38,084 nt of DNA from Pirellulales bacterium (GTDB taxonomy: Bacteria > Planctomycetota > Planctomycetia > Pirellulales > Lacipirellulaceae). The notes beneath the pieces were generated by a model. It saw only the letters and a list, made by a program, of their open reading frames with translations, had not been told where the DNA came from and did not search any database. The stretch lies in assembly GCA_022448345.1 (NCBI GenBank), contig JAKVCB010000023.1:1-38084 (forward strand). Reading direction: 5' to 3'. Shown piece by piece: positions 1 to 38,084 of this stretch; position 1 is the stretch's first letter, and each line of letters starts with the position of its first letter. Both the position numbers and the translations under genes were made by a program.

Positions 1-396
1 GTCTCTTTGCCTCCTTTTGAACTTTGGATCGCTACGTAGGCTGGTCAAAACAGAGAGGTTCTCCGTCGAGTAGAATCTTCGGGAAGTGCAAGCTACTCAC
101 CTTAGCCTAAGTTCGCAATTTACCCACCCTGTTCAAATTAACATCTAGTGCAGTTTGAAGTGGTTCTAATTTATGTAACTCACTGTTATTGTGATACTTA
201 CAGAGAATGTGCTGGCTGAGTTAGCTTGCTATTGTCCGGTGGCTGCAGCAGCTGTACCTGTCAACCCGAAAGAAACAGTCGATCTAATGCCAGAAGTCGT
301 AGCGACTTGCCCGGTTTTTCACCCGGATACTAGAGGATGGACCGAACGGATTGGTTTGCGGTTGGAAAGATTTGGTGCAGACGATTTAGCCACGAA

Positions 397-430
397 TTGC
401 CCTTTTGGTGGCCTTGCCCTTTTGGTGGCC
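397..430. repeat. tandem duplication, 2 x 17 bp
   Basis: Two exact adjacent copies of a 17-bp unit (TTGCCCTTTTGGTGGCC) occupy 397-413 and 414-430. They lie about 165 bp upstream of the chosen rex start, in sequence with no convincing gene. The arrangement is seen directly; any regulatory role is unproven. Confidence 0.85.
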
Positions 431-468
431 TTGATCGGGGAGACACAATTCATGGGCTACACCACTTA

Positions 469-504
469 CCTAATATTCAGATCCAGCCTAACATTCAGAT
501 CCAG
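469..504. repeat. tandem duplication, 2 x 18 bp
   Basis: Two adjacent 18-bp copies (469-486 and 487-504) differ by a single T/C change. The unit contains ATTCAGATCCAG. With the exact 17-bp duplication at 397-430 this makes two independent short duplications within about 110 bp upstream of rex. They could be slippage products or duplicated protein-binding sites. Neither resembles the TTGTGAA-N4-TTCACAA Rex operator. Confidence 0.8.
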
Positions 505-594
505 CGGTGAGTGGGGCGTACAGGAGAATTAAGGCCCACTCACATCGAATCGTTGTTCCAGCAGCGTTGGGCTGTGTTTCCCAAAACAATCGGT

Positions 595-1263
595 ATGCCG
601 CCCCCAAAGCAGAAAATCGAGACACCGGATCCGCTTGACGTTCCCAAAGCGGTCGTCAACCGGCTGAGTCTCTATTTACGTGAGTTGCGGCACCTGTTGC
701 GGGCCCAGAAGATGACCGTTAGTTCCAGTGAACTAGGAAGTTTGCTCGGATTTACCGATGCACAAGTTCGTAAGGACCTTGCTTATTTTGGCCATTTTGG
801 TCACCCCGGTATTGGTTATCGATGTGAAGAATTGATCAACGCCATTCGGAGTATTCTTGGCACTGACCAGGAATGGACAGTAGCAATGGTTGGGATTGGA
901 AATCTCGGCCGAGCCCTTTTGGGATACCGAGGCTTTGCTGATCAGGGTTTTCACGTTGTGGCAGCATTCGATAGCGACCCCGAGAAGCTGCATAGGCAAA
1001 TCGAAGGAGTTCCGATTTATCACATGGATCGGCTTACTGAGATTGTCCGTCAACACAATATCCGCCTGGGGTTGATTTGTGTGCCGGCCACGACGGCGCA
1101 GAAGGTAGCCGATCGGCTCGTCGAGGCCGGCGTGGCAGGCATCGTGAATTTTGCTCCAGTGACATTGTCGCTTCCCGAGGAAATCAGCTCGGTCGGCGTC
1201 GATCTTTCCACAGAACTTGAACAACTATCATTTTCCGTTGCCAACCGGGACCATTCGCGCTAG
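595..1263 (+). CDS. rex: redox-sensing transcriptional repressor Rex
   Basis: Rex senses the NADH/NAD+ ratio and represses fermentative and respiratory genes when NAD+ is abundant. The 222-residue product has the family layout: an N-terminal winged helix (about residues 15-85, including LRELRHLL and the conserved QVRKDLAYFG) followed by a Rossmann domain with VGIGNLG at residues 99-105 and an acidic strand end (AAFDSDPE). The ATG at 595 was chosen because the GTG at 511 adds 28 residues with no family character and gives an unusually long protein. No strong ribosome-binding site precedes 595; a GGAG at 523-526 is too distant. The gene stands alone upstream of tRNA-Gln. The family call is firm; the exact start is less so. 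Confidence 0.93.
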   Translation: MPPPKQKIETPDPLDVPKAVVNRLSLYLRELRHLLRAQKMTVSSSELGSLLGFTDAQVRKDLAYFGHFGHPGIGYRCEELINAIRSILGTDQEWTVAMVGIGNLGRALLGYRGFADQGFHVVAAFDSDPEKLHRQIEGVPIYHMDRLTEIVRQHNIRLGLICVPATTAQKVADRLVEAGVAGIVNFAPVTLSLPEEISSVGVDLSTELEQLSFSVANRDHSR

Positions 1264-1430
1264 ACTGCGTCAGGCTGCTTTGTTGTTAGTATGCCGGTGA
1301 CGTGGTGAGTCAGTTGCGATTGAACCTGCAGACCTGCTATATCCTGGCTTGTGGCGAGCGTCCATTTGATCGGAGCCACCGCCAGAACCTAAAATAACCT
1401 TTAGATTAAGGTAAACCACTCCACGATTGT

Positions 1431-1501
1431 TGCCCGGTAGTGTAATGGTAGCACTAGGGATTTTGATTCCCTCAGTCCAGGTTCGAGCCCTGGCCGGGTA
1501 G
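1431..1501 (+). tRNA. tRNA-Gln (UUG anticodon)
   Basis: A 71-nt cloverleaf. The acceptor arm TGCCCGG pairs with CCGGGTA, leaving discriminator G1501. The anticodon stem AGGGA/TCCCT encloses a loop with TTG, and the T-arm contains GGTTCGAGCCC. The U1-A72 pair and UUG anticodon are typical of bacterial tRNA-Gln. CCA is not encoded. The 3' end lies only 9 bases before the ATG of the downstream nucleotidase gene. Confidence 0.95.
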
Positions 1502-1510
1502 CTTTTCATC

Positions 1511-2497
1511 ATGATTGACTCACCGCAAGTTGACTTCACAGTGGCCGCTGTGCGCGAGGCGGCACTCCTGGTACAAGAAATTCAGCGAGAGTTGGTTTCG
1601 CCGGCGCTAACTAAAGAAGATCGATCTCCGGTCACGGTTGCCGATTTTGCAGCTCAGGCGGTCATTGCCAAACGCCTGGCCGATCGATTCCCCGAAGAAG
1701 TTTTAATTGGGGAAGAAAGTTCCTCCGCACTGCAGACCGAGTCTGGTCGAGTACTTTTGCCCGCAGTCACCAAGTTTGTTCAACGGTGTTTTCCCGAAGC
1801 TACGGACACACTCGTACTGGAGTGGATCGATCGGGGAACGGGTGACCCTCCCCAATCTTTTTGGACACTTGATCCTGTGGATGGCACGAAGGGATTTCTG
1901 CGAGGTGACCAGTATGCGGTGGCGCTGGCGCGTATTGATGCGGGAGCAGTGGAAGTCGGGGCAGTAGGCTGTCCTGAACTGGATATTATTCATGCGAATG
2001 ACCATCGCAGACGTGGGACCGTGGCAGTTGCCCAAGTGGGCCAAGGAGCCTTTTATACGACGCTTGATCAGGAGCCAGGATGGCAGCCGTTGTCGGTATC
2101 CGATCGAACTTCACCTGACGACGCCCGACTTTTACGGTCGGTCGAATCAGCCCATACCAACAGTGGAGCAATCGGAGAACTAATTGCCGTGCTGCAGATT
2201 GGAGCACCGCCGGTCCCAATGGATAGTCAAGCCAAATACGCCGTTTTGGCTGCCGGGAAGGGAGATGTTCTATTACGTTTGCTTTCTTCTTCTCGTCCCG
2301 ATTACCGTGAAATGATTTGGGATCAAGCCGCAGGTTCGATCCTTGTTGAAGAGGCAGGCGGTCGGGTAACCGATCTCGATGGGAATCCCCTTGATTTCGC
2401 GCATGGTCGCACCCTGGCAACGAACCGGGGTGTGCTGGCCACGAATAGAAAACTTCATGATGCCATTCTGCATGGATTGGCCCAGATTGGCGCGTAG
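1511..2497 (+). CDS. cysQ: 3'(2'),5'-bisphosphate nucleotidase, CysQ/HAL2-like
   Basis: This is a Mg-dependent phosphatase of the inositol monophosphatase superfamily that probably hydrolyses PAP (3'-phosphoadenosine 5'-phosphate), the by-product of sulfate assimilation and sulfotransferases. Of 328 residues, metal-site motifs are visible in order: Asp45 (VADFAAQA), EE at 68-69, DPVDGT at 120-125, and WDQAAG with Asp270 followed by EEAGGRVTDLDG. The length and the inserted segment before DPVDGT match the longer HAL2/Met22-type enzymes rather than the ~250-residue CysQ form. The start lies 9 bases after tRNA-Gln, so the two may share a transcript; no Shine-Dalgarno fits in the gap. An inositol phosphatase activity cannot be excluded. 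A sulfotransferase remnant occurs far downstream at 36.3 kb. Confidence 0.87.
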   Translation: MIDSPQVDFTVAAVREAALLVQEIQRELVSPALTKEDRSPVTVADFAAQAVIAKRLADRFPEEVLIGEESSSALQTESGRVLLPAVTKFVQRCFPEATDTLVLEWIDRGTGDPPQSFWTLDPVDGTKGFLRGDQYAVALARIDAGAVEVGAVGCPELDIIHANDHRRRGTVAVAQVGQGAFYTTLDQEPGWQPLSVSDRTSPDDARLLRSVESAHTNSGAIGELIAVLQIGAPPVPMDSQAKYAVLAAGKGDVLLRLLSSSRPDYREMIWDQAAGSILVEEAGGRVTDLDGNPLDFAHGRTLATNRGVLATNRKLHDAILHGLAQIGA

Positions 2498-2713
2498 CAA
2501 CAGAAGCGGACTTGGTGGGGCCAATCGCACCCCTGTGGCACTCTTAGAATCAACGGTTTTGGTACCTGGCGACGGGGCTCTTTTGCAAATAGGTGCGTAC
2601 CGACTACCTTGAAACCCCTGCCATTTTTACGCCGTGCTGGCTCCAGCAAGCCCCCAGACATAGGGTATGGTTTGTTGCCCGCTGTGATCGAGCTGGGATT
2701 TACAGCAGCCGTT

Positions 2714-3808
2714 TTATTTTTTGGACAGGTGTGATTGGCTCTTCGTAGGGCGGCCTCGACGTTGGGGCGGAAGAACAATGCCGTACTTCCGGATTTTGCG
2801 AGCCAGTAACTTGCGGTCAACACCGAGTACTCGAGCCGCAGCGCTCTGATTGAAAAACATTTCCTCGAGTGTGCGGCGAAGATAGTCCGCTTCCATTTCG
2901 GCGAGCGTAAGCCACTTTGCTTCCGGTGCAGGTTCAACTTCCGGGTTTCCAGAAAGGCGCGAGGAAGCGTGCCTAAATGGTGCAGATGGTTCGCGATCAG
3001 ACCACAACGCGTCGCGCTTTGCCTTCTCCTGTTTATTCTCCAGTGCAACTAATTCGTCCAAGGCGTCGATTCCAACGACGTCGTCATCGGAAAACAATAA
3101 AGCTCGTTCAAGCACATTTTCAAGCTCACGCACATTGCCTGCCCAGTCGTGGTTCTGGAACAAAGATAGTACTTCCGGAGACAGGCGTTTCAACGGCAAA
3201 CCGTATTCAATCGAGGTTTTCGCGAGGATGTGATTGGCTAGCACCTCGATATCTTCTGGACGGTCCAGTAGAGGTTGGGTATGGATCACAATCACGTTAA
3301 TTCGATAGAATAGATCGAGTCGAAAACGTTTCTCGTCAACCTCTTTCTGAAGATTGCGATTGGTTGCTGCAATGACCCGCACGTCGACAGGTTTAGATTG
3401 ATGACTCCCAACCGGCGTGACTTCGCCGTTTTGTAAAACGCGGAGAAGTTTGGCCTGCATGTCCAGATCAAGCTCGCCGATTTCATCCAGGAAAATCGTT
3501 CCACCTTCGGCGGCGCGAAAACAACCTAACGCCGCGTGCTCGGCGCCCGTAAATGCACCCTTGGCATGGCCAAACAATTGGCTGGAAAAAAGGGTACTTG
3601 GGATTGCCGAACAATTAACAGGAATGAATGGACTATCGGCGCGCTGACTATGTGTATGAAGCGCGCGGGCAACAAGTTCTTTTCCTGTACCGCTGGGGCC
3701 TTGGATCAATACGTTGGACCGGTATCCGGCAACCTGTTTGATCCGTTTCCTGGTCTCTTTAACCCATACGGATTTTCCGATGAGATGGTCGGAGGAAATA
3801 GTCTCCAT
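2714..3808 (-). CDS. sigma-54-dependent transcriptional activator lacking a receiver domain
   Basis: A bacterial enhancer-binding protein that remodels RNA polymerase-sigma54 using ATP. The 364 residues begin almost directly with the AAA+ domain: Walker A GPSGTGKE at 37-44, the sigma54-contacting GAFTGA loop at 84-89, Walker B TIFLDE at 104-109, and a later WAGNVRELENV sensor region. A Fis-type helix-turn-helix sits near the C-terminus (NQSAAARVLGVDRKLLARKI). There is no N-terminal receiver, GAF or PAS domain, so activity must be controlled another way, as in PspF-like proteins, or by a partner protein. It is transcribed convergently with the nucleotidase gene, about 215 bp apart. No sigma-54 promoter (GG-N10-GC) was recognised in the window. 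Target genes are unknown. Confidence 0.93.
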   Translation of the reverse strand: METISSDHLIGKSVWVKETRKRIKQVAGYRSNVLIQGPSGTGKELVARALHTHSQRADSPFIPVNCSAIPSTLFSSQLFGHAKGAFTGAEHAALGCFRAAEGGTIFLDEIGELDLDMQAKLLRVLQNGEVTPVGSHQSKPVDVRVIAATNRNLQKEVDEKRFRLDLFYRINVIVIHTQPLLDRPEDIEVLANHILAKTSIEYGLPLKRLSPEVLSLFQNHDWAGNVRELENVLERALLFSDDDVVGIDALDELVALENKQEKAKRDALWSDREPSAPFRHASSRLSGNPEVEPAPEAKWLTLAEMEADYLRRTLEEMFFNQSAAARVLGVDRKLLARKIRKYGIVLPPQRRGRPTKSQSHLSKK

Positions 3809-4508
3809 GGCTTAATGGCGCTTTCGTTAGCGTCTCCCTTATATTGTTGGTGCAATAGGCTTTTGCTGCGGATTTGTGCAGAGCCGATTCGCACCGATGG
3901 TTTGGCCAAATAAATTCTAAACGCAGTACCACCCATGACTTTAACGGTTGTAGCGGTACCGAAAGCTATTCCACCTCTATTTTGGACAAGAATCACGTAG
4001 AATGCAACGATTTTCGAAAAAAAACTCGATATGCGGCATAATAGGCGGCCAAAATCCGCCCGCGAACGATATTTTTATGAACCTCCCCTCTCTCTTACAC
4101 TTCTACTTCTTTCGGGTAACTGGCAGATTTGAGCGATTAATCTCTCAAACTGGTTGGGGCGATTGGGGGTTGGTGGCACCCATTCGGGTCTATTCGCCAT
4201 GTGGTTGGATTGACTGGGACGGTTCTATTACTGGTCGCGTTATTCGCGTGATTTCTATAGAACGACGTTTTTGGGGGGCGGTAGGTGGCTTGTCGGGCGG
4301 TTGGCCAATTGACCGTCTGGGGAGAACTCGTTAAGTTGCAGGGCTCAATTCTCTCGCGCGGCCCGAGTAGAAAGCCCCTTTTTAGTCCATCCCGGCCGAG
4401 TAGTTTTTCAACGCTAGCTGGCCTGCAACCACGACGTTCTGTCGCCGTACGATGGATCCGTTGGTTTTGGGTTTCCGAGTTGGTGTGCCTTGGAAGAAGG
4501 AGACATTT
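3809..4508. other. divergent intergenic region and rpsB leader
   Basis: About 700 bp separate the sigma-54 activator (minus) from rpsB (plus). Short open frames here show no family character. A weak sigma70-like arrangement, TTGACC at 4309-4314 then 17 bp and TAAGTT at 4332-4337, could drive the rpsB operon with a leader of roughly 170 nt. That promoter is a guess because its -10 box is poor. The only firm element is the AAGGAG Shine-Dalgarno at 4497-4502. Confidence 0.4.
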
Positions 4509-5312
4509 GTGTCAACACTGATCAAAGAATTAGTAGAAGCTGGGGTTCATTACGGTCATCGGTCGAGTCGCTGGAATCCGAAAATGCGGCCGTATATTTA
4601 TGCCCGTCGCAATTTGATCCACATTATTGATGTTCGCGAAACGGTTCGCGGGTTATTGCGTGCGAAGAAGTATTTACAGCAGGTCGTTACCAGCGGTGGC
4701 CTGATACTCTTTGTAGGAACGAAGCGGCAAGCGGCTGAAGCAGTGCAGCGAGAAGCCGATCGGTGCGGAATGCCCTATGTCAACGATCGCTGGTTGGGTG
4801 GGACGCTGACAAACTTCCGTACGATTCGTAGCCGGCTGACCCGCCTTGAGGAGTTAGAGGCCATTCGTGAGAGCGACACAATCAATTCTTATTCAAAGAA
4901 GATGCAATCGGCATTGGGGCGTGAATACCGCAAAATGTTTCGCAACCTCAATGGTATCCGTGCGATGGCGCGGTTGCCGGAATGTCTGGTGATCGTTGAC
5001 CCCAAGAAGGAAAAGAATGCGGTCAAAGAAGCGCAGAAACTTGGTATTGTTACCGTTTCGCTGATTGATACCGATTGTGATCCTGACGTGGTCGACTTGC
5101 CGATTCCGGGCAATGACGACAGCATGCAGTCCATCGAGTTGATCATGAAAATATTGGCTGACGCGGTGGCGGTTGGAAAAGCCACGGCTTCTATGCAAGA
5201 GTTGGAGGCTTCTGAAGGAGCCACTCCAACACCGGAGCCGGTTGCAGCGACCTCCGAGCCGGCGGAGCCAACCGTTGAATCGGGTGAAGTTTCTCCCAAG
5301 ACGGAGAAGTGA
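4509..5312 (+). CDS. rpsB: 30S ribosomal protein S2
   Basis: Ribosomal protein S2 of the small subunit, needed for S1 association and translation initiation. The 267-residue product opens with the classic S2 start ([19 protein letters not shown]) and contains [25 protein letters not shown] and the C-terminal motif [17 protein letters not shown] at 4509 is chosen because AAGGAG (4497-4502) sits 6 bases upstream and because the upstream in-frame ATG at 4452 would add a non-homologous extension. A Pro/Glu/Thr-rich acidic tail (last ~35 residues) makes it longer than the E. coli protein (241). It heads the rpsB-tsf-pyrH-frr block, the usual bacterial order. Confidence 0.97.
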
Positions 5313-5448
5313 CGGGACGGATCTAAATTTGTGCGAGTCAATTTCTGGAAGTGATTGCCAGAGACCGCTTTAGGATTATAAGTAGAAGTCGCCAGCTCTC
5401 GTCATTTAGAAGAAGACTGTGCGGCTCATTGCAATGAGGATTGAATCG

Positions 5449-6303
5449 ATGCCTGAGATCACAGCCGCTATGGTCAAGCAGTTGCGCGACCAAACGCAAG
5501 TGCCCATGATGGAATGCAAGAAAGCCTTGCAGCAGTCAGATGGTGATATTGAAGTTGCCAAGCAGAAGTTGCGAGAGGCGGGCAAGAAGTTTATGGGAAG
5601 TCGTCAAGATCGTTCCACCGAGGAGGGGCGAATTGCGATTTTTGCAGACGTCGGAAAAACAGCCGGTGCGATTATCGAGTTGCAAGTCGAGTCGGCTCCG
5701 GTTGCTTCTAATGATGAAGTGATCGAACTCACTGAGAATCTGGCTGAGCAACTTGCCACTGGACCGGGCGCTTCGACGCCAGAGGAACTTTGGTCACAGC
5801 CCTCGCCTTCCAAAAGTGGTATGACCTTGGAAGAGCAACGAGATGAGATTCAAAACAAAATTCGTGAGGTGTTTCGGCTGGCACGGATTGAACGCATGGA
5901 AACTCCGTGCGGCGGCTATGTGCACCACGATGGAAAGAGTGGTGTTTTGCTTGCGGTCGAGGGGGGTGACAATGGAACCGCCAGAGATATTTCGATGCAC
6001 ATTACGGCCATGAAGCCACAGGCTCTGAGTGTGAACGAACTGGATCCTGAGTTGGTTGCTAAAGAACGCGCAACATTGACCGAGATGGCACGGCAGGAAG
6101 GCAAGCCAGAGCCCATTATTGAAAAGATGGTTGAGGGGCGGATGCGAAACTTCTATGCCGAGCATGTTTTGGAAGAACAGCCATTTGTCAAGGATGATAA
6201 ACAGACCGTGGGCAAGGTTGCTGCCGAAGGAAAGATGAAGCTCCTGAAGTTTATTCGCTGGCAACTCGGCGAAACTGCCAAGCCGTCTGAAGTGACAACG
6301 TAA
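5449..6303 (+). CDS. tsf: elongation factor Ts, with divergent exchange motif
   Basis: EF-Ts promotes GDP release from EF-Tu. The 284-residue length matches E. coli. The N-terminal UBA-like domain is clear (MVKQLRDQTQ..MMECKKAL), as is the later HITAMKPQALS core and the C-terminal EEQPFVKDD. ATG 5449 is preceded by GAGGA at 5435-5439; the upstream GTG at 5419 adds only ten residues. The oddity is at residues 79-90. Where E. coli has TDFVA, carrying Asp80 and Phe81 that intrude near the EF-Tu magnesium site, this protein reads ESAPVASNDE, so the two residues appear to be Ala and Pro. This may be a lineage feature rather than a defect, since the rest of the protein is intact. Confidence 0.95.
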   Translation: MPEITAAMVKQLRDQTQVPMMECKKALQQSDGDIEVAKQKLREAGKKFMGSRQDRSTEEGRIAIFADVGKTAGAIIELQVESAPVASNDEVIELTENLAEQLATGPGASTPEELWSQPSPSKSGMTLEEQRDEIQNKIREVFRLARIERMETPCGGYVHHDGKSGVLLAVEGGDNGTARDISMHITAMKPQALSVNELDPELVAKERATLTEMARQEGKPEPIIEKMVEGRMRNFYAEHVLEEQPFVKDDKQTVGKVAAEGKMKLLKFIRWQLGETAKPSEVTT

Positions 6304-6369
6304 TTTTTGGTCAGTCACGGCAATCCCAAAGAGAAAAGATTTGGGTGTTTTCTGACCAGGGCGAGTTTA

Positions 6370-7098
6370 ATGGCATCACCTTCCCGCTCCTACCGACGTG
6401 TGCTTTTGAAGCTTTCCGGGGAAAGTTTTGCGCCCTCGGGTGAACGAAGCATTCGCATGCAGGAGGTTGTGGATATTGCCGGTCAGGTCTATCGTGCAGC
6501 CAGCAATGGCGTGGAAGTTGGCATTGTCATCGGCGGTGGAAATATCTTGCGAGGAGGGCAATTCACAGCCAAAAATGCTCATATCCAGGAAGCCACAGCA
6601 CATTACATGGGCATGTTGGCGACGGTGATTAATGGTCTCGCTTTGCAAGATGCGCTTGAGTCGTTAGGTTGTCAGACGCGTTTGATGTCAGCCATCAAAA
6701 TGGATGGCGTGGCGGAACCCTTTATTCGGCGGCGCGCAAAGCGACATCTGGAAAAAGGACGGATTGTGATTCTCGCCGGAGGAACAGGGGCACCTTTTGT
6801 AACGACCGACACGGCTGCAGCCCAAAAGGCGTTGGAGCTAGAAGCCGATATTCTCATGAAGGCAACCCGTGTAGACGGGGTCTACAGTGCCGATCCAGAA
6901 AAAGATTCCGAAGCCCAGCTTTACCCGTCCCTCACGTTCAAACAAGTCCGCGATAAAAACCTTCGGATTATGGATCCAACGGCTATCGCACATTGCATGG
7001 AGCATGACTTGCCAATCCTGGTTTTCAATTATCGTAAGGATGGGAATATCGAGCGTGCTGTACGTGGAGAGGATATTGGTACACAGGTTACCAACTAA
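6370..7098 (+). CDS. pyrH: UMP kinase
   Basis: Hexameric bacterial UMP kinase of the amino-acid kinase fold; phosphorylates UMP to UDP in pyrimidine nucleotide synthesis. The 242-residue product shows [11 protein letters not shown] at the start, GGGNILRG (nucleotide loop), the substrate region with [32 protein letters not shown], and DPEKDSEA, all characteristic of PyrH. ATG 6370 follows an AGGGCGAG stretch at 6358-6365 and places the LLKLSGE motif at the usual distance from the N-terminus; the ATG-less extension to 6307 is not conserved in type. It lies 66 bp after tsf, so cotranscription is likely. Confidence 0.96.
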
Positions 7099-7226
7099 GC
7101 GCGCTTGCCTTACCAAACCGATGGACAAGTTGTTCATTTTCATGAGCTTGACTCCCTTTACTTTCTTTGGTTGCAACTGCTTGCCCCATCGAATCCAATC
7201 CTGACAACGATAATTGGTAAATACAC

Positions 7227-7787
7227 ATGAGCGCTGAAGAAATTTTCCTCGATGCCGAGGAGCGGATGGAAAAGGCGGTTGTCAAGCTGAAGCAGGACCT
7301 GTTTGGCATTCGTACCGGACGAGCCAATCCTGGACTTGTCAGTGCGTTACGTGTTGATGTCTATGGTTCCCCAACTCCAATTAAGCAGGTCGCCAGCGTC
7401 ACTGCCCCCGAACCACAACAGCTGGTAATCCGGCCATTCGATCCGTCCATCATCAAGGATATTGAAAAGGGGATCATCGCCAGCGATATTGGGCTTACTC
7501 CACAAAGCGACGGCAAGGTGATTCGCCTGAACGTACCACCCCTATCGGGTGAAGTTCGCCGTAAAATGGTCAGTCGCACTAAGGAGCTTGCCGAGGAGGC
7601 AAAAGTTGCCATTCGCAACATTCGGCGCGATGGCAACAAGACGGCCGATGCCGAACAGAAACAGAAGACGCTTTCTGAAGACGATCGCGACGACCTCAAG
7701 AAAGATATTCAGGAACTCACCAAAAAATTCGAAGATCAAGCCAACAATCTCACAAAAGCCAAAGAGAGCGAAGTGCTGGAAGAATAA
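7227..7787 (+). CDS. frr: ribosome recycling factor
   Basis: RRF splits post-termination ribosomes together with EF-G. At 186 residues it has the normal family length. Diagnostic stretches are RTGRANPGLVSALRVDVYGS, the hinge to domain II, IRPFDPSIIKDIEKGI, IRLNVPPLSGEVRRKMV and IRNIRRDGNK. The C-terminus is a charged helix. The start ATG has no Shine-Dalgarno (AT-rich upstream sequence), unlike rpsB. A 128-bp gap follows pyrH, with no terminator visible, so read-through from the upstream genes is plausible. Confidence 0.96.
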   Translation: MSAEEIFLDAEERMEKAVVKLKQDLFGIRTGRANPGLVSALRVDVYGSPTPIKQVASVTAPEPQQLVIRPFDPSIIKDIEKGIIASDIGLTPQSDGKVIRLNVPPLSGEVRRKMVSRTKELAEEAKVAIRNIRRDGNKTADAEQKQKTLSEDDRDDLKKDIQELTKKFEDQANNLTKAKESEVLEE

Positions 7788-8110
7788 CCGTAAATTCAGC
7801 ATTCATGGCTCTGTTTCTAGAGTTCTCAGTTGCAGATAACATTTCAATGGTTTTCGCCGACCAAGCTTTGGCAGGCGATTCGTAGAGTGCAGCCTTCACG
7901 GATATGCTGGCTGGCTTGGCGAACTTGAATTCCAATCCAACCAGATAGTTCTGGAACGGGTTGTGCTAGCATTTTGGCTTCTCTTGTGGGCATTGTGTTG
8001 CTTTGCTATGCTCCCGACCCCATCCAGCGGCGCTTTCCTTGCGCCGGCCTTGGCGATTCGGAAAATCGCAGCCAACCCTGGCCATCACCTCGGTTTACGG
8101 AGAAACCGTC

Positions 8111-10087
8111 ATGCCCCGCACGGAATCAAAACTCATTCCCAGCCGCCGCCCCCATCGTTGGAAACGGCACGCTGTTCTGCTGGTAACTGGCCTGGTGGTT
8201 GTTGTCGGCTGTTTTTTTGCCCGTCGTTATTTGGGAGACCCTCAGGTTGGGGCCGATACGCGCAATTTTTTTGGCTTTGCCAATTCACCTGGTGCCAAAA
8301 ATGAAGTGACTTCTGAAGAGATCGATTCTTCTCCCACGGTCAAGGGGGCCAATCGGCCCGAACATCCTCAGCACGATGTGATGGCCATCGTGAATGGCGA
8401 GGACATCAAACGAGCCCAGTTGGCGCATGCGTGCGTAGAGCGTCATGGCGAAGAAGTACTCGAAAGCCTCGTTAACAAACGCCTGATCTTGCATCACTGC
8501 CGCAATCGCAATATTGAAGTAACGCAGGACGAAATTAGTGCAGAAATTGATCACATGGCCAAGCGATTTAAACTGGGTCGCGAACAGTGGCTTGATTTGT
8601 TGGAACGGGAACGTGGAATTGGGCGGGAGGAATATGTACGTGACATTCTCTGGCCAACACTCGCCCTGCGGAAGTTGGCTACTGACCAACTCACGGTTAG
8701 CGAGGAGGAACTGGACAAGGCCTATGAGACGCAATTTGGTCCTGCGGTTCATGCGCGTTTGCTGGTTGTTTCGAGTCGTGCGCAGGCCGAAGAAGTGCAC
8801 GCTCAATTGGTACAACGGCCAGAAGAATTTGCCCGCCTGGCAATGAAGCACTCCGAAGATATCAACAGTGCCAGCATTGGGGGTTTGATTCAACCAATCC
8901 GCCGTCATGTGGGAGATGCTTCAATCGAACAAGCGGTGTTTTCGCTGGAGTCAGGCCAGATTTCACAGATTCTACCTGTGGCAGAGAAATTCGCCATTCT
9001 TAAGTGCGAGTCGCACATACCGCCACAGGAGGTCTCACTTAATGAAGTTCGGACTGAAATAACCGAGCAGATTAAGGAAACCAAGCTGCGCGAAGTGGCA
9101 AGTCAGTTGTTCGAAAATCTACAAAATTCGGCTGTCATCCAGAATGTCTTGAATGATCCCGATCTGAGCCAGCAAATGCCAGGCATTGTGTCCACGGTCA
9201 ATGGGGACCAGATCACCATGAGTCAACTCGGTGACGAGTGCCTGCTTCGCTACGGAAAAGATGTCCTGGAATTAGAGATTTCTCAGGTTCTTTTGCAACA
9301 GTCACTTGCTGATAGTCAGCAGACGGTCACTCAGGAAGATGTCGATCGTGAGGTCAGGCATGCAGCAATTCTTGCTGGTGTCGTCGACAAGCAAGGGCAA
9401 CCTGATTTTGAAGCGTGGTTCCAACTGGTAACAGAAGAGCAGGGAGTTAGCCAGGAAATCTATTTGCGGGACTCTGTTTGGCCATCGGTAGCCCTGAAGA
9501 AACTGACCGGCGATTCCATTCAAATACGCGAGCAGGATCTGCAAAAGGGATTTGATGCAAATTATGGCCAGCGTGTACGCTGTCGGGCCATCGTGCTGCA
9601 TAACATGCGTAAAGCGATGGAAGTGTGGGGCAAAGCGCGGCAGAATCCCTCGATGGAGTATTTTGGCGAGTTGGCTACCGAGTACTCGATCGAGCCGACC
9701 AGCAAATCACTTCACGGTGAGGTGCCGCCAATTCGCCGTCATGGTGGTCAGCCGCAGCTTGAGGAGGTGGCTTTTGCCTTGCAGGAAAATGAGCTCTCCG
9801 AGGTGATTCAGGTTGGAAATCGCTTCATTATCCTCAAATGCGAGGGACGTACCAAGCCAATCGACGTTCGTCGGGAGGACGTAGAAGAGATCCTTCGTCT
9901 GGATATCACGGAGAAAAAGCTCCGCTTGGCGATGGCAGAGAAATTTGAGCAAATTCGTTCTGTTGCGCAAATTGACAACTATCTGGCGGGAACATCGCAG
10001 GCAGGAACCCGAGGTTCGGAGGCTTCCACTGCAGCCAGGAGGTACGATTCAGCCGTGCGACCTGCGTCCGGATCCGCTGTGCAGTGA
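8111..10087 (+). CDS. membrane-anchored peptidylprolyl isomerase with two tandem SurA/PpiC units
   Basis: A parvulin-type cis-trans prolyl isomerase or chaperone, probably acting outside the cytoplasmic membrane. ATG 8111 has GGAG at 8099-8102, 8 bases upstream; the longer frame from 8003 is unlikely. Of 658 residues, 1-19 are basic, about 20-38 form one transmembrane helix (signal anchor), and two homologous halves follow. Unit 1 (~90-345) begins AIVNGEDIKRAQL and contains a PpiC domain (~210-303) with FARLAMKHSEDINSASIGG. Unit 2 (~358-615) begins STVNGDQITMSQL and contains FGELATEYSIEPTSKS. Both share VRDILWPTLALRKL / LRDSVWPSVALKKL and IRRH..EQAVFSL / LEEVAFAL. Unit 2 lacks the GG of a canonical parvulin core and may be non-catalytic. 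It sits between frr and an aminotransferase. Confidence 0.88.
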   Translation: MPRTESKLIPSRRPHRWKRHAVLLVTGLVVVVGCFFARRYLGDPQVGADTRNFFGFANSPGAKNEVTSEEIDSSPTVKGANRPEHPQHDVMAIVNGEDIKRAQLAHACVERHGEEVLESLVNKRLILHHCRNRNIEVTQDEISAEIDHMAKRFKLGREQWLDLLERERGIGREEYVRDILWPTLALRKLATDQLTVSEEELDKAYETQFGPAVHARLLVVSSRAQAEEVHAQLVQRPEEFARLAMKHSEDINSASIGGLIQPIRRHVGDASIEQAVFSLESGQISQILPVAEKFAILKCESHIPPQEVSLNEVRTEITEQIKETKLREVASQLFENLQNSAVIQNVLNDPDLSQQMPGIVSTVNGDQITMSQLGDECLLRYGKDVLELEISQVLLQQSLADSQQTVTQEDVDREVRHAAILAGVVDKQGQPDFEAWFQLVTEEQGVSQEIYLRDSVWPSVALKKLTGDSIQIREQDLQKGFDANYGQRVRCRAIVLHNMRKAMEVWGKARQNPSMEYFGELATEYSIEPTSKSLHGEVPPIRRHGGQPQLEEVAFALQENELSEVIQVGNRFIILKCEGRTKPIDVRREDVEEILRLDITEKKLRLAMAEKFEQIRSVAQIDNYLAGTSQAGTRGSEASTAARRYDSAVRPASGSAVQ

Positions 10088-10225
10088 ATTATTCCACCGT
10101 GACAATCATTTCCGAGTGAGGCCGCCCAGGGGTAATCTCAAGTCGGGAACTTCGATAGCACGCACCGTGTTGGCTGCGTACAATGACGGTGTTCTTAGTC
10201 ACGGCCATTTATTCGGTTTTCTTGT

Positions 10226-11488
10226 ATGTCCCAATCCGAAGACAAATCGAGTTCGCCTTTTGAGGTCCAGGTTGCCCAACGTGTGGTGAGGCTGCCACCC
10301 TACCTTTTTGGACGAATCAACAAACTGCTCTACAACAAGCGTCGGGCTGGTGGTGACGTGATCGATTTAGGCATGGGAAATCCTTCCGATGCGCCTGAAG
10401 ACATGGTCGTGGAGAAGTTGGCAGAAGCTGCTCGTGATCCGCGCAATCATGCATACAGCAAGTCGAACGGCATCGCAAATCTTCGCCGGGAAGTCGCGGC
10501 CAAGTATTTCAAAAACTTTGGTGTCCGGCTCGACCCGGAAGATGAGGTCATTACCTGTCTTGGTTCCAAAGAAGGCTTTAGCCACATGTGCCTGGCCTTG
10601 ATGGGGCCCGGTGACACGGCCATTGTGCCATCGCCTTATTTTCCGATCCACGTTTATTCGGTAGCATTGGCCTCCGGAAATGTGATCTCTTTGGAGGTTG
10701 CCAACCACGACAAGTTTCTCTCCAACATCGCCCAAACCTGCGAAACGCTGTATCCGAACCCAAAGTTATTAATTCTCAACTACCCTCACAATCCATCGAC
10801 CGTTTGCGTTGAGCAACCGTTCTATGACGAGATTGTCAAGTTAGCTCGCCGGTACAACTTCATGGTAATCAGCGATTTTGCCTATGCAGATGTCGCATTT
10901 GATGGGTACCAACCCCCCAGTTTTCTGGCATCTCGTGGTGCAAAAGAAGTTGGTGTCGAGTTCACCACCATGAGCAAAGGATATAACATGGCGGGTTGGC
11001 GTGTCGGGTTTTGCAGTGGTAACCGGAAAATGATTGAGGCACTTGCCACGATCAAAGGATACTACGATTACGGCATGTTTCAGGCAATTCAAATTGCGGC
11101 TATCGTTGCGATGCGCGATACCGAAGCAGCTGTTGAGAAACAATCCCTGGTCTACAAGCGAAGACGTGATGCGCTGTGTCAGGGGCTTGCACGGATCGGT
11201 TGGGATGTCACCCCTCCACAGGCAACCATGTTTTGTTGGGTTCCGATTCCTGAACCTTGGCGATCGAGCATGAGTACCATGGATTTTGGGATGTTGCTGC
11301 TTGAGAAGGGGAATGTTGCAGTCAGCCCAGGCAGTGGGTTTGGACCGGCCGGCGAAGGGTTTCTCCGCATGTCGCTTGTCGAAAACGAACAACGGCTCCA
11401 ACAGGCGGTGCGACAGATCGACCGTTGCCTCCGCGATGCCAAGGCAACTGGTCATGGAGACCCTGTTGCGAAGGCGACTGTGAGCTAA
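10226..11488 (+). CDS. class I/II aminotransferase, AlaC-like
   Basis: A PLP-dependent fold-type I aminotransferase of 420 residues. The opening ([19 protein letters not shown], then [12 protein letters not shown]) matches AlaC/YfdZ glutamate-pyruvate aminotransferases and the related LL-diaminopimelate aminotransferase group. Visible active-site features: NYPHNPS near 185-191, Asp217 in ISDFAYAD (pyridine nitrogen) and Lys251 in [14 protein letters not shown] (Schiff base). The likely reaction is transamination between alanine/pyruvate or a related amino acid and 2-oxoglutarate; substrate cannot be fixed from sequence. It is monocistronic-looking, 138 bp after the isomerase gene, without a clear Shine-Dalgarno at ATG 10226. 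Confidence 0.88.
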
Positions 11489-11908
11489 GGTGAGGGAGTC
11501 TGTAGCACAGGTTTGGTCGCTCGCCTTGGGGGCAAGATGGAATTCTCCCGTCGAGTCAATGGCGTAATCACGTTAGTTAGAGATATTCCCCATCTTGCGA
11601 TCCCCCTCGGGACCTGTCACCACGGCATCTGTCACCACAACACCCGCCAAACAAATAAAAGGTTGGACTTCCAGGTCGAGACCCAACAGGGATTGCACGA
11701 TGGCAGTGGGAGAAGATGTTTTTGTCCCGGAATGCAAACTCCCCTGCAAAACTGGGTGCGATCGGCCTAGCATGGGGGCTTGCCAGGGTACCGGCAAGCG
11801 GCCCAGGGTATGGCGAAGTTGACCGACACCGACCCTCATGCGGGAGTTGCCTACAGTACCGGTGAATTTATAAGTTTTGGGCCCCTGTACAGAGAAGAAA
11901 AACGTCCC
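11489..11908. other. intergenic region, 420 bp, no gene recognised
   Basis: No open frame here has family character. It contains a perfect 9-bp inverted repeat, GCAAGATGG at 11532-11540 and CCATCTTGC at 11590-11598, and two copies of CTGTCACCAC near 11616-11638. Neither forms an evident terminator, since no T-run follows. The long frame beginning at 11780 is judged to be an upstream extension of the aldo/keto reductase. Confidence 0.5.
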
Positions 11909-12880
11909 ATGCAGTACACGTACCTTGGAAAAAGTGACTTAAAGGTTTCTCAGATTGCCTTAGGTTTGGGGCTCCGCGGACAGTCCTCAGCAGAGGAAGC
12001 CCAGCGGCTCATAGAACATGCAATCGATTCAGGGATTAACTTTATCGATTGTGCGAATAAATATCGTTTGAAGACCGATCAGGCCGATGCCCATGGAAGT
12101 TCCGAAGAAATCTTGGGGCGCGTGCTGGCAACACGGAGAGACGAGGTGGTGATTACCAGTAAAGTTGGCTCTGACGTAGGTCCCGGACCCGAAGAGCGTG
12201 GTTGTTCACGCCGCCACATCCTTGAGCAAGCTGAACGGTCATTACAGAAACTCCGCACCGACTACATTGACCTTTACCTGTTGCACGTCTTTGATCCCCA
12301 CACGCCGCTCGAAGAGACCCTGCAGGCAATGGACGAGTTGGTGCAGAGCGGCAAAGTCCGCTACGTCGGCTGCAGTAACTATCAAGCGTGGCAGGTTTGC
12401 AAAGGATTATGGCTTGCCGATCGTATGGATTGGGCTCCGTTTGCATGTGTCCAAAACAATTACAGCCTGCTGAACCGGAACTTGGAACGGGAAATGTTTC
12501 CCTTGATCCGCGATCAACAGCTGGGTGCTATGGTCTTCAGCCCTTTGGCCGTTGGATTGCTCAGTGGAACCTATTTGCCGGGTGAGCCACCTCCGCAGGG
12601 CACTTTGTGGGATTTGCGCCGAAAGGAATACGATTCGGTCATGCAAGGGGCCGTGGCTACCGCTCTGAAAACGGCTATCGAGATTGCACAAAAGGGAGGG
12701 CATGCGTTAACCCAACTGGCCTACAACTGGGTGCTGGCACACGAGGAAGTTTCTGTAGCGATCGCCGGAGCCGACACGATCGAACAACTCGACGATGTCT
12801 TGGGGGCTCTGGACTGGAAACTGACGGAAGAAGAATTTACTGAACTTTCCCGGGATTTTGTGGAACTGATGGTGTGGTGA
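11909..12880 (+). CDS. aldo/keto reductase
   Basis: An NAD(P)H-dependent oxidoreductase of the AKR superfamily, (beta/alpha)8 fold, 323 residues. The catalytic tetrad is recognisable: Asp47 and Tyr52 in FIDCANKY, Lys85 in VVITSKVG, and His126 in LYLLHVFDPHTP. Cofactor and barrel motifs GKVRYVGCSN and the C-terminal SVAIAGADTIEQLDD fit the group that includes YghZ/Tas-like and potassium-channel beta-like reductases. ATG 11909 starts directly before the canonical YLGKSDLKVSQIALG opening; the frame extends upstream to 11780 but that part is not AKR-like. Substrate is unknown. It is followed 119 bp later by a DUF2752 gene. Confidence 0.9.
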   Translation: MQYTYLGKSDLKVSQIALGLGLRGQSSAEEAQRLIEHAIDSGINFIDCANKYRLKTDQADAHGSSEEILGRVLATRRDEVVITSKVGSDVGPGPEERGCSRRHILEQAERSLQKLRTDYIDLYLLHVFDPHTPLEETLQAMDELVQSGKVRYVGCSNYQAWQVCKGLWLADRMDWAPFACVQNNYSLLNRNLEREMFPLIRDQQLGAMVFSPLAVGLLSGTYLPGEPPPQGTLWDLRRKEYDSVMQGAVATALKTAIEIAQKGGHALTQLAYNWVLAHEEVSVAIAGADTIEQLDDVLGALDWKLTEEEFTELSRDFVELMVW

Positions 12881-12999
12881 ACTTATCAGTACTGAACGCC
12901 CGGCGGACGAAAACCTGGTGTTGGACCTCTTTTGGTCTTGGGCTGGCTTTAAACATCATCGTGGTACTGGCGGAATTGGCCTTCGAGGGTCTTTAGATT

Positions 13000-13431
13000 T
13001 TGAAGAAGACGCAAGCAGGTAAAGTGGTTGGTTGGGCCATGTTCGCGGTGGTTGCGGTCGGTGGGGCTGCGATTCTCCGCCAGCACGACCCGGTTGAGGC
13101 TTCCTGGTACCCGGTCTGTATTTTTCACGAGTTAACGAACCTGCATTGTCCTGGCTGCGGCGCGACGCGCGCCATGCACGCGCTCTTGAATGGACGCTTT
13201 CTGGAGGCGATTTGCTGGAATCCCTGCCTGGTCCTGGCCGGCCCACCCATTGCCGGGATCCTCTGGTGGCGCGCCCGCCAAGAACGCCAGGGGGTGCCAA
13301 CGGCTACCTACCTGCCATGGGTTCTTTTGGTCGTCGTTCTTACGTATGCGATCTTGCGTAACGTTCCCACGCCAGAACGATCGTGGCTCGCGCCGCAGTC
13401 GCTCGATTCGGTGGGTGAGTTCAATCGCTGA
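13000..13431 (+). CDS. DUF2752 family small membrane protein
   Basis: A 143-residue protein with the DUF2752 hallmark: a hydrophobic segment, a short loop ending in CPGCGATRAMHALLNGRF (residues ~50-67), and further hydrophobic helices. Three membrane segments are apparent (about 9-26, 74-91 and 105-121). An in-frame stop at 12994 forces the start to TTG 13000, GTG 13024 or ATG 13039; TTG is preferred because GAGGG lies about 10 bases upstream. The family function is not established, although the paired cysteines suggest metal or redox chemistry. Confidence 0.82.
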   Translation: MKKTQAGKVVGWAMFAVVAVGGAAILRQHDPVEASWYPVCIFHELTNLHCPGCGATRAMHALLNGRFLEAICWNPCLVLAGPPIAGILWWRARQERQGVPTATYLPWVLLVVVLTYAILRNVPTPERSWLAPQSLDSVGEFNR

Positions 13432-13502
13432 AAAGCTAAAAATGACAGCCGTGGCCTGGACATTCAGCGAGCGAAAATTTCTCAAAAACAGGCTGTAACA
13501 AG

Positions 13503-13577
13503 TCGGGGCGAAAGGATTCGAACCTTCGACCTCCTGCTCCCAAAGCAGGCGCGCTAGCCAGGCTGCGCCACGCCCCG
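13503..13577 (-). tRNA. tRNA-Pro (UGG anticodon)
   Basis: Read on the minus strand, the acceptor arm CGGGGCG pairs with CGCCCCG, with discriminator A. The anticodon stem CCTGC/GCAGG encloses TTTGGGA with anticodon TGG, and the T-arm contains GGTTCGAATCC. The length is 75 nt. CCA is not encoded. It lies between the DUF2752 gene (plus) and a minus-strand membrane protein gene. Confidence 0.95.
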
Positions 13578-13766
13578 AATCAAACCTTCTTGGCCCCTGA
13601 TCGTACCAACTCGGGGCCTGATCGACAATCGCCGCAATGGGTTGGGTTATTGGATTGCCCGCACCGCATCGTGGGTTGGGCTTTTGGGAGAAATATGGGC
13701 GGAGATAGTCGGAGTTTTGAGACGCTTGTGGTTTTTTAGATTTGCGGTTTGGGTTCCGAGGGCAAA

Positions 13767-14498
13767 TTACTGGGAATGTCCGAGCACTTCGTACATGACC
13801 ATCATTTTTTGCCAGATCTTTCGAGACAATCCTGTCGTGAGTGACTCAACTTCGTTAACAGCGGCTAAGGCGACCGTATCATTGAAATTTTGGACGTAGA
13901 GAGCGGCCAATTTGCCAGTTAAAGCTAGCATTTCACTGCAGTAGTCTAAATAACGCACGAGTTCCGCTGGGGTCATGTCAATTTGGGGAGAGACATCTGT
14001 CATAGCAAGGGTCGATACCACCCGCTCTGGATCCTTGGATAATTGGTGCATGTCGATGATATGAGCGATCGATCGGAGTTCACGAATCATTGCAAGTGCT
14101 CGAGAACGTTTTACGCGGGTTTCCAAAGTCACAAGAAACAACAAGGTTGCGCCCAAAACGATCACGATATCGGTGCACGAGTCGACCAAGGGCAGCAAAT
14201 TAATTAATTGTTTGGCCTCGTTAATTTCAGCGTCGTTTATTTCCATCGGGTGTTGAATAAAGACTTCGCCGATTCCGACAAGAAATAAAATCAAAAATGC
14301 GCAGATAAGCCCTCTCATCCAATAGAGAGGCCGTCCAATTCGTTCACTTCGATCCTGGGACCGCTGGGCGATAGAAAGCAACTGCACACATACGGTGTGC
14401 AAACTTGCATCGGGGAAACGTGCTGCAATTCGTTGAGACAGTTTTTCGACCGTGGCAACAATATGGATTGGATCTAGGCTCTGATATTGTTGCGTCAC
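13767..14498 (-). CDS. conserved-looking two-helix membrane protein of unknown function
   Basis: A 243-residue product with no recognised catalytic motif. It has a soluble N-terminal ~60 residues, transmembrane helices at about 62-81 and 109-126, and a cytoplasmic-type C-terminal ~115 residues beginning with the basic stretch ETRVKRSRAL and containing IAHIIDMHQLSKDPER. The last segment (LDYCSEMLALTGKLAALY) is helical. The start is GTG 14498. The text reads as a genuine protein with a normal domain rhythm, and I have a vague memory of similar hypothetical proteins containing the IDMHQLxKDP stretch, which is unverified. It is downstream of parB on the same strand, 249 bp away, so it is not obviously in the same operon. 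Confidence 0.7.
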   Translation of the reverse strand: MTQQYQSLDPIHIVATVEKLSQRIAARFPDASLHTVCVQLLSIAQRSQDRSERIGRPLYWMRGLICAFLILFLVGIGEVFIQHPMEINDAEINEAKQLINLLPLVDSCTDIVIVLGATLLFLVTLETRVKRSRALAMIRELRSIAHIIDMHQLSKDPERVVSTLAMTDVSPQIDMTPAELVRYLDYCSEMLALTGKLAALYVQNFNDTVALAAVNEVESLTTGLSRKIWQKMMVMYEVLGHSQ

Positions 14499-14581
14499 GA
14501 TTTTTACCGTTTGCTGTCATTTCTCTGACAAGAAACGTTTCGAAAAACTCCAGTGATTGAATTTGCAGGGTTGTGGTGACT

Positions 14582-14620
14582 CTTTGGTTATCACCAAAGG
14601 GGTACTCTCCAAATGTGGAG
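14582..14620. other. two adjacent small hairpins
   Basis: A perfect 7-bp stem with 4-nt loop (CTTTGGT-TATC-ACCAAAG, 14582-14599) is followed by a 5-bp stem (CTCCA-AATG-TGGAG, 14607-14620). They lie between parB and the two-helix protein gene. No T-run follows on either strand, so they are not a standard terminator. They may structure the 5' leader of the membrane protein gene, whose GTG is 84 bases away. Confidence 0.5.
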
Positions 14621-14747
14621 TGAACGATGATCCGTCGAATTTTTCAACTTGCGGACAACGATTGCTTCGTATTTCGTACGTATCGTGCTGGCCATTTGTA
14701 GGCTGACCAACCGTGGTAGCAATAACCGTCGCACCGCAATAAATCGA

Positions 14748-15737
14748 CTAAGCTACTTTTGCTAGCTGAGGTATTTCAGCTTGGAGCACACTCAGCAGTC
14801 GTTCGAATTCATCGTGATTCTTGAAGTGAATGGTGACCTTGCCACGACCACGGGCACCCTGCTTGAGGTCAACTTTTGTCCCCAGGGTATTCCGCAACTG
14901 CTGTTCTAAGGCGACGAGATGTTCGCTGCGGGTTCGTCGGGGTACAGGTTTTGATTGGCCTTCGCTTGTTACCAGGCTCAAGAGATCGTCGTCCAGCGAA
15001 TGAATATAATCCTGGACAGCGTCTTCGGTTGCCCGAACAGAGAGTTTTTGCTGCTTGATTCGCTGGGCGAACTCGATTTGTAGTTCTTTTTCACCCAGGG
15101 GTAGCAGGGCCCGTGCGTGGCCTTGACTAATGCTTTCCGTACAGACCATATCCTTCACGAAGTCTGGTAATTCCAATAGCCGGATCAGGTTAGCCACAGT
15201 TGATCGGTCAATATGGACCCGGGAGGCAAGATCTTCTTGTGTACATTGATACTCGTCGATATACCGCTGAAAGGAAGCAGCTTTTTCAATGGGGTTTAAG
15301 TCTTTTCGCTGGACGTTTTCGACAATGGCCAACTCTGCCATTTGCCGGTCAGAGACGTCTCGAATTTGAACGGGTACTCGGTCCCAGTTCGCCAGTTGAG
15401 AGGCTCGTAAACGCCTTTCGCCGGCAATCAGTTCGAATCGATCATCGATGTGGCGAACAACGAGTGGTTGAAGAACACCATGTTCGCGAATACTATCGGC
15501 CAGATCAGAAATCTCGACTTCATCAAACGTTTGGCGAGGCTGATAAGGATTGGTCTCAATGGCATTGACGCTTAGCCATAGCTGGCCCGATTCATCACGG
15601 GTTACCTGGTCAACTTCTGGGGCGGCGACCACTGTGGTGTCATTGAGTGGATCCATCGGTGCGTCCAAAGATCGCCCCAAAAGTGCTTCCAGTCCCCGTC
15701 CGAGTCGTCGCTGATTCGACACACCAATGTCCTCCAT
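14748..15737 (-). CDS. parB: chromosome partitioning protein ParB
   Basis: ParB/Spo0J binds parS, uses CTP to clamp and spread on DNA, and loads SMC. The 329 residues show all parts: an N-terminal ParA-stimulating motif (RRLGRGLEALLG, 10-21), the CTP-binding domain opening with TNPYQPRQTF, GERRLRA at 106-112 and ENVQRKDLNP at 140-149, a helix-turn-helix around 163-190 (LASRVHIDRSTVANLIRLLEL) with SQGHARALL, and a C-terminal dimerisation domain after a linker. Unusually, the gene is not preceded by parA: the region upstream holds a cluster of parS-like sites and then a DUF1015 gene on the same strand. A functional ParA would have to be encoded elsewhere. Confidence 0.96.
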   Translation of the reverse strand: MEDIGVSNQRRLGRGLEALLGRSLDAPMDPLNDTTVVAAPEVDQVTRDESGQLWLSVNAIETNPYQPRQTFDEVEISDLADSIREHGVLQPLVVRHIDDRFELIAGERRLRASQLANWDRVPVQIRDVSDRQMAELAIVENVQRKDLNPIEKAASFQRYIDEYQCTQEDLASRVHIDRSTVANLIRLLELPDFVKDMVCTESISQGHARALLPLGEKELQIEFAQRIKQQKLSVRATEDAVQDYIHSLDDDLLSLVTSEGQSKPVPRRTRSEHLVALEQQLRNTLGTKVDLKQGARGRGKVTIHFKNHDEFERLLSVLQAEIPQLAKVA

Positions 15738-15960
15738 GACTTGTGGCCCTTAAACGCCGCCTTTCCCTGGCCGGCGTCTCATCGGTTGATTTAGGTTGTG
15801 TACGTTTCATCGGCAATTTACTGCTCGGAGCCATTACTGAACCGTTGAATAAACCAAGGACATTTTGATTTATCCCAAACTACGTAGCTGAGCCTCCGGC
15901 TGAAAATAGCCGTTTCTACCCGGAAAACAGCAGCGATTGAGCAATAGCTAGATGCCTAAA

Positions 15961-15976
15961 GGTTCCACGTGAAACA
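15961..15976. promoter_or_regulatory. parS-like site 1
   Basis: GGTTCCACGTGAAACA differs from the consensus TGTTTCACGTGAAACA at two positions (1 and 5). It is 224 bp upstream of the parB start. Confidence 0.82.
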
Positions 15977-16100
15977 ATCGGTAGTATTTATGCAAAATCT
16001 CAAAACCCTCTATAATTCATATGCTCAACAAAGCATGTATCCTTCTTAATATTCTCCAAGCGTGCAGACTTGTTAAGCATCCCTGGTGTTGTATTTGTCC

Positions 16101-16116
16101 TGTTTCATGTGAAACA
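16101..16116. promoter_or_regulatory. parS-like site 2
   Basis: TGTTTCATGTGAAACA differs from the parS consensus at one central position only (T for C). Confidence 0.85.
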
Positions 16117-16158
16117 TGCAGGCCATGTTGATGACTGTTTTGGTCTGCTTTGCGCAGA

Positions 16159-16174
16159 TGTTCCAGGTGAAAGA
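16159..16174. promoter_or_regulatory. weak parS-like site 3
   Basis: TGTTCCAGGTGAAAGA has three mismatches to the consensus and a broken right arm. It is reported because it sits between two better sites; alone it would not be convincing. Confidence 0.4.
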
Positions 16175-16200
16175 ACAGAGCCGGCGACTCACAGCCTTCT

Positions 16201-16216
16201 GGTTTCACGTGAAACC
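16201..16216. promoter_or_regulatory. parS-like site 4
   Basis: GGTTTCACGTGAAACC is a perfect 16-bp palindrome whose inner 14 bases equal the parS consensus core; only the outermost pair differs. Confidence 0.87.
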
Positions 16217-16295
16217 CTGTAATTAAAGGCCTTTTTCGGATACCCCGGTTTTACCAGTCGACTATGGAGCAGCCACGCCAACCGGTGGAGTTGGG

Positions 16296-17648
16296 TCACT
16301 CGAGCGAATTAATGACAAGGCCGCTCAGTAGCTTGGGGTAGAAGTAGGTGCTCTTGGCAGGCATCCGTTCGTGGTTGGCTGAAGTCGTGCGGATATCCTC
16401 GAGCGTGGCGGGCATGACCAGGGCGGCGAGCTCAAATGGCGATCCGCCACCCGTTTGTCCCGTGGCATCGCGACCAACAATGTCACCTGATTTCAGCCCA
16501 TCGACCACCTCGTTGATGGTGTGTACATATTTGGGGGTTGGCAGGTTATTCAGGTCCAGGAGTGTATCGATGACCAGCCGGTGAAGAATACTGACGCCCA
16601 GGCTTTGCCATTGTGGGCTATGGTCCCTGGCGACTTGCGCCAATTTGTCAATGCCTGGTTCAGCGATGTTGGCAACCACCCACTTGCCATCTTTTGCAGT
16701 ATAAAAGGCAAGACGATCTTGCACCTGGTTGCGGTCAAGAAGAGCCCACACGCGTGCGGTATCTGCAAGGCCAGTCCCTTCGACCCGGGCGTCAAAGCAG
16801 TTGCCAAGCTTGTTGATAAGTTCTGCTGAACTGATCGGTGGTAGCCCTCGAAAAAGGCGGTGCGTTGGCAGAACGATCATTCCCGGATCGCTCGTCGAGA
16901 CGCACATCATAAGCACCCCGTTTGCCGGATGTTGTGCCGGCAGGTCGCCATTGTGTTCGGCTGCCAGAAGATCGCGGTATGTGCAGGCCGTTTCATACCG
17001 ATGGTGTCCGTCAGCGATAAAAATCGGTTTGGTGCCCATCGTCGCAATGACCTGAGTGATTGTTTCCACATCGGTAACGGGCCAAATCCGGTGAATAACG
17101 TTGAGATGGTCGGTTGCCTCAAGAGGGATGGTTCCGACGATCACCTGCTCCAGGAGTTCTTGCGATCTGTTTTCCGGGTCAGGATAGAGCCCAAAGATTT
17201 GGCTGAGGTTAGCTCGGCATGCCTGCCAGAGTTTAAGCCGATCGACTTTTGCCTTTGGATGGGTTTCTTCGTGTGGATAGATATTCCCTTCACCAAACCG
17301 CTCCAGGCCCACCCGACACATGAATCCGCGTCGTACGTGTTCAACTTGATCTATTTGAAAGACCTGGTGGTAGACGTAGATCGCCGGATCAGCTTCAGTG
17401 AACAGAATGCCTTCGCGCTGCCAGGTTCGAAGTAATCGCCGGGCGCGTTCATACCGATTATTTTGTTCATCATCTCCGGTTTCCTCGCGATTGAGAATCA
17501 GTCGTACGACGTTGGCTTCATGAAGTTCGTAGAGCTGGTTTTGAAGATGGTTGTCGATCACATCATAGGGAGGAGCGACGACTCGGCTCAGGTTACCGAC
17601 GTGTCCGAGGTCGTAACGAATTCCGCGGAAAGCTTGAATATCGGGCAT
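16296..17648 (-). CDS. DUF1015 family protein
   Basis: A 450-residue soluble protein matching the DUF1015 family by its opening (FRGIRYD..RVVAPPYDVI, residues 6-31), the middle stretch IYPHEETHPKAKVDRL and the signature FIADGHHRYETA at 210-221. The length is typical. No enzymatic activity is firmly assigned to the family as far as I know. It is the minus-strand gene immediately upstream of the parS cluster and parB; conservation of that neighbourhood, not visible here, would be needed to infer a link. ATG 17648 is the only good start, since the conserved opening follows directly. Confidence 0.88.
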   Translation of the reverse strand: MPDIQAFRGIRYDLGHVGNLSRVVAPPYDVIDNHLQNQLYELHEANVVRLILNREETGDDEQNNRYERARRLLRTWQREGILFTEADPAIYVYHQVFQIDQVEHVRRGFMCRVGLERFGEGNIYPHEETHPKAKVDRLKLWQACRANLSQIFGLYPDPENRSQELLEQVIVGTIPLEATDHLNVIHRIWPVTDVETITQVIATMGTKPIFIADGHHRYETACTYRDLLAAEHNGDLPAQHPANGVLMMCVSTSDPGMIVLPTHRLFRGLPPISSAELINKLGNCFDARVEGTGLADTARVWALLDRNQVQDRLAFYTAKDGKWVVANIAEPGIDKLAQVARDHSPQWQSLGVSILHRLVIDTLLDLNNLPTPKYVHTINEVVDGLKSGDIVGRDATGQTGGGSPFELAALVMPATLEDIRTTSANHERMPAKSTYFYPKLLSGLVINSLE

Positions 17649-18033
17649 TATTGGATCGAAGAGTGTGAAATCGAGTGAATCGGACCACGATTCAACTGGA
17701 TTGGTGGGTGTGAACTACGATTGCAGGTCGTAGAAAAAGCAGACTAGAAGGATTGTTTCCGGTGTTTGACCGAGTTGTCAAACCCCCCCCAAGCTATCAA
17801 ACCCGAAGCCCAGCCCACCAAGCCGTCTTCCGGGGAAGGGAAGCACTGGGGTTTCCGACGATGTTGTCCCCTGTTCTCAGCTGAAGATCCCGTGCAGCAG
17901 CGGAAGGGAGACCGTCCTTCACTCCTTCACTTAGAGTTGCAACGCTGGAGTACAGACGGACCCTTGCCGGTAAAACCGGGTAAGGACCGATGTGGCCGAC
18001 TTCCAATGCGGCCAAAGTTGGCCAACCCGATTG
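17649..18033. other. intergenic region downstream of ahcY, 385 bp
   Basis: No gene recognised. It contains a run of eight or more C residues around 17785-17793 and an imperfect hairpin near 17963-17990 (CCTTGCCGG, TAAAA loop, then CCGGGTAAGG). Neither is followed by a T-run on the minus strand, so no intrinsic terminator for ahcY can be claimed. Confidence 0.45.
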
Positions 18034-19389
18034 CTAGTAACGATAATAGGTCGGTTTGTACGGTCCCTCGACGGGAACGCCGATGTAGTCTGCTTGTGCC
18101 GGGGTCATCTTGGTCAGTTTGACACCAAGTTTTTCGAGGTGCAGACGGGCAACTTCCTCATCAAGCGATTTGGGAAGTACATGGACCCCGACTGCGAATT
18201 GATCGGTATTTTGCCACAACGCAAGTTGCGCTAACACCTGATTTGTAAAGGAGTTACTCATTACAAAGGATGGGTGGCCAGTTGCACAACCAAGATTCAC
18301 GAGTCGACCTTCGGCCAGGATCACAATCGACTGACCGGTTGATTTGAAGGTGTATTTGTCGACAGTTCCAACTTCAGCCGGCTTGATTCGGTCTTTCGTG
18401 GCACGATTTGCGGCCACTTCGTCTTCCAGCCAGGCGATATCGATTTCCAGATCGAAATGGCCAATATTGCAGACAATCGCGTCATTTTTCATGCACACCA
18501 TGTGTGCCCCGGTGATGATATCGCGATTGCCCGTGGTGGTAACAAAGATATCTCCTTCTGCAACGGCTTCTTCCATCGTTGTGATTTCGTATCCTTCCAT
18601 GGCTGCCTGGAGTGCCAGGATCGGATCGATTTCGGTAAGAATCACTCGAGCACCAAGACCACGCATGGACTGAGCGCATCCTTTGCCAACATCTCCATAC
18701 CCGGCAATGACCACGACCTTGCCGGCGACCATGACATCAGTGGCCCGCTTAATGCCGTCGGCAAGTGATTCGCGGCACCCGTACAGGTTGTCGAACTTGC
18801 TCTTGGTTACCGAGTCGTTCACGTTAATCGCCGGTACCTTGAGACTCCCCTTTTGATGCATCTGGTAAAGCCGATGGACACCTGTGGTGGTTTCTTCCGA
18901 AAGCCCCCGAATATCGCCTAAAAGTTCGGGAAAACTCTCGTGGACCATGGCTGTCAGGTCACCCCCATCGTCAAGAATAAGGTTCAGGGGCTTGCCGTCG
19001 GGAAAGTGGAGCGTTTGTTCAATGCACCAGCTAAATTCTTCCTCATTCATTCCTTTCCAGGCATAAACGGGGACACCTGCTTTGGCAATGGCACATGCCG
19101 CGTGGTCTTGTGTCGAAAAAATATTGCAGCTACTCCAGGTGACTTCAGCCCCTAGGTCAATAAGTGTTTCGATAAGAACAGCCGTTTGAATGGTCATGTG
19201 AAGACAACCGGCGATTCGTGCTCCCTGCAGGGGTTTTTCTGCCCCATACTTCTGGCGCAAGGCCATCAGGCCGGGCATCTCATTCTCAGCCAGATCAATT
19301 TCCTTGCGTCCCCATTGTGCCAGGTGGTCAAATTCTTCTGGTGTACAATCGAGAACTTTGTAGGCGGGCTTACTTTCAGTTTTCAACAC
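18034..19389 (-). CDS. ahcY: adenosylhomocysteinase (S-adenosylhomocysteine hydrolase)
   Basis: Hydrolyses S-adenosylhomocysteine to adenosine and homocysteine with bound NAD+, relieving product inhibition of methyltransferases. All hallmarks of the 451-residue enzyme are present: [33 protein letters not shown], the Rossmann motif [40 protein letters not shown], and the C-terminal KPTYYRY that reaches into the partner subunit. Translation starts at GTG 19389, supported by AGGAG about 9 bases upstream. The 239-bp leader separating it from trpF holds a small hairpin (CAGGC/GCCTG), but I could not match an SAH riboswitch. trpF is upstream on the same strand. Confidence 0.97.
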
Positions 19390-19628
19390 TTAACTTTTCT
19401 CCTAGTGGGAAAATTTGCTCCTCAGTTGGCAAAAAGACGTTGGGTCGACTTGTTCGGAACTCAAGCGATAGAGACCCAGGCAAGACCGCCTGATAACAGG
19501 TAGCGACGGTCGAGAACGGGATTGGCCCGTAACAAACGGCATCCAAGCTCTGAAAGATTGTAGTCTCTCAAAGGAAAGAGTGACAAGTGGTTCCCGGTGC
19601 CGTTGTGAGGGAGTAATCGTTGCGGAAA

Positions 19629-20291
19629 CTAAAGGGTAGCAAAAGCAGCAGTTGCTCGTTTGGCAAACGCTTGCATTATAGCCGCGTCTTTTACGCCAGG
19701 GGATTTTTCGACTCCACTGGCGACGTCGACAGCCGTGGGTTGCACCTGCGAGATGGCAGTTGCTACGTTTTCTGGCGTAAGCCCTCCGGCCAAAATAAGC
19801 GGCAATTTTTCATGCCAAGTGCGATTTGAGGCCAGGATGTCCCAATCAGCCGTGTGGCCAGTTCCACCAAATTCTCCCGGAACCAATGAATCGATGAGCA
19901 TCGCGTCCGGTGCCCTGCCAGCCTCGCCGCAAGCCTGCAGATCGTCTTTGAGTGCGTCAATTCCCCCCCGATCCAGGCGCCGCGCCCGAATGATGGTGAG
20001 GTCACTCCGGAGTTGAGTTAAAAAAGCGGCCGGTTCATTGCCGTGGAGTTGGACTGTTTGGATATTCAGTCGCTCGGTCATCTCGTTAATTTCGGCGGAC
20101 ACTTCATCAGCGAACAGGGCCACGACGCGGGCCTGTCCAGCGAGCGAGTCGAGGATAGCCTCGGCACGAGCGGCGGTCACATACCGTTTGCTGGGCCGAT
20201 AAAAGTTCAGGCCGATTGCGTCGACACCTGCTGCAACGGCAGCTTTTGCGTCAACAACATTGGTAATTCCACAAACTTTGATTTGAAACAT
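19629..20291 (-). CDS. trpF: phosphoribosylanthranilate isomerase
   Basis: TrpF catalyses the Amadori rearrangement of N-(5-phosphoribosyl)anthranilate in tryptophan synthesis. The 220-residue TIM barrel shows the catalytic cysteine in KVCGIT (Cys7), GLNFYRPSKRYV, VQLHGNEP, the catalytic aspartate in LIDSLVPGEFGGTGHTADW, and phosphate-binding LAGGLTPENV and VDVASGVEKSPGVKD. The frame continues upstream to 20642, but that part overlaps another gene and has no TrpF character, so ATG 20291 is used. No other trp gene is in the window; isolated trpF genes are common outside Enterobacteria. Confidence 0.95.
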   Translation of the reverse strand: MFQIKVCGITNVVDAKAAVAAGVDAIGLNFYRPSKRYVTAARAEAILDSLAGQARVVALFADEVSAEINEMTERLNIQTVQLHGNEPAAFLTQLRSDLTIIRARRLDRGGIDALKDDLQACGEAGRAPDAMLIDSLVPGEFGGTGHTADWDILASNRTWHEKLPLILAGGLTPENVATAISQVQPTAVDVASGVEKSPGVKDAAIMQAFAKRATAAFATL

Positions 20292-20395
20292 TACACACCT
20301 GGATGCGAGCGGGCTGTTGCATTGTAGCCAGCTTGGTGGTTGAGTCGAGAACCATCGAGGAACCTTCTGGCTGTCGAATGGCCTTCTTACCACTT

Positions 20396-20788
20396 TCAGG
20401 CCGGTTTTCGTAAGGATGGGCTGTTCGAAGACTTGCACCTCACGGGATGTGCTGATTTGGCCGGCTGTGGTTTGGCGGGTTGACTTTTTTCCATCGGCCC
20501 GGGCGGAGGCGACCATGGTGGCTGGGTGATTTGGCTGAAATTGAAGCCACCTGGAGGGTTTGCATTTGCAGGTTGGCTTTGTGTTCGGGCGACCGCAGCA
20601 GGTTGTGGGATGACGTACTCGGTGTGAGCCTCCATCCACCAATTCAGCGGCTCAGGGTCAAGCCGGTCCAAACCAAGTGCCGATGCAAGTCGACAGGGTC
20701 GGATAGCGCGCCTCAACTTGTTGCCTTCAGCAGTGTCCGATGGACTTTCCTGGCTCCACACTTCCAATTCATTCTCGATAACCTTCAT
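20396..20788 (-). CDS. small proline-rich hypothetical protein
   Basis: A 130-residue product starting MKVIENELEVWSQESP at ATG 20788. The first ~70 residues look like a folded domain (LASALGLDRLDPEPLNWWMEAHTEYVIP); the rest is rich in Pro, Gln, Ala and Lys. I do not recognise a family. It is divergent from the AAA ATPase gene, whose ATG (20798) lies only 9 bases away, so both start signals share the same few bases. A TTG at 20809 would create an actual overlap. The proline-rich tail overlaps the unused upstream extension of trpF. It may be a partner of the ATPase; spurious translation remains possible. Confidence 0.45.
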   Translation of the reverse strand: MKVIENELEVWSQESPSDTAEGNKLRRAIRPCRLASALGLDRLDPEPLNWWMEAHTEYVIPQPAAVARTQSQPANANPPGGFNFSQITQPPWSPPPGPMEKSQPAKPQPAKSAHPVRCKSSNSPSLRKPA

Positions 20789-20797
20789 TTTCCAATT

Positions 20798-22708
20798 ATG
20801 AGCAGCCAAGATTTAAATAATTTTGACGAGAAAGTTTTCCCTACCTCTCCCTGTGCAAGGCGGTACTTTCCAGGGGCCTCGATTGAAGAATCTCGTGAAA
20901 GATTGGTGCGATCAATTAGCCGCGGCGGTGGGCCAGGTTTAGTCATTGGAGCTGCGGGCACCGGTAAGACAATGTTACTGCAAGTTTTGGCTGCCCAGTT
21001 TTCCGAACGGTTGGACATAGCGTTCTTGTCGTCGTCCCAGTTGTGTACACGTCGCGCACTGCTACAAGCCATCCTGTTTGAATTGGGACTTCCCCATCAC
21101 TACGCCGACGAAGGCCAGTTGCGCATTGCATTGGCTCAACACCTGCTTTGCAGCGAGCAAAATCCCAACGGTACACTCCTGCTTGTTGACGAGGCCCAGG
21201 CGTTGCCAATTCATTTGCTGGAAGAGATTCGGCAGCTTACGAACGTCGTGCGCAACGGGCAGCCCCGCGTTCGACTGGTGGTTGCTGGGTTACCATACCT
21301 GGAAGAAATTTTAGCAGACCCTCAACTTGAGTCTTTTCAGCAACGGGTTGCCGCGCGTTGCTATTTGACCCCACTTGGGATTGCGGAAACGGGTCAATAC
21401 ATCCGAGCGCATTTAGAGATGGCCGGAATTGACAGTGCCAGTTGTATTGACAGCGAGATTCAGAATGCGGTTTACAATGCCACTGACGGTATTTGCCGGT
21501 TGGTCAGTCAACTTTGCGACCACGCACTGTTACTTGCTGGCGAGAAGCAACTCCAACAACTATCGGTGTCGCTCATCCAGGAGGCATGGGCTGACCTGCA
21601 GCAATTACCCGTACCTGTAGACGTACCTGCCGAGACAAAACCTGTGGCAATAGCGGTTGGTTCGCCGCAGAATGTCGTGGAGTTTGGTGAACTCGAAATG
21701 CCCGGTGACGACTCCGGAATGTGTGACGATTCACTCCCTGATCACGTCCAGCAGGATACCCCGCTTACCCTGGAAACGCCCACTCTAGAAACGGATGCTC
21801 TGGAAACGGATGATTCGGTTCAATATGAAACGACCGGTGGGAGCACAGACGAAAACGGTTGTTTTTGTCCAGTCGATGACGAGGCTTCCTTCGATTCTGA
21901 TTGGCAGTCGGATAGCGATGATACAACCGACAGCGGTCAATCCACTGCGCCCGCTGTTTTGGAACCAGTTGCGGAAGCCGATTCTGTAGAACTCCTGCCA
22001 GAGGCGTTGCCACTGGAAACAAGCGGGCAGGTCATGACCATGCAGGAGAACCCCAATTCTGCTGTCGAAGCTGGGGGATTTTCACCCACACAAGAAACGG
22101 CAAGCGACCCTTTTGCCGAAGAATTTGTCGAAGAGGAGATTGTGTTGGAGGAATTTTCAGCTTTGGGAGACGCATTTTCCGAGCGAACTCCGCGTGTTGT
22201 CAGTCGCGGTGACGACCTTTCTGATTTGGTTCAGGAGATACTTGGTATTGGCAGTGCTCAGAACACCTGTCAGGAGATATCAAGCCGCGAGTCAGATGAC
22301 CATTTGCACTTCCCAACACTGGTTTCATTACCCTGCAGTGCTGTTAATGAGGAATTGACTTTGCCGATTGCAGCTACCGGCAAGCCGGGATTCGACCTGC
22401 CGAACCACCCGCTTCCAGGTGACGCTACGGACCTTGCGGAAGTTGCAAACTTGCCCACATCGGTGACACTCAAATATCCATCGCTTTCCATGCAGCATTC
22501 AGATGAGATCTCCAATAACGCAATGGCCGAGCAGTCTGTCCATGCAGATCAGCGGCAACTGGCTGGCAATGCTGAGCGGCCAATCGGTCCAGACAGGGTT
22601 GGTAATATTTTAATTGTGGAAGACGACTCCGCTGACAGCGGGCAGATCGGTCCTTCTGTCCGACGACAGGAATATAGCCAACTCTTTACCAGATTGCGTG
22701 ACGGATAA
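20798..22708 (+). CDS. ExeA/TniB-like AAA ATPase with long acidic C-terminal tail
   Basis: A 636-residue P-loop ATPase. Residues ~20-280 form the ATPase: an ExeA-type FPGASIEESRERL opening, Walker A GAAGTGKT at 51-58, Walker B TLLLVDEAQ at 126-134, sensor region RVRLVVAGLPYLEE, arginine-bearing FQQRVAARCYLTPL, and a lid with ATDGICRLVSQLCDHALLLA. This matches the GspA/ExeA group of AAA proteins used with secretion or pilus machinery. Residues ~290-636 are low-complexity, Asp/Glu/Ser/Thr/Pro-rich with little Lys or Arg, including repeated LET(P/D) units near 325-340. No transmembrane helix or peptidoglycan-binding domain is evident, unlike ExeA. The upstream frame back to 20480 is antisense to the small divergent gene and is excluded. 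No secretion genes adjoin, so the role is open. Confidence 0.85.
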   Translation: MSSQDLNNFDEKVFPTSPCARRYFPGASIEESRERLVRSISRGGGPGLVIGAAGTGKTMLLQVLAAQFSERLDIAFLSSSQLCTRRALLQAILFELGLPHHYADEGQLRIALAQHLLCSEQNPNGTLLLVDEAQALPIHLLEEIRQLTNVVRNGQPRVRLVVAGLPYLEEILADPQLESFQQRVAARCYLTPLGIAETGQYIRAHLEMAGIDSASCIDSEIQNAVYNATDGICRLVSQLCDHALLLAGEKQLQQLSVSLIQEAWADLQQLPVPVDVPAETKPVAIAVGSPQNVVEFGELEMPGDDSGMCDDSLPDHVQQDTPLTLETPTLETDALETDDSVQYETTGGSTDENGCFCPVDDEASFDSDWQSDSDDTTDSGQSTAPAVLEPVAEADSVELLPEALPLETSGQVMTMQENPNSAVEAGGFSPTQETASDPFAEEFVEEEIVLEEFSALGDAFSERTPRVVSRGDDLSDLVQEILGIGSAQNTCQEISSRESDDHLHFPTLVSLPCSAVNEELTLPIAATGKPGFDLPNHPLPGDATDLAEVANLPTSVTLKYPSLSMQHSDEISNNAMAEQSVHADQRQLAGNAERPIGPDRVGNILIVEDDSADSGQIGPSVRRQEYSQLFTRLRDG

Positions 22709-22760
22709 TTCAGTGATCCCTTTCGGCCGAGTGACTCGTTGACAGGTTAAAATTCCAAAT

Positions 22761-22858
22761 CGAGACAGGTGATTGTTGCTTCTCGTTGAAAGTTCAGAAG
22801 GGCTGCCACTTGCCTCCGCAGGATTTTATTCACTTAGGGTAGTCCCAAACCTGTCTCG
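22761..22858. repeat. separated perfect 10-bp inverted repeat
   Basis: CGAGACAGGT at 22761-22770 is exactly complementary to ACCTGTCTCG at 22849-22858, with 78 bp between. It lies in the 219-bp gap between the ATPase gene and the epimerase gene. It could close a structured RNA leader for the epimerase transcript or be a pair of protein sites. A second, 6-bp inverted repeat (CTTGAC/GTCAAG, 22875-22900) follows. Confidence 0.55.
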
Positions 22859-22927
22859 CCAGAGTTCCCGTGCTCTTGACTTAATGGCTCTATTGTCAAG
22901 GTTCGCGAGCTTGATTATCTTTACCCC

Positions 22928-23872
22928 ATGGCTATTCAACTGGTAACTGGGGGAGCGGGATTCATCGGTTCCCATATTGCGACGGAATTAGTTGCACGCG
23001 GAAAATCGGTCCGCGTGTTCGACAATTTGAGTACTGGTAAGTCGAGCAATATTTCTCACCTGGAAGGGAAGATCGATTTTGTAAAAGGCGATCTGCTTGA
23101 TCGTCAAGCGACTGAAAATGCGTTAAAAGACGTTGAGGTGATCTATCATCAGGCAGCTTTGGCCTCTGTGCCAAGAAGTGTTGCCCAGCCTCTGGACACC
23201 CACGGCCATTGCGTGACCGCAACGGTAAGCCTGCTGGACGTTGCCCGGCAATCGGGTGTGCGACGGGTGGTGTTTGCCAGTTCGAGCAGCGTGTATGGAG
23301 ACCAACCTGTTTCTTCCAAGCGAGAATCGGACCTGCCCTCTCCTATTTCGCCCTACGCAGCCGCTAAGGCTGCTTGCGAGAGTTTTTGTCAAGCCTTTAC
23401 TGCAACGTATGGACTGGAGACGGTCATTCTTCGGTATTTCAACGTTTTTGGGCCGAGGCAAGATCCAGAAAGTGAGTATGCCGCCGTCATCCCAAAATTT
23501 GTGAATGCTATCATGGCTGACAAGCAGCCGACCATTTTTGGCGATGGGTTGCAATCGCGCGATTTTACTTTCGTTTTTAATGTTGTGGCGGCGAATCTTG
23601 CTGCGGCTGATGCCGAAAACGCAGCGGGAAGAGTCTTTAACGCTGCCTGTGGCAAGCAACTCACCCTGCTTGCGGTGATGGATTCGATCAACCGAATTCT
23701 TGGAAAAGAGATTCAACCGCTGTTTTCAGATCCTCGTGTTGGGGACGTCCGTGAAAGTTTGGCGGATATCACAGCTGCCCAAAAAGTTCTTGGGTATTCG
23801 CCGAGCGTTGGATTCGACGAAGGTTTAAAGCAATCTATCGAGTACTACAAAGGTTTGAGTGCGAGGGAATAG
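22928..23872 (+). CDS. NAD-dependent sugar epimerase, UDP-N-acetylglucosamine 4-epimerase-like
   Basis: An extended short-chain dehydrogenase acting on a nucleotide sugar, 314 residues. The Rossmann motif GGAGFIGSH (8-16), the catalytic Ser region FASSSSVYGD (117-125) and Tyr143/Lys147 in SPYAAAKAA are intact. RYFNVFGPRQDPESEYAAVIPKF resembles the WbpP/Gne class, which interconverts UDP-GlcNAc and UDP-GalNAc (or their uronic acids), more than GalE. Substrate choice is inferred from that stretch only. The next gene, a Dpm1-like glycosyltransferase, starts 10 bases after the stop, so the two are almost certainly cotranscribed in a glycan pathway. Confidence 0.88.
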   Translation: MAIQLVTGGAGFIGSHIATELVARGKSVRVFDNLSTGKSSNISHLEGKIDFVKGDLLDRQATENALKDVEVIYHQAALASVPRSVAQPLDTHGHCVTATVSLLDVARQSGVRRVVFASSSSVYGDQPVSSKRESDLPSPISPYAAAKAACESFCQAFTATYGLETVILRYFNVFGPRQDPESEYAAVIPKFVNAIMADKQPTIFGDGLQSRDFTFVFNVVAANLAAADAENAAGRVFNAACGKQLTLLAVMDSINRILGKEIQPLFSDPRVGDVRESLADITAAQKVLGYSPSVGFDEGLKQSIEYYKGLSARE

Positions 23873-23882
23873 GAATGCAGAT

Positions 23883-24611
23883 ATGCCGAGTAATTCCTTG
23901 TCAAGTGCTTGTCCTGTTCTCGTCGCGTTGGCCACTTTTAACGAACGTGACAATCTCCCTTCGTTGGTAGACGCAATTTTTAAAGTGCTTCCCAACGTAC
24001 ATATTCTGGTCGTGGACGATGATTCCCCCGATGGCACAGGCAGGTGGTGTGATGAACGCTCTGCTTCAGAGCCTCGTCTGACGTGTCATCACCGACCAGG
24101 TAAGTTGGGGCTGGGATCGGCAACGATCGCTGCCATGCGTGAGGCAATAGCCCTCGACTATCGCATTATCATTACGATGGACGCTGATTGGAGCCATGAT
24201 CCCAAGAAGATCCCTGACCTCGTCGGTCGGTTGGAAGATGTCGATGTCGCGATTGGATCGCGGTACTGCTCAGGAGGATTGATCAAGGGATGGCCCAGAC
24301 ATCGCCGTATCATCAGTCGGCTGGTCAACATGGCGAGTCGCAGGTTGCTTCGGTTAAAGGTGTACGATTCAAGCGGCGCTTTTCGAGCCTATCGTGTTGG
24401 GGCCCTGGAGCAAATTTCCTTCGATGACATTCGTGCTACTGGCTATGCCTATCTGGAAGAAATTCTTTGGCAACTCCAAAGATCCGGCGCCCGTTTCACA
24501 GAGGTGCCTATTACTTTTGAAGACCGGCATCGGGGGCAATCCAAGGCCGACTGGCGCGAAGCAATCTCCAAAATTGCGACCATTGGTCGCCTGGCGATGA
24601 CCCGTTCGTGA
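23883..24611 (+). CDS. GT2 glycosyltransferase, polyprenol-phosphate mannose synthase (Dpm1)-like
   Basis: A 242-residue GT-A fold enzyme that probably transfers mannose or a related sugar from a nucleotide donor to polyprenyl phosphate. Motifs: LATFNERDNLPSLV at the start, VVDDDSPDGT (donor site), TMDADWSHDP (metal-binding DAD), GSRYCSGG, SSGAFRAYR and FEDRHRGQSKAD. It ends after the catalytic domain without C-terminal transmembrane helices, like soluble Dpm1. ATG 23883 has AGGA at 23871-23874; the GTG at 23859 overlaps the epimerase end. The close coupling with an epimerase suggests a lipid-linked sugar supply for surface glycans or protein glycosylation. Confidence 0.9.
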   Translation: MPSNSLSSACPVLVALATFNERDNLPSLVDAIFKVLPNVHILVVDDDSPDGTGRWCDERSASEPRLTCHHRPGKLGLGSATIAAMREAIALDYRIIITMDADWSHDPKKIPDLVGRLEDVDVAIGSRYCSGGLIKGWPRHRRIISRLVNMASRRLLRLKVYDSSGAFRAYRVGALEQISFDDIRATGYAYLEEILWQLQRSGARFTEVPITFEDRHRGQSKADWREAISKIATIGRLAMTRS

Positions 24612-24762
24612 GCCCTGGCATTCTCGTGGTTTACCTGGTTTGACAACAGGCGAAGCCGGAAACCGGGCTGCGGTTGGCCGCTTTAAATTACAGCTTGTCG
24701 AAGGTAGAATGCGAACTTTCGTAGGTTTCATTCTCTAGATCTTATGGGTGAAGGGGGATCGT

Positions 24763-26721
24763 ATGGCGGCTCAGGTGTCTGGTCAAATTGCTACAGTCAT
24801 GCAGGAAAAACGCCTCTTTCCGCCCACGGCGGAATTTTCGGCACATGCCCGGGTGAAGTCGTTGGATGAATACCAGGCACTCTGGGAAAATGCGGCCGCG
24901 GATCCGTCTGCATTTTGGGCTGCATTGGCCCGTGAGGAGTTGCATTGGTTTGAGCCATTTCAGGAAACGCTCGTCTGGAACGAGCCAGATGCCCAGTGGT
25001 TCGTGGGTGGCAAAACCAACGTCTCGTACAACTGCCTCGACCGTAACATTGAGGCTGGCTTGGGAGATCGCCAGGCCATTGTGTGGGAAGGGGAGCCTGG
25101 TGACCAATGTACCTTCACCTACGCTCAGCTACACGAGGAAGTGTGCAAATTTTCCAATTGCTTAAAGCAACTCGGCATTGGAAAAGGAGATGTCGTTTCG
25201 ATTTACATGCCAATGGTCCCAGAGTTGGCGATTGCCATGCTTGCCTGCGCGCGAATTGGGGCAATTCACTCGGTCATTTTTGCGGGATTCTCTGCCGAGG
25301 CGATCGCCGATCGCAATAACGACGCCAATGCCAAAATTCAGTTGACATCCGATGCAGCCTGGCGACGAGGCAAGCAGCTTCCGCTCAAGGCTATAGTTGA
25401 CGAAGCACTGGAAAAATCAAGCACTGTCCAAAAATGCGTGGTTCTCAAACGTGTCGGCAACGAAGTGCCCATGCAGTCCGGTCGAGACTTCTGGTGGCAT
25501 GAGTTGATGGAATCTGCCAGCAGCGATTGCCCAGCAGAGCCGCTCGACAGCGAGACCCCCCTGTTTATTCTCTACACAAGTGGATCGACCGGAAAACCGA
25601 AAGGGATCAAGCATACTACCGCTGGCTATAATCTCTATGTCAAGAAGAGCTTTCAATGGGTCTTTGACCATCGCGAGGATGACGTTTTCTGGTGTACGGC
25701 TGACTGCGGTTGGATCACCGGGCACAGCTACATTGTCTATGGGCCGCTTTCTGCTGGGGCCACGGTGGTAATGTATGAAGGGGCCCCCAACCATCCCGAT
25801 GAGAGTCGCTTCTGGCAGATCGTCGAAAAATACAAAGTTTCTATTTTCTATACGGCTCCGACCGCAATTCGTGCGTTTATCAAATGGGGCGATGAACATG
25901 TCACAAAACATGATCTCTCCAGTTTGCGGCTTCTTGGAACCGTTGGTGAAGGTATCAATCCCGAAGCTTGGATGTGGTATCACAAAACCATTGGCGGTGA
26001 GCGTTGTCCCATTGTTGACACGTGGTGGCAGACCGAAACAGGTGGCATCATGATGAGCCCGCTCCCTGGCGCGATTGCCACCAAGCCAGGAAGTTGTACC
26101 AAGCCACTTCCTGGTATTATTCCGGAGATCGTCGATGAGGCTGGTGATCTGGTAGATGCCAACCAAGGTGGTTGGTTAACGATTTCCCAACCGTGGCCAG
26201 GAATGCTTCGCGGGATTTGGGGTGATGAAGAACGCTACCGAGACGTTTATTGGAGTAAAGTGCCGGGTAAATACCTGGCGGGTGACAATGCGCGCTGTGA
26301 CGAAGATGACTATTACTGGATTATGGGAAGGATTGACGATGTGCTGAATGTTTCTGGTCATCGGCTGAGCACGATTGAAATTGAAAGCGCGTTGGTATCC
26401 CATCCCCTGGTGGCCGAATCGGCAGCAGTGGGCCGCCCCGACGACCTCAAAGGGGATGCGGTTGCCGTCTTTGTTGTCCTGCGTGATGCGGATCCTAATG
26501 ACGACTTGCGTAAAACGCTGAAGCAACATGTCCGAAAAGAAATCGGGGCACTTGCCCAGCCCGACGATATTCATTTTACGAACGCGTTGCCCAAGACCCG
26601 CAGTGGAAAGATTATGCGTCGACTACTGAAGGATATTGCCGCTGGTAAGGAAACGGTTGGCGATACGACAACACTTGAGGACTACAGTGTGCTTGCCAAG
26701 TTGCGTAGCGATGAGGAATAA
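24763..26721 (+). CDS. acs: acetyl-coenzyme A synthetase
   Basis: Converts acetate, ATP and CoA to acetyl-CoA through acetyl-AMP. The 652 residues match Acs: [16 protein letters not shown] near the N-terminus, the P-loop [42 protein letters not shown] (acetate pocket tryptophan), [17 protein letters not shown] (hinge) and the C-terminal [13 protein letters not shown], whose lysine is the known acetylation-control site. ATG 24763 has AAGGGGG at 24751-24757, the best Shine-Dalgarno in this stretch; the GTG at 24748 lies upstream of it. It is monocistronic, 151 bp after the glycosyltransferase, and no Pat/CobB-type regulator adjoins. Confidence 0.97.
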
Positions 26722-27338
26722 ACGGCATCCCTCCACGAAGACCTCTTGGTTCTTTGTCGATAGGCCTGGTGGATTGGGACGTCACCCTTGACCTGTTTAG
26801 CGCTCTTTAGCGGTACTGGGGCTCGATCTGGTTGGCTGTGAAATCTCGGCGTTGTGGTCCATCGTCAGATCGGATTTCTTCAGCTTTGTTTCGGGATGGA
26901 AGTCTTTGAAGACTCCGCTGCATCAGCAGGAATCCAGAGTGGCTTACTCTGCGTAATTTCGATTTGGCGGTTCCCGTTGTGTTACCTTCCCGGAAATAGG
27001 ATGTTTGGTTTATGCGCAAGACCGCATGGTCGTGCTTGCGGTCTATCAGGCGACTCCGTGGTTGCGAGTTCGACTAGAATCAACACCCGCTTATCTGGGG
27101 ACTCTGGTTATTTCTTTCCTTAAGCTGGTGGGTTTGGTATCTATCGGTGTCGGCTCTGTGGGGCTATATTTGGTCTTGGATACTAATCGAGGCAGACAAT
27201 TCAAGGATGCCATGTTTTCTCCAGTCGGGCAAAAGATTCCGAGGGGTGGCGAGGTTGAAGTTGCCCTTGTTGTTTCCGTTTTTTAACTGGAGATAGCGTT
27301 CTGATAAAACGTCGATCAAACACGACAAGGGGGTTCCG
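26722..27338. other. intergenic region, ~615 bp, with a doubtful small membrane ORF
   Basis: No gene is securely identified. A 93-codon plus-strand frame at 27005-27286 encodes one hydrophobic stretch (TLVISFLKLVGLVSIGVGSVGLYLVL) but has no recognised family and no Shine-Dalgarno; it may be chance or a remnant. No T-run terminator for acs is visible. The stretch ends with AAGGGGG at 27327-27333, the ribosome-binding site of the next gene. Confidence 0.4.
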
Positions 27339-28502
27339 TTGAGTGCAGATGAGATCCAAAGGCTTTCGAAGCGGGGTACCACGCCCAGCCTGGCAGAAGA
27401 ATTTCACCGGCGGGCAAAGGCGTTAGAGGCCCAAGGCGAACGAGTTATCTATTTGCAGGTTGGACAGCCCAGTACGAGTGCCCCCGCGGCGGCATTGGAA
27501 GCCATCCAACGCGAAAGTGAAATCTCGATTCTCGGATACACCGGCGCTGCTGGGATACCCGAATTGCGTGAACGGTTGGCCCGCCACTACCAGGAACGGT
27601 ATGGAGTGGAGGTCAGTTCCGAACGGATCATTGTGACCTTGGGTGCCTCTGGCGCCATGTTGCTGGCCCTGATCAGCTGTTTTGAGAAGGGAGCCCGTGT
27701 TGCTATTGGACAACCGTTTTACTATGCGTACCGTCATGCGATGCCCACGGTCGACATCGAATGTGTTCCCTTTTACCCTTCCGAGGAAACTCATTTCCAA
27801 CCTACTGTGGCAGACCTGGAGGCAATTGAGGGAAAAATCGACGGATTAGTTTTTGCAAGTCCAGGAAATCCGACGGGGTCGATGATGCCGCCCGACCAGT
27901 TTGCCGAGGTCGCAGACTATTGTCGGCAGAAGGGAATCCAGCTTATCTCCGATGAAATTTATCACGACATCATTTTTGACAACGATGTTCCTCAAACTAC
28001 GGCCGTAGCACACTCCGATGACGCAATTGTCATCAACAGCTTTTCGAAATACTATTCCATGCCAGGCTGGCGCCTTGGTTGGATGGTTGTTCCCGAGTAT
28101 CTCTCAGAACCGGTTACTCATCTTGCTCACAACCTCTATATCTGCCCTTCGGCACCTTCCCAATTTGGGGCGATCGAGGCCCTGAACTGTCGTGAAGAAC
28201 TTGACAAACACGTTGTTCGTTATGCCCGAAATCGCGATATTCTTTTGCGAGAAATGCCCCGTTTGGGTTTTGACCGGTTTGCGGCACCACACGGAGCTTT
28301 TTATCTCTATTGTCACGTGAAGCACATGCATGAAGACAGCGCTAAATTTGCAATTGACATGCTTGAAGGCTGCGGAGTCCTGGCTGCGCCGGGGACAGAT
28401 TTTTCTCCCCGGGATGGCCACCATTTCATGCGTTTCTCATACGCTGGTTCCACGGAGGATATCGAAGAAGGGATACGCCGTATTGAAAAATGGCGGTCCT
28501 GA
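27339..28502 (+). CDS. class I aminotransferase (aspartate/aromatic-type)
   Basis: A PLP enzyme of fold type I, 387 residues, distinct from the AlaC-like gene at 10.2 kb. Visible: the N-terminal IYLQVGQPSTSAP, YTGAAGIPELRERLARHY, PGNPTG at 175-180, Asp205 and Tyr208 in SDEIYHD, Lys237 in NSFSKYYSMPGWRLGW, and the substrate-carboxylate arginine in MRFSYA. This is the aspartate aminotransferase subgroup I-gamma pattern; the amino donor cannot be resolved. TTG 27339 is the start, supported by AAGGGGG at 27327-27333, 5 bases away. It is followed 154 bp later by glpD. Confidence 0.88.
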   Translation: MSADEIQRLSKRGTTPSLAEEFHRRAKALEAQGERVIYLQVGQPSTSAPAAALEAIQRESEISILGYTGAAGIPELRERLARHYQERYGVEVSSERIIVTLGASGAMLLALISCFEKGARVAIGQPFYYAYRHAMPTVDIECVPFYPSEETHFQPTVADLEAIEGKIDGLVFASPGNPTGSMMPPDQFAEVADYCRQKGIQLISDEIYHDIIFDNDVPQTTAVAHSDDAIVINSFSKYYSMPGWRLGWMVVPEYLSEPVTHLAHNLYICPSAPSQFGAIEALNCREELDKHVVRYARNRDILLREMPRLGFDRFAAPHGAFYLYCHVKHMHEDSAKFAIDMLEGCGVLAAPGTDFSPRDGHHFMRFSYAGSTEDIEEGIRRIEKWRS

Positions 28503-28656
28503 TGATTTCTTTCAGTGACATGGCTGCACCGACTTCCGTAGGACAGAAGCAGCAGGCGGCTGGTAAACAGTACGAGCAGTAGAAAACCTGATAGTGTGAT
28601 GTGCCTGTGGAGGAAGTTCACGCAGATTGACTTGCACTGTACATGGAGCGGGCCCT

Positions 28657-30231
28657 ATGAATCGGCTTGACATGATATCACGACTTCGCTCTGAGTCGTT
28701 CGATGTTGCCATTATCGGAGGGGGTGCTACAGGGCTCGGTATCGCGGTCGACTCGGCAAGCCGCGGTTACCGCACCGCGCTACTGGAAGCACATGATTTT
28801 GCAAAAGCAACCTCCAGTCGTAGTACCAAGCTTGTTCATGGTGGTGTGCGTTACCTTGAGCAACTTGACCTTTCGCTTGTCACCGAGGCACTTCGTGAGC
28901 GGGGGATTATGTGTCGCAATGCCCCGCATCTGGTGAGCAATTTAGCCTTCATCATTCCCCAGTACAAATGGTGGGAGGGACCCTTCTATGGCGTGGGGAT
29001 GAAATTCTACGATGCACTTGCGGGTGAATTAAACATTGAGAAAAGTACCCGACTCAATCGCACAGAGACCATTGCTGCGATTCCGAATGTCCAGCAAGAA
29101 GGTTTGCTGGGTGGCATTAAGTACCACGATGGGCAATTTGATGATGCCCGCATGGCCGTAACCCTTGCCACCACCGCTGCCGAACAAGGTGCTGCAATCG
29201 CAAACTACCTCGAAGTTACTGGTTTTTTGAAGGAAGATGACACAGTCGTTGGAGTGGTTGCCAAAGAGAACGAGTCACAGGAAGAATTTCAGGTGCACGC
29301 GAAGGTGGTTGTTAACGCGACAGGTATTTTTTCGGACCGAATGCGGAAAATGGATGACCCGGATGCGGACGAAAAAATTGAGCCTGCACAGGGAGTTCAT
29401 CTTGTGCTCGACCGTTCCTTTTTACGCGGTGACAGTGCCATTATGGTGCCTCACACTGACGATGGGCGCGTGCTATTCGTGATTCCCTGGCACGATCGGG
29501 TTCTCGTGGGGACTACCGATACACCCATGCAACAGGCACAACTGGAACCGCGTCCCCTGCCAGAGGAGGTCGAATTCATTCTCAGAAATGCAGGACGCTA
29601 CCTCCAGAACAACCCTTCTTCCGAAGATGTGTTGTGTGCTTTTGCCGGTCAGCGTCCGTTGGTCCATCCCGGTGGTAAATCGGGGAAGACAAAGTCAATT
29701 TCGCGACGTCACGAAGTCTTTGTGAGTAGGACTGGCCTGGTGAGTGTGACTGGTGGTAAATGGACAATTTACCGAAAAATGGCGGAAGATGCGATGAAAC
29801 ATGTGATCGAAGTTGGCCAACTCGCTCCCCAGGATTGTTGTACCGAGCAACTTCACTTGCACGGTTATCTCGATCCAAGTTCTCTCGATTCCTTAGATCA
29901 GGATCATTTGCGTGCTTATGGGGCAGATGCCGAACAACTCAAGCAGATTGGTGAAAAAGAGCCCCGGCTTGCCAAAACATTGCATCCAGCTCTCCCCTAC
30001 ACTGGTGCTGAAGTCGCTTGGGCGGTACGTCACGAAATGGCAATCTGTCTCGAAGACATTCTGGCACGACGTACCCGGTCGTTACTGCTCGATGTTAAGG
30101 CCTCCTGCGAGGCAGCAGAGTCTGTTGCAGAGATTATGGCAAACGAACTTTCCTGCGATAACAAATGGGTGAGCAGTCAGGTTGCAGCCTACCGTGAATT
30201 TGCAGAGGGCTACTTGCTCAAAACCATTTGA
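28657..30231 (+). CDS. glpD: aerobic glycerol-3-phosphate dehydrogenase
   Basis: FAD-dependent, membrane-associated enzyme oxidising glycerol 3-phosphate to dihydroxyacetone phosphate and feeding electrons to quinone. The 524-residue product has the FAD motif VAIIGGGATGLGIAVDSASRG, then KATSSRSTKLVHGGVRYLEQ, PWHDRVLVGTTDTP, the substrate region FAGQRPLV, and VSRTGLVSVTGGKWTIYRKMAEDA, all GlpD-specific. The C-terminal helical DUF-like domain (YTGAEVAWAVRHEMAICLEDILARRTR) is complete. ATG 28657 has GGAG at 28645-28648; the ORF upstream to 28627 adds ten residues. No glycerol kinase or facilitator is adjacent. Confidence 0.95.
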   Translation: MNRLDMISRLRSESFDVAIIGGGATGLGIAVDSASRGYRTALLEAHDFAKATSSRSTKLVHGGVRYLEQLDLSLVTEALRERGIMCRNAPHLVSNLAFIIPQYKWWEGPFYGVGMKFYDALAGELNIEKSTRLNRTETIAAIPNVQQEGLLGGIKYHDGQFDDARMAVTLATTAAEQGAAIANYLEVTGFLKEDDTVVGVVAKENESQEEFQVHAKVVVNATGIFSDRMRKMDDPDADEKIEPAQGVHLVLDRSFLRGDSAIMVPHTDDGRVLFVIPWHDRVLVGTTDTPMQQAQLEPRPLPEEVEFILRNAGRYLQNNPSSEDVLCAFAGQRPLVHPGGKSGKTKSISRRHEVFVSRTGLVSVTGGKWTIYRKMAEDAMKHVIEVGQLAPQDCCTEQLHLHGYLDPSSLDSLDQDHLRAYGADAEQLKQIGEKEPRLAKTLHPALPYTGAEVAWAVRHEMAICLEDILARRTRSLLLDVKASCEAAESVAEIMANELSCDNKWVSSQVAAYREFAEGYLLKTI

Positions 30232-30396
30232 AGCGTTGCCAGTCTTAGCTCAAACCAACCGAGATCCAATTTGCAGGTCTCAGGGGTCACGGTGCGGGGC
30301 CAGGGAAGTCCTTCTTTCGGGCGACGTTCTTAAACCCCCAGTCAGGAGTTGCCGCCCCAGAGCTAATGGGCTCTGATGCCGATGAGCCAAGATCAC

Positions 30397-30432
30397 AAAA
30401 AAGCCTGCCCAACTTGTGTTGAGCAGGCCTTG
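30397..30432 (-). terminator. rho-independent terminator of the basic-repeat/PDZ gene
   Basis: On the minus strand the stem GCCTGCTCAAC/GTTGGGCAGGC, with loop ACAA and one G-T pair, is followed directly by six T residues. It lies 18 bases past the stop of the minus-strand PDZ gene. The plus-strand reading lacks a T-run, so it does not serve glpD. Confidence 0.92.
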
Positions 30433-30449
30433 TCCCCAATTCGTAACAC

Positions 30450-31940
30450 CTAGTAAGACAATCGGTCTATTTGTTGTAGAGTGACATAAACCAGTGTTGG
30501 TTCATCACTGCCTTCACGAATCACTTCCAGTTCCAGGTGACCGCCGGAAGTTTGGATCGCGTAGGGTAAAACGGATTCATCTTCGATGCCTTGTCCATTG
30601 ATACTGACAATCAAGTCGCCCTGTCTCAAACCGGCAAAGGCTGCCGGGGAATTTGGCTTAACGTCTTGGACGCCATAAGCTGCCATGTCCGGGACTAAGA
30701 TGCAATCAATACCAAAGTACCAGCTGCTGCTCACATATCCATTAATCGGTGGACAGGAAATTACCTGGTACCGACATGGCGTCCAGCATTGCCAGTAGTT
30801 GGGGGAGTAACAGTGGTCCCACCAGTGACAATGGTTCCGCTGCCAGTGACCACCGATGACAAAATTAATCCACCAGTGACAACCTGAACGTAGTGACAAC
30901 CTTCGGATCGCAAAAGTTTTTGCCCGCCGTGCCTGGGGGACTTGGAGTTGTCTATTGCCGCTATTGCGTACATCACCGAACTTGCCACGGAACTTTTCAA
31001 GTTTCAGAGACCTGAACTTGCCTTTGCCATGGTGGTCGACCCAACGGTCGAAATTGCGGATTCCTTCCAGCTTGTTGGCATTACGCCGTTTGCGATTCTT
31101 GTCGATCCGGTTGGGGTTATATAAGTTGAGGTTGACGTTTCGAGGTGCTGTGACGGTGCCGTGTTTTGAGGCTCGTTCAATATCAGAAATCTTTGATTCT
31201 CGTTTGGAAATACGGTCTTTTAAAGCGCGCCTGGCGTCACGAACCCTGGCATCTCGCTTAGCGTCGCGATTTTTCGATTTTCGCTTGGGATTAGGATCTT
31301 TTGCAGCGTGCCTGGCGTCACGAACCTTGGCGTCTCGCTTGGCGTCGCGATTTTTTGATTTTCGCTTGGGATTAGGATCTTTTGCAGCGTGCCGGGTGTC
31401 ACGAACCTTGGCATCTCGCTTGGCGTTACGGTTGTTGGATACCCGCTTGGGATTAGGGGCTTTTGAAGCGCGCCGGTTGTCGCGAACCCTGGCATCTCTC
31501 TTGGCGTTGCGATTTTTTGGTTCTGGATTAGGGTTAGGGTGTTGTGAAGCGCGCCGGGTGTCACGGATTTTCGAGCTTTGCTTTGAAGAACGAACTTTCG
31601 AAGATCCTTTTGTGGGAGGGCTCTTTAATGATCGGCGAGAGGAGTGAACCTTTGAAGATCGTTTTGAGGCGGGCTGTTGACGAGTTGATGTGGATGAACC
31701 TTTTCTCGAAGACCGGCCCTCTTTACTGGAGTTCTTCGACGACCTGGAAAATTTTTTTCCAGATGAGGGTGCGCGAGACTTGTTTCGGACCTTTGTCGTA
31801 CGTGGTGGTTTGACGCCCTTCGACGACCGGCGTTGCTGAGAACTTTTCTGGCGAGAGTCCTTGGCCAGACTGACAGTTGCAGGTATTACCATCAGGACAG
31901 ATAACATCGCCACGGCGATCAAATAAATAAAACGGAACAC
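30450..31940 (-). CDS. secreted basic-repeat protein with C-terminal PDZ domain
   Basis: A 496-residue protein of unusual build. Residues 1-26 are a signal peptide (hydrophobic IYLIAVAMLSVLMVIPA, cleavage near SLA-KD). Residues 27-125 are Ser/Lys/Arg-rich and histone H1-like. Residues 126-260 are five 27-residue repeats beginning RDxRRAxK and ending NRxAKRDAKV. Residues 261-350 are basic. Residues 353-398 are packed with Trp, His and Cys (GCHWW, HCHWWDHC, QCWTPC). Residues ~405-490 are a PDZ domain (VPDMAAYGVQDVKPNSPAAFAGLRQGDLIVSINGQ). I infer an exported protein in which the basic stretch binds polyanions, such as acidic polysaccharide or extracellular DNA, and the PDZ binds a peptide or protein. 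No catalytic domain is visible. The gene ends at a clear terminator. Repeat number may vary between strains. Confidence 0.85.
   Translation of the reverse strand: MFRFIYLIAVAMLSVLMVIPATVSLAKDSRQKSSQQRRSSKGVKPPRTTKVRNKSRAPSSGKKFSRSSKNSSKEGRSSRKGSSTSTRQQPASKRSSKVHSSRRSLKSPPTKGSSKVRSSKQSSKIRDTRRASQHPNPNPEPKNRNAKRDARVRDNRRASKAPNPKRVSNNRNAKRDAKVRDTRHAAKDPNPKRKSKNRDAKRDAKVRDARHAAKDPNPKRKSKNRDAKRDARVRDARRALKDRISKRESKISDIERASKHGTVTAPRNVNLNLYNPNRIDKNRKRRNANKLEGIRNFDRWVDHHGKGKFRSLKLEKFRGKFGDVRNSGNRQLQVPQARRAKTFAIRRLSLRSGCHWWINFVIGGHWQRNHCHWWDHCYSPNYWQCWTPCRYQVISCPPINGYVSSSWYFGIDCILVPDMAAYGVQDVKPNSPAAFAGLRQGDLIVSINGQGIEDESVLPYAIQTSGGHLELEVIREGSDEPTLVYVTLQQIDRLSY
31161..31565 (-). repeat. coding tandem repeat, 5 x 81 bp
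   Basis: Five in-phase 81-bp units encode residues 126-152, 153-179, 180-206, 207-233 and 234-260 of the secreted PDZ protein. Units 3 and 4 are nearly identical in DNA; units 1 and 5 are more diverged, the pattern expected from recent central expansion. The mirror-image open frame on the plus strand is a by-product of the composition. Confidence 0.9.
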
Positions 31941-32534
31941 GGCAGACCTTTCTTAAGTTGGAAACGATACAGTTTTTAGAACTATGGTCTGAGTTGTCGC
32001 TAGATTTGTGCCAAAGTCTCTTCCAGTTGGGCAAGAACGGCGCCAATTTGTTCCCCAGTAAATGTCGCAACACGTTGTTGCAAAACAGGTTAACACTCAT
32101 TGTGGGTGGTCGTTGAACCACTGGTTAAACTCTTTGGAGGCGACCGGTTTCGAGGTTGGGCACAAGACGTTGGATAGTCATTTTGACGACACGATGTCCT
32201 GATTTGAGATTCAACCAGCCGTCCGTTGGTGGTCACTGCGAACTAGCGGTGACCACCCCTTACGGAAGATCCACAGTTCGCTAACAGGTACTGGGCGTCG
32301 GTGTTGAAACCAGTGCCGCTGGAAAATGGTTTCCACCATATCTTGGAAGTGTTAGCGGCTTTGAAAGACGTTTGTGAGACCGCAATCATCAAACGGATGG
32401 CTGTGATTGTCACTCCTTTGTGGTGGTTGATAGCCCCAACCTCTGGATGGTGAAACATGGATAGTAAACACGGGCTTCGTGTCAGGTGAGCGTGGCGCTG
32501 CAGAGAGCTTGCTCTCTCTCAAGGCCCAAAGAAG
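31941..32534. other. intergenic region, ~590 bp, with one strong hairpin
   Basis: Divergent spacer between the PDZ gene (minus) and the SGNH hydrolase gene (plus). No gene recognised. The best structure is the 12-bp stem at 32228-32257. Promoters for both neighbours presumably lie here, but no clear -35/-10 pair was found. Confidence 0.5.
32228..32257. repeat. perfect hairpin, 12-bp stem
   Basis: GGTGGTCACTGC (32228-32239), a 6-nt loop, then GCGGTGACCACC (32246-32257): eleven Watson-Crick pairs and one G-T. There is no T-run on either side, so it is not an ordinary intrinsic terminator. It could be a dimeric protein operator or part of an RNA. Confidence 0.75.
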
Positions 32535-33515
32535 GTGGCAGGGCAGGAGGCCGTGTGGGGCATAAAAGCAGATTTAGGAACAGTGCCGAAATGTTTGATC
32601 TTGTTGAAAATCGTGCTTTCAGACACTCCGCTTGACACGCGCTCGGAAATTGCCAAACTCAATCGCATGAAAAAAGATTGGTGGGACAAAGAGTTTCATA
32701 CACTGGTTACACTCGGTGAAAGTACTACCGCTGGTGGTTGGGCCGATTGTGCAGAGCGAGCATGGCCAAGCCAGTTGGCCCGCACGATCAACGAGTTTCA
32801 GCGCGTGCCGGTACAGTTAGTCAATGTGGGAATTGGCGGCAATATCCTTTCATCAAAAAGTGCCGGCTATGATTTGGGGAAGCCGTCTGCGATGGATCGG
32901 GTCGACAAGCACGTCTTTACCTACAGGCCAGATCTGCTGATTATCTCGTATGGGCTGAACGATGCTTGCCATGGCACTCCGCTCGATCTGTTTTGTGACG
33001 AACTGGCTGTATTGATTGGAATGGTTCGCCAAACCATTGAGCCGCTGATTGTTTTGCCAGGTCCTTACTATATGTACGCCTTCGATTATCCAGGATGCGA
33101 GGCCAACCTGGAGGTGTTTCACCAGTTCAACGAAGGCATCAGTCAGATTGCCGAGCAGATGGGGTGCCTGTACGTTGATTTGATGGAGGCCTATGGGAGT
33201 GCCGACTGGTTGGTACACCAGGACGGCATGCACGCGAATAGCCTGGGACACCGCGTTGTTGCCAACAAGATTTTCGAGGTCTTGGCGGCAAATTGCTCCG
33301 GCTTGTCGTTAGAAACCAGGGAATTGGAACCGTTCATATCGCGGTGGCGTGACGAACGAGCTTTGCAGCGGGACTACGGCATTTATTTTGACGATACGCC
33401 GACCCCAACGGGAAGTACCGTCTTGGATCGTAATTTGGCCAGGCCTGTCGGCAAGACCACGTTGCCAGCCGATCATGGTAAGCCGTTGCCATCCGATCGT
33501 GGCAAGCCAACGTAA
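32535..33515 (+). CDS. SGNH/GDSL-type hydrolase
   Basis: An esterase/lipase-like hydrolase acting perhaps on acyl or acetyl groups of glycans. The four SGNH blocks are visible: block I LGESTTAGGW (Ser nucleophile, GES for GDS), block II with GIGGN, block III GLNDACHG, and block V with Asp and His in QDGMHANSLGHRVV. The domain spans about residues 55-255. The C-terminal ~65 residues are extended and end with two imperfect Gly-Lys-Pro units (HGKPLPSDRGKP). No signal peptide is visible. The start is uncertain: GTG 32535 is used, but GTG 32613 or ATG 32667 would keep the whole catalytic domain. The two glycosyltransferases downstream suggest a role in surface polysaccharide decoration. Confidence 0.82.
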   Translation: MAGQEAVWGIKADLGTVPKCLILLKIVLSDTPLDTRSEIAKLNRMKKDWWDKEFHTLVTLGESTTAGGWADCAERAWPSQLARTINEFQRVPVQLVNVGIGGNILSSKSAGYDLGKPSAMDRVDKHVFTYRPDLLIISYGLNDACHGTPLDLFCDELAVLIGMVRQTIEPLIVLPGPYYMYAFDYPGCEANLEVFHQFNEGISQIAEQMGCLYVDLMEAYGSADWLVHQDGMHANSLGHRVVANKIFEVLAANCSGLSLETRELEPFISRWRDERALQRDYGIYFDDTPTPTGSTVLDRNLARPVGKTTLPADHGKPLPSDRGKPT

Positions 33516-34171
33516 AAACGACTCCGCTTGCAAAACCAGTCGATCTTGTTCTCAACAGGACTGGGTTCCACTGGTCAGAACTTCCTGAAACACGGTCGGT
33601 CTAGTCCAACGGGGTAATTTCTGCGGAGAAAAATGGCGCGAGAAATGCGATGGACCGGTTGTCGTCTGGAAGAACACCGCGTACCGGTCGAACTCCAAGC
33701 CAAGACTTTTTTCCATCGCAACTTCGGTCGCCGCCAGTCGTAGGTTTCTTCAATACGGACTCCCGTCATAAAGATCTTTAGATTGTCTAAACCAAGCACG
33801 TAGAGGGTCAGGGTGCGCCAGTCGTGCCCGCTTGCCGGTAAGTACACCGGTCATGGTCAGCAACTGCCGAACGAATGCTCCATACGATTTTGTCCACCTG
33901 TTGGAATGACTCCAGCACGAATTCTAGGTTGTAACGAGGAGGGCTTGCAGGAGAGTGACAGGGTGGCACTAGCTAGCACCCGGCTCGCTAACCGATACGT
34001 ACCGAATATTCCATAAAATGCATCCAGTTATCCTAAGTAGTACAACAGTTCGTGGACGATAACGGGGGGGAGGGTCCAGGCCTCAACGACAGACAGCTGC
34101 TTAAGGAAAGAGTTGTTGGTCCGTTGCGGATGAGATGGGTGCCGTCCAGCTTTTCAACCAGCGCACAGGTC
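33516..34171. other. intergenic region, ~655 bp, possible degraded minus-strand gene
   Basis: No intact gene recognised. On the minus strand around 33554-33847 two overlapping frames read like one protein broken at an A6 run (33706-33711). The first gives TLYVLGLDNLKIFMTGV..YDWRRPKLRWKK, and the -1 frame then continues SLGLEFDRYAVFFQTT. No family was identified. Elsewhere only short chance frames are seen. Confidence 0.35.
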
Positions 34172-35413
34172 ATGGTCAAACTCAAATCTTCAGTCTTCGT
34201 GCCAGAGACCAGTTCTGTGGCACCCCCTCGATTGCTGATGACCGGGCTGCCTGCTTCCACGGCAACTGCTCCGCCACCATTTGATGTGGTTATCGTTCCT
34301 GACTTCATGGGATCCCAGGCACAGGTTCAGGAGGGGCAGGCCATCCTGTTTCTGTCCAGTTGGTTACAGCAATATGGGAACGAATCCCGGTTGCCCCTGC
34401 ACCTGGCTTGTATTGGGGAACCACCCGCTACGGTGCGTCGGTTGGCGGCCCGAGCAGGAGCAAGGATCTCTTTGCACGCACCGATTGGTATCCAGGATGG
34501 ACACCACGTAGGCAACAAGTTGCGAGGGTTGGAAGTTCCCGCTGAAACAAGCCAACGGTTGCTGCTAGATGTCGACACGTTGATCCTCAACGACATTTCA
34601 CCCTTGGGACACTGGACGTCGTGTCTGGCAGCTGCGCCCGACGATTGCCCCAAGGTAACCAACGCTCAGTGGAAGCGAATTTATCAGGGGTTGCAACTAG
34701 ATCCGCCACACAACCTCAGTCGCTGCCTCGCCGATGAGTTAGGATTGCCTAACTTTCCTGGACGCTGGTTGGGGTACAAGGTTCCGCGGTGGGAGCGAAA
34801 TGACTTGCTCCCCTACTACAACGGCGGCGCCGTGCTGGCGCCAGTCGATTGTGACCTGCGGGTGTTGTGGGAGCAGAACATCCGCAGAATAGCCGCCTTG
34901 TTTCCTCAGCATGAGGGCAAATTGAAGTCGATCCATACCAGTGATCAGGCTGGACTGGCAGTTTCGTTATGGCAACTGTCGCAGCAAGGCTGGTGTCTTC
35001 GGAGGCTGCCTGACTCCTTGAATTGTCGCTGGCGGAACATTTACGCCGAAAGTCCTTCGCTGCATGAGACGGGGGTATTGCACCTGACTACGTTTTTGTG
35101 CGACTTGCCCAAGGGGCCGGTCACTGACGACCGGCTGCAGAAGGCCGTGTCATCCTATCTTGGTCGAAAACTGGCACGGCGATTCAGCCGACTTCTTGTA
35201 GGAGAGGCCCTGCGCGGAACCCTCATGGCTGGCATGTTCCGTTTCGGTCAGGCTCGCCGTCAATGTCGCGAGTTGGAACATCACTTGCACAAATTGCTTA
35301 ACCAACATGTGTGGGATTGCGATGACACACCGATCAGCCAATATTCCAAGGACCGACAGGTACTTGGAAGTCCGCAGAGAAAAGACCAAAAATCATCAGG
35401 AGCCGCGGCCTAA
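34172..35413 (+). CDS. glycosyltransferase-like protein (GT-A fold, GT8-like DxD)
   Basis: A 413-residue protein that reads like a retaining GT-A glycosyltransferase. FDVVIVPDF is a donor-domain opening strand, RLLLDVDTLILNDISPL carries a metal-binding DVD, YYNGGAVLAPVDC matches the NGGxxL substrate stretch, and IHTSDQAGLAVSLW resembles the DQ motif of GT8-like enzymes. The acceptor is unknown. The first 30 or so residues are atypical and the start is uncertain; ATG 34172 was preferred over GTG 34052, and ATG 34130 is possible. The gene is followed after 22 bases by a GT2/GT7C-type glycosyltransferase, indicating an operon for polysaccharide or glycan synthesis. Confidence 0.7.
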   Translation: MVKLKSSVFVPETSSVAPPRLLMTGLPASTATAPPPFDVVIVPDFMGSQAQVQEGQAILFLSSWLQQYGNESRLPLHLACIGEPPATVRRLAARAGARISLHAPIGIQDGHHVGNKLRGLEVPAETSQRLLLDVDTLILNDISPLGHWTSCLAAAPDDCPKVTNAQWKRIYQGLQLDPPHNLSRCLADELGLPNFPGRWLGYKVPRWERNDLLPYYNGGAVLAPVDCDLRVLWEQNIRRIAALFPQHEGKLKSIHTSDQAGLAVSLWQLSQQGWCLRRLPDSLNCRWRNIYAESPSLHETGVLHLTTFLCDLPKGPVTDDRLQKAVSSYLGRKLARRFSRLLVGEALRGTLMAGMFRFGQARRQCRELEHHLHKLLNQHVWDCDDTPISQYSKDRQVLGSPQRKDQKSSGAAA

Positions 35414-35435
35414 CGGCACGCTGGAGAAAATTGTC

Positions 35436-36293
35436 ATGGGCGTCAGTATAATCATCTCAACCTACAATTCAACAAAATGGTTGGAAAAGGTCATCTGGGG
35501 CTACCTTGGACAAAGCTACACCCAGTTTGAACTGGTGGTGGCTGATGATGGATCGGATCAAGAGACGGCCGACCTGGTCAGCCGGTTGCGGAAACAGACT
35601 GGACTGACCATTCGCCACGTTTGGCACGAGGATCGCGGTTTCCGTAAATGCGAAATCTTGAACAAAGCCATTGTGGAGTCCACAGGCGACTACATTATCC
35701 TGTCTGACGGCGACTGCATCCCTCACCCGGACTTTGTGCATACACACTTGAGGTTGGCCGAGCCCAACTACTTGTTGTCGGGTGGATGTGTTCGGCTGTC
35801 GAGTGTGCTAAGTGAACGCATCAGCATCGAAAACATTCGTAAACAGCAGTGTACCGACCTGCGGTGGTTGCGAGCCAACGGTTTTCCACTGTCCAAGGAC
35901 ATTCTAAAACTCTTGCCCGCGAAACAGATCGCTTGGCTTATGAATTGGTTAACGCCTACGCGAGCTACACTCAATGGCCACAATGCGTCGTTGTGGAAAG
36001 CCGATGTGTTGAAGGTCAACGGGTTTGACCAGCGGATGGAGTACGGTGGTCTCGATCGTGAACTCGGTGAGCGGCTGTTCAATTCGGGTATCCGTTGCAA
36101 ACAGGTACGGCACCAAGCTGTGTGTGTCCACCTGGATCACGGTCGGCCCTACGTGCGACAGGAGGTGCTGCAGCGCAACCGGGCAATCCGGGACTACACC
36201 CTTAGATCCGGGTCAACATGGACTCCCCATGGGATTGATTCAAATGACGAGCTACGCGCGTCCTCGTCCAATATTCTATCTCCGGCGGCATGA
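35436..36293 (+). CDS. family 2 glycosyltransferase with GT7-like C-terminal domain
   Basis: A 285-residue GT-A enzyme. The GT2 core begins GVSIIISTYNSTKWLEKV, continues VVADDGSDQET and reaches the metal-binding LSDGDCIPHPDF. The C-terminal galactosyltransferase-like stretch LNGHNASLWKADVLKVNGFD followed by YGGLDRELGERLFNSG resembles the GT7 C-domain of chondroitin/beta-4-galactosyltransferase-type proteins, and VHLDHGRPY supplies a further conserved His. ATG 35436 has GGAG at 35422-35425. It is the second gene of a two-gene unit with the GT8-like gene. The donor is probably UDP-hexose or UDP-HexNAc; the product is likely surface glycan. Confidence 0.88.
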   Translation: MGVSIIISTYNSTKWLEKVIWGYLGQSYTQFELVVADDGSDQETADLVSRLRKQTGLTIRHVWHEDRGFRKCEILNKAIVESTGDYIILSDGDCIPHPDFVHTHLRLAEPNYLLSGGCVRLSSVLSERISIENIRKQQCTDLRWLRANGFPLSKDILKLLPAKQIAWLMNWLTPTRATLNGHNASLWKADVLKVNGFDQRMEYGGLDRELGERLFNSGIRCKQVRHQAVCVHLDHGRPYVRQEVLQRNRAIRDYTLRSGSTWTPHGIDSNDELRASSSNILSPAA

Positions 36294-36347
36294 GGACGCG
36301 ATCGACAGTAGTTGGTTTGCCGCTTAGAGGTGGGGAGAAATTTTGTC

Positions 36348-36494
36348 ATGTTGATTTCTGCCGATCATCGGTTCATTTTTGACCACATTCCCAAGCCTCC
36401 CGGTTTCAGCATTACGGAGGTTCTCACGCCGGTTTCACGGTGTGGTTCGGAATTCTGGCTTGTCTGCAAAGCAGCCAAAAGGATGGGAGCATAA
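36348..36494 (+). pseudogene. truncated sulfotransferase N-terminus
   Basis: A 48-codon frame with a good Shine-Dalgarno (GGAG at 36333-36336) begins MLISADHRFIFDHIPK, then PPGFSITEVLTP. Family sulfotransferases start with a short strand and a PAPS 5'-phosphosulfate loop, FIHIPKTAGTSI; here the TAGT is replaced by PPGF and the protein stops after about 48 residues instead of 200 or more. The stretch follows the GT2 gene by 54 bases on the same strand, so it probably is the decayed third gene of a polysaccharide operon that once sulfated its product. A stand-alone short peptide cannot be excluded. Confidence 0.55.
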
Positions 36495-36530
36495 AAAACC
36501 CCAGCCAGTTGGGAGGGAGAGTGGCTGGGG
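36493..36530 (-). terminator. intrinsic terminator on the minus strand without an obvious gene
   Basis: CCCCAGCCA (36499-36507) pairs with TGGCTGGGG (36522-36530) in a 9-bp stem with a 14-nt loop. On the minus strand six T residues (36493-36498 complement) follow directly. No minus-strand gene with family character ends here. The plus strand lacks a T-run. Confidence 0.75.
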
Positions 36531-36967
36531 TCATAAGCACTGGAGGGAGGGAGTCCAATACTTGTGAAAGGGTTGTAGAGAGTACCTCAAGAGGCAGCTT
36601 AACGACCCGACATGACAGAGACAATTTTTTTGGAAATTTAGCGGTCCTTTAAAAGTGGCACACAAATCGGGCGCGCACCCTGGTCGGGGGAGTGGTGAAG
36701 ACGGAGTTTTTCCGGAAGCCTGTGTCTGCTTGCCGTCGGCGGCTTGTTGACGTTGCGTCGTTGGCACTAGCAAGAATGGAAAAATGTCTTCGGTGTTGTC
36801 CTGGTTTGGGAACCGCTACGAGGACTTCAAGAAACGGCTGCAGAATAGGGCGCAGCAGGCCCAAGCATGGGATAGAGCCAGGGTGGAATCGGCTCGCAAG
36901 GTATGACAAGCCCGGGTGAGCGAGGCTTTACCCTGCCAGAGGACGCGCTTTCTGCGACCTCCAGCCC
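36531..36967. other. ~435 bp without a recognised gene
   Basis: Short frames only. One plus-strand frame (36784-36906, 40 codons, SSVLSWFGNRYEDFKKRLQN at its start) looks protein-like and basic but has no family and no ribosome-binding site. No complete gene accounts for the minus-strand terminator at 36493-36530, so a small RNA or short peptide transcript from this stretch is possible. Confidence 0.35.
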
Positions 36968-37210
36968 TTACAGAGCCCGGTCCTTGGAGTAATACCATTT
37001 GAGCATCTGTTCGCTCGTATCCTCGTCGACATTCTCCTGGTCCCACAGACCTTTGCCCTGAGCGTCCGGTAGCATTTCCTTCAGCTTCCAAATGCCTTGC
37101 CGGTTATGGTTTCCAAACACCCAGTACTCCTCCCAGGTCGTGACATCCGCATCCTGATGCGTGATTGTATTGCCCTTGAAGAATCGTCTCTGGGCATGAG
37201 CGCGGATGCG
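36968..37210 (-). pseudogene. C-terminal fragment of a Tim44-like domain protein
   Basis: The minus-strand frame ending at 36968 reads ITHQDADVTTWEEYWVFG, then IWKLKEMLPDAQGKG and VDEDTSEQMLKWYYSKDRAL before the stop. A strand rich in Trp and Tyr (TEYWVF) followed by WKLKE is the pattern of the Tim44-like C-terminal domain in bacterial membrane proteins, and the sharp stop looks native. Upstream of about 37210 the frame loses character, so the N-terminal part (signal, membrane helix, domain body) is missing. The missing part has apparently been replaced by the head-to-head sialidase fragment. The family match is from memory and moderately sure. Confidence 0.42.
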
Positions 37211-37705
37211 GACGATGGCGCGCTCATAGCGATGGTTCGGGGCGGGGGTGGTCACGATCCGAATGCAGTGGACCCGCCGCGACGCGCTTTCGGTATTCAA
37301 TACTCTCAAGACGGCGGACAGAGTTGGACGCCGCCAAAGTTCGCTGGCATTCAGGGCAAGATGCCTGACCTCCTCGTGCTGCCTTCCGGACGGATTCTCA
37401 TGGTCGTCGGCGCCGAGGGGCTGAGCGATGGCAGCGAAATATGGCGCAAAACCGACCGCTTCTCATTCTGCACGTTGTTTTACAGTGATGACCACGGACA
37501 AACCTGGCATCGCGATCTGCCCTTGGGCCAAGTACAACCAGGCAGCAGTGTTGTGCCTTCGGACAGTCCGGGCTTGTGCCAACTGGACGATGGCCAAATC
37601 CTTGTCGTGTGCCAGGCCGCGGATCGATCCAAGGCCGGGGATTCGCTCTTTGGGTATCACCTCGGCATGTCGGTTATGGGGACTATCATTGAGCCGCACC
37701 CATGA
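37196..37705 (+). pseudogene. sialidase/BNR-repeat protein fragment
   Basis: The 169-codon frame from ATG 37196 contains two Asp boxes typical of six-bladed sialidase propellers: SQDGGQSW and SDDHGQTW. Between and after them come IQGKMPDLLVLPSGRILMVV and SPGLCQLDDGQILVVCQAADRSKAGDSLFG. Full enzymes need about 350 residues, so the N-terminal blades and the arginine-containing start are missing. The frame upstream to 37097 lacks family character and overlaps the opposite-strand Tim44 fragment. The C-terminus (LGMSVMGTIIEP) may be original. It is probably a remnant of an exported glycan-binding or glycosidase-like protein; activity is unlikely. Confidence 0.6.
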
Positions 37706-37890
37706 TGGACGAACGAGCATGTCGGTATTGAGCAAACACGATCACCAAAAACGGATTTTATCAAATTTGCACGCCCTGGTCGGTTCGCGCTCGCGTTGAC
37801 TTGCAACTGGCGGTGAAACTCCAGCGCCGTCTTGAATGTCGCTAGTGATCCCAGTTCCAGAACACCTTGATAGCGGCGAAAATCAAGGCC

Positions 37891-38084
37891 TCAGGCGCCG
37901 AACTTCGGTTCGGGCAGGCCTCGGACGCCGAGCCCGTGAATTGCGAACAGACTTCCCGGCTGTGGATGCCTTGCCAGTTGCTCCGGGGTCACGAAGGCCT
38001 GTTGTGACGTGACGTAAAGCGTTTCGTAATTGTCTCCGCCAAAGGTAACGCAGGTCGGGCTGGGGACGGGCATGTCAATTTCCC
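37891..38084 (-). CDS. SMP-30/gluconolactonase/LRE family protein, C-terminal part (cut by window edge)
   Basis: The minus-strand frame is open to the right edge and ends at a TGA at 37891. Its 64 visible codons read EIDMPVPSPTCVTFGG, then YETLYVTSQQAFVTPEQLA and GSLFAIHGLGVRGLPEPKFG, matching the end of SMP-30-type six-bladed propeller lactonases: the conserved PT-CVTFGG strand, LYVTS, and GVRGLPEP. These enzymes hydrolyse aldonolactones in sugar catabolism. The ATG at 38073 is internal; the true start is beyond the window. No truncation is seen within the part shown. Confidence 0.85.
   Translation of the reverse strand, partial: EIDMPVPSPTCVTFGGDNYETLYVTSQQAFVTPEQLARHPQPGSLFAIHGLGVRGLPEPKFGA

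Follow-up and report, generated by a model that had tools for sequence, protein, structure and literature searches.

The planctomycete cell envelope is unusual, and the locus analysed here raises the question of what function could be served by an apparently exported protein in which a long basic tail, a patch dense in Trp, His and Cys, and a PDZ domain follow one another. The protein is encoded on the minus strand of the window, the whole 38,084-nt stretch of DNA that was analysed (contig JAKVCB010000023.1 of a Pirellulales bacterium), by an open reading frame (30450..31940) which starts with GTG, has AAGAAAGG upstream of this start and remains open throughout its 496 residues. The product has a predicted net charge of about +75 at pH 7 and a pI of 11.2. 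The following features, all on the minus strand, were delineated in and next to the gene:

30400..30431, minus strand: terminator-like hairpin with a T run directly after the stop codon (such sites are no commoner in the region than in shuffled sequences)
30450..31940, minus strand: whole coding sequence of the putatively exported polybasic PDZ protein, 496 aa (open reading frame and homologues)
30453..30725, minus strand: PDZ domain with a leading WYFG strand, residues 406–496, C-terminus LSY (Pfam, Foldseek)
30726..30884, minus strand: Trp/His/Cys patch, residues 353–405, consensus CHWW...CHWxDxC..PxYWxCW[TR]PC....CP (alignments, composition)
30888..31097, minus strand: helical module before the patch, approximately residues 282–351, common to the long-patch subfamily (alignments, AlphaFold2)
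31179..31583, minus strand: five 27-residue basic repeats, residues 120–254, with a DNA period of 81 bp (TRF, protein register)
31584..31862, minus strand: Ser/Lys/Arg-rich low-complexity tract, residues 27–119 (sequence composition)
31863..31940, minus strand: signal-peptide-like residues 1–26, ending SLA-K (judged by eye; relatives start alike)

The gene is real as judged from its sequence, and its frame is supported by homology to relatives from other families (54–56% identity over ~160 residues). Because it converges on a glycerol-3-phosphate dehydrogenase/oxidase-like gene (28627–30231) and is followed by the terminator-like hairpin, the gene looks monocistronic. An antisense open reading frame of 230 aa (30955–31647, plus strand) was rejected as a gene; it appears to be a by-product of the repeat composition, the conservation being confined to the minus-strand frame. 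Elsewhere in the window, a 453-aa open reading frame (34052–35413), located ahead of a family 2 glycosyltransferase gene, has no Pfam match at E<=1.

Searches with the patch and the PDZ domain but without the repeats retrieved a paralogue from the same genome (G000:C37, L034; 449 aa, E=1.5e-26), a relative from a Fuerstiella MAG (56% identity) and a distant one in genome G057. Wider searches added five strong patch matches within the order and a second subfamily, in which the patch is shorter. Altogether, about 34 distinct relatives were found, distributed over several planctomycete families, usually with one copy per genome and two in the genome of the window. Within one family (f15), 12 of the 241 genomes carry a patch-PDZ protein, as do many species of a genus from another family (g147, f21), although not every sampled species scored above the threshold. 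The window protein displays the characters of the group, namely, a WW/Cys patch immediately before a WY[FL]G-PDZ unit and a basic low-complexity tail with a pattern of export. In a 35-row tree, the long-patch clade (window, f15 and Fuerstiella-like proteins) is set against the short-patch clade, and the paralogue lies at the base of the former on a long branch. The paralogue had no match when compared with plasmids, and an exact DNA pattern of the patch, sought in 60 relatives, was found in the window only, the pattern being too strict. The initial annotation had overlooked both the paralogue in the same genome and the wide planctomycete family. Neighbouring genes are common only to close relatives, so that no partner is indicated by the gene neighbourhoods.

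The PDZ domain that had been recognized from the sequence scores above the curated Pfam cut-offs: residues 424–475 match PDZ_6 with E=8.7e-10, and the scores against PF17820, PF13180 and PF00595 (38.6, 32.9 and 26.5 bits) exceed the respective thresholds (27, 27 and 23.2 bits). The carboxylate-binding loop of the x-hydrophobic-G-hydrophobic type is retained across the family, as AYGV in the window protein and as ALGV, GIGI or GFGI in relatives. A Pfam scan detected no peptidase, and the description of the PDZ domain as regulatory is not supported, there being no enzyme domain in the protein to regulate. The C-terminal residue is F or Y in 29 of the 34 relatives, which suggests self-recognition or a folding constraint, as a lead only; self-binding is uncertain because the remaining five end in H, S or L.

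The patch is as dense as first described, with W, H and C accounting for 18 of the 46 residues at positions 353–398, and residues 351–405 contain six Cys, seven Trp and five His. In the long-patch clade, the alignment follows a pattern close to CHWWxDxxxGxxWxxxxCHWxDxCxxPxYWxCW[TR]PCxYxVVxCP, followed by WY[FL]G and the PDZ domain. In alignment A2, WW, SPA, GL and NG are invariant and the patch cysteines nearly so. The short-patch clade keeps the WW, most of the cysteines and the PDZ domain but lacks the patch histidines. The patch is fused to a PDZ domain in the relatives, and no strong match to the patch alone was found. In the AlphaFold2 model of the window protein (mean pLDDT 82), the PDZ blocks mostly reach 88–97, and the patch is predicted to form a helix and a strand beside the PDZ sheet. 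The strand arising from the patch end is modelled confidently, and pLDDT drops to 61–68 in mid-patch. The helical module preceding the patch (approximately residues 282–351) has pLDDT values of 55–64 in its first third and 76–83 in the remainder. A second model, of a short-patch protein, shows two strands and a WW helix ahead of the PDZ domain, with mid-patch values of 53–68. In both models, strands from the patch end adjoin the first PDZ strand, and the strand order suggests that the two pair. Alignments and models together indicate that the patch is part of the PDZ module. All the parts listed in the initial annotation are indeed present, but two features had escaped notice: the conserved helical segment that precedes the patch, and the fact that patch and PDZ domain are fused.

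Residues 1–26 (MFRFIYLIAVAMLSVLMVIPATVSLA) resemble, by eye, a Sec signal peptide, and a similar start is present in nearly all relatives whose 5' end is complete, in agreement with the export proposed at the outset. The following Ser/Lys tract had been likened to histone H1, a comparison that we do not retain, given the signal-peptide-like start of the protein and the lack of conservation of the tract. The five 27-residue repeats are in exact phase, as reported, with units starting at residues 120, 147, 174, 201 and 228; adjacent units are identical at 14, 19, 26 and 17 of the 27 residues, so that the middle copies are nearly the same and the first and last ones are degenerate (14–19 of 27). 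At the DNA level, TRF detects an 81-bp tandem array at 31195–31565 (4.6 copies, 83% matches, score 434). Yet the repeats do not define the family: the period is 27 residues in the window protein, 16 in L093, 7 in L092 and L035, 28 in L085 and 32 in L073 and L079, and several f15 proteins have no evident tail repeat. The 27-residue repeat is, judging from this comparison, a local, lineage-specific expansion. What the tail keeps across the family is positive charge and low complexity, not the repeat sequence. The polycationic character holds throughout, the net charge of the N-terminal part being positive in all relatives (+8 to +81, with the low values belonging to proteins that are truncated by a contig end or have a broken reading frame). 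Changes of linker period and sequence between lineages are as expected if charge and length alone matter. In the Fuerstiella MAG homologue, an array of 15-bp units passes into its own inverted copy (L031:3393–3763; 163-nt arms, 93% complementary), breaking the reading frame; the inversion is either real or an artefact of assembly.

None of the families in Pfam and NCBIfam, other than PDZ, matches any part of the protein at its cut-off, and our search of the literature on planctomycete PDZ or cysteine-rich exported proteins retrieved no paper on the patch-PDZ family. As far as the searched libraries go, the family and its domain order thus look undescribed, as originally suspected, with each part being of a known kind. 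The closest relatives of the PDZ domain by fold and sequence are those of HtrA/Deg proteins (DegP, DegQ, DegS, HtrA3), which provide the best Foldseek and HMM matches; the solved-structure matches cover the PDZ part only and are mostly to PDZ domains of proteases, HtrA/Deg among them. However, the window protein lacks the protease domain, has its own N-terminal tail and patch, and falls far below the NCBIfam cut-offs, with only the PDZ part matching the HtrA/Deg serine protease model (36.6 bits versus a cut-off of 416). By comparison, 88% of classified microbial PDZ proteins combine the PDZ domain with a protease, and planctomycetes are reported to be rich in PDZ proteins (PMC6411480). GspC/EpsC of type II secretion systems likewise represents an exported PDZ protein without an attached protease, but the match to its model is weak and limited to the PDZ part (16.8 bits versus an NCBIfam cut-off of 101.6), and no secretion genes were seen in the compared neighbourhoods. 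Short secreted WYFG-PDZ proteins of planctomycetes (172–206 aa) share the signal-peptide-like start, a His-rich tract, the WY[FL]G strand and the PDZ domain, but lack the Trp/Cys patch and occur in several copies per genome. Several such His-rich proteins are encoded in one planctomycete genome (L036:1959–2477, L037:1291–2743), pointing to a wider group.

Taken together, we infer that the protein most likely acts as an anchor and adaptor in the cell envelope and not as an enzyme, and we hold with moderate confidence that it is a PDZ adaptor which is exported, carries no protease and is held to polyanions of the planctomycete envelope by its tail. Conservation of the patch together with the PDZ domain in about 34 relatives, and an HtrA/Deg-type PDZ domain without a protease, support this reading, as do the signal-peptide-like starts, the positive charge of the N-terminal parts, the shifting linker repeats, the two models and the prevalence of F or Y at the C-terminus. 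The signal peptide would carry the protein across the inner membrane, and the long basic low-complexity tail would hold it to envelope polyanions, such as lipopolysaccharide or acidic polysaccharide, a role suggested by the persistence of charge where sequence does not persist. Disulphides probably brace the Trp/Cys patch, which would add a helix and a strand to the PDZ domain. The groove of this domain, with its conserved carboxylate loop, may bind the hydrophobic C-terminal peptide of partner exported proteins, or possibly the protein's own aromatic C-terminus; the PDZ domain of DegS is a precedent for recognition of C-terminal peptides, those of outer-membrane proteins (PMC7593790).

A role closer to that of the YTV wall proteins (PF07639), which also are planctomycete, exported and cysteine-rich, is possible but rather unlikely. 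The protein would then be a disulphide-linked structural component of the wall or matrix, with the patch linking proteins and the PDZ domain joining them head to tail through their own aromatic C-termini. The Cys/Trp/Tyr-rich patch, the apparent export, the low-complexity tail and the predominance of C-terminal F/Y are compatible with such a structure, and cysteine-rich wall proteins have been reported in the phylum (PMC8567305). Each of the eight genomes tested has YTV genes, and the 14 controls have none; together with the Fuerstiella record, this underlies the assignment to the phylum. In the genome of the window, several YTV genes lie outside the window (G000:C56, C79, C422). However, YTV proteins are reported to be general in Planctomycetales, so that the co-occurrence tells little. 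Moreover, the window protein has a single PDZ domain in place of repeated YTV domains, with no YTV match at E<=1, and the patchy distribution of the family within f15 is unlike that of a core wall part. An envelope-stress sensor, the PDZ domain of which would bind C-termini laid bare on misfolded outer-membrane proteins and hand them to a separate protease, would fit the affinity to the HtrA/DegP/DegS type and the binding of C-terminal peptides of outer-membrane proteins by the DegS PDZ domain (PMC7593790), but is improbable, considering that no protease gene is conserved alongside and no protease-contact surface was identified. Binding of zinc, iron or copper by the patch, in a metal- or redox-active exported protein, appears quite improbable. 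The abundance of W, H and C in the patch and the His-rich linkers of the short-patch subfamily speak for it, but the patch histidines are missing from that subfamily whereas the cysteines are mostly retained, which argues against a conserved His/Cys metal site as a reading of the metal binding suggested in the initial annotation. Furthermore, the cysteines are lost one or two at a time among relatives, and in a single case (L052) the second and fifth are both replaced by Tyr, a pattern more like that of a lost disulphide than of a metal site and in line with a bond between these two residues.

One could also picture a planctomycete-specific envelope polymer, in which each PDZ groove would receive the aromatic C-terminus of its neighbour, disulphides between patch cysteines would lock the chain and the replaceable basic tail would tune binding to the local surface polysaccharide, but we consider this scenario very improbable. 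The family represents an apparently exported PDZ type that lacks a protease and carries a conserved Cys/Trp extension, and it offers a target for asking what role protease-free PDZ domains may play outside the bacterial cytoplasm.
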